Below are positions 1-64,000 of a DNA stretch of 64,000 bases, one piece after another. This DNA is from Erwinia sp. JUb26 (GTDB lineage Bacteria; Pseudomonadota; Gammaproteobacteria; Enterobacterales; Enterobacteriaceae): the NCBI RefSeq assembly GCF_003751505.1, contig NZ_RJVB01000004.1, positions 248,001 through 312,000 of the forward strand, given 5' to 3'. The notes beneath the pieces are model-generated. The model worked only from the letters and a program-made list of their open reading frames with translations, searched no databases and was not told the origin of the DNA. Within the stretch, counting starts at the first letter, position 1. Every line of letters starts with the position of its first letter. Both the position numbers and the translations under genes were made by a program.

Positions 1-814
1 GCCCCAGCAGCGTTATCACCAGTGCCACGCCCGGCTCGGCGGTCAGATACCATGCGGTGCGGAGCATTTCCCTGCCGCTGCCGATCAGAAAGCCCCAACT
101 CAATACGTTAGGATCGCCCAGGCCGAGAAAGGACAGTGCGGCCTCCATCAGGATGGCGGAAGCCACCATCACGGATGAGGTCACCACAATAGCCGGGAGG
201 GCATTGGGCAACATCTCGCGAAAGATGATGTGCGCTGAGGAAAAGCCCTGGCAGCGGGCGGCCAGCACAAAGTCAGAACCGCGCAGGGTACGAAATTCGG
301 CCCGAACCAGTCGCGCTATGGTCGGCCAGGTGGTGGCACCAATACTGAGGGTGATTAAGGTCGCTGTCGGCGTGGAGATCGCCAGAATGATAATCACCAG
401 CAGAAAGGCGGGCATGGTCTGAAACAGCGTGGTGATGCGCATCAGGAGATAGTCAACGCTCCCGCCGAAATAGCCGCTGAGGCTGCCGACCAGCGTACCG
501 AGCAGCAATCCGATCAGCGTGGCACCCAGCCCGATTAGCAGCGAGACGCGTGCGCCGTGAAAAATACCCGCGGCCAGATCGCGCCCCATCGCATCGGTTC
601 CCAGCGGCCAGACCGGGTCGGTAAAGGGTGCCAGCAGCGGTGAGGCGACCATATCCAGCGGATCGCCGGGGAACAGCCAGGGGGCCACCACGGCCATCGC
701 GACGGTCAGCAGCAGGATAACTAACCCGGCGAGGCCCGCTGGATTGCGCACAAACTGGCGCAGGGCACGGCGGTTAACCGGCGCATTAACAAATACAACG
801 GACAGAGTGGCCAT
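1..814 (-). CDS. Dpp/Opp-type ABC transporter permease (DppC-like), partial
   Basis: Second inner-membrane permease of a peptide/nickel-type ABC importer. The first 271 codons are present and the C-terminus is lost at the window start. The frame is read from the sequence: it begins MATLSVVFVN, has a first membrane segment near residues 25-47, then the family hallmark GTDAMGRDL that follows the first periplasmic stretch in DppC proteins, and later an ALSFLGLGDP motif. Start is the ATG at 814, three bases after the stop of the DppB-like gene, so the two are co-transcribed. The divergent hyuA-hyuB-dppA-like genes suggest it imports the hydantoin- or oxoproline-like substrate they hydrolyse. ATPase genes are presumably outside the window. 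Family is certain; substrate is inferred. Confidence 0.85.
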   Translation of the reverse strand, partial: MATLSVVFVNAPVNRRALRQFVRNPAGLAGLVILLLTVAMAVVAPWLFPGDPLDMVASPLLAPFTDPVWPLGTDAMGRDLAAGIFHGARVSLLIGLGATLIGLLLGTLVGSLSGYFGGSVDYLLMRITTLFQTMPAFLLVIIILAISTPTATLITLSIGATTWPTIARLVRAEFRTLRGSDFVLAARCQGFSSAHIIFREMLPNALPAIVVTSSVMVASAILMEAALSFLGLGDPNVLSWGFLIGSGREMLRTAWYLTAEPGVALVITLLG

Positions 815-817
815 AGA

Positions 818-1804
818 TCATCTCGCAATTCGGGGGTCTAACCAGGCGTGGAGAAGATCCACAATAAAGTTGGCGAGTATCACCATCAGCGATGAAAACA
901 GCAGGATGCCCAGCAGGATATTGACGTCGCGGGCCATCACCGCATCCAGCGCCAGTCTGCCCAGCCCCGGCCAGGAAAACACCGTTTCCACCACCGCTGC
1001 GCCGCTGAGCAGCGTCGCGATATGCATACCGCTCACGGTGACCAGCGGAATTAACGCACAGCGAAGGGTGTGAACCAGCGTGACGCGCAGCGGCGACAGC
1101 CCTTTGGCATGGGCGGTGCGCACAAAATCCTGATGGGCGATTTCCAGCATTGCCGCGCGCGTCAGGCGAGCGTAAATCGCCAGGAAAAAACTCGCCAGCG
1201 ACAGCACCGGTAACACCGCATGCTTCAGCCGATCGCTGATATAGGCCCAGCCGTGCAGATCGGCACCGATAGTCATATTGCCGTTGCTGGGCAGCCAGCC
1301 GAGATGCACGGAAAACAGCACCAGCAGCATCAGTCCAATCCAGAATCCGGGCAGGGAATAAAGCAGCAGGCTGACGAGCGATAATACCCGGTCAGGCCAG
1401 CGCCCGACGAATAGCGCCATTATCACGCCGAAAATCAGGCCAACGAGTAATGCAATGGCCTGCGCGGCCAGCATTAACATCAGCGTGGCGGGAAGCCGCG
1501 ACATAATTAACGTGCTGACCGGGGTATTAAAGCGGGGCGAAAATCCCAGATTTCCCTGCAGGATGTGGCCGCCCCAGTTTAGAAACTGCTGCCAGCCGGG
1601 CAGGTTAAGACCGTACTGCTCACGCATCAGCGCCATGCTGGCGGCGCTCGCTCCGCCCGACTCCCCTGCCAGCACGTCAACGGCATCGCCGGGAATGGTT
1701 TTGAGGATGATAAACATGATCAGCAGAATACCAATAAACGTTGGCACGACCTGAAGCGCACTTTTAAATAAAAATATCGGCAGCCAATGGCGTTCTCGCT
1801 GCAT
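818..1804 (-). CDS. Dpp/Opp-type ABC transporter permease (DppB-like)
   Basis: Inner-membrane permease of a peptide/nickel-type ABC importer, 328 residues, the usual DppB length. An N-terminal membrane segment (about residues 14-35) precedes a periplasmic stretch with GLNLPGWQQFLNW, typical of DppB, followed by five further hydrophobic segments. The cytoplasmic EAA loop, which contacts the ATPase, is visible around HAKGLSPLRVTLVHTLRCAL. The C-terminus ends in DLLHAWLDPRIAR, the common DppB ending. It starts an operon with the DppC-like gene and is divergent from hyuA across about 230 bp. It probably pairs with the binding protein at 5829-7418; the actual solute is unknown. Confidence 0.88.
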   Translation of the reverse strand: MQRERHWLPIFLFKSALQVVPTFIGILLIMFIILKTIPGDAVDVLAGESGGASAASMALMREQYGLNLPGWQQFLNWGGHILQGNLGFSPRFNTPVSTLIMSRLPATLMLMLAAQAIALLVGLIFGVIMALFVGRWPDRVLSLVSLLLYSLPGFWIGLMLLVLFSVHLGWLPSNGNMTIGADLHGWAYISDRLKHAVLPVLSLASFFLAIYARLTRAAMLEIAHQDFVRTAHAKGLSPLRVTLVHTLRCALIPLVTVSGMHIATLLSGAAVVETVFSWPGLGRLALDAVMARDVNILLGILLFSSLMVILANFIVDLLHAWLDPRIAR

Positions 1805-2031
1805 AGCCAGCGTCCTTAAATCACAACCTGTAGAGAGAGTCGAAATTAACAGGCGATGTTTTTCTCACTTAATAATTTTTCCGGGAAACCTTTTCTGAAA
1901 TAAAGCGATTGAAGACCAGTGACCGCTTTTGCAAATACCGAATGAGTTAACCCGAAATACTCAGTAGCCATCGTTTACCTGATACCGGTTAATGACGCCC
2001 TCCACTTTTTATTATGTATTAAGGCGAAGGT

Positions 2032-4143
2032 ATGGCAGAGAGAGGGGATAACAGCCCCATTAATCGGGTTGCTGTAGATGTTGGCGGGACATTTACCGAT
2101 ATCGTGATGCTCCAGGGCAGTACGCAATTTTCCGCAAAAATCCTGACCAGTGCCGACGCACCGGAACGTGCGGTGATTGCAGGCATCAGCGACGTGCTGG
2201 ATCAGGCGAGATTAACCTTTAACGATATCGATGCACTGATTCTGGGGACAACATTAGCCACCAATGCGCTGATTGAACGCAAAGGCGCGCGTACGGCGTT
2301 GATTACCACAGCCGGATTTCGCGACCTGGTCGAAATTGGCCAGGAAGATCGCTTTGCCCAGTATGACGTCTTTCTGCAAAAGCCCCGGCCACTGGTGGAG
2401 CGCGAATGGCGCTTCACCGTAGAAGAACGCATCGATGCCCAGGGAGAGGTGCGCATTCCGCTAAACGAAGAGCAGGTTGTCGCGCTGGCGGCAGAGCTGC
2501 GGGCGCAGCAGTTCGAGAGCGTGGCGATTGGCTATCTGCAGAGCTTTATCAATCCGCAGCATGAGCAGCGCACCGCTGAGATCCTGCGCGATTTGCTGCC
2601 CGGGGTGACCGTGTCACTTTCCAGCGAGGTTTGCCCTGAAATCCGCGAGTACGAGCGGCTGTCAACGGTTTCAGCCAATGCCTACGTACAACCGCTGGTC
2701 GCGGGCTATCTGCATCGCCTGCAACAGCAGCTGGCAACGAACGGTCTGCGGGTTCCGCCCTATCTGATGACCTCCGGCGGCGGCATTACCACCCTGGAAA
2801 ACGGCATCCGCGAGCCGGTCCGTCTGGTGGAATCCGGCCCGGCGGGCGGTGCGATTCTGGCGAGTAATATCGCCAGCCAGCTCGGTCTGCAAAAGGTTCT
2901 GTCATTCGATATGGGCGGTACTACGGCCAAAATTTGCTTTATCGATCGTTTCCAGCCACAAATCTCCCGCAGCTTTGAGTTTGGCCGCGTGCATCGTCAT
3001 CAGAAAGGCTCCGGCTTACCGATTCGTATTCCGGTGATCGACCTGGTGGAAATCGGTGCCGGAGGGGGGTCGATTGCCCGCATCGATCATTTGCAGCGCC
3101 TGCAGGTGGGGCCCGACAGCGCCGGTTCTTCCCCCGGCCCGGTCAGCTATAACCTCGGTGGTGAACGGGTCACGATTACCGATGCCAATGCGCAGCTGGG
3201 GCTGCTCGATCCGGCCAGTTTTGCCGGTGGCAAAGTCGAGCTGAATGTTGCTAAAGCGGCCGCGGCGCTGACACAGCAGATCGGTACTCCGCTGGGTCTG
3301 GGAACGGATGAAGCCGCACTGGCGGTCACTGAAATTATTGCCGAGAACATGGCCAACGCGGCGCGTGTTCATGCCACGGAATCCGGTAAGCAGGTGGACA
3401 GCTACACGCTGATTGCCTTTGGCGGTGCGGCACCGCTGCATGCCGCCCGACTTGCCAGCAAGCTGGGCATCGATCGCGTGGTGATCCCACATGCCGCAGG
3501 CGTAGGGTCGGCGCTGGGCTTCCTGTGGGCACCGGCGTCCTATCAGGCCGTACGCAGCTTTTATCAGCGGCTGGATAATCCCGATTATGCGGCGGTCAAT
3601 GACCTGCTGGATACATTGAGCGAACAGTCCCTTCGCATCGTTCAGCAGGCCGATGAAACGGCGGAAGTGACGTTGCAGCGCAGCGTTTATCTGCGCTATG
3701 CCGGTCAGGGGCATGAGGTGGCGATACCACTTGAGGGGCAGCGCGTTGATGAGCAGGAGCTGACCGCACTGCATGAACGCTTTACCCGGACCTATCGCCA
3801 GCTCTATGGCCGCAGCCTCGATCACGTGGCGGTGGAAGCCATCAGCTGGACGGTCACCGCCACCACGGCCGCCCCGGAAATTGCCTTCCCTGCTCCCGGC
3901 GAGCCGTCGGCCCGCAGCAATGGTGCGGCCGAACGCACGATCTACTCCCTTCAACAGCAGCAGCGGATTCAGGTGCCGGTTGTAACCCGCGCCGATATTG
4001 CACAAACGGGGCAGCGCCCCGGCCCGCTGGTCGTGGTCGATCCCGAAACCACCACGCTGGTGGATGAATACTTTACTGTCAGCAGCACCCGCGAAGGCCA
4101 TCTGCTGTTGGAACGTCAACCCCTGACAGGAGCGGCACAATGA
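2032..4143 (+). CDS. hyuA: Hydantoinase/oxoprolinase family protein, subunit A
   Basis: HyuA-type subunit of an ATP-dependent amidohydrolase; the family covers N-methylhydantoinase, 5-oxoprolinase and acetone carboxylase subunits. At 703 residues it is full length. The N-terminal ASKHA phosphate-binding loop DVGGTFTDI is at residues 16-24 and a second one, DMGGTTAKI, lies near residue 300. A glycine-rich EIGAGGGSIA segment and the conserved LIAFGGAAPLHA stretch follow. The start ATG has AAGGCGAAGG upstream. Its stop overlaps the start of hyuB by four bases (ATGA), so the subunits are translationally coupled. Known members cleave cyclic amides such as hydantoins or 5-oxoproline with ATP. Substrate specificity cannot be read from the sequence; the adjacent peptide-type importer suggests an imported cyclic amide. 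Confidence 0.88.
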   Translation: MAERGDNSPINRVAVDVGGTFTDIVMLQGSTQFSAKILTSADAPERAVIAGISDVLDQARLTFNDIDALILGTTLATNALIERKGARTALITTAGFRDLVEIGQEDRFAQYDVFLQKPRPLVEREWRFTVEERIDAQGEVRIPLNEEQVVALAAELRAQQFESVAIGYLQSFINPQHEQRTAEILRDLLPGVTVSLSSEVCPEIREYERLSTVSANAYVQPLVAGYLHRLQQQLATNGLRVPPYLMTSGGGITTLENGIREPVRLVESGPAGGAILASNIASQLGLQKVLSFDMGGTTAKICFIDRFQPQISRSFEFGRVHRHQKGSGLPIRIPVIDLVEIGAGGGSIARIDHLQRLQVGPDSAGSSPGPVSYNLGGERVTITDANAQLGLLDPASFAGGKVELNVAKAAAALTQQIGTPLGLGTDEAALAVTEIIAENMANAARVHATESGKQVDSYTLIAFGGAAPLHAARLASKLGIDRVVIPHAAGVGSALGFLWAPASYQAVRSFYQRLDNPDYAAVNDLLDTLSEQSLRIVQQADETAEVTLQRSVYLRYAGQGHEVAIPLEGQRVDEQELTALHERFTRTYRQLYGRSLDHVAVEAISWTVTATTAAPEIAFPAPGEPSARSNGAAERTIYSLQQQQRIQVPVVTRADIAQTGQRPGPLVVVDPETTTLVDEYFTVSSTREGHLLLERQPLTGAAQ

Positions 4144-5825
4144 GCCAACAGGTTATTCAGTCTCAGGTGATCTGGAATCGTTTGATTTCGGTGGTAGAAG
4201 AGCAGGCGCAGGCCCTTATTCGCACCGCTTTCGGTACCGCTACGCGCGAAGCGGGCGATCTGTCCGCTGGGGTGTTTTTACCCGATGGGCGCATGATCGC
4301 TCAGGCGGTTACCGGTACGCCGGGGCACGTCAATTCAATGGCGGAGTCGGTTAAACATTTCCTGCGTGAATTCCCGCTGGATACCCTGCAGCCAGGGGAT
4401 GTGCTGCTGACCAACGATCCCTGGAAAGGCACCGGGCACCTGTACGATATCACCATGGTTACGCCGGTATTTCATCACCAGCGCCCGGTGGCGCTGTTTG
4501 CCTCCACGCTGCACGTGATTGATATCGGCGGGTTAGGCCCGGGACCGGACGGTCAGCAGATCTGGCATGAGGGATTATTCCTGCCGATCCTCAAATTTAT
4601 CCATGCCGGACGGCTCGACCAGACCGTGCTGAATATCGTGAAGGCCAACGTCCGTGAACCGGCGCAGGTGGAAGGCGATTTTCTGGCGCTGGTGGCCTGT
4701 AACGACGTGGGCGCCCGCCGTCTGCTGACGCTGCTGGATGAGTTTGCCCTGACCGACCTGCTGGAGGTGGGCGAGTATATTTTAACGCGCTCCGAGCAGG
4801 CGATGCTGGAAGCGGTCAGAAGCTGGCCTGCCGGAAGCTGGGAAAGTGAACTGTGGGTGGATGGCTACGATCGGCCGCTGCGGCTACAGGCGAAACTGAC
4901 CCTCGGCCACGACGGCATTCACGTTGATTTTGCCGGCAGTGCGGGCTTCGTTGCTAAAGGGATTAACGTCGTCAAAGCCTATACCGACGCCTATACCTCC
5001 TTCGGCATTCGCTGCCTGATTGGTGCGGATATTCCCAATAATGCCGGTTCTCTCGGCGTGATTAAAATTGATGCGCCGGAGGGGTCAATACTCAATGCGC
5101 CTTATCCGGCGGCAGTCACCTCCCGCCATATTATCGGCCAGATGCTGCCCGACGTGGTGTTCAACTGCCTGCGGCAGGCGCGTCCGGGCGAAGTCCCGGC
5201 CGAAGGGGCATCCTGCCTGTGGAATATTCAGCTCTCCGGCGGCCATATTTTGCCGGAGTACGATGCCGTTCATACCCTGACGCAGCCTCGTTTTTCCATC
5301 ACCAGCTTCTCTACCGGCGGCACCGGCGCGCGTCCCCGACTCGACGGGCTGTCCACCACGTCGTTCCCCAGCGGAGTCCGTAACGTGTCGCTGGAGATCC
5401 TGGAGTCGATCAGTCCGGTGGTGTTCTGGCGCAAAGAATATCGCCAGGATTCAGGCGGTGCGGGCCAGCAGCGTGGCGGGCTGGGCCAGGTAATCGAACT
5501 GTCGCACGGCCAGGACCTGCCAATGGAACTGGGTGCCGCATGGGATCGCATTCACTTCCCTGCACAGGGTGCCGAGGGCGGCCTGTCCGGCGCGCCGGGC
5601 CGGGTCACGCTCTCCACCGGCGAGACGCTATCCGGTAAAGGCAGGCAGATCGTGCCACCGGGCAGCCACCTGATTGTGGAAACGCCCGGCGGCGGCGGGC
5701 TGGGGAATCCCCGCGAACGCCCTGCCGCCAGCGTTGCCCGCGACCTCACCCACCAGCTTATTAGCCCCCAGGCCGCTGCGACATCGTACGGCCACCCGGC
5801 TCAGTCAACGAATAAAACGGAGTAA
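4140..5825 (+). CDS. hyuB: Hydantoinase/oxoprolinase family protein, subunit B
   Basis: Partner subunit of HyuA, 561 residues, matching hydantoinase B/oxoprolinase. Family signatures include an N-terminal RTAFGTATREAGDLSAG-type segment, LLTNDPWKGTGHLYD (the conserved NDP...GGtH-like region), a PGEVPAEGASCLWN stretch and the C-terminal glycine-rich ETPGGGGLGNPRER. The start overlaps the hyuA stop by four bases and the stop is three bases before the next gene, a binding protein, so the three form one transcription unit. HyuA and HyuB are expected to form a soluble cytoplasmic heteromer. No key region is missing. Substrate is unknown. Confidence 0.87.
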   Translation: MSQQVIQSQVIWNRLISVVEEQAQALIRTAFGTATREAGDLSAGVFLPDGRMIAQAVTGTPGHVNSMAESVKHFLREFPLDTLQPGDVLLTNDPWKGTGHLYDITMVTPVFHHQRPVALFASTLHVIDIGGLGPGPDGQQIWHEGLFLPILKFIHAGRLDQTVLNIVKANVREPAQVEGDFLALVACNDVGARRLLTLLDEFALTDLLEVGEYILTRSEQAMLEAVRSWPAGSWESELWVDGYDRPLRLQAKLTLGHDGIHVDFAGSAGFVAKGINVVKAYTDAYTSFGIRCLIGADIPNNAGSLGVIKIDAPEGSILNAPYPAAVTSRHIIGQMLPDVVFNCLRQARPGEVPAEGASCLWNIQLSGGHILPEYDAVHTLTQPRFSITSFSTGGTGARPRLDGLSTTSFPSGVRNVSLEILESISPVVFWRKEYRQDSGGAGQQRGGLGQVIELSHGQDLPMELGAAWDRIHFPAQGAEGGLSGAPGRVTLSTGETLSGKGRQIVPPGSHLIVETPGGGGLGNPRERPAASVARDLTHQLISPQAAATSYGHPAQSTNKTE

Positions 5826-5828
5826 AAC

Positions 5829-7418
5829 ATGCTGAATACATTTCGCCGCTCGCTGCTGGCGCTGGCACTGGGTGCCAGCCTGATTGGCGGCAGCGCACAG
5901 GCCGCCGGGCCGCAAAAGGGCGGTACGTTAAACCTGGTGCTGAACTATGAGCCGCCCGCACTGATTGCCCTGACCACGGTCGCCACGCCGGCGCTCAGCG
6001 TCAGCGCCAAGGTGACCGAAGGGCTACTCAGCTACGATTATGAGCTGAATCCTCAGCCCCAGCTGGCAACGAGCTGGGAGGTCAGCCCGGACGGCACGCG
6101 ATACACCTTCCATCTGCGCCCCGGCGTGAAGTGGCACGACGGGCAGGATTTCACCTCCGCCGATGTCGCGTTCTCCATTGAGCTGCTGAAAAAAGTGCAT
6201 CCGCGTGCCTCCAGTACCTTCGCCAACGTCACGAAAGTGGAAACGCCCGACCCGCTGACGGCGGTGCTGGTGCTGTCGAAACCCGCACCTTATCTGATTA
6301 AAGCGTTTGCCGCCGCCGAGTCACCGATCGTGCCCAAACATATCTATGACGGTACCGACGCGTTGACCAATCCGCACAACAATGCGCCGATTGGTACCGG
6401 CCCGTATGTCTTCGACAAGTGGGTGCGGGGCAGCTACATCCTCTATAAGCGGAATCCTCACTACTGGGACAATAACCGCCCGTATCTGGACCAGCTGGTG
6501 GTGAAGTTTATTCCCGATGCGGCAGCGCGCTCGGTGGCGTTTGAAACCGGCGATGCCGATCTGGGCTATCGCACCCCGGTAGCGTTGAATGATGTTGCGC
6601 GGCTGAAAACGCTGCCGCAGCTGGGCTTTGAAACAAAGGGTAACAGCTACTCTTACAACGTCAGTTCGTTGCAGTTCAACCTCGACGATGCGCATTTCAA
6701 AGATCTGCGGGTGAGGCAGGCCGTCGCCCATGCAATAAACCGTAATGTGATTTTGCAGGTGGCCTACTTTGGTCTGGGTCAGGTGACAGCGTCACCGATT
6801 GCACCGGGGATTAAGGCCTATCACGACCCTTCTCCGTCTCCTTATGACTTTGATATCAGTAAAGCCAATGCGCTGCTGGATCAGGCTGGCTTTGCCAAGG
6901 GCAGCGACGGTACGCGGTTTAGCGTGACGCTGGATTACAATCCTATTTCAGAGGATCTGCGCAAAACGGCGGAATACACCCGCTCGGCGCTGGCGAAAAT
7001 CGGTATTAAAGTCACGCTGCGCGCTCAGGATCTCTCCAGCTTTGTACGCCGCATCTATACCGACAGGGACTTCTCTTTCACCATAAATGGGCACAGCAAT
7101 CTGTACGACCCGACGGTGGGCGTGCAGCGCGTGTACTGGTCGAAAAACTTCCGCAAGGGCGTGCCGTTCTCTAACGCATCGGATTATCACAACCCGGAAG
7201 TTGACCGTCTGCTGGAAGCCGCTCAGGTGGAAAACGATCCGCAGAAGCGCGTTGAGGAGTTTAAAGCCTTCCAGAAAATCGTTGAACAGGAACTGCCCGA
7301 TATCAACCTGATATCTCCACAGTTTATTACGATCTATAACCGCAAGGTTCACGATCATTCGGTGACCGCCGACGGCGTGGAGGGGAATCTTTCTCAGGTC
7401 TGGCTGGAGAAACCCTAA
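5829..7418 (+). CDS. Peptide/nickel-type ABC transporter substrate-binding protein (DppA-like)
   Basis: Periplasmic solute-binding protein of family 5 (DppA/OppA/NikA), 529 residues. A clear Sec signal peptide (MLNTFRRSLLALALGASLIG, then AQA) is followed by the family opening GGTLNLVLNYEP. The SBP_bac_5 landmarks are present: TFHLRPGVKWHDGQDFTSADV, then IGTGPYVFDKW and RQAVAHAINRN. It is third in the hyuA-hyuB operon and is expected to deliver substrate to the DppB/DppC-like permeases encoded divergently. The split layout, with the binding protein beside the catabolic enzyme and the permeases opposite, ties import to hydrolysis. A hairpin terminator follows. The bound ligand cannot be deduced. 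Confidence 0.88.
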   Translation: MLNTFRRSLLALALGASLIGGSAQAAGPQKGGTLNLVLNYEPPALIALTTVATPALSVSAKVTEGLLSYDYELNPQPQLATSWEVSPDGTRYTFHLRPGVKWHDGQDFTSADVAFSIELLKKVHPRASSTFANVTKVETPDPLTAVLVLSKPAPYLIKAFAAAESPIVPKHIYDGTDALTNPHNNAPIGTGPYVFDKWVRGSYILYKRNPHYWDNNRPYLDQLVVKFIPDAAARSVAFETGDADLGYRTPVALNDVARLKTLPQLGFETKGNSYSYNVSSLQFNLDDAHFKDLRVRQAVAHAINRNVILQVAYFGLGQVTASPIAPGIKAYHDPSPSPYDFDISKANALLDQAGFAKGSDGTRFSVTLDYNPISEDLRKTAEYTRSALAKIGIKVTLRAQDLSSFVRRIYTDRDFSFTINGHSNLYDPTVGVQRVYWSKNFRKGVPFSNASDYHNPEVDRLLEAAQVENDPQKRVEEFKAFQKIVEQELPDINLISPQFITIYNRKVHDHSVTADGVEGNLSQVWLEKP

Positions 7419-7423
7419 GGAAT

Positions 7424-7453
7424 GGGGGAAGCCGTCGCTGACGGCCTCCCTTT
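7424..7453. terminator. Bidirectional hairpin terminator
   Basis: An inverted repeat with arms GGGAAGCCGTC and GACGGCCTCCC, followed by TTT, lies between the convergent binding-protein gene and the omptin gene. It can serve both strands. Confidence 0.7.
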
Positions 7454-7466
7454 CGCGGTGTCAGGA

Positions 7467-8405
7467 TCAGAAGCGATACTGAAGGCCCGCGGTCAACGTG
7501 TAGTTTTTGTTAGCAATACCGGCCGCATCACCGCCGATTGAGCCCGACTCACCGGTACTGTTGTCGATAATCTGCGTACCGCCCTTGCCTTCTTCGTATT
7601 TGCTGTAGCTGAATTCAGCGAAGACTTTGGCGTTTGGCGTCACGTAGTAACCGGCATCTACGGACACGCCGTAATAGCGGGAGCCGGACGTCTTCTCGCG
7701 GAAGGTCAGCTCGCGAACATAGTGCTCGTCATTATCGTGGGCGCGCACCCAGTCGCTGAATTTGAACTGGGTATTGAATTCAAAGTCATTGAAGCGGTAC
7801 TGACCCACCAGCCCGATATACGGCAGGGTGAAGCGCTGGCTGTAGCCAATGCCGACCTGATCGTTCGGGAAGTTGCCCACGGTGCTGCCGTTGTCATAGT
7901 TGTAAGAGCCGCCGGTCGCCGTCCAGCTGAAGCGCGTCTCCTGATAACCGGCCACGATACCGGCCTTGTAATCCTCGCCCTGCAGGATCCAGCCCTTCAC
8001 GTTCAGGTCATATTCGTTGGCATAATTGACGTCGGTGCTTGGGTGGGACGAATGATCGGTCCAGCCTGACTGATTGCTGTTATCCCAGTCGTAGTCATCC
8101 ATATGGCCGGAACCGGATGCCAGCGATGTCCAGCCGCGCGCGTTCAGCGTCAGGAACGAGTACGCATCCCAGGAGAAATCCCCTTTCAGGATCGCCACAT
8201 TCTTAATTTTCCAGTCCAGCTGGCTGAGTTTACGACCGGTGGTTTCGTCATAAACCAGCTCGGTTGATTTGCCGCTCAGCAGGCCCACGGAGGTGGCAAC
8301 GCTGAGGCTGTCAGAGGATAAATTCGGTATATATTGTGAAGACTCAGCGGAAGCCGTTCCGGAAATCCCAGCCATCACCATCATGCAGATAATACTTTTT
8401 TTCAT
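7467..8405 (-). CDS. Omptin-family outer-membrane aspartyl protease (OmpT/Pla/PgtE type)
   Basis: Ten-stranded beta-barrel surface protease, 312 residues with a 20-residue signal peptide ([20 protein letters not shown]) and the terminal aromatic residue of outer-membrane barrels (LQYRF). The omptin active site is intact. The MDDYDW motif at residues 102-107 supplies the Asp pair (D104, D106, equivalent to OmpT D83/D85), and HDNDEHY at 223-229 supplies the Asp-His pair (D226, H228, equivalent to D210/H212). GYYVTPNAK near the C-terminus is also typical. Known omptins need rough-type LPS and cleave antimicrobial peptides or host proteins after basic residues. It is monocistronic, with AGGA a few bases before the ATG. 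Which omptin subfamily it belongs to is not settled here. Confidence 0.92.
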
Positions 8406-9270
8406 TATATTTCCTGTGGGTAATTATATTAATCCTTAAACTGCGCGCGCAGATTAAATCATGACAAATTGTAAAGCAAGTGTAAGGATTCTATTAAGGT
8501 GAAATCGGCGTGATGCTGCCGTTATCGTGGTGGGATGATTCTTACTGAATTTAAAAATTAACCTTCTTATTTTTCTTCGTGAAATTTGTTATTATTTTTC
8601 TCTACGGGTGAGTAGTTTTCGCGCCATAAAAAAACAGTAAAAAACTATTTTTAATCATGATGTTGAGCATTAACGAAAGATACGAGAAATAGTGAATGGT
8701 GTATAGCCGACTGGTCCGATTTTGCACCAACGAAGGTATTATGGCTTTTCAGCGTGGAAGCAGAGAAAGTTTAAGGTGAAATAACCGTTATGCGATCCGC
8801 TGATTAATGGTCTTCAACGATATTCTGCCTGATAGAGAAAGCCGCCTTTATCCAGTGGCGACAAATGTATCAAAAAAGTACTGAATGGCATCAGCAAACG
8901 GACGTGCATCTATGATGCTTATTATTAGCAGGGTAACGAATTTCGTAACGGTCGTAACGCCAGGCCTAAATATGAAAAGACTCAGGAAAACGTGATGACA
9001 ATTTCAGGAAACAGCAGGAAATAAAGAGATGAAGCGTCACTTATCATTATTGTTAATCGTTAACTCAATAGGATGATTTAATTTCAAACTTTCAGTGAAA
9101 GGTAATTCAATTATCATTTTTTAGTAAAGAAATTAGCATTATTTATCTGAATTCGGCGTTATCATAAAAAATTCCACACCCATGAAATAAATGATTTTTA
9201 TTGGCGCCTTTTGCTGAAATCATGGTAGATTTGCATTTAAAATCATCTGTATTTCCACTGGTGTAGAGTT
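8406..9270. other. 865-bp AT-rich intergenic region without a supported gene
   Basis: This gap separates the divergent omptin and dosC-like genes and must carry both promoters. It is clearly more AT-rich than its surroundings, with many A and T tracts. I see no open frame with a credible ribosome site; the longest ATG frames found by eye are 12-15 codons. No tRNA or clear terminator is visible. It could hold regulator sites, a small RNA or decayed DNA. Confidence 0.5.
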
Positions 9271-10650
9271 ATGCAGCACGAGATAGATCGGTACATATCA
9301 GTCATTCTTAATGAATGGATTCCCCTGAGAGCAAGCCTGCGCGAAGACACCGTCGCGTTGTTATCTCAAATAGCCGAAGCTGAGTCAGAAGCGCTGACCA
9401 GCCAATTCTATGACAGCATGCTGAAAGATCCCGATACCGCCTCACACCTCTCCTATGAACTGGTGCAGGTGCAGCTGAGCCGTTCACTGATCAAATGGTT
9501 AAAGGCCGTGCTCTGCGTGAAGACCGACGAGCTGGAACCGCTGGCCAGGCAGCAGTATCACATCGGCGGCGTGCATGCGCGGATCGGCATCCCCATTCAG
9601 TTTGTCCAGCGCGGCTCCCGCCAGATTAAGTACGGCATCTACCAGTATTTAAAAGCGCATGACGCCGATCGTGCGGTGATTTTTGAAGTGAAGCATTACT
9701 CCTCAATGGCCATTGATATGGCGATAGAATTAATGAGCCATGCTTATGCGATGTCTCATCACCGCGCCACGCAGAACGAAGAGTCCTATCGCCTGCACGT
9801 GCTGATGAACAATTCGGACCTCGAACAGGGCAAGCAACAGGCGGCGTTATCGAGCTGGGAAAACGGCGTGATGTACGATCTGATCAGCGGCGCCAGGAAG
9901 ACTGAGTCGTTAATCAGCCTGTCCAGTTCCGGGTTTGGCCTCTGGTTCCGCCATAAATGCGTGAAGAATTTCGGTGAAGATCGTAAGGTTAGCGAAATTC
10001 GCCAGTTTATTGAGGTCATCGACCGGGAAATTCTGGCCGTTGATACCAGTGTGGAGCTGGAGGTGAAACAAACGCAGGAACTGCTGCGCGTGATCCATTC
10101 CAACTGCCAGCAGATACATATGAATCTGGAAATGTTATTCAGCGACGCCGCGAATATGAAAGACGGCAAAGATGCGCTGACTAATCTGCTGAATAAACGC
10201 TATCTGCCGACGATATTAAAACATGAGGTGAGTCTGGCGATTGAAAATAAGCTGCCGCTGAGCGTGGCGATTATTGACGCCGACTATTTCAAGAAGATTA
10301 ATGACAAATGGGGCCATCCCGTTGGCGATCGCGCGCTGATGCATATTGCCGGACTGCTGGGCGATAATATCCGCTCAAGTGATTATCTGTTCCGCTACGG
10401 CGGGGAAGAGTTTTTGCTGATTCTGGTGGAGGCCGGTGAGTTCGACGCCCGCACCTCGCTGGAGCGGATTAGAAGAACGATCACCAGTACGCCTTTTGAA
10501 GTGCTGCCGGGGGAAACCATCCAGATTACCGTCAGTATTGGCTACGCGATCCATAACGGCCATCCGGACTACAACCTGCTGCTGAAAAACGCCGATGCCG
10601 CGCTGTACACCGCGAAGGGCAACGGCAGGAACCGCATCGAGCGTTTTTAA
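9271..10650 (+). CDS. dosC: Globin-coupled oxygen-sensing diguanylate cyclase (DosC/DgcO-like)
   Basis: Cytoplasmic haem sensor that makes cyclic di-GMP, 459 residues against 460 for E. coli DosC. The N-terminal globin domain (about 1-160) carries the proximal haem histidine in GGVHARIGIP (H102, equivalent to DosC H98) and a distal tyrosine in SQFYDSM (Y47, equivalent to Y43). A middle helical domain (about 170-295) links to a GGDEF domain (about 300-459). The active-site motif is GGEEF at 377-381, so it should be catalytically competent. The product-inhibition site RSSD is at 368-371, five residues before the motif. In E. coli dosC is followed by the phosphodiesterase dosP; no such gene is adjacent here. 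Likely role: oxygen-linked control of biofilm or motility. Confidence 0.9.
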   Translation: MQHEIDRYISVILNEWIPLRASLREDTVALLSQIAEAESEALTSQFYDSMLKDPDTASHLSYELVQVQLSRSLIKWLKAVLCVKTDELEPLARQQYHIGGVHARIGIPIQFVQRGSRQIKYGIYQYLKAHDADRAVIFEVKHYSSMAIDMAIELMSHAYAMSHHRATQNEESYRLHVLMNNSDLEQGKQQAALSSWENGVMYDLISGARKTESLISLSSSGFGLWFRHKCVKNFGEDRKVSEIRQFIEVIDREILAVDTSVELEVKQTQELLRVIHSNCQQIHMNLEMLFSDAANMKDGKDALTNLLNKRYLPTILKHEVSLAIENKLPLSVAIIDADYFKKINDKWGHPVGDRALMHIAGLLGDNIRSSDYLFRYGGEEFLLILVEAGEFDARTSLERIRRTITSTPFEVLPGETIQITVSIGYAIHNGHPDYNLLLKNADAALYTAKGNGRNRIERF

Positions 10651-10731
10651 ATTCGAAACTATCGCTCAGCGAATTAACTCCGTGGCGAAGCGTCCCTGCT
10701 CCACGCCACCCGGGGTCTGAGCGGAAGAGAA

Positions 10732-12408
10732 TTAACGCAAAGGCTTGCCGCGTACCGGCGCATCGCCCGCCACATAATAATCGGCGGTGCTGCGCGGCAG
10801 CGGCGTGCGGCCGCGAACGGCGTCGGCAATTTTTTCACCGATCATAATGGTGGTGGCATTCAGGTTACCGGTGATAATCAGCGGCATAATCGAAGCATCC
10901 ACCACGCGCAGGCCGTCCAGGCCGTGCACGCGCCCTTCTCCGTCGACCACCGCCATCTCGTCGTTGCCCATTTTACAGGTGCCGCACGGGTGATACGCCG
11001 TTTCGCCGTGGTTGCGCACAAACTCATCCAGCTCTGCGTCGGTCTGGTACGCGTCACCGGGGCTGATCTCTTTACCACGGAAGGCATCCAGCGCGGGCTG
11101 ATTGATAATCTCGCGGGTGATGCGGATCGCCGCGCGGAATTCAATCCAGTCCTCTTCATCGGCCATGTAGTTAAACAGAATGCTCGGATGCTGGCGCGGA
11201 TCGCGGGATTTCAGCTGCACGCGGCCGCGGCTTTTGGAACGCATCGAGCCGACGTGGCACTGGAAGCCGTGGGCTTCGACCGCGTTGGAGCCGTTGTAGT
11301 TAATCGCCACCGGCAGGAAGTGATACTGAATGTTCGGCCAGGCAAACGCGGCGTCGCTGCGGATAAAGCCACCGGCTTCAAACTGGTTGCTGGCGCCGAT
11401 GCCGGTGCCGTTAAACAGCCACTCCGCGCCGATTTTCGGCTGGTTCCACCATTTAAGCGCCGGGTAAAGCGAAACCGGCTCTTTGCACTCGTACTGCAGG
11501 TACATTTCCAAGTGGTCCTGCAGGTTCTCGCCCACGCCGGGCAGGTCGTGCACCACTGGAATATCAAACTGCTTTAACAGTTCGGCCGGGCCGACGCCGG
11601 AGCGCTGCAGGATCTGCGGCGAGGCAATCGCCCCGGCGGAAAGCAGCACCTCTTTACGGGCGCTGGCGCGATGCAGCGTATCGCCGTCACCCACCAGATA
11701 TTCCACGCCCACGGCGCGCTTGCCTTCAAACACGATGCGGTTGGTCAGCGCGTGGGTGATGATTTTCAGGTTCGGGCGTGGTTTCGCCTGGTCCAGATAG
11801 CCGCGTGCGGTGCTGGAGCGGCGGCCTTTCGGCGTCACGAAGCGATCCATCGGACTGAAGCCTTCCTGCTGATAGCCGTTCAGATCTTCGGTGCGCGGAT
11901 AACCGGCCTGCACGCCCGCTTCCACCATCGCCGCGAACAGCGGGTTGTTGCCCGCCTTCGGCGTGGTGATGCTCACCGGGCCGTCGCCGCCGTGCCAGTC
12001 GTTGGCCCCGGTGTCGCGGTTTTCCAGCTTGCGGTAGTACGGCAGGCAGTCGAGGTAGCTCCAGTTCTCCAGGCCGGGCTGCTGCGCCCAGCCGTCGAGA
12101 TCCATCGCGTTGCCGCGAATGTAGCACATGCCGTTAATCAGCGAGGAACCGCCCAGGCCTTTACCGCGCCCGCACTCCATACGGCGGTTGTTCATGTGCG
12201 GCTCAGGGTCGGTTTCATACGCCCAGTTATAGCGTTTTCCCTGTAGCGGGAAGGCCAGCGCCGCCGGCATCTGCGTGCGAAAATCAAAGCGATAGTCCGG
12301 GCCGCCCGCTTCCAGCAGCAGCACGTTCGTGTTTGCGTCTTCGGTCAGGCGGGTGGCCAGCACGTTGCCTGCCGAACCTGCACCGATAATAATGTAATCA
12401 AATTCCAT
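10732..12408 (-). CDS. betA: Choline dehydrogenase
   Basis: FAD-dependent GMC oxidoreductase that oxidises choline to betaine aldehyde, the first step of glycine-betaine synthesis, at the membrane. It has 558 residues (E. coli BetA has 556). The FAD dinucleotide-binding start is [21 protein letters not shown] signature 1 is [17 protein letters not shown]; signature 2 is [15 protein letters not shown]. The C-terminal HPCGTCKMG segment carries the catalytic histidine region. I chose the ATG at 12408 because AAGGAGCAACTC lies just before it; the frame stays open 18 codons further upstream into betB without support. It is the last gene of betI-betB-betA. Confidence 0.96.
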
Positions 12409-12430
12409 GAGTTGCTCCTTTAAGCTGGGA

Positions 12431-13903
12431 TTAAAACACCGACTGGAAGGTGGCCATCTCAATCTGTACTGACTTCACCTGCGTGTAGTTTTGCAGGGTC
12501 ATCACGCCGTTTTCACGGCCGATGCCCGAGTGCTTGTAGCCGCCTACCGGCATTTCGGCGGCGGACTCGCCCCAGGTGTTGATCCAGCAGATACCGGCCT
12601 CAAGCTGGTGGATCACGCGGTGCGCACGGTTCAGGTCGCGGGTGACCACACCGGCGGCCAGGCCGAACTCGGTGCCGTTGGCGCGGCGAATCACTTCCTC
12701 TTCGTCGTCGTAGCTGAGGATCGACATTACCGGCCCGAAAATTTCTTCACGGACGATGGTCATCTCGTCACGGCAGTCGGTAAATACGGTGGGTGCCACC
12801 CACGCGCCGTCGTCGAAGCCTTCGCCGGTTAAGCGCTCGCCGCCGCACAGCACGCGTGCGCCTTCTGCCTTGCCGCTGTCGATAAAGCGCATCACGTTGT
12901 CGCGATGGGCGAAGCTGACCAGCGGGCCGAAGTTGGTTTGCGGATCGTTGAGGTCACCGGCGCGAATGCGGGAAACGCGGAAGCGGATTTTGGCTTCAAA
13001 CGCGCTCTTGAGGGCCGAAGGAATAAACACGCGGGTGCCGTTGGTGCAGACCTGGCCTGAACTGTAGAAGTTGGCCATCATGGCGATATCCGCCGCCAGA
13101 TCCAGATCGGCGTCGTCGAAGATAATCAGCGGCGATTTCCCGCCCAGCTCCATCGTCACCTCTTTCAGGGTCGAGCCTGCGGCGTTGGCCATCACTTTCT
13201 TGCCGCTCACCACGCCACCGGTAAAGGAGACTTTATCGATGCCCGGATGCTCGGTCAGCAGCTGTCCGGTGACCGCACCGATGCCCGGCAGGACGTTAAA
13301 CACGCCGTCCGGCACGCCCGCCTCGGTGTAGATTTCGGCCAGCTTCAGCGCAGTGAGGGGGGTGACTTCGCTTGGTTTGAAGATCATCGCGTTACCGGCG
13401 GCCAGCGCCGGGGCGGATTTCCACAGGGCGATCTGGATCGGGTAGTTCCACGCGCCGATGCCGGCGACCACACCCAGCGGTTCGCGGCGGGTGTAAACGA
13501 ATGAGGTTTCACGCAGCGGGATCTGCTGGCCTTCCAGCGACGGGGCCAGACCGGCGTAATACTCCAGCACGTCCGCACCGGTAACGATATCGACGCTGGC
13601 GGTTTCGCTCAGCGGTTTACCGGTGTCGAGAGTTTCCAGCTCCGCCAGCGCGTCGTTGCGCTCGCGCAGGATGTCGACCGCACGGCGTAAAATGCGTGAG
13701 CGTTCCATGGCGGTCATCGCGGCCCAGATTTTCTGGCCTTTACGCGCTGCGTTCACGGCGCGATCGACGTCGGCGGCACCGGCGGCATGCACCTGGGCCA
13801 GCACTTCACCGTTAGCGGGGTTGATGGTGTCGAAACGCTCACCGCTTTCTGCTGCGACGTAGCCGCCATCAATATAGAGTTTCTGCTCCGGGAATCGTGA
13901 CAT
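12431..13903 (-). CDS. betB: Betaine-aldehyde dehydrogenase
   Basis: NAD(P)-dependent aldehyde dehydrogenase that converts betaine aldehyde to the osmoprotectant glycine betaine. It has 490 residues, identical in length to E. coli BetB. The catalytic cysteine is in [10 protein letters not shown] (C286) and the general base glutamate in MELGGKSPL (E252), both at the E. coli numbering. The cofactor region includes [12 protein letters not shown] good ribosome site, AAGGAGATACC, precedes the ATG. It lies between betI and betA in the standard enterobacterial order. Nothing unusual is seen. Confidence 0.97.
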
Positions 13904-13921
13904 GGTATCTCCTTTCTCAGG

Positions 13922-14512
13922 TTATTCGGTTCGTGCAAGCTGTTGACGAATAAAGCGGCTGGTCAGCGTCAGCGCCAGCTCTTCGTCAAACGGTTTGCCG
14001 CTTAGCGCGGCACGTAGCCAGAGGCCATCAATCAACGAGGCCAGTCCGTGCCCGGCAATGCGCGCCGCTTCTCGCGGCAGTTCCCTGCGAAATTCCACCA
14101 CTAACATGCTGAACAGCCTGCCGCTGCTGACCCGCTCCAGGCGGTGTAATGAAGGCTGATGCATGCTGCTGGACCAGAAATCCAGCCAGGCCTTCATGGC
14201 GGCGCTGTGGACCTGCGTTTTATCAAAGTTCCCTTCAACGATGGCGCACAAGCGGGCTTCTGCCCCGGCATCGACCAGCTTATCCAGCCGCGCCGCTACC
14301 GCGTCGCGCAGCTGGCGGGTCACATCACGCATGGTCGCTTCCAGCAGACCGTTCTTGTCTTTGAAGTAGTGGCTGATGATGCCGGTAGACACGCCAGCCC
14401 GCTTTGCAATCTGCACAATGGTGGCATCGTTAATGCCGACTTCATTGATGGTATTCAGCGTGGCATCTATCAGCTGTCTCCGCCTGATTGGCTGCATCCC
14501 TACCTTTGGCAT
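13922..14512 (-). CDS. betI: TetR-family choline-responsive repressor
   Basis: Repressor of the choline–betaine genes, released by choline in known systems. It has 196 residues (E. coli BetI has 195). It begins [19 protein letters not shown], with the TetR helix-turn-helix at about residues 30-52 ([19 protein letters not shown]). The C-terminal domain binds the inducer. It is first in the betIBA operon, divergent from betT, with a perfect palindrome between the two genes, which fits autoregulation plus control of betT. Confidence 0.96.
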
Positions 14513-14560
14513 ATCCTCAACTCCACGAGTAAAACGAGACCCTAGTGTAACTTTTTATTG

Positions 14561-14574
14561 ATTGAACGTTCAAT
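14561..14574. promoter_or_regulatory. BetI operator palindrome
   Basis: The perfect 14-bp palindrome ATTGAACGTTCAAT lies in the betI–betT divergent intergenic region, 49 bp from the betI start and about 100 bp from the betT start. TetR-type repressors bind such dyads, and known BetI sites resemble this one. Control of both directions is inferred. Confidence 0.8.
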
Positions 14575-14677
14575 ATAAAATGTTTTGTTGCTAGTATGTA
14601 TGTGTTGCAGGCGATTCGTTACGAACCGCAAGTAATTGTTGTTAATTCTTTTGTTGAGTCAAAACCAGAGGTAATTG

Positions 14678-16708
14678 ATGAATAATCCACCTGCCAGTGA
14701 AAAGGACAAAATCAATCCCGTGGTGTTTTACACGTCCGCCGGGCTGATTTTGTTGTTTTCCCTGATGACGATTCTCTACAGCGACCTCATGGCGAGCTGG
14801 ATACTGCGCGCCGTTAACTGGGTTTCCGCCACGTTTGGCTGGTATTACATGCTGGCCGCCACGCTGTACGTGGTGTTTGTGATTTATATGGCCTGTTCGC
14901 GCTACGGGGCGATCAAACTGGGTCCCGAACAGTCGAAGCCGGAGTTCAGCATTCTGAGCTGGGCGGCGATGCTGTTTGCCGCAGGTATCGGTATCGATCT
15001 GATGTTCTTCTCCGTGGCCGAGCCGGTGACGCAGTATCTGCAGCCGCCGGAAGGCCAGGGGCAGACGATCGAAGCGGCCCGTCAGGCGATGGTCTGGACG
15101 CTGTTCCATTATGGCCTGACCGGCTGGTCGATGTACGCCCTGATGGGCATTGCGCTGGGTTACTTCAGCTACCGCTACAATCTGCCGCTGACCATTCGCT
15201 CTGCGCTCTACCCGATCTTTGGTAAACGTATCAACGGCCCCATCGGCCACACCGTGGATATCGCCGCAGTTATCGGCACCATCTTCGGTATCGCCACCAC
15301 GCTCGGAATTGGCGTGGTTCAGCTGAACTACGGGCTGAAGGTGCTGTTTGATATCCCGGAAGGGCTGGGGGCGCAGACTGCGTTAATCGTGCTGTCGGTG
15401 ATTATTGCCACGATTTCCGTCACCTCCGGCGTGGATAAGGGCATCCGCATTTTATCCGAGCTGAACGTGGCGCTGGCGCTGTTCCTGATCCTGTTCGTGC
15501 TGTTCTTCGGTAACACCGAATTCCTGCTGAACGCGCTGGTGCTGAACGTCGGGGACTACATCAACCGCTTTACCGGCATGACGCTGAATACCTTCGCCTT
15601 CGATCGCCCGGTCGAATGGATGAACAGCTGGACGCTGTTTTTCTGGGCGTGGTGGGTAGCCTGGTCACCGTTTGTTGGCCTGTTTCTCGCGCGTATTTCA
15701 CGCGGCCGTACCATTCGTGAGTTCGTGCTCGGCACGCTGATTATTCCGTTCACCTTTACCCTGCTGTGGCTGTCGGTGTTTGGTAACGCCGCGCTGTACG
15801 AGATTATTCACGGCGATGCGGGCTTCGGTCAGGAAGTGATGAACCACGCCGAGCGCGGCTTCTACAGCCTGCTGGCTCAGTACCCGGCGTTTAAATTCAG
15901 CGCCTCGGTGGCAACGATCACCGGCATGCTGTTCTACGTCACCTCGGCGGATTCCGGATCGCTGGTGCTGGGGAACTTTACCTGCAAACTGAAGGACATC
16001 AACAGCGACGCGCCGAACTGGATCCGTATTTTCTGGTCGGTCACCATCGGTTTGTTAACCCTGGGTATGCTGATGACGAACGGTATTTCCGCGCTGCAAA
16101 ATGCCACGGTGATTATGGGGCTGCCGTTCAGCTTTGTGATCTTCTTTGTGATGGCCGGTCTGTATAAATCCCTGAAGGTAGAAGACTACCGCCGGGTAAG
16201 CGCCAACCGTGATACGGCACCGTATCTGGCTAGCGCGCATGACCGCCTGACCTGGAAGAAACGCCTGTCGCGCCTGATGAACTATCCCGGCTCGCGCTAT
16301 ACCGAGCAGATGATGCAGGGCGTGGTTTATCCGGCGATGCAGGACGTGGCGAAGGAGCTTGAGCTGCGCGGTGGCAAAGTGATGCTGGAAAGCCTGCCGG
16401 CGCAGGAAGGGGAAGATCTCGGCCATCTCGAGCTTCGCGTACACCTTGGTGACGAGCAGGACTTCGTCTATCAGGTGTGGCCGCAGAAATACTCGGTGCC
16501 GGGCTTTACCTATCGCGCCCGCAGCGGCAAATCCAGCTACTTCCGTCTGGAAACCTTCCTGCTGGAGGGCAGCCAGGGCAACGACCTGATGGACTACAGC
16601 AAGGAGCAGGTGATTATCGATATTCTCGATCAGTACGAGCGTCACCTGAACTTTATCCACCTTAACCGCGAAGCGCCGGGTAACAACCTGACCTTCCCGG
16701 ATATGTAA
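14678..16708 (+). CDS. betT: High-affinity choline transporter, BCCT family
   Basis: Proton-driven choline importer of the inner membrane that feeds BetA/BetB under osmotic stress. It has 676 residues (E. coli BetT has 677). Twelve membrane segments fill roughly residues 10-510. The BCCT signature is read as WAWWVAWSPFVGLFLARISRG then RTIREF. The long cytoplasmic C-terminal tail (about 515-676), linked to osmosensing in BetT, is complete. The ATG at 14678 follows AGAGG with good spacing; the TTG three bases upstream is in frame but less likely. Divergent from betI and followed by a hairpin terminator. Confidence 0.96.
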   Translation: MNNPPASEKDKINPVVFYTSAGLILLFSLMTILYSDLMASWILRAVNWVSATFGWYYMLAATLYVVFVIYMACSRYGAIKLGPEQSKPEFSILSWAAMLFAAGIGIDLMFFSVAEPVTQYLQPPEGQGQTIEAARQAMVWTLFHYGLTGWSMYALMGIALGYFSYRYNLPLTIRSALYPIFGKRINGPIGHTVDIAAVIGTIFGIATTLGIGVVQLNYGLKVLFDIPEGLGAQTALIVLSVIIATISVTSGVDKGIRILSELNVALALFLILFVLFFGNTEFLLNALVLNVGDYINRFTGMTLNTFAFDRPVEWMNSWTLFFWAWWVAWSPFVGLFLARISRGRTIREFVLGTLIIPFTFTLLWLSVFGNAALYEIIHGDAGFGQEVMNHAERGFYSLLAQYPAFKFSASVATITGMLFYVTSADSGSLVLGNFTCKLKDINSDAPNWIRIFWSVTIGLLTLGMLMTNGISALQNATVIMGLPFSFVIFFVMAGLYKSLKVEDYRRVSANRDTAPYLASAHDRLTWKKRLSRLMNYPGSRYTEQMMQGVVYPAMQDVAKELELRGGKVMLESLPAQEGEDLGHLELRVHLGDEQDFVYQVWPQKYSVPGFTYRARSGKSSYFRLETFLLEGSQGNDLMDYSKEQVIIDILDQYERHLNFIHLNREAPGNNLTFPDM

Positions 16709-16718
16709 ATGCAGTCCC

Positions 16719-16745
16719 GCACGCGGCGTTCTGCCGCGTGCTTTC
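16719..16745. terminator. Rho-independent terminator after betT
   Basis: A perfect 9-bp stem (GCACGCGGC / GCCGCGTGC) with a 5-base loop, followed by TTT on the plus strand, sits between convergent betT and the SDR gene and probably ends both transcripts. Confidence 0.85.
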
Positions 16746-16750
16746 CCCCC

Positions 16751-17518
16751 TCAGTTCATTACCAGCCCGCCATCCACATTCAGCGTTTGTCCGGTAACAA
16801 ATTCGCTCCAGTCCGACGCCAGGAACAGCACCGGCCCGGTGATATCCTCCACGCCTGCCACCCGCCTGAGCGGGGTTTGTGCCTCCAGCGCTGCGCGGAC
16901 ATCCTGCCGCGTTGTGCGGCTGGCATCCGTTGGGTAAACCAGCCCGGGCGCCACGCAGTTGACGCGAATACCCAGCGGACCCAGCTCGGCCGCCAGCGTG
17001 CGGCTGAAGCCGATCAGCGCCGCCTTGGCGGTAATGTAGTCGTGATAGGGAACGGACGGGCGGGCAACCAGATCGCTGACCAGATTGACGATGCTGCCGC
17101 GCGTGCGGGACCGCATCAGCGGCAGCGCGGCCTGGCAGACCTGATACGCCGCGCCGACCGCGCCGTCAAACTGCGTCTGCCAGGCGGACCACGGCGTTTC
17201 CCAGAAGCGCGGGCGGTTATCGGTATCGAAAACGTAAGGCGCAAAGGCGTTATTGACCACCGCATCCAGGCGGCCGCAAGACGTGGCGATGCGATCCATC
17301 AGCGCGGCCACCTGTTCCGCCGAGGTGACATCGGCCTGGACGGCCAGCGCTTCCCCGCCCAGCGCCCGGCATTCTGCCACCACCTCCCCGGCGGCGGCGG
17401 CATTACGCAGGTAGTTCACTACCACCAGCGCCCCTTCGGCGGCAAAGGCTTTGGCGATCGCCGCGCCGATTCCCCGGCTGGCACCGCTGACCAGGATTGT
17501 ACGATTGGCAAATTTCAC
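16751..17518 (-). CDS. Short-chain dehydrogenase/reductase, last gene of the TPP-riboswitch operon
   Basis: NAD(P)-dependent oxidoreductase of the classical SDR family, 255 residues. The cofactor loop is SGASRGIGAA (residues 11-20). The catalytic set is S148, Y161 and K165 (YITAK). The usual NNAG is NNAF (89-92). Family automatic names tend to be '3-oxoacyl-ACP reductase', but nothing here points to fatty-acid elongation. It overlaps the stop of the binding protein by four bases, so it belongs to the operon that begins with LuxE and LuxC homologues. An inferred role is to reduce the aldehyde made by the LuxE/LuxC pair to an alcohol; the reverse direction is also possible. Confidence 0.85.
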   Translation of the reverse strand: MKFANRTILVSGASRGIGAAIAKAFAAEGALVVVNYLRNAAAAGEVVAECRALGGEALAVQADVTSAEQVAALMDRIATSCGRLDAVVNNAFAPYVFDTDNRPRFWETPWSAWQTQFDGAVGAAYQVCQAALPLMRSRTRGSIVNLVSDLVARPSVPYHDYITAKAALIGFSRTLAAELGPLGIRVNCVAPGLVYPTDASRTTRQDVRAALEAQTPLRRVAGVEDITGPVLFLASDWSEFVTGQTLNVDGGLVMN

Positions 17519-18519
17519 TGGGCGGCTCCGTTCGGGATCAGGTCGGATTTCACCACCTCACTCATATCCAGCGAGCGTGAAATGATTCCAAGGCGGGTAA
17601 AGGCATCCGCGCCCTGCTGCATCAGTGCCATATCGAAATGCCCCAGCCCCGCTTTTTGCGTGGTGGCGGAAACGCTGGAGAGATTACGCAGCTTAATCAC
17701 TTCGAGGTTGATCGCCTCATCCCGTCCGTTAATCGCCCGGGTCACGGCAATTTTTGCCGCTTCCTGCGGTTCAGCAATCATCCACGCGGCGCTGTCGCGA
17801 TACGCACTCAGAAAGCGCGTCAGCAGCGGTTTTTTCGTCCGCCAGGTCTGCTCGGTGACCACAAAGATATCGCTGGGCACGTTGAGGTAGTCTTTCACCT
17901 CGATCACATTGACCTCCGGCAGCCCCTTGAGGCGGCCCGTCAGCAGGCCGGTATCGGTGGCGGCGGTGGCATCCACCTGTCCCTGGATCAGCGGCGCGAA
18001 GTTCAGCAGCCCGGTGACTTCCAGCTTCACGTCGGCTTCGCCCATGCCCGCCTGGTTCAGCAGCACCTGCAGGTTCTGCCGCGTACCGCTGGACAGGCTG
18101 TAAACGCCAATCCGCTTGCCCTTCAGATCGGCAGGCCTGGTGATGCCGGACGCTTTTGGTGCCACCACGTTGAACACGTTCTGCGGATAGATATTGTAAA
18201 TCGCGATCAGCTTCTCCCCTTTATCCAGAGCGTGATAGAAGGAGGCCGGATCGGTGAAGGCAACGTCCGCCCTACCGGTCAGCATGGTCTGGATGGCCGA
18301 AGCACCGCCGGTGCCGGGCACGTAATCCAGCGCGATGCCCTGCTTTTTAAAGAACCCTTTATCCGGTTCGGCCAGCAGGTTGGTGATTTCGCTAATCGGC
18401 TGGCTCCAGCCCGCCACGGTGACGGTTTCTTCGCCGTGCGCCAGCGCGGGCAGGCTGCCGAACAGCAGGCCAAAAACGAGGGAGAACGACGAGCTAAGAC
18501 GGCAGAACGGTCGGGACAT
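17515..18519 (-). CDS. NMT1/THI5-like ABC transporter substrate-binding protein
   Basis: Periplasmic binding protein of the SsuA/NrtA/ThiY group, 334 residues. It has a signal peptide ending ...GSLPALA near residue 27, then VTVAGWSQPISEITNLLAEPDKGFFKKQG in typical NMT1-family arrangement, a GGASAIQTMLTGRADVAF ligand-site region and LKGKRIGVYSLSSGTRQNL. ThiY homologues bind pyrimidine precursors of thiamin, while others bind sulfonates or nitrate. The TPP riboswitch in front of the operon makes a thiamin-related ligand the best inference. It is next to its own permease and ATPase. The ligand itself is unknown. Confidence 0.85.
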   Translation of the reverse strand: MSRPFCRLSSSFSLVFGLLFGSLPALAHGEETVTVAGWSQPISEITNLLAEPDKGFFKKQGIALDYVPGTGGASAIQTMLTGRADVAFTDPASFYHALDKGEKLIAIYNIYPQNVFNVVAPKASGITRPADLKGKRIGVYSLSSGTRQNLQVLLNQAGMGEADVKLEVTGLLNFAPLIQGQVDATAATDTGLLTGRLKGLPEVNVIEVKDYLNVPSDIFVVTEQTWRTKKPLLTRFLSAYRDSAAWMIAEPQEAAKIAVTRAINGRDEAINLEVIKLRNLSSVSATTQKAGLGHFDMALMQQGADAFTRLGIISRSLDMSEVVKSDLIPNGAAQ

Positions 18520-18520
18520 T

Positions 18521-19270
18521 TTAATGATTCCTGTGATGGCGCAGCAGAACGCGTTCCAGCGTCAGCGCGGCGTGATAAAAAAGCATTCCGAGCACGGTGA
18601 TAACGACCAGCAGGGCAAACATCAGCGCCGAATCCATCACCCCCTGTGCGGCGATGATCGATGCCCCCAGCCCGGCGCGACCGCCGATAAACTCACCGAC
18701 GACGGCCCCGACCAGCGCCAGCACTACCGCCATCCGCAGACCGGCGAGAATCACCGGCAGCGCGGTGGGCAGCTTCAGCCGCCAGAGCGTTTGCAGGCGC
18801 GTTGCCCCGAGCATGCGGAACAGTTCAAGGCGGGCGGGATCGACCCGCGTCAGGCCAACCACGGTGTTTTCCATCAGCGGGAAGAAGCAGATCAGGGCGG
18901 TGATTACCACCGTTGAGGTCATACCGAAACCGAACCAAATAATAAACAGCGGGCCGAGCGCCAGTTTGGGGATCACCTGGCTGGCGACGATATACGGGTG
19001 CAGCAGCCGCCGCAGAAAGCCAACCTCAGCCAGCACGATTCCAACCGGCAGGCCGATGGCGCAGCCCAGCGCCAGGCCGAAGGACATCTCCAGCGCGGTG
19101 GTAAAAATATGCGGCCACAGCCGTCCGCTGGCGAGTTCCTGCCACAGGGTCTGGTAAACCTGGCCGGGGGCGGGGACCACCAGCGGGGAGACCCCACCCA
19201 TGCGGCAGGCCAGTTCCCAGCCCGCCAGCAGGATCAGCAGCAGCAGGATCGCGCAGAGCCTGGCCCTCAT
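18521..19270 (-). CDS. ABC transporter permease (ThiX/SsuC-like)
   Basis: Inner-membrane permease of the nitrate/sulfonate/ThiX class, 249 residues with about six membrane segments. The cytoplasmic EAA loop reads FRMLGATRLQTLWRLKLPTA followed by LPVILAGLRMA, the normal pattern. I start it at the ATG at 19270, which overlaps the stop of the ATPase gene as ATGA, instead of the frame's earlier start 12 codons upstream inside the ATPase. The stop is one base before the binding-protein start. Works with the neighbouring ATPase and NMT1-type binding protein. Confidence 0.88.
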   Translation of the reverse strand: MRARLCAILLLLILLAGWELACRMGGVSPLVVPAPGQVYQTLWQELASGRLWPHIFTTALEMSFGLALGCAIGLPVGIVLAEVGFLRRLLHPYIVASQVIPKLALGPLFIIWFGFGMTSTVVITALICFFPLMENTVVGLTRVDPARLELFRMLGATRLQTLWRLKLPTALPVILAGLRMAVVLALVGAVVGEFIGGRAGLGASIIAAQGVMDSALMFALLVVITVLGMLFYHAALTLERVLLRHHRNH

Positions 19271-20028
19271 CGCAGACTGTCCATGGCGTACCGCAGCTGC
19301 CTGCACAAAGCGTTAAAGGGCTGACCGTAGCGAATATCGCCAGTGCGCGGCCTCGGCAGGTCGATATCCAGCACGAAGTTCACCCGCCCCTCGTCCATCA
19401 CGGCAACGCGGTGCGCCATATACACCGCTTCGGCAATATCGTGGGTGACAAATAGCGCGGCGATCTGCTGCCTGTTGCAGAGCACCAGCAGGTCGTCCTG
19501 CAGCTGTTCGCGGGTCAGGGCGTCCAGCGCGGCAAACGGCTCATCCAGCAACAGCAGGTGCGGGTCGCCGATCAGTGCGCGGGCGATGGCAACCCGGCTT
19601 TGCTGCCCACCGGACAGCTGGTGCGGGAAGCGCTCCGCCAGGTGGCCAATACCCAGCAGGTTCAGCAGTTCCACGGCTTTCTCAACGCCCTGCTTCTGCT
19701 GACGTTTAAGGGCCAGCGGCAGCAGCACGTTGTCCAGCACGCTCAGCCACGCCAGCAGCGTCGGTGACTGAAAAACAAAGCCGGTGGACGGATCCGGGCC
19801 GTGCAGCGCCCGCCCGTTCACCCGGATGTGGCCTTCGTCCGGCGAAAGCAGTCCGGCCGTCAGTTTCAGCAGCGTTGTTTTGCCGCAGCCGCTACGGCCA
19901 ACCAGGCAGTGAAAGGCCCCGCGTGGGATGTGCCAGCTGACCCGATCCACCACCGGCTGCGCCCTGCCGTGGGAAAAACGCACCTCGTCAATCGCGACAA
20001 ACGCCGCAGCGTCAGCATCAGTCGGCAT
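19267..20028 (-). CDS. ABC transporter ATP-binding protein (ThiZ/SsuB-like)
   Basis: Cytoplasmic ATPase of the nitrate/sulfonate/ThiZ class, 253 residues. Walker A is GRSGCGKTTL, the ABC signature is LSGGQQSRVAIARAL, Walker B is LLLLDEPFAALD and the switch histidine is in FVTHD. The start is placed at the ATG at 20028 (MPTDADAAAF), overlapping the LuxC-like stop by 11 bp; the frame is open further upstream within the LuxC gene but lacks family similarity. It powers the permease and binding protein downstream in the same operon. Confidence 0.88.
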   Translation of the reverse strand: MPTDADAAAFVAIDEVRFSHGRAQPVVDRVSWHIPRGAFHCLVGRSGCGKTTLLKLTAGLLSPDEGHIRVNGRALHGPDPSTGFVFQSPTLLAWLSVLDNVLLPLALKRQQKQGVEKAVELLNLLGIGHLAERFPHQLSGGQQSRVAIARALIGDPHLLLLDEPFAALDALTREQLQDDLLVLCNRQQIAALFVTHDIAEAVYMAHRVAVMDEGRVNFVLDIDLPRPRTGDIRYGQPFNALCRQLRYAMDSLR

Positions 20029-21466
20029 AGGCGGCGTACTCCTCGCTGGCGGCCTCGGCGGCCCCGTCGATCTCGGTGACGGTAACCAGATCGAGCAGAC
20101 TGAAACGGCCATCGTGATGCCAGCCCGCTTCCGGCAAGGTCATGGCACCCAGCGCGGCGATGCGGGTCACACCGACCTGCCCCAGCCTGCCTGCGAGGGT
20201 GAACAGCTCCTCCGGCGAAGCCGCCACGCCGGCGGTCTGCAAAAAGCGGCGCTGCGGGGTGATCAGGCCAGTCACCTCGTCCAGCGAGTCAACCGGCACG
20301 ATTTTCACCGTGCGGGCGAGCGCCGAAGGCGACAGCGGTTCAGCCTGGTGGGCATACACCACCGCCCAGCCGGCGGCCGGATCGCCAAACAGCGTGCGGT
20401 CACCGCTCAGCGCGCGCATTTCTTCCGCGCTGCGCCAGGTGGCAACGGCGTTCTGTTCAGCCAGTGTCAGCGCGCCACGCGGGTATTTGCGCTCCAGCGC
20501 GGACAGCGCGTGGGCGACGCGGGCAGCAAATTCTTCGGGCGAGAGCGTGCCGCCGCGCTCCACGAACAGCATCTGCGGGGAATAACAGCCTGCCTGGTCG
20601 TAGCGCATCACGTCAAAAGCCGCGCGGCGAGCCAGATCCGGGCCTTTACGGCTGTCCAGCGCCGAGCGTGAAACCAGCCCGAAGCTGATTTTATGACCGT
20701 GAGGCAAAAATCGCGTGGTGACCGGCAGCCGCTGCCGGATGGCCGCCAGGGTCGGGTTGCTGCCGTAGGCAAGTACGGTATCCGCCTGCCGCAGCCAGGC
20801 GTTTTCGGTGGCCATTTCGCCGCCCTTCCACCAGACCACCGCCAGGCAGTCGCCGAGTTTCGGGTCGACTTCCGCCAGCAGCTGCGCGAACCAGCCCGCC
20901 ATCAGCGGCTCGCTGCCCGGCAGCTTGCCGAGGGTTCCGGCCTTGACCAGCAGGCCGCCGATCAGGCTCCACAGCGGCAGGCCCGGAACATTTCCTGCCC
21001 AGATATGCAGCAGCAGCGACGGGCCGTACGCGCGGGCAAAGCCGCCTTTTGGCCGTGGCTGGAAATCGTCGAGCATTTGCGGATCGGCGAAATCCTCGGC
21101 CAGAAACCGCTTCAGCTGCGGCTGGCGAAAGGTTTTCAGGTAGCCGGTCAGCCCGAGGCGGATCGTCTCAGCGTCATAGCCGGTGACCAGCGGCAGCAGC
21201 CGTTCGGCGCGGATACGCAGCGGATGGCTGCGGTCCAGCAGCTTCGCCACCGCCCGGTCGATGATGGTTACGATCTGCGCGACGCTGAGCGTGCTGAGGT
21301 AGTCGCGGGCATGGCGGCGGATGTGCGTGGACAGCGCCTCAATCTGCGCTTCGGTCAGCTCCGGTACGCAGACATCCAGGCTTTCGCCATCGCGGCGGAA
21401 GTGCAGGCTGCGCCACTGCACCTCGCTGGGGTCCAGGCCCGGCAGATAACCGGCGACCTCCCTCAC
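20018..21466 (-). CDS. LuxC-like acyl-CoA/acyl-protein reductase
   Basis: Homologue of LuxC, the NADPH-dependent reductase that turns activated fatty acyl groups into aldehydes in luminous bacteria. It has 482 residues, the LuxC length. The aldehyde-dehydrogenase-like fold is recognisable by IWAGNVPGLPLWSLIGGLL (cofactor region near 155-173) and by the catalytic cysteine in YDQAGCYSPQ (C294). The start is a GTG that overlaps the LuxE-like stop by four bases (GTGA). No luxA, luxB or luxD is present, so light production is not its role. With LuxE it should reduce a carboxylate to an aldehyde; the TPP riboswitch points to a thiamin-related acid, which is inference. Confidence 0.87.
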   Translation of the reverse strand: MREVAGYLPGLDPSEVQWRSLHFRRDGESLDVCVPELTEAQIEALSTHIRRHARDYLSTLSVAQIVTIIDRAVAKLLDRSHPLRIRAERLLPLVTGYDAETIRLGLTGYLKTFRQPQLKRFLAEDFADPQMLDDFQPRPKGGFARAYGPSLLLHIWAGNVPGLPLWSLIGGLLVKAGTLGKLPGSEPLMAGWFAQLLAEVDPKLGDCLAVVWWKGGEMATENAWLRQADTVLAYGSNPTLAAIRQRLPVTTRFLPHGHKISFGLVSRSALDSRKGPDLARRAAFDVMRYDQAGCYSPQMLFVERGGTLSPEEFAARVAHALSALERKYPRGALTLAEQNAVATWRSAEEMRALSGDRTLFGDPAAGWAVVYAHQAEPLSPSALARTVKIVPVDSLDEVTGLITPQRRFLQTAGVAASPEELFTLAGRLGQVGVTRIAALGAMTLPEAGWHHDGRFSLLDLVTVTEIDGAAEAASEEYAAYAD

Positions 21467-22548
21467 GGCGTCACCTGCGCCGCGCGGAGAAAATCTTCCA
21501 TCGCCAGCGAACAGCCGCGGGCATCCGCTCCGGCCACCCGGCCCAGCAGCCGGAAACCGCCCGCAACTCTCACGCCCGCATCTTCGGTCAGGATGGCGGC
21601 GGCACAGTTAAAGTGCGCTAGATCGTGATGCACCAGCACGCCAACCTCCCCCTCGGGGACATCCTCTCCGGTCAGCGGATTGACCACGCGGGATCGGATC
21701 CAGTGCGGGCCGGATTTCACCGGCGGGCAGACGGCGTTACCGTCGTCGTAGAACTGGCTGCTCAGTTCGGTCATGCCGTACATATTGATGCAGTGGCTGC
21801 GCGGTACGCCAAGCGCTTCCGCCAGCGCATCATAGAATTCGTCCGGCTGAATTTCCCGCGACTGGCCTTTAAACCCGCCGGTATCAAGAATTCGGCTGCC
21901 TGCGGGCAGGCGGAAGCGGCGCTGCTGGCGCTGGATCTCATCCAGCAGGTGGACAAAGCTGTAGCTGGCCCCCAGCAGCGCATAGGGTTCGCCGCTGCTT
22001 TCGGCATTTTCCAGTGCGGCAAACAGGCGCGTCAGTTCCAGCCCGCTGTCGGCGCTGACCAGCACCTCGCTGTCCGCGGTACCAAATTCCGCCACCGCCA
22101 GGGTCAGATAGTGCGCCAGCGAAGAGTTGGGCAGCGTGCGGTTATCCGGAAACAGGATCCCCATGCGGATGCGTTCCGTTCCGGCCATAAAGCGGTGGCG
22201 GAAGTTCAGACGCATTGACTGCTTCCATACGTCCAGCGTGGGATGGTAGCTGCGGCCCCGAACGCTGCCGGTGGTGCCGCTGGTCATAAACACCGTGGAG
22301 ATTTCTTCCACCGGGCGACAGCTGAGCGTCAGATCCTTGAAGGCGGTGATCGGCACGGCGGGGATTTTCTGCCAGCTTTTTACCGTCAGCGGGGTGCGCC
22401 CTCGCTGGATGGCGAAGCGACGATAGGAAAGATTGTGTTCAAACTGATAGCTGAAGATATCCAGCGCCAGCCGGTTGAAGTCGGCGTCGGTGGTATCGTC
22501 GCGCTGCAGAAAGGTCAGTAAGGCTGAAATGATTGCCGCTTCGGTCAT
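21463..22548 (-). CDS. LuxE-like acyl-protein synthetase (carboxylate-activating)
   Basis: Homologue of LuxE, which adenylates a carboxylic acid with ATP and holds the acyl group on a cysteine before passing it to LuxC. About 361 residues from the ATG at 22548, which has GGAAAC at suitable distance; the ATG at 22560 is an alternative. The AMP-forming motif is MTSGTTGSVRG, and MYGMTELSSQFYDDG is the second adenylation motif. A cysteine in ARGCSLAMEDF lies 15 residues from the C-terminus, where LuxE carries its acyl-accepting cysteine. First gene of the operon, directly behind a TPP riboswitch. Substrate is not determined. Confidence 0.86.
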   Translation of the reverse strand: MTEAAIISALLTFLQRDDTTDADFNRLALDIFSYQFEHNLSYRRFAIQRGRTPLTVKSWQKIPAVPITAFKDLTLSCRPVEEISTVFMTSGTTGSVRGRSYHPTLDVWKQSMRLNFRHRFMAGTERIRMGILFPDNRTLPNSSLAHYLTLAVAEFGTADSEVLVSADSGLELTRLFAALENAESSGEPYALLGASYSFVHLLDEIQRQQRRFRLPAGSRILDTGGFKGQSREIQPDEFYDALAEALGVPRSHCINMYGMTELSSQFYDDGNAVCPPVKSGPHWIRSRVVNPLTGEDVPEGEVGVLVHHDLAHFNCAAAILTEDAGVRVAGGFRLLGRVAGADARGCSLAMEDFLRAAQVTP

Positions 22549-22630
22549 GTCCGTTTCCATCCAGGTATTGTGCAACGGCTCCCCGGTAAAGCATGGAGAG
22601 CGAGATCTGTCCGCTGCAAAGCACAAAGAT

Positions 22631-22658
22631 GGAAAAAGGGCGTGTGGGCACCCATTGT
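22631..22658 (-). terminator. Possible riboswitch-controlled attenuator
   Basis: On the minus strand, just after the aptamer, GGGTG and CACGCCC can pair imperfectly and are followed by TTTTT. This could be the terminator of the expression platform. The stem is short and bulged, and the roughly 80 bases to the luxE-like start could instead control translation. Confidence 0.4.
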
Positions 22659-22768
22659 CCCGCATCCCTACGCCGGTATTAGCCGGATCAGGTTCGGAGG
22701 GTCACCACGCTGTCTGAACGTATCAAACCGGTGGAATCTCAGCCCCCTGACAGGGCACCCCTTGGAAC
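22655..22768 (-). promoter_or_regulatory. Thiamin pyrophosphate (TPP) riboswitch
   Basis: The minus strand carries the conserved thi-box elements in order: GGGGTGCCC, then GGCTGAGA, then a variable arm, then ACCC and GAACCTGATCCGG, then TAATACCGGCGTAGGGA. The core spans about 22660-22765. This is a standard TPP aptamer, positioned about 110 bases before the LuxE-like gene in the same orientation. Known members shut off expression when thiamin pyrophosphate is abundant, so the operon should be on in thiamin shortage. Confidence 0.96.
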
Positions 22769-23185
22769 AAGGCGCAGTCTAGGGCGCGCGTGGACCGGGT
22801 GTCAAGATGATTACAATTCGTCACAAACTGTCGGGTTTAAGAGGCTGGAGGATCCGTTTCTTCGCGGCTGGCGGGTGAAACGGAACGGGTAATTAATTCC
22901 GGAGGGTGATGGATAATATGTCTTTCCAGGCAGAAGTGTTTATTTTATTAAACAGAGAATAAGATTATTCCTGCCTTGATTCTGTCTTCAACCTCATCAA
23001 CTCATTCACTTTTTCTTGAGTTATCGCTTCCCTGTTTAATTAATTACGCACCTGGGTTCGGATAATTCTCATAATGCTGTCAGGTAAGGATTATTTATAG
23101 GGGAGGACCAATTTTTCCGTGTAACTTTATGTATACAAAAAGACGTAAAAAGACATGGATTATTACAAACAAAGGGCTTTCATTA
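22769..23185. other. Divergent intergenic region (417 bp)
   Basis: This stretch separates the leftward TPP-riboswitch operon from the rightward lipoprotein–Slam genes, so it must hold both promoters. It becomes AT-rich toward the lipoprotein gene. No gene, terminator or convincing regulator site could be defined; an AT-rich GATAATTCTCATAAT segment near 23060 is only loosely Fur-like. Confidence 0.5.
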
Positions 23186-23938
23186 ATGTTCAACTTTAAA
23201 ACGACCTTGTTACTTTCCGTTATTGCTCTCACCGCCTGCGGTGGAGGCGGCGGTGGCGGTGGCGACGACAGCGCACCGCCGGTCACCACCTCGCCGGGCG
23301 AAACCGATAACGGCAGCGGCGGCGAGAATAGCGGCGGCACCACCCCAACGCTGCCCACTTCACCGGCAGCCAGCTACGCCACCGGCGGGACAATTTCCGG
23401 TTACACCTACACTACGCCGGACGGCAGTGAATACACCATGCGCCAACCGGGTCTCGTCGTGACTGGCGTATTCACCCAGATGCTGACCCGCACCGACGGC
23501 ACCCAGGTTTCCGCCACGTCCTGGTGCTGCGGCACGATGAGCTATACCACCTACGGCACCTGGACGCATTTTGAAAAGGGCACGCATGACGTGTTCTACA
23601 CCGGCGATGCCACGCTGGCGGCCAACGTACCGACGCAGGGAACGGCAACCTATGCCGGCAGCGGCATGCGCGAAAGCACCCGCAGCGACGCCACCTTCAA
23701 CGTTGATTTTGGTGCGAAAACAATTAACGGCAGTATCGCCGGCGGCGGCGATTACGGCAGCGCGGTCGCCATGCAGGGCAAAATCAGCAACGGCGGCTTT
23801 AGCGGCGACGCACAGTCCGGCGGCCAGAACGGCACCTTTATCGGCCACTTCAACGGCCCGGCAGCCGAAGAGCTGGGTGGCGTTGCGCAGTTCAGCGATG
23901 CCACTAAAAACACCTCGTTTGGTGCGACGAAAAAATAA
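23186..23938 (+). CDS. Surface lipoprotein with TbpB-like beta-barrel (Slam substrate)
   Basis: Predicted surface-exposed lipoprotein of 250 residues. The start at 23186 gives a lipoprotein signal (MFNFKTTLLLSVIALTAC) with lipobox LTAC and acylated C18; the upstream in-frame ATG at 23129 would bury it. A run of eight glycines and a Ser/Thr/Gly/Pro-rich tether (about 19-55) follow. The C-terminal part resembles the TbpB beta-barrel domain: FNVDFGAKTINGSI, GTFIGHFNGPAAEELGGVAQF. Such proteins bind host proteins or haem in Neisseria, Acinetobacter and Xenorhabdus; the ligand here is unknown. The next gene is a Slam translocator, which normally exports the neighbouring substrate. Confidence 0.82.
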   Translation: MFNFKTTLLLSVIALTACGGGGGGGGDDSAPPVTTSPGETDNGSGGENSGGTTPTLPTSPAASYATGGTISGYTYTTPDGSEYTMRQPGLVVTGVFTQMLTRTDGTQVSATSWCCGTMSYTTYGTWTHFEKGTHDVFYTGDATLAANVPTQGTATYAGSGMRESTRSDATFNVDFGAKTINGSIAGGGDYGSAVAMQGKISNGGFSGDAQSGGQNGTFIGHFNGPAAEELGGVAQFSDATKNTSFGATKK

Positions 23939-23988
23939 TCCCTTTCCGGCCAGCCCGCCTGGCCGGTATTCCTGCGATGGTAATCTCT

Positions 23989-25401
23989 ATGAAAGTCCGG
24001 GCCTTAGCTGTACTGGGATTTTTATGCCCGGTCAGCGCGCTTTTTGCTGCGCCACCTGAAATTAATTATCTCCCCGCGGCCAGTCATTTAGACCGCCTTG
24101 AGAAAACGGCCGCTACCGGTGACGGTCGCCCTACGCAACGCATCAACAACAGCGATCTTGCGGCGCAGCCTGAGTTGGCCAAAGCGATGCTGGACCGTGC
24201 CGTCAGTGAAGGCCAGTGGCCTGTTGTTCGTGCGATTTTACCGGTTTACGCCGCTTCCCCGCAGCCGGACGAGATACTGATTCACTTCGCCCGCGCCGGT
24301 CTGGCCCGCAGCGAGGGGCATTACGATCGGGCGATAAAACACTACCGCGCGATACTCAGCGCCCACCCCGATTTTGATGCGGTGCGCCTGGAGCTGGCGC
24401 GGGCGATGTATGAAAACCGCCAGACCGACGCCGCGGAATATCAGTTCCGCCGGGTGCTGAAAAGTGACCCGCCCGAGAATATTCAGCACATTATCGCGCA
24501 ATATCTGGATCGTATTCACCAGGGCAGCCCGCTAACGGGAAGTTTCAGCGTCAGCTACCTTAACGACAGCAACGTGAATAATGCCTCATCGGGTGACACG
24601 GTGCGCATCGGCGATCGCCTGTTTATCCGCGATAAAGACAGCCTCCCGCAGCGCGGTGAGGGGGTGCAGTTCAGCGGCGCGCTGCAAAAAGATGTGCAGC
24701 TGTACAACCAGCACGGCCTGCGCTTCCTCGGCACGGTGTATGGCAAAAGCTACTGGAACAACCACCGTTTTGACGACGTTACCGGGCGCGTGTATGCCGG
24801 CTATCAGTGGCGCGATTTCCGTCAGCAGTTCGCCGTTTTACCGTTCTATGAACAGCGCTGGTACGGTACCGAAAGCTACTCCTCCGGTCCCGGCGTGCGC
24901 GCCGAATACAGCTATCTTCTCTCTCCCCGCTGGCAGATAAGCCAGGCGCTGGAGTACCAGAAACTCGGCTATGACAACGGCGACTATGCGTTCCTGCGCG
25001 GCCATAACCGGCTCTCCTCCACCACGCTTTCCCATGCGCTGAATTCGCGGGTTTCCCTGTTTGGCGGGGTGGATTTGCTGGACCAGCAAACGCTGACGCA
25101 GAGCGAAAATAACCGCCGCATCGGGCTGCGCACCGGCGCCCAGGTTGATTTGCCCTGGAAACTCTCATTCTCCGCGATGGGCGCGTTTTCCCGCCGTCAG
25201 TACGAGGCAGACAGCGATATCTTTTCCATCCGGCGCAGGGACAACGAGCAGTATTACAGCCTGGCCGTCTGGCACCGCGATCTCGACCTGTTTGGTGTGA
25301 TGCCAAAGCTGAATTTCACCTATAAACGGGTCAACAGCAACATCGATTTTTACGACTACCATCAGCGCAATATCAGTATTTCGCTGGATAAAAACTTCTG
25401 A
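23989..25401 (+). CDS. Surface lipoprotein assembly modifier (Slam, type XI secretion)
   Basis: Outer-membrane translocator that moves lipoproteins or TbpB-like proteins to the cell surface, about 470 residues. A signal peptide (MKVRALAVLGFLCPVSALFA) precedes a periplasmic TPR-like helical domain (about 20-175; repeat RSEGHYDRAIKHYRAILSAH). The rest is rich in alternating aromatic strands (VSYLNDSNVNN, FLGTVYGKSYW, GRVYAGYQWRDF), as in the 14-strand barrel of Slam proteins, and ends in DKNF. I use the ATG that gives the cleanest signal peptide; the ATG at 23977 is possible. It follows the lipoprotein gene by about 50 bp, the usual pairing. Confidence 0.87.
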   Translation: MKVRALAVLGFLCPVSALFAAPPEINYLPAASHLDRLEKTAATGDGRPTQRINNSDLAAQPELAKAMLDRAVSEGQWPVVRAILPVYAASPQPDEILIHFARAGLARSEGHYDRAIKHYRAILSAHPDFDAVRLELARAMYENRQTDAAEYQFRRVLKSDPPENIQHIIAQYLDRIHQGSPLTGSFSVSYLNDSNVNNASSGDTVRIGDRLFIRDKDSLPQRGEGVQFSGALQKDVQLYNQHGLRFLGTVYGKSYWNNHRFDDVTGRVYAGYQWRDFRQQFAVLPFYEQRWYGTESYSSGPGVRAEYSYLLSPRWQISQALEYQKLGYDNGDYAFLRGHNRLSSTTLSHALNSRVSLFGGVDLLDQQTLTQSENNRRIGLRTGAQVDLPWKLSFSAMGAFSRRQYEADSDIFSIRRRDNEQYYSLAVWHRDLDLFGVMPKLNFTYKRVNSNIDFYDYHQRNISISLDKNF

Positions 25402-25544
25402 TAACCGGACCGCCGTCCGGGTTATCCGGCTTCCGGCTAATGTGGATCACTCGGTGACGCAATGGCGTTTATCCTGATGGCTCGGTCGTGGAATACGTCC
25501 ACCACAGGCCTGATGGTGAGGGTCGTTAAGGTTTACATGACGAT

Positions 25545-25573
25545 AAATACGCGGCGATAATTGCCGTGTATTT
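25545..25573. promoter_or_regulatory. AbiE operator copy 1
   Basis: A 29-bp imperfect dyad with outer arms AAATAC and GTATTT contains the 19-mer ACGCGGCGATAATTGCCGT, which recurs exactly 72 bp downstream. AbiEi antitoxins in known systems bind paired inverted repeats in their own promoter, so this is a likely autoregulatory site. Confidence 0.7.
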
Positions 25574-25620
25574 GTTTTTTTATAAACTCACTATCTCTTC
25601 TGGTTTTACAAACGCACCAA

Positions 25621-25645
25621 ACGCGGCGATAATTGCCGTATATTT
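25621..25645. promoter_or_regulatory. AbiE operator copy 2
   Basis: Second exact copy of ACGCGGCGATAATTGCCGT (25621-25639) followed by ATATTT, ending 24 bp before the abiEi start. The same inverted-repeat core as copy 1 supports cooperative binding by the antitoxin. Confidence 0.7.
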
Positions 25646-25669
25646 CATTTTTTGTAAACCCGAGGCGCT

Positions 25670-26449
25670 ATGCTCGATCTTGAAAGCAGGAAAAGGCTAA
25701 CTACGCTGGTTCCTCATGAACTGATCGCCACAAAAACATGGTTGCGCCAGGAGGGGCTCAGCCTGCATTTTATTGATAATGCGGTAAAAGGCCGTCTGCT
25801 GAAAGTCCTGGTACCCGGCGTCTATGCACGATATGAATCCACGTTAACCTGGAAAGGCATAATTGCCTCCCTCCAGCGTATGTCTGAGGATCCCATCGCG
25901 GTTGGAGGGCTGTCAGCGCTAAACCTTGAAGGGCTGGCCCATTATCAGGCAAGGGGAAAACTCAGCCTGGTGCATCTCTATTCGGATGCTCCACCACCGG
26001 CATGGTTGGGAAAACTTGACGGGAATACTCGCTTTAAATGGCATGGGACACGTCAGCTATGGCAGCCGCTTAAGACTGATGAAGCAAAATTTTTTCGTCA
26101 GGACGCCTGGCGTGAAACACTTCCACCCGTTATCTATTCAGTGCCGGAAAAAGCCATTATTGAGCTACTTTCCGATGTCCCTAAATCCATCAGCTTCGAA
26201 CACGCCGATCGGCTGATGGAAGGATTGTCTACCCTTTCCCCCCGACGTCTTGACCTTATTTTGCAGGCCAGCACGAGTATTAAGTCAAAACGGTTATTCA
26301 TGTGGCTGGCCGAGCGGCATAATCATCCCTGGCTTAAACATCTGAAGCCGGAGAACTATGACTTTGGCAGCGGCAAGCGTGAACTTGCATCGGGTGGACG
26401 TCTAGACAAAGCATGGAATATTACCGTACCCAGGGAGATGTCGTTTTAA
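25670..26449 (+). CDS. abiEi: AbiEi-family antitoxin / transcriptional autorepressor
   Basis: Antitoxin of a type IV toxin–antitoxin and phage-abortive-infection system, 259 residues. The N-terminal winged-helix region (about 1-95) reads TTLVPHELIATKTWLRQEG and GVYARYESTLTWKGIIASLQ, and the C-terminal AbiEi_3-like domain includes YSVPEKAIIELLSDVPKSIS and LMEGLSTLSPRRLDLILQA. Known AbiEi proteins repress their own operon and neutralise AbiEii without forming a stable complex. GAGG precedes the ATG, and the stop abuts the toxin start (TAAATG). Two dyad operators lie upstream. The locus has the look of mobile defence DNA. Confidence 0.87.
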   Translation: MLDLESRKRLTTLVPHELIATKTWLRQEGLSLHFIDNAVKGRLLKVLVPGVYARYESTLTWKGIIASLQRMSEDPIAVGGLSALNLEGLAHYQARGKLSLVHLYSDAPPPAWLGKLDGNTRFKWHGTRQLWQPLKTDEAKFFRQDAWRETLPPVIYSVPEKAIIELLSDVPKSISFEHADRLMEGLSTLSPRRLDLILQASTSIKSKRLFMWLAERHNHPWLKHLKPENYDFGSGKRELASGGRLDKAWNITVPREMSF

Positions 26450-27361
26450 ATGGACAGAGAGAATATCTACTATCGTCAGGTTCAACTGCTGCTAAGGTTG
26501 GTACCTGTCATTGCGCAGCACAGTTGCTTCTCCTTAAAAGGCGGCACGGCAATCAATCTTTTTGTTCGGGACCTGCCGCGTTTATCTGTTGATATAGATT
26601 TGGTCTTTTTGCCCGTGATGGAAAGGGATGACTCGCTAAAGGCGATCAAGTCGGCACTGGATGAAATCGCAAATGAAGCGACGGAAATTATCTCTGGCTG
26701 TCGGGTGGCGAAGTCTTATGAGGATAAAAATGATGCATTGCGGCTGACCATCGACCGGGAGGGCGTAATCGTTAAGATTGAGCTTTCACCTGTGTTACGC
26801 GGAACGGTTTATGAAAGTCAGATCATGGTAGTAAGTGAAACTGTTGAAGATGAGTTTGGATTTGCAGAAATGCAGGTTGTGGCATTTGCTGATTTATTTG
26901 CCGGTAAAATTTGTGCCGCCCTCGATCGCCAACATCCCAGGGATCTTTTTGACGTTAAGTGGTTACTCGAAAATGAAGGTCTTTCCGATGAGCTACGTAA
27001 GGCTTTGCTGGTGTATATCATCAGCCATCCTCGTCCAATCTCAGAGCTGCTGCAACCCCAGTTAAAGGATATTACCGCTATATATGAAGGTGAATTTAGT
27101 CATATGGCGGAGATAGATGTCCCTCTTAGCGATTTGGAAAACTGCAGGTCAGCATTAATCTCCCTGGTTAATTCCTCACTCACCGATTCTGAACGTCAGT
27201 TTTTGCTGTCATTCAAAAGCAGGTCGCCAGACTGGACGCTGTTGGGGCTGCAAGGTGTAGACCAGCTTCCCGCCGTTCGCTGGAAGCTACAAAATCTTGG
27301 CAAGATGTCTGCGGACAAACACGCTGTAGCATTGGAGCGGCTTCGTAAATTATTAGCTTGA
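26450..27361 (+). CDS. abiEii: AbiEii-family nucleotidyltransferase toxin
   Basis: Predicted nucleotidyltransferase toxin, 303 residues. The fold's first motif is KGGTAINLF (GGTAIN at 31-36) and its metal-binding aspartates are in SVDIDLVF (D48, D50). A later AFADLFAGKICAALDRQHPRDLFDVKWLL segment is the usual third/fourth AbiEii motif region. Homologues such as MenT toxins modify tRNA ends or bind GTP. It follows the antitoxin with no gap, so translation should be coupled. All visible active-site residues are intact, suggesting a functional pair. Confidence 0.87.
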   Translation: MDRENIYYRQVQLLLRLVPVIAQHSCFSLKGGTAINLFVRDLPRLSVDIDLVFLPVMERDDSLKAIKSALDEIANEATEIISGCRVAKSYEDKNDALRLTIDREGVIVKIELSPVLRGTVYESQIMVVSETVEDEFGFAEMQVVAFADLFAGKICAALDRQHPRDLFDVKWLLENEGLSDELRKALLVYIISHPRPISELLQPQLKDITAIYEGEFSHMAEIDVPLSDLENCRSALISLVNSSLTDSERQFLLSFKSRSPDWTLLGLQGVDQLPAVRWKLQNLGKMSADKHAVALERLRKLLA

Positions 27362-27445
27362 CCGTCACTTTCTGCGGGATTGCAAAGTCCTCAACTATGC
27401 TTATGTCACTCCCTCTTCTCCGGCACAGCAAGGTGACGACCGTAA

Positions 27446-28138
27446 ATGGACGCTTTCGACTGGCATCGATTCTTTCTTGATGATAAACCGCTTTCTTTCC
27501 TGATTGAGGTCAGCCTGAGGGTGCTGATTGCCTATGTGGTGGTGTTTGTATTTCTCAAGGTGTCCGGGCGGAGGGGCATCAAGCAGCTTTCCCTGTTCGA
27601 GCTGGTGGTGATCTTAACCCTGGGTTCAGCGTCGGGTGATGTCACTTTTTATGACGACGTGCCGGTGCTGCCGGTGCTGGTGGTTTTCCTGGTTCTGCTG
27701 CTGCTTTATCGCCTGACCACCTGGGGCATTGCCCACAGTGAAAAGCTGTCGAAGCTGATCGAGGGCGAAGTCATTACGCTGATCGTTAACGGCCTCTACG
27801 AACTGAAAAGCCTGGACGGGCTGAACATTTCCGAAGATGAATTCTTTATGGAGCTGCGCCAGAGCGGGGTTGAGCACCTGGGACAGGTGCGGCTGGCGCT
27901 GATTGAACTGGACGGGCAGTTGAGCCTGTATTATTTCGATGCTCAGGACGTGCGACCCGGCCTCAGCGTGCTGCCGCCGGAGCATCGACCCGCGTTTACC
28001 CGGGTGCCCAATACGGGGTTATATGCCTGCACCCGCTGCGGACAAACAGGGCAAATTACCGGCGGTGAAAGCCCACCCTGCCCCCGCTGCAAAAATACGC
28101 TTTGGTCGGCGGCACTGGCGACCCGACGCGCGCAGTAG
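27446..28138 (+). CDS. ycaP: DUF421-family inner-membrane protein YcaP
   Basis: Inner-membrane protein of the YetF/YcaP (DUF421) family, 230 residues, the same length as E. coli YcaP. Three N-terminal membrane segments fill residues 18-95. The cytoplasmic domain follows with the conserved EFFMELRQSGVEHLGQVRLA. A C-terminal zinc ribbon is visible as CTRCG and CPRCK. The biochemical role is not established in any organism as far as I know. AAGGTGA precedes the ATG. It stands alone between the AbiE pair and grxB. Confidence 0.92.
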   Translation: MDAFDWHRFFLDDKPLSFLIEVSLRVLIAYVVVFVFLKVSGRRGIKQLSLFELVVILTLGSASGDVTFYDDVPVLPVLVVFLVLLLLYRLTTWGIAHSEKLSKLIEGEVITLIVNGLYELKSLDGLNISEDEFFMELRQSGVEHLGQVRLALIELDGQLSLYYFDAQDVRPGLSVLPPEHRPAFTRVPNTGLYACTRCGQTGQITGGESPPCPRCKNTLWSAALATRRAQ

Positions 28139-28286
28139 CAGTTAATGAGAGTTCAGTTGCTAACGTTATCGATACACGTGAACTCGAACGTGCGTGCCTT
28201 GTGGCAATCAGGAACAGAATCAAAAAAGTAGAGACAGACTGAAATCTTTCAACTATCTCAAAATCAGCGTTTTTTGCGATAGTCTG

Positions 28287-28316
28287 TTGTGATTACTCAC
28301 CAGAACCTCGTATAAC
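28287..28316 (+). promoter_or_regulatory. Candidate sigma-70 promoter for grxB
   Basis: TTGTGA and TATAAC separated by 18 bases lie 73 bp before the grxB start. The -10 box and spacing are reasonable; the -35 box is imperfect. Confidence 0.4.
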
Positions 28317-28388
28317 TTAGCTCAGTGCGATGGTGATACTAAATTACCAGGCCGCAGACATTTTTCTGAATCAACTATGGGAAACACG

Positions 28389-29024
28389 ATGAAGCTACAT
28401 ATCTATCAGCACTGCCCTTTCTGTAACCGTGCGCGCATGATTTTTGGTTTTAAAAATCAGCCCGTTGAGCTGTCGGTGATCATGGAAGGTGATGTGGAAA
28501 CACCAACCCGGATGGTGGGTAAAAAAGTGGTGCCGATCCTTGAGAAAGATGACGGAACTTACATGCCGGAGAGCATGGATATCGTTCACTACGTCGATGG
28601 TCTGCAGGGCGATCGCGTGGCGGCAGAGCCAGCGGATGAAGCCATTGTTGAGTGGAGCAAGCAGGCATCAGGCGCGATTTATAAGCTGGCGATCCCGCGC
28701 TTTACCCGCGCTGATTTTGCTGAGCTGGCAACGCCGGAAGCCCGCGCCGCCTATACCCAACGCGAAATTAATGCGTTCGGTAATCTGGAAGAGCTGCAGG
28801 CGCAGAGCGAGGCGTTTATTGCTGAGACGGTGGAAAAGCTGACCGAGATTGAACCTTATCTGCAAAACTTCAGTAAGGTTTCAACCAGCGAGTTTATTCT
28901 TTTCCCCGTGCTGAACAGCCTGAGCATCGTGAAAGATTTTCCGTTCAGCCCGGCCTGTTTAGCCTATTTGCAGAAGGTTTCTGCGCTGAGCAAGGTACCG
29001 TTGTTTATTGAGAAGGCGCTCTGA
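28389..29024 (+). CDS. grxB: Glutaredoxin 2
   Basis: Monomeric glutathione-dependent thiol-disulfide oxidoreductase with a GST-like fold, 211 residues (E. coli GrxB has 215). The active site is CPFC at residues 9-12 in MKLHIYQHCPFCNRARM, and the cis-proline/glutathione-binding part is TRMVGKKVVPILEKDDG followed by MPESMDIVHYVD. The ATG at 28389 has GGGAAA upstream at good spacing; an ATG four codons earlier is less likely. The C-terminal helical domain diverges from the E. coli protein in the middle but is complete. Cytoplasmic. Confidence 0.93.
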   Translation: MKLHIYQHCPFCNRARMIFGFKNQPVELSVIMEGDVETPTRMVGKKVVPILEKDDGTYMPESMDIVHYVDGLQGDRVAAEPADEAIVEWSKQASGAIYKLAIPRFTRADFAELATPEARAAYTQREINAFGNLEELQAQSEAFIAETVEKLTEIEPYLQNFSKVSTSEFILFPVLNSLSIVKDFPFSPACLAYLQKVSALSKVPLFIEKAL

Positions 29025-29029
29025 TTCAC

Positions 29030-29250
29030 GCTTTCGTCCCGGAGCACGCGGGCTGGGGGTTGCTCCACCTGGACGGGTCCTCGCGCCGCTACGCGGTCCC
29101 ATCACTGCATTCGTCAGCCTGACGAACCGGCACAGACGGTCCATCCCTGGCCCGGCGGTGCCTTTCGCCCTCTTCCCTGAGGGCGAATCCGGGCTTCCTT
29201 ATTTCGTTCTGCGCTGCGGATTGTCCTGGTGAAGCAGCCCCCAGCCCACT
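29030..29250. repeat. Structured GC-rich intergenic element, possible dispersed repeat
   Basis: About 220 bp after grxB are rich in GC and in perfect inverted repeats: TTCGTCAG-C-CTGACGAA at 29110-29126 and a 9-bp stem TTCGCCCTC/GAGGGCGAA at 29164-29187, plus a looser dyad near 29075-29100. Neither strand has a credible gene. From memory, similar sequences are often mis-called as small proteins in related genomes, which would suit a repeat family; this needs a genome search. Confidence 0.4.
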
Positions 29251-29276
29251 CGAAGATATTTGCGTTGTCTTTAAAT

Positions 29277-29300
29277 CTTACCTGCTTACCTGCTTACCTG
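29277..29300. repeat. Three tandem copies of CTTACCTG
   Basis: Three perfect 8-bp direct repeats overlap the last codons and stop of the EamA gene. The unit is not a multiple of three, but a stop lies within the array, so copy changes would little affect the protein. Confidence 0.8.
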
Positions 29301-30158
29301 CTTTCCCGCCCTCACCCGATAATATAAAAGCGACAGCAGGATCAGCGCACATCCCAGCATCTGCTGCAGGCTCATCATCTCGGTAAACCACAGTGCGGCG
29401 GCGACCACGGTCAGCAGCGGTTCCAGCAGCATAATCAGCGCGGCGTTGGCGGCGCTGGTCATACTCTGCCCTTTCAGCTGTAGCCAGAAGCGCAGGCTGG
29501 TGGCGATCAGCACGCTGGCGGCCAGCCATCCCCATGTGGACAGCGCAACCTGCGGCGGCCAGGTTTCCAGCAGCAGGGAGAGTACGGAAGCAATAACGCC
29601 GGTACAGATCAGCTGGAAGGACGCCAGCGGACGCACGGAAACAAAGCTGGCGTATTTGGTGTTATAGCAAAAGTAGATGGCCTGCAGGATGGCCGAGCCG
29701 AGGAAAAAGAACTGGCTTGGCTCAAATACAATGTTCTTTTTCAGAGTCAGCAGGCCCAGGCCAACCATCCCGACCGGCAGCGAAATCCAGAATGACGCCG
29801 ACGGACGAGCCTGTAAAATCACCCAGGCGACAATCGGAACAAACAGCATCGACAGGCTCATAATAAATGCCCCCTCCCCCAGCGATCGGGTGGTGGCGAC
29901 GCCGTATATCCACAGCAGCATACAGCAGGCCAGCAGCAGCCCGCTGATCAGTACCGACCGACGGTGGTGCAGAGCCTGTCTTAATTCGCTGCGTTTGCAA
30001 AAGCAAAGCAGCAGCAGGCCGGCCAGAAGGAAACGCAAACCAAGAAATGCCATGGTGGGCATACCGGACACCGCCTCTCTGGAACAGATCCAGCCGAATG
30101 CGGCAATCAGCGTGGTACATACCAAAAAGATATCTGCGTTGCCCTGCCGTGACGACAT
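29286..30158 (-). CDS. EamA-family (drug/metabolite) transporter
   Basis: Inner-membrane exporter or permease with two EamA domains and about ten membrane segments, 290 residues, the usual length. The first repeat ends near residue 140 (LPVGMVGLGLLTL) and the second includes MLLEPLLTVVAAALWFTEMMSLQQMLGCALILLSL, a typical EamA C-terminal pattern. The N-terminus MSSRQGNADIFLVCTTLIAAFGW fits the family. The last residues are encoded by the CTTACCTG repeats. It is alone, divergent from the LysE-type gene. Substrate is unknown; family members export amino acids or metabolites. Confidence 0.88.
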   Translation of the reverse strand: MSSRQGNADIFLVCTTLIAAFGWICSREAVSGMPTMAFLGLRFLLAGLLLLCFCKRSELRQALHHRRSVLISGLLLACCMLLWIYGVATTRSLGEGAFIMSLSMLFVPIVAWVILQARPSASFWISLPVGMVGLGLLTLKKNIVFEPSQFFFLGSAILQAIYFCYNTKYASFVSVRPLASFQLICTGVIASVLSLLLETWPPQVALSTWGWLAASVLIATSLRFWLQLKGQSMTSAANAALIMLLEPLLTVVAAALWFTEMMSLQQMLGCALILLSLLYYRVRAGKQVSR

Positions 30159-30338
30159 GTTCAGTCCTTAAGTCGTTGAAAAATGATGTATGCTTTGCTG
30201 GTGCGGCGATGCTGGCTTTCGCTCGTTCTCTGCCAGGATGAGTCATGATACCGGTAAATTGTATGGAATTTTTCTTCCGCTTTATATATCGAGCGAAAAT
30301 ATTAATTCACTAAAATCTGATAGAAACAGGATCTGGTG

Positions 30339-30941
30339 ATGGATGTTAACCTGACGGGCTTTCTCCCCGCTCTGCTCCCCGTTGCGCTTTCGCCTGGAGC
30401 CAGCTTTACGCTGGCGATGAACAGCGCCCTCGCCGGTGGCCGCAGCGGCCTGGTTCGCACGCTGGTGGGCACCGCGCTGGGGATTTATACCCACGCGCTA
30501 CTGATCGGGCTGGGGGTGACGGCCGTTCTGGTGGCTTCCCCCGCGATGTTCGGCGTGCTGAAAGTGGCCGGGACACTGTATCTGCTGTGGCTCGGGGTAC
30601 AGCTGATCCGCAGCGGTTTAAAAGCGGACGCGAAGGATTTCAGCGGCGGTGAAGGGGCCATCACGCTAAAGAGTGCCTGGCTGGCGAACGTACTCAACCC
30701 CAAGGCCATCGTGTTTTATCTGACCGTGGTGTCGCAGTTTGCCGGGCGACAGGGTGATATCACCGATTATCTGGTTCTGGCGTCGGTGCATATCGTGGTG
30801 ATGGTGGCATGGCTGATTGTTGTCAGCTATTTACTGATTTTCTCCGCCAGCAAAGCCGATCCGGTGAAGATTAAAAAAACTGTGAATATTGCCGGTGGTG
30901 CGCTGTTAATTATCTTTTCAATTCTGGCGGCTTTTCACTGA
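30339..30941 (+). CDS. LysE/RhtB-family amino-acid exporter
   Basis: Small inner-membrane exporter of the LysE superfamily, 200 residues with about six membrane segments. It has the N-terminal family pattern PGASFTLAMNSALAGGRSGL (the P-G...G.R.G motif) and WLANVLNPKAIVFYL in the middle (usually F..NPK...F). CAGGA lies upstream of the ATG at 30339; a GTG three bases earlier is in frame. LysE relatives export basic amino acids, homoserine or threonine; the substrate here is not identifiable. It is divergent from the EamA exporter and ends at a strong hairpin. Confidence 0.88.
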   Translation: MDVNLTGFLPALLPVALSPGASFTLAMNSALAGGRSGLVRTLVGTALGIYTHALLIGLGVTAVLVASPAMFGVLKVAGTLYLLWLGVQLIRSGLKADAKDFSGGEGAITLKSAWLANVLNPKAIVFYLTVVSQFAGRQGDITDYLVLASVHIVVMVAWLIVVSYLLIFSASKADPVKIKKTVNIAGGALLIIFSILAAFH

Positions 30942-31024
30942 GCGATTTCAGCTATGGCTACCGTTGCAGACGGTACTACTGCTGAGGTGCATCCGCCAGA
31001 GGTCGTGAATTTACTGTGTCGAAA

Positions 31025-31059
31025 TAAAAACACCGCCAGCACAACGCCAGCGGTGTTTT
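31025..31059. terminator. Bidirectional Rho-independent terminator
   Basis: Stem AACACCGC / GCGGTGTT is flanked by an A run on one side and TTTT on the other, between the convergent LysE-type and amino-acid permease genes. It can stop transcription from both sides. Confidence 0.85.
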
Positions 31060-31080
31060 CTAAGCGGAACGACTAACCCG

Positions 31081-31773
31081 TTACGTCCTGACCCGCAGCG
31101 CCGCCTCTATCTTGTCGGCAACCTTGGTCACCACCCATGCAATCACCATATAGAACAGCACCGCAATCGCGAAGGCTTCCAGATAGTAGAAGTTCAGCGC
31201 GGCGGTCAGCTGTGCCTGGGCGAAGATATCCACCACCTCAATCGCAAAGGCCAGCGACAGCGCCTTCATAATCACCATAAACGAGTTCGCCAGGTCAGGT
31301 ATCGCCGAGACGATAATCTGCGGGAACATCACACGGCGGAAAAGCTGCCAGTTGCTGTAGCCCAGCGAATGCGCGGCGTCGGACTGGCCGCTGTCGAAGG
31401 CGTTCAGCGCGCCCTTAACCACCTCGGCCTGAAACGCCGACACGCAGGCGGTCAGCGCCACGATGATGATGACCCAGTTCGGCAGGGAATGGGCGTTCAC
31501 TTCCACGTCCAGCACCGAGGCAACAAAGTGCAATGCAGGCGGCAGGCCGTAGTAGGCAAGGAATATCACCACCACCATCGGCATCCCTTTGAATGCCACC
31601 TTATAGGCAATCACCATCTGACGCAGCACCGGGATGCGCCGGTATTCCACCAGCGCGAACAGGCCACCGACCAGCGTGGAGGTGATAAAAATCAGCACCG
31701 CCATTGCCAGCGTAACGGGCACGGCATCCAGAATGTTCCAGAAGTCCGGCAGTAATACATCAATATCAAACAT
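31081..31773 (-). CDS. Amino-acid-type ABC transporter permease (HisM-like)
   Basis: Inner-membrane permease of the polar amino-acid importer family, 230 residues with about five membrane segments. The EAA loop is visible as AHSLGYSNWQLFRRVMFPQ then AIPDLANSFM, and the N-terminal GGLFALVEYRRIP region is typical. The ATG at 31773 follows GGGAGAGAG closely; the GTG three bases upstream is a weaker choice. It is the last gene of the operon, 13 bp after the other permease. The pair probably forms a heterodimer with the ATPase at 33405-34142. Substrate is unknown. Confidence 0.9.
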   Translation of the reverse strand: MFDIDVLLPDFWNILDAVPVTLAMAVLIFITSTLVGGLFALVEYRRIPVLRQMVIAYKVAFKGMPMVVVIFLAYYGLPPALHFVASVLDVEVNAHSLPNWVIIIVALTACVSAFQAEVVKGALNAFDSGQSDAAHSLGYSNWQLFRRVMFPQIIVSAIPDLANSFMVIMKALSLAFAIEVVDIFAQAQLTAALNFYYLEAFAIAVLFYMVIAWVVTKVADKIEAALRVRT

Positions 31774-31786
31774 CACTCTCTCCCGG

Positions 31787-32494
31787 TCAGAGACTCGTCG
31801 TGAACTTCACCTTCGAAGCGGCCGTTCTTGAGCTGTACTTCGCGTGACGGCGTTCAAAGAAGCGCACGATAAGCCAGGCCACCAGGCACAGCAGCGAGTA
31901 GATCACCGCCAGTACCAGATAGGTGCCGAACTGATACTGGTTATAGTCGCGTTCCATAATCAGGTGCGCCGTTGCCATAATGTCGGCGGCTCCGATGTAC
32001 ATCACCAGCGCCACGTTGTGGATCAGGTAGATGATTGCGTTACCGTAGCCGGGCAGCGCGATATGCACCGCCTGCGGGCCGATGACGCGAAACATTTTCT
32101 GCCGGAACGAATAGCCGAGGCTGTCTGCCGCGTCGTGCTGTCCACGTTCAACTGCCAGCCAGGCCGGGCGCAGCACCTCAGACAGATAACCGCCGTGATA
32201 CAGGCTCAGCCCGATCATCGCCGCCACGTTGGCCGAGAACACATCGCCCAGACCCAGCAGTGATGTCACCAGCGGCAGTCCGTAAAAGGCGACGAACAGC
32301 TGCAGTACCACCGGCACGCTGCGCGCATAGGATACGTACAGGTCGGCCAACTGGCCGACCACGGGGATCCGGTAAACCCGGAGGGTTGTGGCGATCAGCG
32401 CGAGGAAAAACCCGACGATGATGGCGACGAACATAATCCCGAGCGTCAGCGGCAGGGCCGACAGCAGCTCGGGAATCATGGAAGCGAGATCCAC
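31787..32494 (-). CDS. Amino-acid-type ABC transporter permease (HisQ-like)
   Basis: First permease of the pair, 235 residues. It starts MDLASMIPELLSALPLTLGI with the amino-terminal segment normal for the His/Glu/Gln class, followed by SYARSVPVVLQLFVAFYGLP, a family hallmark (usually R.tP...Q), and the EAA loop ADSLGYSFRQKMFRVIGPQ. It lies between the binding protein and the second permease. Together they import an amino-acid-like solute that is probably acted on by the FAD enzyme at the head of the operon. Confidence 0.9.
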   Translation of the reverse strand: MDLASMIPELLSALPLTLGIMFVAIIVGFFLALIATTLRVYRIPVVGQLADLYVSYARSVPVVLQLFVAFYGLPLVTSLLGLGDVFSANVAAMIGLSLYHGGYLSEVLRPAWLAVERGQHDAADSLGYSFRQKMFRVIGPQAVHIALPGYGNAIIYLIHNVALVMYIGAADIMATAHLIMERDYNQYQFGTYLVLAVIYSLLCLVAWLIVRFFERRHAKYSSRTAASKVKFTTSL

Positions 32495-32563
32495 GTTACA
32501 CTACTCCTGAATACAGTTTCAGCCGGTGTGCCCGGCTGAAGACTTCGGGTTAAAGCGGCGGCG

Positions 32564-33382
32564 TTACTTGATGTACTTGCTGACGTCTTCGCCAAACCAT
32601 TTCACCGACAGCTTATCCAGCGTGCCGTCCTCCTTCAGCTCTTTCAGCGCTTTGCTGATGTCATCGCTCAGGACTTTGTTCTCATCCGATTTGTGGATCA
32701 GGGCGTAGGTGTTGTTGATCACCACCGGCTCGCTGGCCACGATGTTTAGCTTCTGGTTGTCGATAACCGTCTGCTCGCCGAGGTTGGAAGGCAGGATCAG
32801 CGCATCGTATTTGCCGTTCTGCACTTCTTTCAGGCGGTCCGGGTAAGGGATACCGGCGCTGGACGCTTTGATATCAATCTTGTCGGCCGGGTTTTCCTGC
32901 TGCCACTGGGTGATGAACTTGTACACGCCGCCACCGGCGGTGACCGGTACGATTTTCTTGCCGACCAGCGATTTCATATCAACGATCTTGTCGTCTTTAC
33001 GGCTGTAGATCTTCATCAGGCTGGCGCCCATCGGGCTGTCCGGGATCAGGAACTGCTTGCTGCGCGCGGGGGCTTTGTAATAGCCGCCGGTGGCCATATC
33101 GTATTTTCCGGTGACCAGACCGGTTTCCTGCGCGATATCGGCCGCGCCTTCCATCACAAATTTGTACTGCGGCAGCTTGGCGTTAACCGCCTTCAGCACG
33201 TCCGGCTCGTAGCCCTGCGGCTCCACGCCGATCGCGCCCCAGGAGAGCGGCTTGGATTCTGCTGCAGTGGCGATTTTGATGGTGCGTACGGATTCCGCGT
33301 AACTGGCACCGGCGGCGGTCATCGCCAGCGTGACGGCAACCGGCAGGGCCAGACGGCGTAAAACAGTTTTGAATGCAGGCAT
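32564..33382 (-). CDS. Amino-acid-type ABC transporter substrate-binding protein
   Basis: Periplasmic family-3 solute-binding protein, 272 residues. The signal peptide ends ...TAAGASYA near residue 29, followed by VRTIKIATAAESKPLSWG. The ligand-site region LVTGKYDMATGGYYKAPARSKQ and LVGKKIVPVTAGGGVYKF match the family frame, but the usual arginine that binds the alpha-carboxylate is not obvious by eye, so the ligand may be atypical. It is followed by its two permeases and preceded by its ATPase. Family certain, ligand unknown. Confidence 0.88.
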   Translation of the reverse strand: MPAFKTVLRRLALPVAVTLAMTAAGASYAESVRTIKIATAAESKPLSWGAIGVEPQGYEPDVLKAVNAKLPQYKFVMEGAADIAQETGLVTGKYDMATGGYYKAPARSKQFLIPDSPMGASLMKIYSRKDDKIVDMKSLVGKKIVPVTAGGGVYKFITQWQQENPADKIDIKASSAGIPYPDRLKEVQNGKYDALILPSNLGEQTVIDNQKLNIVASEPVVINNTYALIHKSDENKVLSDDISKALKELKEDGTLDKLSVKWFGEDVSKYIK

Positions 33383-33404
33383 TGTCTTCGTTTCCTTTTA
33401 ATTA

Positions 33405-34142
33405 TTAGATGATGCGTTCAGCGTTAAGGAATTGCGCAAGTCTTGGCGTTGACGGATTATCAAAGATCTCCGCCGGGCTGCCTTCTGCGGCCACCACGCC
33501 CTGATCCATAAATACAATTCGGTTCGAGATACTTTTGGCAAACTGCATTTCGTGCGTCACCAGCAGCGAGGTAATGCCGGAAGACGTCACATCTTTAATC
33601 ACCTTCAGCACTTCGCCCACCAGTTCCGGGTCCAGCGATGAGGTCGGTTCATCAAACAGAATCACATCCGGGCGCACTGCCAGCGCGCGGGCGATGCCGG
33701 TACGCTGCAACTGCCCGCCGGAAAGCTGCGACGGGTAATTGTCGAGCTTGGACGACAGGCCGACACGATCCAGTTCCTGACGGGCAATTTCCCGCGCTTC
33801 CTCTTTCGATTTGCGCTGAACCACCATCAGGGGATCCATCACGTTTTCAATCACCGTCATATTTTTGAAGACGTTGAACTGCTGGAACACCATGGCGGTA
33901 CGCAGGCGGATAGCCTGAATCGCCGCTTTATCCGCCGCGCGATAGTCCATGCGGATATCGTCGAAGGTGATGGTGCCTGACGACGGTTTGGCCAGATAGT
34001 TAATGCAGCGCAGCAGCGTGGTTTTACCGGTGCCGCTCGGGCCGATAATCGACACCACATCGCCACGATTGACCGAAAGGTTGACGCCTTTCAGGATCGG
34101 GGTGCTGCCGTAGGAAAGCGTAATATCGTTAAGTTCAAGCAT
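33405..34142 (-). CDS. Amino-acid-type ABC transporter ATP-binding protein
   Basis: Cytoplasmic ATPase of the HisP/GlnQ type, 245 residues. Walker A GPSGTGKTTLLRC, signature LSGGQLQRTGIARAL, Walker B VILFDEPTSSLDPE and the switch VTHEMQF are all intact. The length and the AEGSPAEIFDNPSTPRLAQFL ending are standard. It starts 42 bp after the AhpD-like gene and precedes the binding protein, so the importer genes follow the enzymes in one operon. Confidence 0.92.
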   Translation of the reverse strand: MLELNDITLSYGSTPILKGVNLSVNRGDVVSIIGPSGTGKTTLLRCINYLAKPSSGTITFDDIRMDYRAADKAAIQAIRLRTAMVFQQFNVFKNMTVIENVMDPLMVVQRKSKEEAREIARQELDRVGLSSKLDNYPSQLSGGQLQRTGIARALAVRPDVILFDEPTSSLDPELVGEVLKVIKDVTSSGITSLLVTHEMQFAKSISNRIVFMDQGVVAAEGSPAEIFDNPSTPRLAQFLNAERII

Positions 34143-34184
34143 GGAATTCAGTGTCCTCTCGGCTGTGCCGGGCGCAGAACGGGT

Positions 34185-34751
34185 TTATTTTTCCACCCCG
34201 GCATGGCCGAGGACGTGCATCAGGCGGTTTGCCCAGCCAAAAATGGCGGTGGCGTGGATCAGATCGATAATTTCGTGGTCGTTCATACCCACCTCGCGCA
34301 GCGCCGCCACATCTTCCGGCGTGGCTTCCGACGGCGTGACCGACAGGCGGCGGGCGAAGCGATAGATGGCCGCATCGCGCGGGCCGAGCTGGTCTTCGCG
34401 GTGGTAATACAGGGCGCTGACCAGCGCGTTATCTTTGCGCAGCTGCGCGTGGCGGCGGGCGTGCACCACCGCGCAGTATTTGCAGCCGTTGACCAGCGAT
34501 GCGCCCAGCGCACCCAGTTCGCGGTCGGCGCGGTCCAGACCGCCCTCCACGTACATAATCGCGTTGAACAGCAGCGTGCGGGCCACGTAGCTTTCCGGGT
34601 CATGGGCCAGGGTGCGCACGTACTCCGAGACCTTTTTGTTCGACGGCGTGACCTGCATGGCGGCCAGCTGTTCCGGGGTGGCATCGGCCAGTTCAACCGG
34701 GGCGATCCATGGGTGCCAGCTCAGCGGTTTCAAAGTAACGGACGGGATCAT
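34185..34751 (-). CDS. AhpD-like carboxymuconolactone-decarboxylase-domain peroxidase-related protein
   Basis: All-helical AhpD-fold protein, 188 residues. The redox motif CKYCAVVH (C90, C93, H97) matches the AhpD CxxC...H active site, so peroxidase or disulfide chemistry is plausible. ELGALGASLVNGCKYC and a C-terminal DLIHATAIFGWANRLMHVLGH follow the family pattern. It overlaps the stop of the preceding CMD gene by four bases, and is in an operon with an FAD monooxygenase. It may detoxify peroxides released by the monooxygenase or take part directly in the pathway; this is inference. Confidence 0.82.
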   Translation of the reverse strand: MIPSVTLKPLSWHPWIAPVELADATPEQLAAMQVTPSNKKVSEYVRTLAHDPESYVARTLLFNAIMYVEGGLDRADRELGALGASLVNGCKYCAVVHARRHAQLRKDNALVSALYYHREDQLGPRDAAIYRFARRLSVTPSEATPEDVAALREVGMNDHEIIDLIHATAIFGWANRLMHVLGHAGVEK

Positions 34752-35230
34752 GCGGACCTCATCAGGCGCAGACCCGCGGCGACGCGCGTCTGGAAATTCA
34801 CAAAGGCAATCAGTTCGGACAGTGCGACAATCTGCGGGTTGTTCAGCCCGGCCTGCTCCAGCCGACGAATTGCGTCGGCGTCGGCGCGGTCCGGCGTCAG
34901 GGTAATCAGGTCGCTGTGGTGGGCCAGGGTTGCCAGCGGTTCCGCCAGCGCAGACTCCCCGGCGGCCAGCGCCAGCAGCGATGCGTCCGGCTGCTGTTCT
35001 GCCAGCCGCGCATCATATTCGGCGATCAGCGGGTCATCGCCGTTCAGCGCGGCGATGCGGCGGGCCAGCGCCAGGCGCAGGGCCGCATTCAGTCCCAGAT
35101 CGTGTTCGGGCGTCAGTACGGAACGACGGCAGGCTTCTGCGCCGTCAACGAATTCGGTACGAAAGCGACGGGCGCGGAACAGCGCATCGTCCGGCGTCAG
35201 CCCGGCGGCGTTATCTATAGCGTCGATCAC
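34748..35230 (-). CDS. CMD-domain protein without the CxxC motif
   Basis: Helical protein of about 160 residues resembling the CMD-domain (Avi_7170-type) family by its position next to an AhpD-like partner and by ALSELIAFVNFQTRVAAGLRLM at the C-terminus. It lacks the CxxC motif of its neighbour, so it may be a non-catalytic partner. I choose the GTG at 35230, overlapping the FAD-enzyme stop (GTGA) with AAAGGAG upstream; an open frame continues 14 codons further. Its stop overlaps the next start by four bases. Function is unknown. Confidence 0.7.
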   Translation of the reverse strand: MIDAIDNAAGLTPDDALFRARRFRTEFVDGAEACRRSVLTPEHDLGLNAALRLALARRIAALNGDDPLIAEYDARLAEQQPDASLLALAAGESALAEPLATLAHHSDLITLTPDRADADAIRRLEQAGLNNPQIVALSELIAFVNFQTRVAAGLRLMRSA

Positions 35231-36696
35231 AACGCGTTCTCCTTTTTCAGCAGGGGCGAGGCATCTACCCACTCGTCGCCCTGCAGTTCTGGGGTGTCGT
35301 ATGCCTGTAAACTGGCGTAATGGCGGGTGACGTCCTCGGCAAACAGCGACGCGGTAATGCCGCGAACCAGGCGCTCGGCTCCGGCGCTGACCGCCGGGAT
35401 ATCACCGGATACCTTGCCGTGCGTCAGCATGGCGGCATCGTTAAAGCAGTAAATCTGGGCAAGCTGCGGGCAGCTTCCCGGTACTTTCTCGCGGAACTCA
35501 AAATCCGGCCCGAGGTCGGGCGCATCCAGCATGCTGGCACGCGGGGTGCCCATTTCCGGCGCGTAGCGGCCGTCAGACCAGCTGCGGATAAACGATGCAA
35601 CGGCGGCGAACTCAGGCCGGCCGTTAAAATCGTTGGCAAAGCCGGTGGCGGCAATCAGGAAATCGTAATGCTTCTCGCCCTGGGTAGTGGTAATCGCCAG
35701 GCCGTCGCCCTCTTCCCGTACCCCCACGATGCCGCAGTTCAGATAGAAATGTGCCTGCGGATGTCGGGAAACGCGCAGCGTGGAGGAGCGCGGCGGCGGC
35801 GTCTGTGAAGCAGAGGTGTAGTCGACAAACTTCCACTTCCAGTCGTCAGGCAGGCGGTGCATGCCGTGGACTACGCCCTGGCTGCCAATGCCGGTCATTT
35901 TATTGATGCGCGGCATTTCAGCGCGGCGGATCAGCATATCTACCGCAGAGGCACCGGCTTCCAGCGCCGTGGCGGCGTTATCCATTGAGGATGCGCCCGC
36001 ACCGATCACCGCCACGTTTTTCCCGCTCAGCGCCGCGAAGTCGATATCGTCAGCGGAGTGTGCCCAGAAGCGGCGATCGACGCCCTGCAGGAAGTCAGGA
36101 ACGGCAGCGCCGCCCAGACCGGATCGTCCGGTGGCCAGCACCAGCCGACGGGTATAAATTCGCGCGGTTTCGGCACCGGTCAGGTCCAGCGCAATCAGGT
36201 CGTCGATTGGCGTGATGGCGGTAATACGAACGTTGTTACGCACCGGCAGATCCAGCACCTGGCGATACCACACCAGATAATCCATCCATTGTGCTTTCGG
36301 GATTTTATCCAGCTCCTGCCAGGCCTCTGCGCCCCACTGGGCGGTGAACCAGGCGCGGAAAGTCAGCTGCGGCAGACCGAGCGCCGGGCCGTGCAGCGTT
36401 TTTGGTGAACGCAGGGTTTCCATGCGGGCGAAGGTGATCCACGGCCCTTCCTGCCCGGCCGGAGCGGCGTCGTAGGCCACCACGTTGCTAATGCCGGTGA
36501 ACAGCAGTTTCGCCGTAGCCGCCAGGCCACACATCCCGGCCCCGATCACCACCACGTCGCGCACGGCTTCACCGTGCAGGGTGCGCGGCGGCACCCAGGA
36601 TTTTGCCGGAAGCTCAAGCAGTTCAAGATCGGATCGGAGCCGCTCTTCCAGAGCCTGCAGGCCGAGTGCCGTTGCTGATGCAGCAGAATGCGTCAT
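35227..36696 (-). CDS. FAD/NAD(P)-dependent flavoprotein monooxygenase
   Basis: Flavoprotein of 489 residues resembling flavin-containing and lysine/ornithine N-monooxygenases. The FAD loop is VVIGAGMCGLAATA (residues 49-62), the NAD(P) loop VIGAGASSMDNAATA (near 230) and a LIAATGFANDF motif near residue 360 matches the ATG-type motif of this class. AGGAAAATAACC precedes the ATG. It is first in an operon with two CMD-fold proteins and an amino-acid-type importer, and has a 9-bp inverted repeat upstream. It probably oxygenates the imported compound at N or S; the substrate is unknown. Confidence 0.85.
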   Translation of the reverse strand: MTHSAASATALGLQALEERLRSDLELLELPAKSWVPPRTLHGEAVRDVVVIGAGMCGLAATAKLLFTGISNVVAYDAAPAGQEGPWITFARMETLRSPKTLHGPALGLPQLTFRAWFTAQWGAEAWQELDKIPKAQWMDYLVWYRQVLDLPVRNNVRITAITPIDDLIALDLTGAETARIYTRRLVLATGRSGLGGAAVPDFLQGVDRRFWAHSADDIDFAALSGKNVAVIGAGASSMDNAATALEAGASAVDMLIRRAEMPRINKMTGIGSQGVVHGMHRLPDDWKWKFVDYTSASQTPPPRSSTLRVSRHPQAHFYLNCGIVGVREEGDGLAITTTQGEKHYDFLIAATGFANDFNGRPEFAAVASFIRSWSDGRYAPEMGTPRASMLDAPDLGPDFEFREKVPGSCPQLAQIYCFNDAAMLTHGKVSGDIPAVSAGAERLVRGITASLFAEDVTRHYASLQAYDTPELQGDEWVDASPLLKKENAL

Positions 36697-36785
36697 GGTT
36701 ATTTTCCTGAATGCTGTCTCCCTCGGGCGGCGGGCAGCCTGCCTGCAAAAGCCCGGAGATCATCATTTTCTATTATTCAAATAAA

Positions 36786-36827
36786 GCATGATTAGGCGCT
36801 AACAATCAGATATTCACATAATCATGC
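36786..36827. promoter_or_regulatory. Inverted repeat upstream of the FAD-monooxygenase operon
   Basis: Perfect arms GCATGATTA (36786-36794) and TAATCATGC (36819-36827) are 24 bp apart, about 90-130 bp upstream of the monooxygenase start. Position and symmetry suit a regulator site, perhaps for the adjacent LysR protein. Confidence 0.5.
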
Positions 36828-36986
36828 GCAATGTTCGGATAATCCTCTGCACCATGATTTGTGTCAAGAAAGTGCTTACATTTCGAACGACGGATTTCTT
36901 ATATCTTATGCCGAAATTGATATATAGGCGGAATGCGGAAGGGAAGAATAACGGCGCCTTCCTCAGGTAAACGCGCCGTTTACCCG

Positions 36987-37949
36987 TCAACTGTCCTGAT
37001 TGATCAGCCGCATCACGCGCGGGTGCTCAGCGGCAGGCAGCTGCTGGAAGCCGGGCAGCAGCGTGGCGGCCGCCGCAGCCAGCGCGCTGACCAGCGACTG
37101 TGCGGCGCTGGAAAGCGGTCTCCCCTGCGGGGTGATCACACCGAAGAAATAGGGGATCTCCTCCTCCAGCGGGCGGATGATGACGCCCGCTAGCGGCATG
37201 CCCCAGGCGGTAACCGGCTCAAGTATCGCTACGCCCAGCCCAGCGCGCACGCAGGATAGAATATTGGCGGAGGAGTTAGTTTCGATGGTTTCGTGCAGCG
37301 GCGTTTTCAGTTTTTTAAGCGCTTTTTCAAAGCGGCCGCGCAGGCGCAGTGGGTTCCACGGCGCAATCAGCCGCCGCCCGGCCAGATCGCTAAGCGTGAC
37401 CTGCTCCTGCGCCGCCAGCGGGTCGTCCTGCGGCAGTGCCACCGCGCAGCGCGACTGGCCGATCCAGTGCAGTTCCACCGCGTGATGCTCCAGCGGCAGG
37501 CTGCACAGGGCAATGTCCGCTTCGCCGGAGATCACCGCGTGCGCCGTGTGCTCGGCGGATTCACTGATAATCTGCACCTTGTTCTGCAGGCTCAGCGAGG
37601 CCAGCGCCAGCGGCAGCAGCCCCGCCGCCAGGGCGGGCGTGGCGGCGATATGCAGCGGGCGATGCTGCTGACTGCCAATTTCCTGCGCCCGCAGGCGGAT
37701 CTGCTGTAGCGACAGCAGCGCTTTTTGCACGTACTGATGCAGCTGTAGCGCTTCCGACGTGGGGTGGATGCGCGGCCCGTTGCGAATAAACAGCGGATAG
37801 CCCAGCGACTGCTCCAGATCCTGAATCAGCCTTGAAACAGCGGGCTGTGAGCGATCCAGCGCTTTCGCCGCCGCCGTCACGCTCCCGGCGGAGATCACCG
37901 CGGCAAAGGCCTCAAGCTGTTTTAAATCCAAATCCTGCAGTGGCGTCAC
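36987..37949 (-). CDS. LysR-type transcriptional regulator
   Basis: LysR regulator of 320 residues. The winged helix-turn-helix is near the N-terminus (LEAFAAVISAGSVTAAAKALDRSQPAVSRLIQDLE), followed by a linker helix and a periplasmic-binding-like effector domain (about 95-300). The best start is the GTG at 37949 (VTPLQDLDLKQLE) behind AGGAATAAAGCC; earlier in-frame starts are unsupported. It lies on the same strand and 290 bp before the FAD-monooxygenase operon, so it likely controls that operon. The effector is unknown. Confidence 0.88.
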   Translation of the reverse strand: MTPLQDLDLKQLEAFAAVISAGSVTAAAKALDRSQPAVSRLIQDLEQSLGYPLFIRNGPRIHPTSEALQLHQYVQKALLSLQQIRLRAQEIGSQQHRPLHIAATPALAAGLLPLALASLSLQNKVQIISESAEHTAHAVISGEADIALCSLPLEHHAVELHWIGQSRCAVALPQDDPLAAQEQVTLSDLAGRRLIAPWNPLRLRGRFEKALKKLKTPLHETIETNSSANILSCVRAGLGVAILEPVTAWGMPLAGVIIRPLEEEIPYFFGVITPQGRPLSSAAQSLVSALAAAAATLLPGFQQLPAAEHPRVMRLINQDS

Positions 37950-37953
37950 GGCT

Positions 37954-38046
37954 TTATTCCTGTGCTGATTGGGTTTCGGCCAGCAGCGTATCAATCACCG
38001 GCGCGTTGGCAAAGCCGCCCTTCAGCGCGGCAACGATTGCGGTAAG
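37954..38046 (-). pseudogene. Possible C-terminal gene remnant
   Basis: A short open stretch of about 30 codons ends seven bases before the lysR start codon. It reads LTAIVAALKGGFANAPVID and then TLLAETQSAQE before a stop, and is closed upstream by a TAG. The composition looks protein-coding and the ALKGGFA segment loosely recalls beta-hydroxyacid dehydrogenase C-termini. No start codon or ribosome site fits, so it may be the surviving tail of a deleted gene. Low certainty. Confidence 0.3.
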
Positions 38047-38280
38047 CTAATTTCCCTGCTCATGGCAGGTTAACGCTGACCGGAGCACATCTTGCGTTAT
38101 CCCGCTATCGGTTTCAAGATGACGATCGGCGCGCAGGCACGACCGTTGTAATTCCGCAGGACAGCCGCGCAGGGCATCCGGATCCGTCCTGTAAGAAGGC
38201 CGCGATAACATCGCGGCAGCGGAAGGAATAAGATTTTGTGATGACTGATTTCCCCACGGTTTCGCAGGGAACTCAGTTAA
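38047..38280. other. Intergenic region between HPP gene and lysR remnant
   Basis: No gene is supported. It contains a hairpin at 38199-38217 and a CAGGAC/GTCCTG dyad near 38156-38192. The full gap from lysR to the HPP gene (37950-38280) therefore holds the remnant, a terminator-like hairpin and probably the lysR promoter. Confidence 0.5.
38199..38217 (-). terminator. Hairpin downstream of the HPP gene
   Basis: Perfect stem GCCGCGAT/ATCGCGGC with a 3-base loop about 65 bp after the HPP stop on the minus strand, followed by CTTCTT. The T tract is weak, so the terminator role is probable but not certain. Confidence 0.5.
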
Positions 38281-39012
38281 CTACGCGGTTGTACGACTGA
38301 ACTGCCGACGTTCAGCAATTTTCTCGGCGTGCAGCAGCACTTCCTGCAGGTCGCCTTCATCGATATCCAGCAGCTGGCCTGCCAGCAGCGCCTCGTGCAG
38401 ATCGTCACGGGTGATCGAGACGGTGATGGCAACCGGCGGCGGCGCGGGTTCTGCTGCACCCAGCGGATGCGGATAGCGGCGCCCGGCCAGGTTATTAAAC
38501 ACAATGGCCAGCAGCGCCAGCGACACCGAATTCAGCAGAACCGGGGTAAACGCAAACTCATAGCCCGTACTGTGGATGCCCGGCCCGCCGAGTACGGCGG
38601 TCAGCGCCACGGCTCCACCAGGCGGATGCAGACAGCGCAGCTTAAACATCAGCGCAATTGCCAGGCACGCCGCCACACCACAGGCAATGGCCGGGTTGTC
38701 GATCCACATCCCGACGGTCACCCCGGTCAGGGCGGAGATAAAATTACCGCCAACGATCGACCACGGCTGGGCCAGCGGGCTGTTGGGCACGCCAAATAAT
38801 AAAACGGCCGAGGCCCCCACCGGGGCGACAAACCACAAGTTAACCTCACCCAGCACCCAGTGGCTGAACAGGCTGGTGATCGCCAGCCCGATACCGGCAC
38901 CGATACTGGCAAGAACCATCTGCTTTCTGGCAACTGCCAGCGGGTGGGGTTTCAGGCGGCCGAAGAAAATTCGAACCTTCGCGAGAAGATTATCTGGAGG
39001 GGTGTGATTCAT
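38281..39012 (-). CDS. HPP-family inner-membrane protein
   Basis: Membrane protein of the HPP family, 243 residues. The name-giving motif LHPPGGAVALTA is at about residues 130-141, and roughly four to five membrane segments lie between residues 30 and 180, including APVGASAVLLFGVPNSPLAQPW, a strongly conserved stretch. The short C-terminal cytoplasmic tail lacks CBS domains found in longer relatives. Plant and cyanobacterial homologues are linked to nitrite transport; no role is shown for this type. It is monocistronic. Confidence 0.85.
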   Translation of the reverse strand: MNHTPPDNLLAKVRIFFGRLKPHPLAVARKQMVLASIGAGIGLAITSLFSHWVLGEVNLWFVAPVGASAVLLFGVPNSPLAQPWSIVGGNFISALTGVTVGMWIDNPAIACGVAACLAIALMFKLRCLHPPGGAVALTAVLGGPGIHSTGYEFAFTPVLLNSVSLALLAIVFNNLAGRRYPHPLGAAEPAPPPVAITVSITRDDLHEALLAGQLLDIDEGDLQEVLLHAEKIAERRQFSRTTA

Positions 39013-39188
39013 AGCGCAGGTGACTAATCCATAGAAAATTCTTATATTATGAGCGGGCGATTCTCCTCCGATTACGCCCCGCAGACAACCTGCAAAAAAG
39101 TAAGGTTATTCATATTCAACCGACCGTTTTTCGGCTACGGTATTTTTTTATCTTTATAAAATCGCTGTGTTATTTTCAAGGAGCTGTA

Positions 39189-39596
39189 ATGCGTCGTTTC
39201 GTACTGAAGGGATTTATGCTGATGTTAGTGGGTTCTTTGGCCGCCTGCAGTCAGTGCACGGATAGCGTCACCGCCCATACCAAAAGTTATGTTTTTAAAT
39301 CCAAAAGCGACTTTGACCCCAACTATACCACCCAGATTTCCGGCACCATCCAGCTGATGAAGCCGGTTTTTAAAGCGTATCATGACGACGGTATAAAGGA
39401 TCGTCAGGCGGGAATCTCGCGTGAGGTGGCGTTGCAGAAAGTGGACAACTTCAAAAAAGAAAAAGCCTCAGAAAAGATGGAAAGCCAGCACACCTTTATT
39501 AACAGCAGCTATGCCAGCACGCTGAGTGACAAGCAGCGGGCGCTGTTTATCAACGAGGCGATGGGTGCCTATCTGGACGGTTTTGACGGGCGCTGA
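39189..39596 (+). CDS. Exc2-family lipoprotein
   Basis: Small lipoprotein of 135 residues with signal MRRFVLKGFMLMLVGSLAAC and lipobox LAAC (C20). The mature part is charged and mostly helical, with YHDDGIKDRQAGISREVA and the C-terminal FINEAMGAYLDGFDGR. It resembles Exc2 (entry-exclusion-like) lipoproteins known from colicin plasmids and enterobacterial chromosomes; the chromosomal function is unknown. CAAGGAG lies before the ATG. It is alone between divergent HPP and convergent COG0523 genes. Confidence 0.8.
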   Translation: MRRFVLKGFMLMLVGSLAACSQCTDSVTAHTKSYVFKSKSDFDPNYTTQISGTIQLMKPVFKAYHDDGIKDRQAGISREVALQKVDNFKKEKASEKMESQHTFINSSYASTLSDKQRALFINEAMGAYLDGFDGR

Positions 39597-39614
39597 TCGA
39601 AACCACTGCGGTGC

Positions 39615-39646
39615 CGGGGCCAGATCCACCGATTCATCTGGCCCCG
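39615..39646. terminator. Hairpin between convergent genes
   Basis: A perfect 11-bp stem (CGGGGCCAGAT/ATCTGGCCCCG) with a 10-base loop lies between the convergent Exc2 and GTPase genes. No clear T tract follows, so it is a terminator-like hairpin. Confidence 0.5.
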
Positions 39647-39690
39647 ACGAGCCGCATTTAGCCAGCGGCTCATTACCCTGAAATTGAAGG

Positions 39691-40911
<1,221 letters not shown>

Positions 40912-40974
40912 AGTGACATCCTCAGGTGCGTTAACGCGGAGATGAACGGGCGTTAAACCGTATCCCTTATGGGG

Positions 40975-41002
40975 TAATTGTTATGTTATAACATAACAAT
41001 TA
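40975..41002. promoter_or_regulatory. Zur-box palindrome
   Basis: A perfect 28-bp palindrome built around GTTATGTTATAACATAAC lies just upstream of the COG0523 GTPase gene. The GTTATnnTATAAC core matches enterobacterial Zur sites, and COG0523 genes are classic Zur targets. Derepression by zinc shortage is inferred. Confidence 0.85.
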
Positions 41003-41139
41003 TGGAAGTCATCTGTTTATCGAAAAATGCCCAGTGCAGGGATTTGTCGGGACTGCATGGTGTACATTGTATGTCCTGAATTTCTATGAATCTCAGTGAT
41101 GCGAAAAAACGGACTGGGTGGGGAAAATGAGGTGCAAAA

Positions 41140-41325
41140 ATGAATTTTTTTGAAGAACTGAAAACCTCTCTGGAAGGGGCCGTAGAAATAAAAAAAGGTA
41201 ACAAAGCACCATCTGCCGTTACCCGATACGATATTGCAGATGTTCGTGCTACTGCACGGGTCAGTGGGCTAAAAGGGGGAAGGAACAATCTACTGAGCAA
41301 GCATAAACAGGCCGTAGGTGTATGA
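41140..41325 (+). pseudogene. Truncated HigA/MqsA-type antitoxin remnant
   Basis: The first ~35 residues (MNFFEELKTSLEGAVEIKKG then NKAPSAVTRYDIADVRA) match the start of a common XRE-type antitoxin family. The expected DNA-binding helix-turn-helix (usually ...SQ.EFA..LGVS...) is missing; instead the frame runs into unrelated ATARVSGLKGGRNN and stops at 61 residues. No toxin gene is adjacent. Most likely the remains of a toxin–antitoxin locus at the edge of the AT-rich island. A working short regulator is less likely. Confidence 0.55.
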
Positions 41326-41474
41326 TGTTTGGAATTCGAGATAGAGGAGTCTACATAGTTTTATCAATATATAAATTGATAAAGGTGTTGAGTTGCGCGC
41401 GGATACAGAAAATTTTTATCTAGGCCATACATAGCTTATGAGAGTTAAAGGGAAATCAACTAAGGGATGCTGTT

Positions 41475-42167
41475 ATGTACTATAGTGATGCAATTGTCAG
41501 TAAAATGATAAGTGATGATATTCTTGCCAAAAAACTGGATAATGCGCTTGTCGGTGTTAAAGACCAGGTTTTCGAACAGGCCGCCAGAATTCAGGATGGC
41601 ACCACCAGAATGGCTTATTATCTGTCTTGCTTTACTGATAATTATCACGATGTTTGCTCAAAATTAAAAAAAGAGGATGTGCGTTTTTTTGAAGCATTTT
41701 ATCATCTGGTTAAGTATCGGAGGATGATTTCAGAACTCATCCAAATATATATCGAGTTGATTTTAAAAAACAGAATCCCGCAACAATTGGAACATATTAA
41801 ACGCTTATTGATGAAAGTGAATGTAAATATATCATCCAGTTCTTTAACTACTCAATCATTTGCTTTGGGTGTTACTAGTGCAATATGTCTTGGTTCGAAT
41901 GTAAGTGATGGAATTGTCAGGAAGATGAGTAAAGTCTCCGGTCTATCTGTTGCAGCCGTAAACTTTTATGGCTATATTCAGCAAGCGGCCGAAAGTGCCG
42001 AGCGGTTACAGATCATGCATCCAGGTTATTATCAGGAGTTATATGTCAGAAAGTTGGAGATGATGTATTTCCTTGTTGAACCCGTTTTCATGAAGGCGCA
42101 TTTTTTCATGGCTAACCTTTCATCAGACGATGATATTGCCAATGCAATATTTCGGATGACCAGGTAA
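41475..42167 (+). CDS. Hypothetical protein upstream of orphan Hcp
   Basis: Protein of 230 residues that I do not recognise. It begins MYYSDAIVSKMISDDILAKK, is largely helical, and has a moderately hydrophobic stretch in the middle (LTTQSFALGVTSAICLGSNV) that could touch a membrane. There is no signal peptide. AAGGG lies 9 bases before the ATG. It is followed after 5 bp by a 61-residue membrane protein and then hcp. The segment is AT-rich and uses AT-ending codons unlike its neighbours, suggesting transfer. Placement next to hcp suggests a link to type VI secretion, such as immunity or adaptor; this is inference. Confidence 0.65.
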   Translation: MYYSDAIVSKMISDDILAKKLDNALVGVKDQVFEQAARIQDGTTRMAYYLSCFTDNYHDVCSKLKKEDVRFFEAFYHLVKYRRMISELIQIYIELILKNRIPQQLEHIKRLLMKVNVNISSSSLTTQSFALGVTSAICLGSNVSDGIVRKMSKVSGLSVAAVNFYGYIQQAAESAERLQIMHPGYYQELYVRKLEMMYFLVEPVFMKAHFFMANLSSDDDIANAIFRMTR

Positions 42168-42172
42168 ATAGT

Positions 42173-42358
42173 ATGATTAATTTTTTCAAAAAGTGGTTAA
42201 AAAACCAATTATCATTTTTTCTTTGGGTATACATTCCAGTAATATTAACTGTAATTTTCGGCGTTTTCATGGCTCACTTCCTCCCCAATATTGCAATGCA
42301 GGCAATAGGGGTTTTCTTTGTCTTAATGTTAGTTGCTGTTTTTTGTTACTCTCGATAA
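42173..42358 (+). CDS. Small two-helix membrane protein
   Basis: A 61-residue protein with an amphipathic basic start (MINFFKKWLKNQ) and two hydrophobic segments (about 13-36 and 40-58). It begins 5 bp after the 230-residue gene and ends 18 bp before hcp. The ribosome site is weak, so translation is probably coupled to the gene upstream. I know no family with certainty. Could be an immunity-type membrane protein or an accessory to Hcp. Confidence 0.6.
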   Translation: MINFFKKWLKNQLSFFLWVYIPVILTVIFGVFMAHFLPNIAMQAIGVFFVLMLVAVFCYSR

Positions 42359-42376
42359 ATTTATAAGGATATTAAA

Positions 42377-42856
42377 ATGTCAACTCCAGCTCATATTTGG
42401 TTAACAGATAAAAATGGATCACAAGTTGTCGGAGGGTGTTTAATGCCAGAACGAATTGGTTCAATTGAATTAAAATCGGTTATGCACAGTGTTTCTATAC
42501 CTGTATCTCCTAACACAGGAAAACTTACTGGCGCAAGAATTCATTCACCTATAGCTGTGCAAAAAGAATTTGACAAAACCACACCAATTCTTTTTCGCGC
42601 ACTATGTGAAGGACGAACATTTAAATCGGCGACAATAAAAATGTATCGGATTTTGGATGCTGGGATTGAAAGCGAGTATTTCAATATTTTTCTGGAGAAT
42701 GTTAAGATCACAACAATCTCGCCGTATTTATATCCAAATGGAATGACAAGTACGCACATGGAAAATATTGAGTTACGTTATGAAACTATTACCTGGAAGT
42801 ATACGGAAGGTAATGTTCTATACCGAGACACATGGAATGAATATGCTACAGCGTAA
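42377..42856 (+). CDS. hcp: Hcp-family type VI secretion protein (orphan)
   Basis: Hcp tube protein, 159 residues, the usual length. Recognised by the hallmark order of the family: N-terminal IWLTDKNGSQVVGG, then a GSIELKSVMHSVSIPV stretch, HSPIAVQKEFDKTTPILFRALCEG, and the C-terminal ENIELRYETITWKYTEGN. AAGGATATT precedes the ATG. No other type VI genes (tss, vgrG, clpV) are in the window, so it is an orphan copy serving a machine encoded elsewhere. The region is AT-rich. No toxin extension is fused to it. Confidence 0.9.
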   Translation: MSTPAHIWLTDKNGSQVVGGCLMPERIGSIELKSVMHSVSIPVSPNTGKLTGARIHSPIAVQKEFDKTTPILFRALCEGRTFKSATIKMYRILDAGIESEYFNIFLENVKITTISPYLYPNGMTSTHMENIELRYETITWKYTEGNVLYRDTWNEYATA

Positions 42857-42897
42857 GGGAAGATAAAAGCGTTTGACAGGCTGAGTTTAAGCCCGCG

Positions 42898-43491
42898 TTA
42901 GCGGGCACGTTTAGCCAGTAAACCCCGCAGCAGCAGCGTCAGCGCTTCGGAACTCTGCGCCAGGCGGGCATCACTCTCTTCTCCTTCGGCGATCCAGAAT
43001 GCGGCTTCGGCCAGACTGCCGTAAATCAGTGATGCCAGCGCCTGCGGATTTGCTTCGGCTATCACGCCCTGGTCAATCAGTTGGCCAATCAGCCGCTGCA
43101 TGGCATCAACGCAGTGTCGCTGCGATTCCTGCGACTGCCCCCCAAGCACGGAACGGGCATCGCGCAGAACGATGCGCTGATATTCAGGTTCCAGCGCCAT
43201 GGTCAGATAGGCATTGCAGCGATGGGTAAATCCCTGCCAGCCGTCTTCAGCCGTACTGGAAATCGCCTCCAGCCTTGCATCCATTTCTGCATCAATCTGC
43301 TCCACCACCGCTGCCAGCAGTCCCTTTTTATCGCCGAAATGATGATAAAGCGCCCCCCGGGTCAGCCCCGCTTGCCCGGTAAGATCGTCCATCACCGTTT
43401 CGGCATAGCCGACCTCACTAAACACCTTCCGTGCCGTTGATATCAGCGCGGCGCGGGTTTCTTCCATCTCTGCGCGGGTACGTCGCACCAT
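42898..43491 (-). CDS. TetR/AcrR-family regulator of the adjacent MFS gene
   Basis: TetR-family repressor, 197 residues. The N-terminal helix-turn-helix is in TVMDDLTGQAGLTRGALYHHF (about 32-52), a classic TetR stretch, and the C-terminal domain (about 60-197) should bind ligand. It is divergent from an MFS exporter, with two near-identical 15-bp palindromes between them, so it likely represses both. This is the typical arrangement for efflux control. Ligand unknown. Confidence 0.9.
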   Translation of the reverse strand: MVRRTRAEMEETRAALISTARKVFSEVGYAETVMDDLTGQAGLTRGALYHHFGDKKGLLAAVVEQIDAEMDARLEAISSTAEDGWQGFTHRCNAYLTMALEPEYQRIVLRDARSVLGGQSQESQRHCVDAMQRLIGQLIDQGVIAEANPQALASLIYGSLAEAAFWIAEGEESDARLAQSSEALTLLLRGLLAKRAR

Positions 43492-43533
43492 AATCCCCTT
43501 CCTCTGCTAATGCTAACGAGTTTTGATTGTTTA

Positions 43534-43548
43534 CATACGTTACGTATG
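43534..43548. promoter_or_regulatory. TetR-type operator 1
   Basis: CATACGTTACGTATG is a near-perfect palindrome in the TetR/MFS divergent region, about 43 bp from the TetR start. It pairs with a second copy 29 bp away, roughly three helical turns. Confidence 0.75.
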
Positions 43549-43562
43549 AATATATGATTTTT

Positions 43563-43577
43563 CATACGCCACGTATG
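43563..43577. promoter_or_regulatory. TetR-type operator 2
   Basis: CATACGCCACGTATG has the same outer arms (CATACG/CGTATG) as operator 1 with a changed centre. Its position before the MFS gene fits repression of that gene. Confidence 0.75.
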
Positions 43578-43630
43578 TATTATGTCTGCAGCCGTTTTTC
43601 GTGGCAAGCGGATGCGTTATGGAGAAGGAA

Positions 43631-44824
43631 ATGATCGCCACTTATCGAGAGTTATTTGCTGCACCGGGCACACGGGCTTTTACCCTCGCCGGAATACTGG
43701 CCAGGCTTCCGCTGCCGATGACGGGTATCGGCATCATTATCATGCTTTCACAGTCCGGCGGCAGCTATGCCTTTGCCGGTGCCGTTTCCGCCACCTTCGT
43801 CATGACCTGTGCGCTGGTGTCGCCGCAGATTTCCCGGCTGGTGGATCGTCACGGGCAGCGCCGCGTGCTGCCGTTCGTTACGGTCATCAGCACGCTGGGT
43901 CTGGTCATGCTTTCATTAAACAGCCTGTGGTGGGATTCGGCGTGGATGATGTTTACCGGTGCACTACTCAGCGGATTTATGCCGTCGATATCGGCGATGG
44001 TGCGTGCGCGATGGACGGCGATCTACCGGGGACAGCCGCGACTGCAAACGGCCTATTCACTGGAAACGGTGCTGGATGAAGTCTCTTTCATAGCCGGTCC
44101 ACCGCTGGCGGTAGCGCTGGGAGTGATGGTGCGGCCCGAGGCCGCTATGCTTCTCGCCACGCTGCTGCTGATCACCGGCGTCGCTGCACTGCTGGCGCAG
44201 CGCGGAACCGAACCACCCCGGATCCCGCTTGATGTGACCTCCAGCAACCGCTCCCTTATTCGCCTCCCGGCGATGCGTTTACTGGTGATGTTAATGATGG
44301 CGATGGGCGTTATTGTGGGCACCATCGATATCGTCAGCGTGGCTTTCGCCACCGAGCAGGGGCAGCCTGCGCTGGCCAGCATGGTGCTCTCTGCCTATGC
44401 ACTGGGATCGTGCCTTGCCGGGTTGCTGTTTGGCGCGTTACATCTGCGCGCGCCACTGCATCATCAGCTGGTATTCGGCGGACTGGGGATCGCCTTGTCC
44501 ACCCTGCCGCTGCTGATGGCGGGCAGCATCCTGTCCCTGACCGCTGCCGTTATGCTCTCCGGACTGTTTTTCGCCCCGACGATGATTGTGGCGATGTCGC
44601 TGGCCGAGCGCGCCGCGCCCGAAAACCGGGTCACGGAAGGAATGGCCTGGCTGCTGGCGGGGTTGAATATCGGCGTGGCGCTGGGCGCGGCAGTGGCGGG
44701 ACAGGTGCTCAATTATGGCTCAGCGCCGCAGGGATTTTACGTAGCGGCGGGGGCAGCAGGCGCGATCCTCGCCGTGGTGCTGTATGGCTTTCGCCATCTG
44801 GGTAACACCGCCAGTGGCAGCTAA
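43631..44824 (+). CDS. MFS transporter (likely efflux)
   Basis: Major-facilitator protein of about 397 residues with twelve membrane segments. The A-loop between segments 2 and 3 reads ISRLVDRHGQRRVLPF, close to the MFS D-R-x-G-R-R motif. I start it at the ATG at 43631 with GGAG seven bases upstream; ATG at 43619 and GTG at 43601 are alternatives in frame. Regulated by the divergent TetR protein through the two operators. The substrate is unknown; drug or metabolite export is likely. Confidence 0.87.
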   Translation: MIATYRELFAAPGTRAFTLAGILARLPLPMTGIGIIIMLSQSGGSYAFAGAVSATFVMTCALVSPQISRLVDRHGQRRVLPFVTVISTLGLVMLSLNSLWWDSAWMMFTGALLSGFMPSISAMVRARWTAIYRGQPRLQTAYSLETVLDEVSFIAGPPLAVALGVMVRPEAAMLLATLLLITGVAALLAQRGTEPPRIPLDVTSSNRSLIRLPAMRLLVMLMMAMGVIVGTIDIVSVAFATEQGQPALASMVLSAYALGSCLAGLLFGALHLRAPLHHQLVFGGLGIALSTLPLLMAGSILSLTAAVMLSGLFFAPTMIVAMSLAERAAPENRVTEGMAWLLAGLNIGVALGAAVAGQVLNYGSAPQGFYVAAGAAGAILAVVLYGFRHLGNTASGS

Positions 44825-44945
44825 AAAGAAGTTATTAGCTGTAGGAGGGGCAACCCTCTGGGCTGACAGCAGCGCTTTTGACGATTGTCACGCTGCTGTC
44901 GTCTGTTCCCTTCTTTGGCGAACGCAGATCGGCACTCCTGGCCTG

Positions 44946-45806
44946 TTAGCTATACCGCTTTGCCCCAAACACACACAGGATCACCGCCGTGGCGCAGGCT
45001 ATCATGCTCCAGGCGATGGATTCGTGCAGCAGAGCGGCGGCCAGCAGCAGGCCGAAAAAGGGCTGCAAAAGCTGGAGCTGGCTGACGCCCGCGATGCCGC
45101 CCAGCGCCAGCCCGCGATACCAGAACAGAAAGCCAATCAGCATGCTGAACAGGGAAACGTAGCCCAGGCTTAACCAGCCGGGCTGGCTGATGGCGCTCCA
45201 GCTGTGCGGCAGGCTGAACAGGCCGATCACCGCCATCAGCGGCAGGGAGAGCAGCAGCGCCCAGCTGATCACCTGCCAGCCGCCGAGGCGACGCGATAAC
45301 CCCGCGCCTTCCGCATAGCCGAGTCCGCAGACGATGACCGAAGCCACCATCAGCAGATCGCCGCTCAGCGATCCACCCTGTCCCGTGGCGATAGCAAAAC
45401 CAGCCACGATGGCGGCACCGAGCAGTGAAAACAGCCAGAAAGCCTTGCGTGGACGCTCGCCCCCGCGTAGCACGCCAAATAATGCGGTGGAGAGCGGCAG
45501 CAGGCCGATAAACACCACCGAATGACCGGCGCTGATATGGCGCAGCGCCAGCGCAGTCAGCAGAGGAAAACCGACCACCACGCCCAGCGCGACGATCAGC
45601 AGCGGCAGCATGTCGGAGCGCGCCGGGGGGCGCTGGCGAAGCAGCAGCAGCAGCGCGCCGCCCAGCAGCGCGGCGATGGTCGCCCTGGCCGAAGTCAGAA
45701 ACAGCGGCGAAAAATCATTGACCGCTACGCGGGTGGCCGGAAGTGAACCGCTAAAAATCATCACGCCGATCAGTCCACTCCACCATCCTGCCGTTGTCCG
45801 TTCCAT
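44946..45806 (-). CDS. EamA-family transporter, partner of the MocR regulator
   Basis: Inner-membrane DMT/EamA transporter, 286 residues with about ten membrane segments. I start it at the ATG at 45806 (MERTTAGWWSGLIGVMIFSG) with CGAGG upstream; the open frame extends 52 codons further, overlapping the divergent MocR gene, and lacks family similarity there. The pair of domains is visible as VGFPLLTALALRHISAG and IGFLFWYRGLALGGIAGVSQ. Divergent from a MocR-type regulator, a common arrangement in which the regulator controls the exporter. Confidence 0.88.
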   Translation of the reverse strand: MERTTAGWWSGLIGVMIFSGSLPATRVAVNDFSPLFLTSARATIAALLGGALLLLLRQRPPARSDMLPLLIVALGVVVGFPLLTALALRHISAGHSVVFIGLLPLSTALFGVLRGGERPRKAFWLFSLLGAAIVAGFAIATGQGGSLSGDLLMVASVIVCGLGYAEGAGLSRRLGGWQVISWALLLSLPLMAVIGLFSLPHSWSAISQPGWLSLGYVSLFSMLIGFLFWYRGLALGGIAGVSQLQLLQPFFGLLLAAALLHESIAWSMIACATAVILCVFGAKRYS

Positions 45807-45874
45807 AGTGCCTCGTTTCTGTTTTGACTCACAATTTTCAACGATAATAGGCAACGTCAGGAACGATTCGAAGA

Positions 45875-45890
45875 TACAATGCAGTACAAT
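45875..45890. promoter_or_regulatory. Candidate MocR binding site
   Basis: Two TACAAT direct repeats spaced 10 bp apart, followed by an inverted ACTGTAT near 45900, lie between the EamA and MocR genes. MocR regulators often bind direct repeats like this. Evidence is weak. Confidence 0.35.
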
Positions 45891-45955
45891 TTCACCAAAC
45901 TGTATGGGTGATAACTTCCACACAGTGATAATGTCTGCGACGGGGCTGAAGCGCA

Positions 45956-47347
45956 ATGACACGCATTGAAATGCTGATGGATGATATTCGCGGCCGGATT
46001 ATTTCTGGCGCACTGAGTACCGGGGAACGCCTGCCGTCGGTACGCCAGTATGCGGCACAGATGCAGGTTTCCCCGTCAACGGTGGTGGAAGCCTATGAAC
46101 GACTGGCGGCAACCGGGATGATCCGCGCACGGCGCGGCGCGGGCTTTTTTGCCACCGGGTCACATTCTTCTCCGCTCAGCCTGGTGGAGAAAAACCCTGA
46201 TTACCAGCGGGACGTCGACCCGTTCTGGGTTTCTCGACAGTCGCTGGATGCCGATCCTGAAGTTTTAAAACCCGGCTGCGGCTGGCTACCCGCCGAGTGG
46301 ATGCCTGTTGAGGCGCTGCGTAAGGCGATGCGCCAACTGGCGCGCTCTGATGCCAGCCTGCTGAGTGATTATGGCAGCACACGTGGGGCGACCGAACTGC
46401 GCCGCCTGCTGCTGGCCCGGTTCGCCGGTGAAGGGCTGTCGGCCTCGATGCAGCAAATTATGCTGACCGGCTCCGGCACCCAGGCGTTGGATCTCATCTG
46501 CCGCTTCCTGCTGCGGCCGGGTGATACCGTGCTGGTGGACGACCCCTGCTACTTTAACTTCCAGGCGCTGCTCCGCGCGCATCAGGTGACGATGGTGGGC
46601 GTGCCGTTCACGCCAACCGGGCCGGACGTGGCCGCCTTTGAACAGATACTCAGCAGCGCGCGTCCGCGTCTGTACATTACCAACTCGGCGCTGCATAACC
46701 CGACCGGGGCGAGCCTCTCCCCGCAAACCGCCTGGCGGGTGCTCAGCGCCGCGCGTGAACACGACCTGATTATCGTTGAGGATGATATCTTCGCCGAATT
46801 CGAGCCGGAACTGTCGTCACGCCTGGCGATCCCTGACGGCCTGGAACGGGTGATCCGCATGGGTAGCTTTTCTAAAACGCTTTCGGCCTCCGTGCGCTGC
46901 GGCTACATTGCCTGTCGCCCTGAATGGATTGAGGGTTTAATCGATCTGCAAATTGCCACCAGCTTCGGCGGCCCCAGCCCGATGACCACCGAACTGTTGG
47001 CCAGCGTGCTTTCGGGCGGCAGCTACCGCAAACATCTGGACGAGGTCACCCGGCGGCTGACGCGTGCGCGGAAAGCGGCGGCGGAAAAGCTGACGGCGCT
47101 GGGGCTGACGCCGTGGATCGTGCCGCGCGGGGGATTTTATCTCTGGTGCCGCCTGCCGGCGGGGCTGGATTCCACCGAGATTGCCCGCCGCTGCCGCGAG
47201 CATAACGTGGTGATGGCACCGGGCAACGTGTTCAGCGTGTCGCAGACGGCCGGAGAATTTATGCGGTTTAACGTCGCTCATCTGGGCGATGAGCGCGTAT
47301 TTAGCGTGTTGAAAGACGTGATGGCGGCGTGTCGAACGGGGCCATAG
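45956..47347 (+). CDS. MocR-type regulator (GntR HTH fused to aminotransferase)
   Basis: 463-residue MocR protein: a winged-helix GntR domain (about 1-70; RLPSVRQYAAQMQVSPSTVVEAYERL) fused to a fold-type-I aminotransferase domain (about 110-460). The PLP-binding lysine is in GSFSKTLSASVRCGY (K307), and the cofactor-site YITNSALHNPTGASLS segment is conserved. Such proteins use PLP or amino-acid ligands to sense their inducer and usually do not act as enzymes. It is divergent from the EamA exporter it probably controls. Effector unknown. Confidence 0.92.
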   Translation: MTRIEMLMDDIRGRIISGALSTGERLPSVRQYAAQMQVSPSTVVEAYERLAATGMIRARRGAGFFATGSHSSPLSLVEKNPDYQRDVDPFWVSRQSLDADPEVLKPGCGWLPAEWMPVEALRKAMRQLARSDASLLSDYGSTRGATELRRLLLARFAGEGLSASMQQIMLTGSGTQALDLICRFLLRPGDTVLVDDPCYFNFQALLRAHQVTMVGVPFTPTGPDVAAFEQILSSARPRLYITNSALHNPTGASLSPQTAWRVLSAAREHDLIIVEDDIFAEFEPELSSRLAIPDGLERVIRMGSFSKTLSASVRCGYIACRPEWIEGLIDLQIATSFGGPSPMTTELLASVLSGGSYRKHLDEVTRRLTRARKAAAEKLTALGLTPWIVPRGGFYLWCRLPAGLDSTEIARRCREHNVVMAPGNVFSVSQTAGEFMRFNVAHLGDERVFSVLKDVMAACRTGP

Positions 47348-47402
47348 TACCCCGCGTACGGGTGCGGGGGCGTGGACGGGGTCGCCATTGCTGAATGACG
47401 AG

Positions 47403-47451
47403 CCCCGCTGACGGCCTCGTTTCTTTGCGAGTGAGCCATCCGCCAGCGGGG
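47403..47451. terminator. Inverted repeat between convergent genes
   Basis: Arms CCCCGCTGACGG and CCGCCAGCGGGG enclose an inner CTCG/CGAG pair, between the convergent MocR and antiporter genes. There is no clean T tract, so a terminator role is only probable. Confidence 0.4.
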
Positions 47452-47461
47452 ATACTGGCCG

Positions 47462-49096
47462 TTAATGCAGGCTTTCTTCCTTCAAATCAATTGCTCTCAG
47501 CGCCTGCTGGAAGGTGGTGTCGGTGATGTTGCGCGCGCGCTTGAGCCTGAACAGCTCGGCGCGCTGAGCCACGATCGCCTCGCGCTGCATCTCTTTTTCG
47601 ATCCGCGCACGCTTCTTCAGTTCCTGACCGACATCGTTCTGGTCGTCACTGTCATTGTAGTGAAGGCGACGCTGGTAGGTCTCCAACAGCAGGTTTCCGG
47701 CATCCGCCCGCAGGGCCTCTTCCTCAGGGTCGTCAACGGGCTGGCTGAGCAATTCGTTCAGGCGGGCGATCGCCGCTTCGGTCAGCGCCGCGCTGATTGC
47801 CCCCTTGCCTGAATCATGAGGTAAGTCATCCGCCAGATACGAAGTCATGATCGGCAGGCCGACCGCGGCGACGATCAGCGACAGCAGGATCACCGACATT
47901 GAGAGGAAAATAAGCAGGTCCCTGCCCGGGAACGGGGAGCCATCGGTCAGCACCACGGGCAGCGTCAGAATACCGGCCAGCGTGATCGAACCTTTCACCC
48001 CGGCCAGCGCCATTACGGCGACCGCGCTGAACTGCGGGCGGCTGGTGGTGACTTTACCCTGGCGCTTCTGGCGGAACACCGTCAGCGTAATGGATAGCCA
48101 TACCCAGCAGAAACGCACGGCACCCAGTGCCAGGGTGATCACTACCGCATACAGCAGCAGATACCAGGGGGAGGAGACGCCCGCCTGGCTGGCGACGTCC
48201 GGCAGGGTTTGCAGCATGCGGGGAAGCTGCTCGCCGAGCATCAGGAAGATCATCCCGTTCAGGATGGTCTGCAGCATGTTCCACACGGCGCTGCTTTTCA
48301 TTCGGGTGGCGGGCAGCCGTGGACCGGAGAGCTGCTCGTAGTGCATGGCAATCCCGGCGGCAACCGCGGCCAGAATCCCCGATACGTGGAAGGTTTCGGC
48401 CAGAATGTAGGCAGCAAACGGGATAAGAATACTGATCAGGATCTGTATCGCCGGTTCTTCGCGCGTGCGGCGGATCAGGAAGTTATTGCACTTGCCGGTT
48501 GCCCAGACCACCACCAGCCCGCTGAAGATACCGCCGATGGCCATCACGGCAAAACGCGTGACCGCATCGCTGGCTGAAAAGCTGCCGGTCAGCACCGCCG
48601 CAACGGCAAAGTTAAACGCTACCAGACCGGATGCATCGTTGAGCAGCGACTCGCCTTCAAGAATATGGCCCATACGGGAAGGCAGCGGCGAGCTGGCGGT
48701 CATCGCCGAGACGGCAACCGGGTCCGTCGGCGACAGGATCGCCGCCAGCGCAAAGCCGGCCGCCACGGTAATCGCCGGGATCAGCCAGTGAATGAATAAA
48801 CCCATGCCGATGATGGTGACCAGCACCAGCCCGATGGCCAGTGACAGAATGGGTTTTAGATCGCTGAAAAAGGCATCTTTCGGGATGCGCCAGCCGTCAA
48901 GAAACAGCAAAGGAGGAATAAACAGCAGCAGAAAGATATGGGGATCAAAATCGACCTGAAAACCGCCCGCTGCCAGGGCTGCACCCGCCGCAATCTGGAT
49001 CAGCGGCAGGGGGATTTTAGCGGACAGTAAATGGGATATAAAAACGGTAACAACAATGGCCATTATAAAAACTAATACAATGGTGATCAGCGACAT
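47462..49096 (-). CDS. yjcE: Na+/H+ antiporter (YjcE/NhaP-like)
   Basis: Inner-membrane cation:proton antiporter of the CPA1 family, 544 residues (E. coli YjcE has 549). About twelve membrane segments fill residues 1-420; the ion-path motifs are ILSPTDPVAVSAM (ND/DP region) and GESLLNDASGLVAF. A long cytoplasmic tail (about 420-544) follows, with LNELLSQPVDDPEEEALRAD. The ATG at 49096 sits behind AAGGGGAGG; the frame's earlier start 12 codons upstream lacks support. Contributes to pH and sodium homeostasis in homologues. Monocistronic. Confidence 0.92.
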   Translation of the reverse strand: MSLITIVLVFIMAIVVTVFISHLLSAKIPLPLIQIAAGAALAAGGFQVDFDPHIFLLLFIPPLLFLDGWRIPKDAFFSDLKPILSLAIGLVLVTIIGMGLFIHWLIPAITVAAGFALAAILSPTDPVAVSAMTASSPLPSRMGHILEGESLLNDASGLVAFNFAVAAVLTGSFSASDAVTRFAVMAIGGIFSGLVVVWATGKCNNFLIRRTREEPAIQILISILIPFAAYILAETFHVSGILAAVAAGIAMHYEQLSGPRLPATRMKSSAVWNMLQTILNGMIFLMLGEQLPRMLQTLPDVASQAGVSSPWYLLLYAVVITLALGAVRFCWVWLSITLTVFRQKRQGKVTTSRPQFSAVAVMALAGVKGSITLAGILTLPVVLTDGSPFPGRDLLIFLSMSVILLSLIVAAVGLPIMTSYLADDLPHDSGKGAISAALTEAAIARLNELLSQPVDDPEEEALRADAGNLLLETYQRRLHYNDSDDQNDVGQELKKRARIEKEMQREAIVAQRAELFRLKRARNITDTTFQQALRAIDLKEESLH

Positions 49097-49341
49097 TCGC
49101 AACCTCCCCTTTTGGTAAAAATGGCATAACACATACAGACCTTCTCCCTGGTTAACTCAAACAATAAATGGAAAACAATCGGTCATTATGGCCGTCAGTC
49201 AGGGAGGGATGATACAGGAAATATCTGATGGCGAGGGGATTAAGATTTTAACTGCGCATCGTTATCAGATATTTATCTTTCACAGTTTCCTGCCGCGCGG
49301 TTAATAATCCTCATAACTTAATTGCCCCGGTGGTGGAACTC

Positions 49342-49902
49342 ATGACTGAACGTATTCGTTTAGCAAAAGTGGAAGAAGCAGAATTACTGCATGGACTATT
49401 ACAGCGCGCCTACGCGCCGCTTATTCCGCAGGGGATCCACTTCACCATTACCCGCTCCACCGTCGAGGACGTTCGCGCGGTGATCGCCAGCGAATCGACC
49501 TTCGTACTGGAAAATGACGGCCGCCTGGTGGCCACGCTGACGGTGCGTTTCCCGTGGGCCGCCGACAGCAAGCAGGTGTCGCCGTGGCCCTTCCTGCACT
49601 GGTTTGCCGTCGATCCTGTGTTCAAAGGCCAGGGTTTCGGCAGCCGGATTATTCGCTACGTTGAGGAAAGCTTCCTGCGCGATACGCTGAAATCCCCGGC
49701 GGTGTATCTGGCGACGGCCATTAAACATCCGTGGCTGTCACAGCTCTATTTACGCCGGGGTTACCAGCCGTTTCATCGCGCGGTGAATCCGCTGGGCGTT
49801 GAACTGGTTTATTTAACCCGTGTCCTCGATCAGCAGCGCTATCAGCAGGCAAAAATTAAAGAATACGTGCACGATTTTATTGAAAACTCACTGACGGCTT
49901 AG
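49342..49902 (+). CDS. GNAT-family N-acetyltransferase
   Basis: GNAT acyltransferase, 186 residues. The acetyl-CoA-binding stretch is HWFAVDPVFKGQGFGSRIIRYVE (motif A, with GQGFGSRI), preceded by the beta strands of motif D, and followed by YLATAIKHPWLSQLYLRRGYQPFHR (motif B). The ATG at 49342 is better placed than the GTG at 49330. It is first of a rightward set with an oligopeptide-type importer and an FMN monooxygenase, only 29 bp before the binding protein, so it may N-acetylate the imported compound. Substrate is unknown. Confidence 0.82.
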   Translation: MTERIRLAKVEEAELLHGLLQRAYAPLIPQGIHFTITRSTVEDVRAVIASESTFVLENDGRLVATLTVRFPWAADSKQVSPWPFLHWFAVDPVFKGQGFGSRIIRYVEESFLRDTLKSPAVYLATAIKHPWLSQLYLRRGYQPFHRAVNPLGVELVYLTRVLDQQRYQQAKIKEYVHDFIENSLTA

Positions 49903-49930
49903 TCGCCTTTATTACCTTTCTGGGAAAACT

Positions 49931-51550
49931 ATGCGCTTAAATAATAAAGTGGCCATGATGGCTACGGTATCGCTGTTGGCTTTATCCGTCTCATCGGCAT
50001 TTGCCGCCGCCGAACCACGCACGGGCGGCACCCTGACCTGGGGCGTGGAAACCGAACCTAAACCGTTAAACCCGCAGTTGAACGGCCAGTCGAAAGCCGA
50101 GCTGATCCTGCGCGTGGCCTATGAATCGCTGCTGGCGCGTAAGGCCGACGGCAGCTTCGTTCCGTGGCTGGCGGAAAGCTACCGCGTGGAGCAGGACGGC
50201 AAGCGGATTATCTTTACCCTGCGCCCGGACGTGAAGTTCTCCGACGGCGCGAAGCTGAATGCGGAGGCGGTGGCGCAGAACTTCCGTCAGATCCAGGATC
50301 CGGCCTACTGCGCGGGGTCCAGCCTTTGCGCCCTGAGCCGCCATATCGACAGCATTGAAACCCCGGACGAGCGTACCGTGGTGCTGAATCTGAAGGCGGT
50401 TTACTCACCGTTCCTGGCCTTCGCCGCCGGTCTGAAACTGATTTCACCGAAATCCTGGCAGTCGCCGGACCTGAAAGCGGGCGGTGCCTCCGTGGCCGGA
50501 ACCGGGCCGTTTATCCTGCAGCGCTATGAAAAAGGCCAGCAGATCGTCTTTGTGAAAAACCCGGAATACAACTGGGCACCGGCGAATGCCGCGCATCAGG
50601 GCCCTGCGTATCTGGACGGCGTGACCTATCGCTTCCTGCCGGAGTCTTCGGTGCGCGTGGGCGCCCTGCTCTCCGGACAGGTTGACGCGATTGAGGGCGT
50701 TTCCGGTAACGATGCCGGTGAATTTAAAAACAATCCGGACTTCACCTATCAGCACGCGCTGAATACCGGCACGCCTTATTCGCTGTTCCTGAACGTGGAA
50801 TACGGCCCAACGCAGGAACTCAAGGTGCGCCAGGCGCTGTTGCAGGGGCTGGACGTGGCGCCGATCCTGCAATCCATCTATCGCGGCGAGCGCACCCGCG
50901 CCTGGGGCATCACTTCCCCGGTCGATCCGCTGTACACCAACGGCGTCGAAGGCAAATACGGTAATAACCCGGATCTGGGCAATAAGTTGCTGGATGAAGC
51001 GGGCTGGACCGCGCGTGATGCCGACGGCTTCCGCACTAAGGACGGTCAGCGCCTGAGCATTGAAATCATCCAGGCGCAGGCGACGGTGCGCGACCAGCGC
51101 GATGTGCTGCTGCAGGCGATTCAGGCGCAGGCTCGTCAGCGTTTGGGCGTGGAGCTGAAGCTCCGCTATGTCGATTCCGGCACCTATACCGAGCTGCGCA
51201 ACAGCGGCCAGTTCGGCTCAATCGCCAACTCTAATACCGAAACCGACGGCATCGATATCGAAAACCACTACCTGCCGGTGAATGCCGGTGGTGCGATCAA
51301 CTACAGCCGTACCTCCGACCCGGCGATCCTGCCGCTGCTGAAAGGCGCTTCAGCGACCGCCGATGTGCCGGCCCGTCGTGGCTTCTACGCGCAGCTACAG
51401 CAGCTGGCGATTATCGACCGCGCGGTGGCGATCCCGCTGTACGAACCGGAAGACCAGATTGCCGCCGCCAGCTACGTCAACGGTATCGGTTTCCGTCCCT
51501 TTAAACAGATGCCGGAAAACGCCTACAGCGTCTGGCTGAGCGAACATTAA
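49931..51550 (+). CDS. Peptide/nickel-type ABC transporter substrate-binding protein
   Basis: Periplasmic family-5 binding protein, 539 residues. The signal peptide ends ...SSAFAAAE near residue 27. The frame then follows the family: GGTLTWGVETEPKPLNPQLN, TLRPDVKFSDGAKLNAEAVA and VAGTGPFILQRYEKGQQIVF. An unusual CAGSSLCALS segment with two cysteines near residue 125 could form a disulfide. It is followed by two permeases, a double ATPase and a flavin monooxygenase in one operon. The ligand is unknown. Confidence 0.87.
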   Translation: MRLNNKVAMMATVSLLALSVSSAFAAAEPRTGGTLTWGVETEPKPLNPQLNGQSKAELILRVAYESLLARKADGSFVPWLAESYRVEQDGKRIIFTLRPDVKFSDGAKLNAEAVAQNFRQIQDPAYCAGSSLCALSRHIDSIETPDERTVVLNLKAVYSPFLAFAAGLKLISPKSWQSPDLKAGGASVAGTGPFILQRYEKGQQIVFVKNPEYNWAPANAAHQGPAYLDGVTYRFLPESSVRVGALLSGQVDAIEGVSGNDAGEFKNNPDFTYQHALNTGTPYSLFLNVEYGPTQELKVRQALLQGLDVAPILQSIYRGERTRAWGITSPVDPLYTNGVEGKYGNNPDLGNKLLDEAGWTARDADGFRTKDGQRLSIEIIQAQATVRDQRDVLLQAIQAQARQRLGVELKLRYVDSGTYTELRNSGQFGSIANSNTETDGIDIENHYLPVNAGGAINYSRTSDPAILPLLKGASATADVPARRGFYAQLQQLAIIDRAVAIPLYEPEDQIAAASYVNGIGFRPFKQMPENAYSVWLSEH

Positions 51551-51560
51551 CAGGTGAGCC

Positions 51561-52556
51561 ATGAGTAGCGAAACCACCCCCCTGATCAAAAGCGCCGGGC
51601 AACCGCGACAGAAACCGTCTTCCTCGCTGCCGTGGCGCATTGCGGGACGTATCGGCGGCGGCGCAATGGTGCTGTGGGCGGCGGTCAGCCTGTCGTTTAT
51701 CGCCGTCTGGCTGGCCCCGGGCGATATCGTCAGCCTGCTGGTCGGTGAACAGGTACGTACCCCGGAAATCGAGGCGGCTATCCGCGCGGAATGGGGGCTG
51801 GATCGCCCGCTGTGGCAGCAGTATCTCAACTATCTGTGGCGCATCGTTCACGGTGATTTTGGCCGCTCTTATATGCTGAACGTTGACGTTGGCCAGCTGG
51901 TGTTTTCGCAGCTGCTGCCGACGCTGAAGCTGGCCGGGGCGGCACTGCTGGTCAGCGTGGTGTTTGCGGTGCTGGTTGCCGTGTCCACCGCGCACCGCCG
52001 CTGGGGGCGCAATTTCGCCAGCGGTCTGGAGCTGCTGCTGGCCTCCACCCCGTCTTTCTGGCTGGGCATCGTGCTGCTGTTCGTTTTCAGCTTCACGCTT
52101 CGCTGGTTCCCGGTGGCGGGCGATCGTAACTTCGCCGCGCTGGTGCTGCCGTCGCTGTCGCTGGGGCTGGCGCAGGGCGCGGTGGTGTCGCAGGTGCTGC
52201 GTCGCGGGCTGGAGGATGCGCTGGATCAGCCGTTTTCCCTGACGCTGCGGGCCTGGGGGATCCACGGAGTGATAGTGCGTCTGCGCCACGCGCTGCGCCA
52301 TGCCGCACTGCCGGCGGTGACGCTGACCGGCTGGCTGGTCGGCGGCCTGCTGAGCGGCGCGGTGATCACCGAGCAGGTGTTCAGCCGCCCCGGGCTGGGT
52401 AAAGTCACCGTTGATGCGGTGCTGGCAAAAGATATGCCGGTGGTGCTGGCGGTGGCGATCCTCTCCGCGCTGGTTTACGTGGTGATGAGCACGCTGGTCG
52501 ATATCCTCGGCCTGCTGATTGACCCGCGCCTGCGCAGCCAGGCAGAAAAGGAGTAA
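51561..52556 (+). CDS. Oligopeptide-type ABC transporter permease (OppB/DppB-like)
   Basis: First permease of the importer, 331 residues. A hydrophilic N-terminal tail of about 30 residues precedes the first membrane segment (VLWAAVSLSFIAVWLAPGD), then AIRAEWGLDRPLWQQYLNYL, the DppB pattern. The EAA loop AWGIHGVIVRLRHALRHAAL and the ending VDILGLLIDPRLR are standard. It starts 10 bp after the binding-protein stop. Pairs with the next permease. Confidence 0.88.
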   Translation: MSSETTPLIKSAGQPRQKPSSSLPWRIAGRIGGGAMVLWAAVSLSFIAVWLAPGDIVSLLVGEQVRTPEIEAAIRAEWGLDRPLWQQYLNYLWRIVHGDFGRSYMLNVDVGQLVFSQLLPTLKLAGAALLVSVVFAVLVAVSTAHRRWGRNFASGLELLLASTPSFWLGIVLLFVFSFTLRWFPVAGDRNFAALVLPSLSLGLAQGAVVSQVLRRGLEDALDQPFSLTLRAWGIHGVIVRLRHALRHAALPAVTLTGWLVGGLLSGAVITEQVFSRPGLGKVTVDAVLAKDMPVVLAVAILSALVYVVMSTLVDILGLLIDPRLRSQAEKE

Positions 52557-52559
52557 GCC

Positions 52560-53399
52560 ATGTCCACGATGTTACTGACCCTGCGCCTGCCGCGCCGCAT
52601 TCGGTTTGCCCTGCTGCTGTCCTTTGTTTTTCTTGCCGTGCTGGCGCTGGCCGCCGCGTTCCCAGGCTGGCTGGCACCGGGGGATCCGCTGCTGGCCGAT
52701 CCGCTGAATGCCATGCAGCCGCCGTCGTGGCAGCACTGGCTGGGGACCGACCAGCTGGGGCGCGACCTGCTCAGCCGGGTGATTTACGGCAGCCGCTACT
52801 CCCTGCTGATCTCGGTGGCGGCTATCGGGCTGGCCGTGGTTGTCGGCACCGCACTGGGCCTGCTGGCCGGGCTGGCGCGCGGCGTGGTCGATGAGGTGAT
52901 TGGCCGCACGGTGGATGTGATTTCCGCCTTCCCCGATCTGCTGCTGGCGCTGATGCTGATCGCCTTTACCGGCCCCGGCACCACCAATCTGATTATTGCC
53001 CTGGGCGTGGCGTCGGTGCCGCGCTTTGCCCGCGTGGTCCGGGCGCAGACCTTTCTGATTGCGCAGTCCGGCTACGTTGAGCAGGCGCTAACGTTTGGCC
53101 AGCCGTGGCCTGTGCTGGTGTGGCGGCACGTGCTGCCGCACGCCATCGCTCAGGTTCCGGCGCTGGCGACGCTCGGCCTCGGCACCGCGATTATCGGCAC
53201 GGCGGGGCTGAGCTTCCTCGGCATGGGGCCGCAGCCGCCGACGGCGGAATGGGGACTGATGCTGGCCGAAGGACGCAACTATCTGCGTAACGCGTGGTGG
53301 ACCGGCGTCTGGCCCGGTGTGGCGATTACCCTGACGGTGGTGGCGGTGAGCGTGATTGGCCGCCACTGGCAGGCACGATTTGAAGGAAAACAGCTATGA
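52560..53399 (+). CDS. Oligopeptide-type ABC transporter permease (OppC/DppC-like)
   Basis: Second permease, 279 residues. The DppC landmark GTDQLGRDLLSRVIYG follows the first membrane segment, and the EAA loop reads ALTFGQPWPVLVWRHVLPHA. The end includes GTAGLSFLGMGPQPPTAEWG and GRNYLRNAWWTGVWPG, as in DppC. Its start is 3 bp after the preceding stop and its stop overlaps the ATPase start as ATGA. Confidence 0.9.
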   Translation: MSTMLLTLRLPRRIRFALLLSFVFLAVLALAAAFPGWLAPGDPLLADPLNAMQPPSWQHWLGTDQLGRDLLSRVIYGSRYSLLISVAAIGLAVVVGTALGLLAGLARGVVDEVIGRTVDVISAFPDLLLALMLIAFTGPGTTNLIIALGVASVPRFARVVRAQTFLIAQSGYVEQALTFGQPWPVLVWRHVLPHAIAQVPALATLGLGTAIIGTAGLSFLGMGPQPPTAEWGLMLAEGRNYLRNAWWTGVWPGVAITLTVVAVSVIGRHWQARFEGKQL

Positions 53400-54994
53400 C
53401 CGCGATTGTTGATATTCACAACCTCTCGATTCGTTTCGGCCCGCAGGCGGTGGTGGACGGGCTTAACCTGACCATTCAGCCCGGCGAGTCCGTCGCGCTG
53501 GTTGGTGAGTCGGGGTCGGGGAAAACCGTCACCGCCCGCGCGCTGCTGGGGCTTCAGGCCAAAGGCGCGGCGATCGATGCCGATCGTTTCACCATTCAGG
53601 GGCAGCCCGCGCTGGGCAACGGCGAGCGCGACTGGCGGCAGGTGCGCGGCCGCCAGATTGGCTACGTGTTGCAGGATGCGCTGGTGTCGCTGGATCCCCT
53701 GCGTACGGTGGGCCAGCAGCTGGCCGACGCGCTGAGGGCCAGCCAGCAGGTTGCGGTGAAAGATATTGCTGCGCGCAGTCTGCAGCTGCTGCATGAGGCC
53801 GGAATGGCCGATGCGGAGCAGCGGCTGGCGGTGTATCCGCATCAGCTTTCCGGCGGGCTGCGCCAGCGGGTGCTGATCGCCTGTGCGCTGGCCGGGCAGC
53901 CCGCGCTACTGATTGCCGATGAACCGACCACCGCGCTGGATATGACGGTACAAAAACAGATCCTGACGCTGCTCCGGCGGCGGCGGGAAAACGGCCAGGC
54001 ATTACTGCTGATCAGCCACGATCTGGCGGTGGTGGCCGAGCTGGCCGATCGCGTGCTGGTGATGCGTGACGGCAAGGTGGTGGAAAGCGGGGAAACCCGC
54101 CAGGTCCTCACTGCCCCGCAGCATCCGTGGACCCGCCGCCTGCTGCGCGCTATTCCAACGCCGCAGACGCGCGGCTTCCGGCTGGCCAGCGAACGGCTAC
54201 AGGCGCTGCCTCCCCGCCCGATAGTAGGCGGCGAGCCACTAGTCAGCGTCAACAACGTACATAAATATTACGGCGATCGCCACGTGGTGAATAACGTTTC
54301 TTTCCAGCTGCACGCCGGTGAAACGCTGGGCGTGGTGGGCGAATCCGGCTCGGGAAAAAGCTCGCTGGCCCGGCTGCTGCTGGGACTGAGTGAACCGCAG
54401 CGCGGCAGCATTGAGATTGCCGGTGAGCGCTGGAGCCAGCAGCCGGAAGCCCTGCGCCGCAGCCGTCGCGCCGGACTTCAACTGATTGCCCAGGATCCGC
54501 TCAGCTCCTTCGACCCGCGCTACAACGTGGAACGACTGATTGGCGAGAGTCTGGATACCGCCGGGATCTTCGGTTCGGCGCGCCGTCAACGGGTGCTGCA
54601 GCTGCTGGATGAGGTCAGCCTCAGCCGTGAATTACTGCATCGCTACCCGCGTGAACTGTCCGGCGGGCAGCGCCAGCGCGTGGCGATTGCCCGGGCCTTT
54701 GCGCCGAACCCCGCGCTGCTGGTTGCCGATGAGCCGGTCAGCGCGCTGGATGTTTCGGTGCAAGCGCAGATCCTCGATCTGCTGGCCGATATGCAGACGG
54801 AACACCGCACCGCCCTGCTGTTTATCTCCCACGATCTGGGGGTGATTCACCATCTGGCCGACCGGGTGCTGGTGATGAGAGAGGGGCGGATTGTCGAAAG
54901 CGGGGATGTGGAGCAGGTGTTTAACCATCCCGCTCACCCCTGGACGCAAAAATTACTTGATGCGCTGCCGGCGATGCCCGGCCGCGCGGCCTGA
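53396..54994 (+). CDS. Fused double ATP-binding protein of an oligopeptide-type ABC importer
   Basis: One polypeptide of 532 residues carrying both ATPase domains usually encoded separately as DppD and DppF. The first domain (about 1-260) has Walker [15 protein letters not shown] at 37-50, signature [17 protein letters not shown] and [12 protein letters not shown]. The second (about 275-532) has Walker [15 protein letters not shown] near 314, signature [15 protein letters not shown] and [12 protein letters not shown]. Both switch histidines are in LISHDL and FISHDL. It completes the transporter; the fusion is common in such scavenging operons. Confidence 0.9.
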
Positions 54995-55011
54995 AATAAA
55001 GGAGCACTATC

Positions 55012-56352
55012 ATGAGTCAGACCCAATCCCAGCTGCGTCTGGGGGCGATTATTCAGGGACCATCCGGCAATATGTCCGCGTGGCGTCATCCCGACGCGCA
55101 GAGCGATGCCAGTATTAATGTTGAATTTGTGCAGAAGCTGGCAAAACAGGCGGAGCAGGCAAAGTTTGATTTCCTGTTTGTTGCCGACGGGCTGTATATC
55201 AACGCCCAGTCAATTCCGCACTTTCTTAACCGCTTCGAGCCGATCACCCTGCTCTCCGCGCTGTCGCTGGTTACCCAGAAAATCGGCCTGGTCGCCACGC
55301 TGTCCACCTCCTACAGCGAGCCCTTTACCGTGGCGCGGCAGTTCGCCAGCCTCGATCAGTTGAGCGGTGGTCGGGTGGGCTGGAACGTGGTGACCTCACC
55401 GCTGGAAGGATCGGCAAAGAACTTCTCCCGCGACCGTCATCCTGAACACGACGAGCGCTACCGCATTGCCAGCGAGTATCTGCAGGTGGCGAAGGGGCTG
55501 TGGGATTCGTGGGAGGCGGATGCCTTTGTACGCAACAAGCAGACGGGCGAATTCTTCGATACCAGCAAGCTGCACACGCTGAACCACAAGGGCCACTACT
55601 TCTCCGTGCAGGGGCCGCTGAACGTCGGCCGCTCGCCGCAGGGCCGCCCGGTGATTTTCCAGGCCGGGGCGTCGGAAGCCGGTAAGGCGTTTGCCGCCGA
55701 AACGGCCGACGGCATCTACACCCGCCAGGAAACGCCGGAGCTGGCGCGGGCGTTCCGTGAAGACGTGCGCCGCCAGCTGGTTGCCCGCGGCCGCAGCGCT
55801 GATGATATTCGCGTGTTCCAGGGTATTAGCGTGATTATCGGCGAGGATGAGGCGCAGGCCGAGGAGCGCTACCAGCAAACCGCCCAGCTGGTGACGGTGG
55901 AAAAAGCGCTGGAGTACCTGGGCCGCTACTTTGAGCACTACGATTTCAGCCAGCACCCGCTGGATGAACCGTTCCCGGATATTGGCGATCTCGGCCAGAA
56001 CAGCTTCCGCAGCACCACCGACACCATCAAGCGTGATGCCCTTGAGCGCGGTTTAACACTGCGCCAGACGGCGCTGGAGGCGGCTACGCCAAGACCGGGC
56101 TTCTTCGGCACCGCGGAACAGGTTGCCGACGGGCTGGAGCACTGGTTCCGTTCCGGTGCGGCGGACGGCTTTATCGTGCGCGGCGGCACGCCGACAGCCT
56201 TTGATGATTTTGTTGAGCAGGTGATCCCGATCCTGCAGCAGCGCGGACTGTATCGCACCGAGTACGAGGGCAACACGCTGCGTGAAAACCTCGGGCTGAG
56301 CGAGCCGGAAAATCAGTTTGCTGTGCAGGAACAGCAGGCGCTCAGCGCCTGA
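55012..56352 (+). CDS. NtaA/SnaA/DszA-family FMN-dependent monooxygenase
   Basis: Bacterial-luciferase-type flavin monooxygenase, 446 residues, the usual length for the NtaA/SnaA/DszA/EmoA group. Conserved segments include [10 protein letters not shown], the [25 protein letters not shown] core that defines the subfamily, and [27 protein letters not shown] near the C-terminus. It uses FMNH2 delivered by a separate reductase that is not adjacent. Relatives oxidise sulfones, aminopolycarboxylates or antibiotic intermediates. The preceding importer suggests it degrades a peptide-like or sulfur- or nitrogen-containing compound. GGAG precedes the start. A hairpin follows the gene. Confidence 0.88.
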
Positions 56353-56371
56353 TCTGACACCTTCTTCCCCG

Positions 56372-56399
56372 TTGCCCGGCAGATCGCTTCGCCGGGCAA
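56372..56399 (+). terminator. Hairpin after the flavin-monooxygenase gene
   Basis: Perfect 9-bp stem TTGCCCGGC/GCCGGGCAA with a 10-base loop, 20 bp after the stop. No T tract follows, so efficiency is uncertain. Confidence 0.5.
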
Positions 56400-56585
56400 G
56401 ACAGGCAAGCATTAACACCGGAATACAGTAATCGTCTGTATCAAGGCTGCTGCCGACGTTATCCCACCGCGTCGAATATCGACCGACGGCTCCTTTAGTT
56501 CCGTTCAATCATCCTCCTCCTTCTGTCATTCGTTCAAAAATCACTCAACCATAGCCTGTTTATTTGGCATCCCCATCCCCCGTGT

Positions 56586-56602
56586 TGCACTGATGTGATG
56601 CA
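56586..56602. promoter_or_regulatory. NtrC-like activator site
   Basis: TGCACTGATGTGATGCA fits the NtrC pattern TGCACY-N5-RGTGCA with one mismatch. It lies 136 bp upstream of the sigma-54-like -24 element, a normal enhancer distance. A repeated half-site TTGCACTG lies at 56616-56623. Confidence 0.6.
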
Positions 56603-56720
56603 ATTGTCATCCGTGTTGCACTGCAGAATTTTCTCCCGGTTTAATAGCGTAAAAATCCCGCCACAAAAACAATCTCTGTAACGCAATGATTTATAGCAAT
56701 AAAAAATAACCCCACAAAGA

Positions 56721-56737
56721 TGGCATGCATCGTGCTT
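56721..56737 (+). promoter_or_regulatory. Sigma-54-like promoter
   Basis: TGGCATGCATCGTGCTT has the invariant GG and GC ten bases apart, with two mismatches to TGGCAC-N5-TTGCW. It lies about 58 bp before the rpiR start codon. Together with the upstream NtrC-like dyad it suggests nitrogen control, known for E. coli ddp. Confidence 0.55.
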
Positions 56738-56792
56738 TGTTAGTTTTGTGTCAGCAATGAGCTGAATGACAGCGAACTAACACGGAAACCCG

Positions 56793-57659
56793 ATGAGCGC
56801 GAATAACAAACTCTTCACCCTTATTGAAGCCGCCTGGAGCAGCCAGACGCCGAGCGAAAAGCGCATCAGCTCCTGGCTGTTAAGCAACCGGGAACAGATT
56901 CCGTTTGAGACGGCCGACGGCATCGCCCAGGCCACCGGCACCAGCGGCATCACGGTGGGGCGCTATCTGCGCAAAATGGGATTCCGCAATCTGGAGGATG
57001 TGAAAAGCCAGCTGCGTGAAACGCCAAGCCAGGCCTATAAACACTGGGGAGTGATCGACCGTCTGGACTCCTGGGAGCAGCAGCAGGCCCTGCCCGACCG
57101 GGTGAATCAGTCACTGCATATGGAGCTGGAAGCCATTCGCTACGTCTATCAGCTGGCGCAGACCGACACCTTTATGGCGGTCAGCAAACAGATTGCGCAG
57201 GCCGATGCCGTGGTGATCCTGGGTATCCAGTCGACGCGAGGCATCGCCAATACCTTTTTCAGCCACCTCGAGTATTTGCGCCCGCGCGTCAGCTATGCCG
57301 AAGGCAGTTCGGGCAGCTGGCTTGAATCACTCAACTCCGAATATGAAAAGCCATACGTGGTGCTGACCGATACCCGCGCCTACTCCACCGTGGCGCGGCA
57401 GTTCTGCCGGGTGGCCGCCGAACGCGGCGTGGCCATGGCGCTGGTCACCGACATGTGGTGCCCGTGGGCGCGGGATTATCAGGCCGATGTGCTGCAGGTG
57501 AAAACCGATACCGGCAGCTTCTGGGACTCGCTCGCTCCGGTGAGCTGCCTTTATAACCTTCTCCTTTCTGCCGTAGTGGAACAGCTTGGGCCAACACTGT
57601 CGGCTCGTCTGGCCCAGAACCGCCTGCTACAGCAGGAATTTGGTCAGTTTGAACGTTAA
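56793..57659 (+). CDS. RpiR-family regulator with SIS domain
   Basis: Transcriptional regulator of 288 residues. The N-terminal RpiR helix-turn-helix (about 1-80) reads TADGIAQATGTSGITVGRYLRKMGFRN and the SIS sugar-phosphate-binding domain is at about 125-270 (AVVILGIQSTRGIANTFFSHLEYLRP). Related MurR regulators sense amino-sugar phosphates from cell walls. It is directly upstream of and in the same direction as ddpX (16 bp gap), so it likely controls the D-Ala-D-Ala utilisation genes and may be co-transcribed with them. E. coli has no such regulator at this position to my knowledge. Confidence 0.87.
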   Translation: MSANNKLFTLIEAAWSSQTPSEKRISSWLLSNREQIPFETADGIAQATGTSGITVGRYLRKMGFRNLEDVKSQLRETPSQAYKHWGVIDRLDSWEQQQALPDRVNQSLHMELEAIRYVYQLAQTDTFMAVSKQIAQADAVVILGIQSTRGIANTFFSHLEYLRPRVSYAEGSSGSWLESLNSEYEKPYVVLTDTRAYSTVARQFCRVAAERGVAMALVTDMWCPWARDYQADVLQVKTDTGSFWDSLAPVSCLYNLLLSAVVEQLGPTLSARLAQNRLLQQEFGQFER

Positions 57660-57675
57660 AAGCAGGGATAAAAGC

Positions 57676-58260
57676 ATGATTCTGGAAACGCAACTTATCG
57701 ATATTGCTGATCAGTTTCCTCAGTTGAAGTTCGATATGAAATATGCCACGGCCGACAACATCACCGGCCAGCAGATTTACAGCACCGCGCTGTGCCTGCT
57801 GCACGTTGATGCGGTTAAGGCGCTGGAAAAGAGTATTGAAATCGCCCGCCTGGCGGGTTTCACCCTGCTGGTGCTGGACGCCTATCGCCCGCAGAAAGCC
57901 CAGGAGCTGCTGTGGCGCGCCTGTCCCAACCAGGATTACGTGGTGCCGCTGAGCCAGGGTTCCAACCACAGCCGGGGGACGGCGATTGACGTCACCCTGC
58001 TGGATGCCGATGGCCACGCGCTGGATATGGGTACCGGGTTTGATGAAATGGATGAATTATCCCACCCCTACCATCCCGCACTGGCGCAGGCTGCCCAACG
58101 CAACCGACTGCTGCTTAACGCGGTGATGTTCGGCGGGGGCTTTACCGGTATTGCGACCGAATGGTGGCACTTTGAATTGCCGCAGGCGTCGGTTTATCCG
58201 CTTATTGATGATGTTTTCTCCTGTATTTCACCCGCACCGATTGACGGAGTCTTACCATGA
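57676..58260 (+). CDS. ddpX: D-alanyl-D-alanine dipeptidase
   Basis: Zinc dipeptidase of the VanX/DdpX family, 194 residues (E. coli has 193). The active-site set is complete: SNHSRGTAID gives the zinc ligands H98 and D105, EWWHFEL gives the base E162 and ligand H165, and DAYRPQKAQ has R71. Spacing equals VanX (H116, D123, E181, H184). It cleaves D-Ala-D-Ala so that the amino acid can be used as carbon or nitrogen source. I start it at ATG 57676; the frame is open 30 codons earlier, inside rpiR. It overlaps ddpA by four bases. No vancomycin-resistance genes are adjacent. Confidence 0.95.
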   Translation: MILETQLIDIADQFPQLKFDMKYATADNITGQQIYSTALCLLHVDAVKALEKSIEIARLAGFTLLVLDAYRPQKAQELLWRACPNQDYVVPLSQGSNHSRGTAIDVTLLDADGHALDMGTGFDEMDELSHPYHPALAQAAQRNRLLLNAVMFGGGFTGIATEWWHFELPQASVYPLIDDVFSCISPAPIDGVLP

Positions 58261-59816
58261 ACAAGACATACACTGCATCAGGCTATTTTCGTCCACTTTT
58301 ACTCGCCGCTCTGGTTGCCGTTTCCGCGCAGGCGTTGTCAGCCGTGCCGAAGGACATGCTGGTGATCGGCAAAGCGGCCGACCCGCAAACGCTGGATCCG
58401 GCGGTGACCATTGATAATAACGACTGGACCGTGACCTACCCGGCCTATCAGCGCCTGGTGAAGTACAAAACCGAAAACGGCAAAGGCTCGACCGACGTGG
58501 AGGGCGACCTGGCCGCCAGCTGGAAAAGCTCCGATGACGGGAAGGTGTGGACCTTTACGCTGAATAAGGGTGCTCAGTTCGCTGACGGCAGCGAAGTCAC
58601 CGCCGAGGCGGTGAAGCTCTCCTTTGAACGACTGATGCGTATTAAACAGGGGCCGTCCGAAGCGTTCCCGGCGGACTTGAAAGTGGAAGCGGTCGATGCG
58701 CAAACCGTACGCTTTACCCTCAACGATCAGTTTGCTCCGTTCCTGTATACGCTGGCTAATGACGGCGCATCAATTATCAACCCGGCGGTGCTCAAAGCGA
58801 ATGCGGGCGATGATGCCCGGGCTTATCTGGCCGAGCACACCGCCGGTTCCGGTGCCTACATGCTGCAGCGCTGGCAGAAAGGGCAGCAGCTGGTCATGGT
58901 GCCGAACCCGCATTTTGCCGGCGATAAACCCGCCTTTAAGCGCGTTTCGGTGAAAATCATCAGCGAAAGCGCCGCGCGTCGCCTGCAATTGGAGAAAGGC
59001 GATGTGGATATTGCCGACTCGCTGCCGGTAGATCAGTTCGCCGCGCTGAAAAAACAGGGCGAGGTGGCAGTTTATGATTATCCGGCGCTGCGGGTCACCT
59101 ATCTGTATCTGAACAATGCCAAAGCGCCGTTAAGTCAGCCGGATCTGCGCCGTGCGGTATCGTGGGCGACCGACTATAAAGGCATGGTTGACGGCATTCT
59201 CGGCGGTAACGGCAAGCAGATGCGCGGGCCGGTACCGGAAGGGATGTGGAGCTATGACGCCTCCGCCATGCAGTATTCGCTGGACTTAAGCAAAGCGAAA
59301 GAGGCGTTTGGCAAGGTGGCGGATAAACCGAAAACGCTGTCGTTCCTCTATTCCGATAACGATCCGAACTGGGAGCCGATTGCCCTGTCAATGCAGGCTA
59401 ATCTGCAATCGCTGGGTATTAACGTCAAGCTGGAAAAACTGGCTAACGCCACCATGCGCGAGCGCATTGGTAAGGGCGATTATGACATTGCCATCGGTAA
59501 CTGGAGCCCGGATTTCGCCGACCCGTATATGTTTATGAACTACTGGTTTGAATCGAACAAAAAAGGGCTGCCCGGCAACCGTTCTTATTACGCCAATCCG
59601 CAGGTTGATACGCTGCTGAAGCAGGCGGTGTCGACCTCTGATCAGGCGCAGCGCACCCAGTTCTATCAGGCCGCGCAGAAAGTGGTGATTGATGAAGCCG
59701 CCTACGTTTATTTATTCCAGAAGAATTACCAGGTGGCGATGAATAAAAACGTTAAGGGCTACGTGTTTAATCCAATGCTGGAACAGATCTTCAATATTTC
59801 CGAGATGAGTAAGTAA
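58257..59816 (+). CDS. ddpA: D-Ala-D-Ala ABC transporter substrate-binding protein
   Basis: Periplasmic family-5 binding protein, 519 residues (E. coli DdpA has 516). The signal peptide ends ...SAQALSA near residue 28. Family landmarks include IGKAADPQTLDPAVTIDNND, TFTLNKGAQFADGSEVTAEAVK and HTAGSGAYMLQRWQKGQQLV. It starts within the ddpX stop (ATGA), so translation is coupled. Its position as second gene matches the E. coli ddpXABCDF order. It captures D-Ala-D-Ala or related peptides in the periplasm. Confidence 0.92.
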   Translation: MNKTYTASGYFRPLLLAALVAVSAQALSAVPKDMLVIGKAADPQTLDPAVTIDNNDWTVTYPAYQRLVKYKTENGKGSTDVEGDLAASWKSSDDGKVWTFTLNKGAQFADGSEVTAEAVKLSFERLMRIKQGPSEAFPADLKVEAVDAQTVRFTLNDQFAPFLYTLANDGASIINPAVLKANAGDDARAYLAEHTAGSGAYMLQRWQKGQQLVMVPNPHFAGDKPAFKRVSVKIISESAARRLQLEKGDVDIADSLPVDQFAALKKQGEVAVYDYPALRVTYLYLNNAKAPLSQPDLRRAVSWATDYKGMVDGILGGNGKQMRGPVPEGMWSYDASAMQYSLDLSKAKEAFGKVADKPKTLSFLYSDNDPNWEPIALSMQANLQSLGINVKLEKLANATMRERIGKGDYDIAIGNWSPDFADPYMFMNYWFESNKKGLPGNRSYYANPQVDTLLKQAVSTSDQAQRTQFYQAAQKVVIDEAAYVYLFQKNYQVAMNKNVKGYVFNPMLEQIFNISEMSK

Positions 59817-59872
59817 GTCGTTCCTTCATCCTTATTCCGCAGGATCGGTTTCGATCCTGCTAAGGAAGCCAT

Positions 59873-60889
59873 ATGAGTTTCTGGAGTTTAATCCGGCAGC
59901 GAAGCTGGGGACTGCTATTGGTTGTCGCCGGCGTTTGCGTGATTACGTTTATTATTTCGCATCTCATCCCCGGCGACCCGGCGCGACTACTGGCCGGCGA
60001 TCGCGCCAGCGATGAAATCGTGCAGCATATGCGCGAACAGTTGGGGCTGAACCTGCCGCTGTGGCAGCAGTTTATCCGCTATGTCGAACAGCTTCTGCAT
60101 GGCGATTTAGGCATGTCGATCCGCACCGGGCGGCCGGTGCTGGAAGATTTGAAAACCTTTTTCCCGGCCACCCTTGAGCTGGCGTTCTGCGCGCTGCTGA
60201 TTGCTCTGGTGGTCGGCGTTCCGCTGGGCGTGCTCTCTGCGGTGTATAAAAACCGCTGGCTGGATCACCTGGTGCGCCTGCTGGCGCTGACCGGGATATC
60301 GACCCCGGCATTTTGGCTGGGGCTGGGCGTTATCGTGCTGTTTTACGGCAAGCTGAACCTGCTGCCCGGCGGCGGCCGACTGGACGACTGGCTGGATCCT
60401 CCCGCTCACGTCACGGGTTTCTATCTGATTGACTCTCTGCTCGCCGGAGATGGGGAAGCGTTTATGAATGCGCTGACCCATCTGATCCTGCCCGCTACCA
60501 CTCTGGCCTTTGTGCATCTTGGCATCGTCGCCCGCCAGATCCGCTCGGCGATGCTGGAACAGCTCAGCGAGGATTACGTGCGTACGGCATTAGCGAGCGG
60601 GTTGAGCAAATTTACTATCGTGGTGCGCTATGCGTTGCCCAACGCGCTGATCCCGTCGGTGACGGTGCTGGGGCTGGCACTCGGCGATCTGCTGTACGGT
60701 GCCGTGCTGACCGAGACGGTGTTTGCCTGGCCGGGAATGGGTGCCTACGTGGTTTCCTCTATACAGGCGCTGGATTTCCCGGCGGTGATGGGCTTTGCCA
60801 TTGTGGTGTCTTTTGCCTACGTGCTGGTCAACCTGCTTGTCGACCTTCTTTATCTGTGGATTGACCCGAGAATGGGTCGTGGAGCGTAA
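59873..60889 (+). CDS. ddpB: D-Ala-D-Ala ABC transporter permease
   Basis: Inner-membrane permease of the Ddp importer, 338 residues (E. coli 340). It has the DppB pattern: ISHLIPGDPARLLAGDRASDEIV, then LGLNLPLWQQFIRYVEQLLHGDLG, a GLSKFTIVVRYALPNALI EAA loop and the ending LVDLLYLWIDPRMG. AAGGAAG precedes the ATG. 56 bp separate it from ddpA, while the later genes touch or overlap. Confidence 0.94.
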   Translation: MSFWSLIRQRSWGLLLVVAGVCVITFIISHLIPGDPARLLAGDRASDEIVQHMREQLGLNLPLWQQFIRYVEQLLHGDLGMSIRTGRPVLEDLKTFFPATLELAFCALLIALVVGVPLGVLSAVYKNRWLDHLVRLLALTGISTPAFWLGLGVIVLFYGKLNLLPGGGRLDDWLDPPAHVTGFYLIDSLLAGDGEAFMNALTHLILPATTLAFVHLGIVARQIRSAMLEQLSEDYVRTALASGLSKFTIVVRYALPNALIPSVTVLGLALGDLLYGAVLTETVFAWPGMGAYVVSSIQALDFPAVMGFAIVVSFAYVLVNLLVDLLYLWIDPRMGRGA

Positions 60890-60892
60890 CCG

Positions 60893-61786
60893 ATGATGCT
60901 AACTCAACAACAGCCTGCGGTTGCCCGGGCTAAGCCCCGCGCTGCGGCATGGAAACGCCGCCTGTGGATGATCCGCCAGAGTCCGTTAACGGTGGTGGGT
61001 GGTGCGATTATTATTTTTATGCTGCTGATGATGATTTTTGCCCCGTGGCTGGTGCCGCAGGATCCCAACGCCATTAACCTGGCCGAACGCCTGCAGCCGC
61101 CGGGAGCCGGGCACTGGTTCGGCACCGACGAGGTGGGCCGCGATCTGTTCAGCCGGGTGCTGATTGGCAGCCAGCAGTCCGTTGCCGCCGGTCTGGCCGT
61201 GGTGCTGGTAGCGGGCATCAGCGGGTCGCTGCTCGGCTGCCTGTCCGGCGTACTCGGCGGCCACAGCGATGCCTTCATCATGCGCCTGATGGATATCATG
61301 CTGTCGATTCCGTCGCTGGTGCTAACCATGGCGCTGGCCGCCGCGCTAGGCCCGAGCCTGTTCAACGCCATGCTGGCGATCGCCATCGTGCGCATCCCGT
61401 TTTATGTGCGGCTGGCGCGCGGCCAGACGCTGATTGTTAAGCAGCATACCTTCGTTGAGGCCTCACGCACCTTCGGCGCTTCACGCTGGCACCTGATCAG
61501 CTGGCATATTCTGCGCAATGCACTGCCGCCACTCGTTGTGCAAGCCTCGCTGGACGTGGGCAGTGCGATTCTTATGGCGGCCACGCTTGGCTTTATCGGC
61601 CTGGGTGCACAGCAGCCGACCGCAGAATGGGGCGCGATGGTGGCGATTGGCCGCAACTACGTGCTTGACCAGTGGTGGTACTGCACCTTCCCGGGGGCGG
61701 CCATTTTGATTACCGCTGTCGGATTTAACCTGTTTGGCGACGGTATCCAGGACTTACTCGACCCGAAAGCCGGAGGGCGCAACTGA
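60893..61786 (+). CDS. ddpC: D-Ala-D-Ala ABC transporter permease
   Basis: Second permease, 297 residues (E. coli 298). The DppC landmark GTDEVGRDLFSRVLIG follows the first membrane segment, and the EAA loop is ASRTFGASRWHLISWHILRNA. The end has GLGAQQPTAEWGAMVAIGRNY, as expected. It starts 3 bp after ddpB and its stop shares one base with the ddpD start (TGATG). Confidence 0.94.
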   Translation: MMLTQQQPAVARAKPRAAAWKRRLWMIRQSPLTVVGGAIIIFMLLMMIFAPWLVPQDPNAINLAERLQPPGAGHWFGTDEVGRDLFSRVLIGSQQSVAAGLAVVLVAGISGSLLGCLSGVLGGHSDAFIMRLMDIMLSIPSLVLTMALAAALGPSLFNAMLAIAIVRIPFYVRLARGQTLIVKQHTFVEASRTFGASRWHLISWHILRNALPPLVVQASLDVGSAILMAATLGFIGLGAQQPTAEWGAMVAIGRNYVLDQWWYCTFPGAAILITAVGFNLFGDGIQDLLDPKAGGRN

Positions 61787-62772
61787 TGCAGGACAGAATA
61801 CTGACCATTGAAAACCTTCGCCTCAGCTTCCCGGTTTATCAGGGGGAAGTGAGCGTACTGAATAATGTATCGATGCATATCAACCGCGGAGAAATTGTCG
61901 GCGTGGTCGGTGAGTCCGGCTCCGGCAAATCCGTTACCGCCATGCTGTCCATGCAGCTGATCCCCCGACATTCCTATCGGGTCAACGGCGGCAGGCTGGA
62001 AGTGACAGGGAAGGACGTGCTTAGCGCCAGCGAAGCGGAGATGCGCCAGATGCGGGGTAATAAAGTTGCGATGATTTTCCAGGAGCCGATGACCGCGCTG
62101 AATCCAACCCGCCGCATAGGCAAACAGATGGTGGACGTACTGCGCCAGCACCGGCCGCTCTCAGTCAGTCAGGCCCGCGAGCGTGCCGAAGCGCTGCTGA
62201 AAGATATGCAGATTGCTGACCCGCACAACGTGATGCAGCGCTACCCGTTCGAACTGTCCGGCGGGATGCGCCAGCGGGTGATGATCGCGCTGGCCTTCTC
62301 CTGCGAGCCCGATCTGCTGATTGCCGATGAGCCGACCACGGCGCTGGATGTGACGGTGCAGCGCCAGGTGCTGAGGCTGTTAAAAGAAAAGGCCGCCGCC
62401 ACCGGCACCGCCGTGCTGTTTATCAGCCACGATATGGCCGTGGTGTCTCAGGTCTGCGATCGGGTCTACGTGATGTATGCCGGTTCGGTTATCGAAAGTG
62501 GCAGCACCGCCAGCGTGCTGACCCAGCCGTCGCACCCCTACTCTGCCGGACTGCTGGAATGCTCACCGGACAGCGCTGAACCGCGTGCAGAACTGGCCTC
62601 AATTCCCGGCACCGTACCGAATCTGGCCCGTCTGCCGACGGGCTGTGCCTTCCGAGAGCGCTGCTTTGCGGCAGGCGATGCCTGCGGTAAACCGCCGCTG
62701 CTGCGTACAGCGGGGAGCCTTGACCGACAGGTGGCCTGCTGGTATCCGCAAAAGGAGGTGGTAAATGTCTGA
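61786..62772 (+). CDS. ddpD: D-Ala-D-Ala ABC transporter ATP-binding protein
   Basis: Cytoplasmic ATPase, 328 residues, equal to E. coli DdpD. Walker A is [15 protein letters not shown], the signature LSGGMRQRVMIALAF and Walker [13 protein letters not shown]. The C-terminal oligopeptide-transporter ATPase extension with its cysteine cluster (FRERCFAAGDAC ... VACWYP) is present; related ATPases bind an iron–sulfur cluster there. It overlaps ddpF by eight bases. Confidence 0.95.
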   Translation: MQDRILTIENLRLSFPVYQGEVSVLNNVSMHINRGEIVGVVGESGSGKSVTAMLSMQLIPRHSYRVNGGRLEVTGKDVLSASEAEMRQMRGNKVAMIFQEPMTALNPTRRIGKQMVDVLRQHRPLSVSQARERAEALLKDMQIADPHNVMQRYPFELSGGMRQRVMIALAFSCEPDLLIADEPTTALDVTVQRQVLRLLKEKAAATGTAVLFISHDMAVVSQVCDRVYVMYAGSVIESGSTASVLTQPSHPYSAGLLECSPDSAEPRAELASIPGTVPNLARLPTGCAFRERCFAAGDACGKPPLLRTAGSLDRQVACWYPQKEVVNV

Positions 62773-63718
62773 ATCCCTGCTCGAACTAAACGAAGTCCAC
62801 GTGAACTTCCCGGCCAAAACCAACTGGCGGGGGAAAGTTACCGAGCGCGTTCATGCGCTTAACGGTCTGGACATGGTGGTGAATCGCGGCGAAACGTTGG
62901 GCATCGTTGGCGAATCCGGCTGTGGGAAAAGTACCCTGGCGAAGCTGCTGATGGGAATGCTGAAACCCACTTCGGGAAAACTGGAGTTGGCCCGATCGCC
63001 AAACTCGTGGCTGGGCCGGGGTATGCAGATGGTGTTTCAGGACCCGCTCTCCTCACTCGACCCGCGCCTGCCCGTATGGCGGATCATCACTGAGCCTGTG
63101 TGGATACAGTCGCGTACCGATGAAAAGGCCCGGCGTGAGCTTGCCGAATCGCTGGCGGCAAAGGTCGGTATTCGGCCGGAGTATCTTGACCGTCCTCCCC
63201 ACGCATTTTCCGGCGGGCAGCGTCAGCGCATCGCCATTGCCCGCGCGCTTTCCGGGCAGCCGGATATTATGGTGCTGGATGAACCCACTTCGGCACTTGA
63301 TATTTCCGTGCAGGCGCAAATCCTTAATCTGCTGGTGTCTCTGCAAAAGCAGCAAAACCTCACCTACGTGCTGATTTCCCACAACGTGTCGGTGGTGCGG
63401 CATATGAGCGACCGCGTGGCGGTGATGTATCTGGGGCAAATCGTCGAGATTGGTGAGACGCGCCAGGTGCTGGATGCACCGCAGCATCCGTATACGCGAC
63501 TGCTGATGGAGTCGGTTCCGCGCATCGGCGCACCGCTGGATGGCGCGCCGAGCAATACGGAACTGCCGGGAAATCGTCAGTTACCTGCGGGCTGTTATTT
63601 CCGCGAGCGCTGCCCTTACGCGACAGCTCGGTGCAATGAGGTGCAGCCGCTACGAAAGTTGGCTAACGGTCATTCCGTAAGGTGCTGGCAGGCGGTGGAG
63701 TCGATATCGGTTCAGTGA
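62765..63718 (+). CDS. ddpF: D-Ala-D-Ala ABC transporter ATP-binding protein
   Basis: Second ATPase, 317 residues (E. coli DdpF 308). Walker A GESGCGKSTLAKLL, signature FSGGQRQRIAIARAL and Walker B IMVLDEPTSALD are intact, and a C-terminal cysteine region (YFRERCPYATARC) matches that of DdpD. It starts inside the end of ddpD and closes the ddp operon, which is followed by a hairpin terminator. Forms the nucleotide-binding heterodimer with DdpD. Confidence 0.94.
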   Translation: MSESLLELNEVHVNFPAKTNWRGKVTERVHALNGLDMVVNRGETLGIVGESGCGKSTLAKLLMGMLKPTSGKLELARSPNSWLGRGMQMVFQDPLSSLDPRLPVWRIITEPVWIQSRTDEKARRELAESLAAKVGIRPEYLDRPPHAFSGGQRQRIAIARALSGQPDIMVLDEPTSALDISVQAQILNLLVSLQKQQNLTYVLISHNVSVVRHMSDRVAVMYLGQIVEIGETRQVLDAPQHPYTRLLMESVPRIGAPLDGAPSNTELPGNRQLPAGCYFRERCPYATARCNEVQPLRKLANGHSVRCWQAVESISVQ

Positions 63719-63730
63719 ATCTGAATACCT

Positions 63731-63754
63731 TCCCCGGGATATTTCACCCGGGGA
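63731..63754 (+). terminator. Hairpin terminator after ddpF
   Basis: Perfect stem TCCCCGGG/CCCGGGGA with an 8-base AT loop lies 13 bp after ddpF. The following bases are only slightly T-rich. It marks the operon end. Confidence 0.6.
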
Positions 63755-63781
63755 GTATAACCCCGGCACCGCACTATTCCC

Positions 63782-63970
63782 TTATTCCATTGTTCTATAA
63801 GCGTAAAAAATATTCATACTGATCAAAATAGTTACAACATACAGTATGGGCTTTAAATAAAACACGCATTCCTCTGAAGCTAGAAAGCTCAACATTAAGA
63901 TCGGCAAAATATGCACACGCTTAGCAGAAAAAAAAACACTTTCAAAAGCATTTAGCGGGGAACGTCTCAT
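63782..63970 (-). CDS. Hypothetical small hydrophobic protein (doubtful)
   Basis: A 62-residue open frame in an AT-rich stretch at the window end. It has a hydrophobic C-terminal half (ILPILMLSFLAS, YVVTILISMNIF) with possibly two membrane segments. The ribosome-site AGGG directly abuts the ATG, a poor spacing. I recognise no family. It may be a small membrane protein, a fragment of a gene beyond the window or chance. Confidence 0.25.
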   Translation of the reverse strand: MRRSPLNAFESVFFSAKRVHILPILMLSFLASEECVFYLKPILYVVTILISMNIFYAYRTME

Positions 63971-64000
63971 CCCTGTGACGGCTAACTATGCGTTATCAAT

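Follow-up and report, generated by a model that had tools for sequence, protein, structure and literature searches.

Salvage of the thiamin pyrimidine is described for ThiXYZ, the importer of FAMP with the binding protein ThiY (PDB 3IX1), acting together with YlmB/TenA. In passages of PMC10470507 and PMC10881298 the pyrimidine vitamers used in salvage are HMP, AmMP and FAMP, and passages of PMC11452348 treat HMP as a pyrimidine vitamer; a pyrimidine carboxylic acid vitamer is not mentioned in the passages of these three papers. According to passages of PMC11452348, HMP auxotrophy is generally common, and in SAR11 it is answered by the TPP-riboswitch-linked importer ThiV; the operon described here would be a similarly linked answer, but ThiV imports HMP itself, without reduction. 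LuxE and LuxC are known from the bioluminescent fatty-acid reductase (PDB 7XC6), which belongs to the same two families as the enzymes of this operon and shares their conserved cysteines. EhpF (PDB 3HGU/3HGV) differs from the operon's LuxE in serving antibiotic biosynthesis with a phenazine substrate, and we know of no TPP switch connected with it.

The window, i.e. the whole 64,000-nucleotide stretch of Erwinia sp. JUb26 DNA that was analysed, carries on its minus strand (22772-16751) a TPP aptamer followed by the genes luxE-luxC-ATPase-permease-binding protein-SDR (Table 1). The aptamer belongs to Rfam family RF00059, scoring above the gathering score of 54.3 bits with an E value of 2.2e-11. 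Neighbouring genes overlap by 4 bp (luxE/luxC, ATPase/permease and binding protein/SDR) or 11 bp (luxC/ATPase) or, in the case of permease and binding protein, are separated by a 1-bp gap. The preliminary description of this DNA had reported a canonical TPP aptamer ahead of six same-strand genes joined by overlaps or a 1-bp gap, and had named their families; layout, junctions and Pfam assignments all agree with it, and its coordinates hold within a few bases. Gene starts are our choice where several are possible; the luxE reading frame as listed opens at 22665, within the aptamer, and the start at 22548 was chosen instead. Three promoter-like sites were seen in 701 scanned bases (0.6 expected), and the scan for terminator-like hairpins gave one, with 0.6 expected in shuffled sequences. 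The 41 bases around this hairpin fold at -11.5 kcal/mol, which is a weak signal (z -1.36), and the whole leader showed no extra stability when folded (z 0.36).

Table 1. Features of the lux-type operon and its leader (window coordinates)
Feature	Position	Strand	Evidence
TPP riboswitch aptamer	22648..22772	-	RF00059, 68.7 bits
Promoter-like site TTGACA-18-TAGACT, just 5' of the aptamer	22776..22805	-	Consensus scan, 10/12 matches; function not implied
Terminator-like hairpin and T run 3' of the aptamer, possible expression platform (weak)	22638..22653	-	5 pairs, then TTTTT
luxE-like ANL acyl-adenylating/acyl-protein synthetase, 361 aa	21463..22548	-	PF04443, 77.4 bits
luxC-like acyl-thioester reductase, 482 aa	20018..21466	-	PF05893, 293 bits
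ABC importer ATPase	19267..20028	-	PF00005 (ABC_tran), 116 bits
ABC importer permease	18521..19270	-	PF00528 (BPD_transp_1), 102 bits
Periplasmic binding protein, NMT1/THI5 (ThiY) type	17515..18519	-	NMT1/THI5, 158.6 bits
Short-chain dehydrogenase/reductase (SDR), proposed aldehyde-to-alcohol step	16751..17518	-	PF13561/PF00106 (adh_short)

Both acyl-handling enzymes score well above the Pfam cut-offs of their families (24.9 bits for LuxE and 21 bits for LuxC). When those sequences that were complete enough for alignment were compared (76 LuxE, 80 LuxC and 75 SDR, the window's own included), the C-terminal cysteine of LuxE was present in 76 of 76 and Cys294 of LuxC, which has a cysteine as its aligned counterpart in 7XC6 chain A, in 80 of 80; their acyl-carrying and catalytic roles we take from the LuxE/LuxC families. 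Similarly, Tyr161 and Lys165 of the SDR occur in all 75 sequences, and at the presumed catalytic position, Ser148, 55 have serine and 20 threonine. In contrast to these memberships, the NCBIfam equivalogs for the bioluminescence fatty-acid reductase are matched only weakly (67.5 bits against a cut-off of 550 for LuxE, 69.4 against 750 for LuxC), and, unlike the bioluminescence enzymes, those of the window are accompanied by a TPP riboswitch, an importer and an SDR. The LuxE of 7XC6 is the sole PDB chain matched by the LuxE profile at E<0.001; it is absent among the best 50 matches listed for the structural model of LuxE, and among the matches listed this model is closest to phenylacetate-CoA ligases. 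An ordinary long-chain fatty-acid reductase under accidental TPP control, to which Pfam membership and the 7XC6 match might point, is thus extremely unlikely given the equivalog scores and a TPP match kept throughout nearly all loci (see below).

The model of the binding protein most resembles ThiY, a pyrimidine binder, and a thiamin binder (PDB 4NMY), the thiamin-bound 4NMY being the first match in Foldseek and the second in VIA-align. By its NMT1/THI5 family and its ThiY fold the protein is of the ThiXYZ type, and would presumably bind a pyrimidine, but it is only 17% identical to ThiY over the aligned part. The operon also differs from ThiXYZ/TenA salvage in that it contains no TenA and has the carboxylate-reducing LuxE/LuxC/SDR module instead.

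At least seven TPP matches were found in the window's genome (150 of 323 first-look candidates scored), and the genes following them, named by recognition of reading frames only, are a tenA-like gene with an ABC ATPase, thiC, the lux operon, thiB, a second TenA-like gene, thiM-thiD and thiO. The lux operon is therefore one of several TPP-linked units, and the genome looks thiamin-prototrophic. In one separate TPP-linked stretch, genes for an ABC ATPase and an NMT1 binding protein accompany a TenA-like gene.

A LuxC scan of GTDB genome contigs yielded 260 relatives, and the analysis covered the best 80 of them; the nearest, in Pantoea coffeiphila, has a LuxC 96% identical to that of the window. 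All six genes are present in the same order in 60 of the 80 loci, with median gaps between neighbouring genes of -4 to 12.5 bases, and six loci are cut by a contig edge. The remaining 14 carry luxE-luxC-SDR without the importer and come from four enterobacteria and ten MAGs; one of these MAGs carries the label Flavobacteriales, the other nine Alphaproteobacteria or Rhodospirillaceae. In one such genome (G015), another contig has a TPP switch (66.0 bits) heading the importer genes, whose ATPase and binding protein are 58% and 68% identical to those of the operon and which include a permease match. The preliminary description had proposed a survey of genomes that pair LuxC/LuxE with TPP riboswitches; searching with R1, a covariance model of only 12 pairs trained on the seven TPP matches in the window's genome (the operon's own aptamer included), we found that 76 of the 80 loci have a TPP match 5' of the operon, at a median of 91.5 bases before luxE. 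Loci L027, L035, L079 and L087, the last of them cut at luxC, gave no TPP match with R1 or with Rfam at a lax threshold. When ten loci, mostly weak R1 scorers, were rechecked with Rfam, L028, L061, L066 and L072 reached the gathering score and L037, L041, L056, L058, L064 and L086 stayed below it. The shared gene order and the retained TPP match indicate that the arrangement in the window is not due to chance. Carriers include Pantoea, Enterobacter, Azospirillum, Bosea, Methylobacterium, Polaromonas, Variovorax, Achromobacter and a Desulfosporosinus; a nucleotide search of 20,395 E. coli records gave no match. Genes clustering around the loci were mostly shadow ORFs and lineage-specific genes, and present annotations of the homologues include acyl-CoA reductase and long-chain fatty acid-CoA ligase. 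In summary, the operon is a real, conserved and widespread system and no local oddity.

We consider it probable that this system performs a TPP-repressed salvage of oxidised thiamin pyrimidine, in which 4-amino-2-methylpyrimidine-5-carboxylate, the substrate we infer, is converted via the aldehyde to HMP. At low TPP the riboswitch would leave its presumed off-state and allow expression of the operon, and the ThiY-like binding protein, permease and ATPase would take up 4-amino-2-methylpyrimidine-5-carboxylic acid or another carboxylated pyrimidine closely resembling it. LuxE would adenylate the carboxylate with ATP and take the acyl group onto its C-terminal cysteine; the acyl group would then pass to the cysteine of LuxC and be reduced, with NAD(P)H as the likely cofactor, to the 5-formylpyrimidine. 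The SDR, working in the reductive direction, would convert this aldehyde to HMP (4-amino-5-hydroxymethyl-2-methylpyrimidine), which ThiD would phosphorylate twice before ThiE joins the product to thiazole phosphate. The proposal draws on features read from sequence, namely the aptamer, the operon, its conservation with TPP matches, the fold resemblance, the conserved cysteines and the association with thiD and with thiC-less genomes. That TPP controls import of an oxidised thiamin fragment and its conversion from acid to aldehyde to alcohol, as the preliminary description had suggested, appears well supported by conservation, gene context and predicted fold. The proposed substrate itself appears as a thiamin metabolite of rat urine in the title of a work cited in PMC7780320.

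To see which half of thiamin is concerned, we consider the thiamin genes of 49 operon-bearing genomes (L012 left out). ThiC is present in 33 and absent from 16, many of the ThiC-less genomes being MAGs and several being close relatives. Full ThiG (>300 bits) occurs in 43 genomes: together with ThiC in all 33 ThiC-bearing ones and without it in ten, ThiC without ThiG being found in none. ThiD exceeds the cut-off in 47 of 49 genomes, ThiM in seven (13 with any match at E<1e-20), so that ThiM does not accompany every operon, and thiamin pyrophosphokinase (TPK_catalytic) in one, the enterobacterial thiamin kinase ThiK lying outside this search. The ten ThiC-less, ThiG-bearing genomes all have ThiD, and neither ThiM nor TPK was matched in them at the thresholds applied; five of them (G017, G030, G036, G040 and G042) also lack a TenA match above 40 bits. 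Among the six genomes without full ThiG, G047 has ThiM and the other five do not.

The thiC-less genome G017, a single contig of 4.15 Mb, yielded two TPP matches when 113 of 261 first-look candidates were scored, and may hold a weak third. One, at 51.2 bits under the gathering score, precedes thiO-thiG-thiE (thiO and thiE by recognition), and the other, at 69.6 bits, precedes luxE-luxC-SDR; the natural reading is that the first unit serves the thiazole branch and the second the pyrimidine branch. In 27 genomes analysed from the order to which G017 belongs, ThiC is missing from all but one and LuxC is present in 18; the expected tracking of LuxC with ThiG failed there, full ThiG occurring in ten of 18 genomes with LuxC versus two of nine without (p 0.22). 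In two of the 80 loci (L065 and L083), thiD, encoding an HMP kinase by model score, lies between the TPP switch and luxE and abuts luxE, and the TPP match precedes thiD. In L059 the gene directly upstream of the operon is thiC, which has a TPP switch of its own, the sole other match with E<0.1 in 81 sources. ThiM, ThiG, ThiO, ThiE, TenA (two TenA-like queries) and ThiB were absent at E 1e-12 from the 80 loci and L124. Since ThiM and TPK are mostly missing, ThiD is nearly universal and even enters two operons, and thiC-less genomes keep the operon, the evidence, as far as sequences tell, favours the pyrimidine half. The preliminary description had left the choice between a pyrimidine carboxylate, a thiazole acid and a thiamin acid; the first is now favoured and the other two appear unlikely.

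Relatives were also found in 27 of 72,556 plasmid records: 13 from Pantoea, nine from Azospirillum and one each from Pseudomonas, Priestia, Lactiplantibacillus plantarum, Levilactobacillus brevis and Niallia taxi. The Pseudomonas plasmid (L132) has three genes with broken frames, and the Priestia plasmid has the full six-gene operon with a 49-bit TPP match, which is under the gathering score. On the two lactobacillus plasmids (10 and 21 kb), which count as one case because they hardly differ in their LuxC genes, a TPP switch (67.6 bits) is followed by NCS2 permease-luxE-luxC-SDR, and on the Niallia megaplasmid tandem TPP switches (85.0 and 72.9 bits) precede thiW-NCS2 permease-luxE-luxC-SDR, with a LuxC about 40% identical to that of the window. 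The NCS2 permeases score best as xanthine permease, under the cut-off of that model. The replacement of the ABC importer by a different, nucleobase-type importer under the same TPP switch suggests that substrate import is part of the function and that the substrate resembles a nucleobase. ThiW belongs to a thiazole carrier and might either complement the pathway or point to a thiazole substrate.

The latter would be 4-methyl-5-thiazoleacetic acid, a thiamin metabolite, reduced by identical chemistry to hydroxyethylthiazole and then phosphorylated by ThiM. The thiM-like gene beside thiD in the window's genome, together with a near relative (G001) over the ThiM cut-off, would fit such a route as well as ThiW does, but ThiM is rare among carriers, the thiazole need is met by full ThiG in most of them, the loci include thiD in two cases and no thiM, thiG or thiO, and the ThiY-type fold and NCS2 permeases suit a pyrimidine better; we regard it as unlikely. 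The enzymes might instead repair an internal loss, HMP or its aldehyde being oxidised in the cell, or AmMP or FAMP being deaminated and oxidised, with luxE-luxC-SDR reversing the damage and the importer being an add-on for a related vitamer. The importer-less loci and the separate importer operon of G015 are in line with this, but the tight coupling of importer and enzymes in 60 of 80 loci, and the outside source still needed by cells without thiC, TenA or importer, make it improbable.

Import of thiamin acetic acid and its reduction to thiamin, which the match to thiamin-bound 4NMY might indicate, seems quite doubtful, since thiamin would need phosphorylation where TPK_catalytic is nearly always missing (in a search without ThiK) and thiD inside two operons would be pointless. 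A bypass of a TPP-dependent decarboxylase, whereby under TPP shortage an aryl or indole acetate-like acid yields the aldehyde otherwise made by the TPP enzyme, would account for TPP control of an acid-to-aldehyde-to-alcohol module and for the resemblance of LuxE to phenylacetate-CoA ligases; it is very improbable in view of the thiD and thiC neighbours in three loci, the ThiY-type binding protein and the place of the lux unit behind one of the two TPP matches that thiC-less G017 yielded. The thiazole, whole-thiamin, decarboxylase and fatty-acid readings were all rated low on genome content and context.

The preliminary description knew of no pathway of this kind, and our open-access searches, which left subscription papers and supplements aside, likewise found no description of acid-reducing thiamin pyrimidine salvage. 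In passages linking lux or acyl terms to thiamin or TPP riboswitches, luxC appeared only as a reporter construct, and none of the matches listed combined a TPP riboswitch with an acyl-CoA reductase. Among TPP-regulon surveys, the main text of PMC3766115, whose supplement tables could still hold an entry, lacks 'lux', and that of PMC2211319 lacks 'luxe'; the latter describes TPP switches preceding genes of unknown function, and relatives could be among these. Judging from sequence, the operon most likely represents a new branch, the salvage of a pyrimidine acid.

On balance, we lean towards the view that, next to ThiC synthesis and TenA salvage, LuxE-LuxC-SDR provides another general way of obtaining HMP, a reductive rescue of a carboxylated pyrimidine with interchangeable importers. 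It would apparently have spread horizontally through both Pseudomonadota and Bacillota, with small lactobacillus plasmids among the carriers. If true, this would add a vitamer not listed in the passages of PMC10470507 and PMC10881298 and would mean that soil, sea and food contain a large, so far unmeasured pool of the oxidised pyrimidine. Genes bearing the acyl-CoA reductase and long-chain fatty acid-CoA ligase annotations mentioned above would be reassigned, and a heteroaromatic-carboxylate reductase that responds to a simple vitamin switch would be useful for enzyme discovery. The route could also explain the pyrimidine source of some thiC-less bacteria, and in importer-less, thiC-less marine Alphaproteobacteria the module could even form the final part of an unknown ThiC-independent pyrimidine synthesis.

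The TPP match on the Pseudomonas silvicola megaplasmid scored 63.8 bits, which is above the gathering score of 54.3 bits (Rfam RF00059). No importer gene was found at this locus (L132), and the frame splits in its luxE, luxC and SDR genes reflect either decay or sequencing errors. On the Niallia taxi megaplasmid (L134), the tandem TPP aptamers are followed downstream by thiW, an NCS2 permease gene, luxE, luxC and an SDR gene. Coordinates are given for these features, for a further TPP-linked unit and for another structured RNA of the window.

Features at the plasmid loci, in genome G016 and in the window
Feature	Location	Position	Strand	Score (bits)
Two TPP aptamers in tandem	L134, Niallia taxi megaplasmid	4540-4836		85.0 + 72.9
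luxE, luxC, SDR, each split over two frames	L132, Pseudomonas silvicola megaplasmid	5949-9215		
TPP match, then ABC importer-like genes, SDR, TenA-like or haem-oxygenase-like protein (gene names by recognition)	L125 (G016)	1-6273		
TwoAYGGAY RNA motif (RF01731), structured RNA	window	29106-29192	minus	47.2

The operon-bearing Desulfosporosinus genome (G044) gave three matches to ThiC, of which two lie next to each other, and genome G016 gave none. In the window's own genome, the TPP matches at two loci (L001 and L005) adjoin two genes recognized as TenA-like, and a near relative of this genome (G001) contains four matches to the TenA family. The ABC importer genes of L125 resemble, by recognition, the branched-chain-amino-acid type, and this unit of G016 is possibly another uncharacterised TPP-controlled uptake unit.
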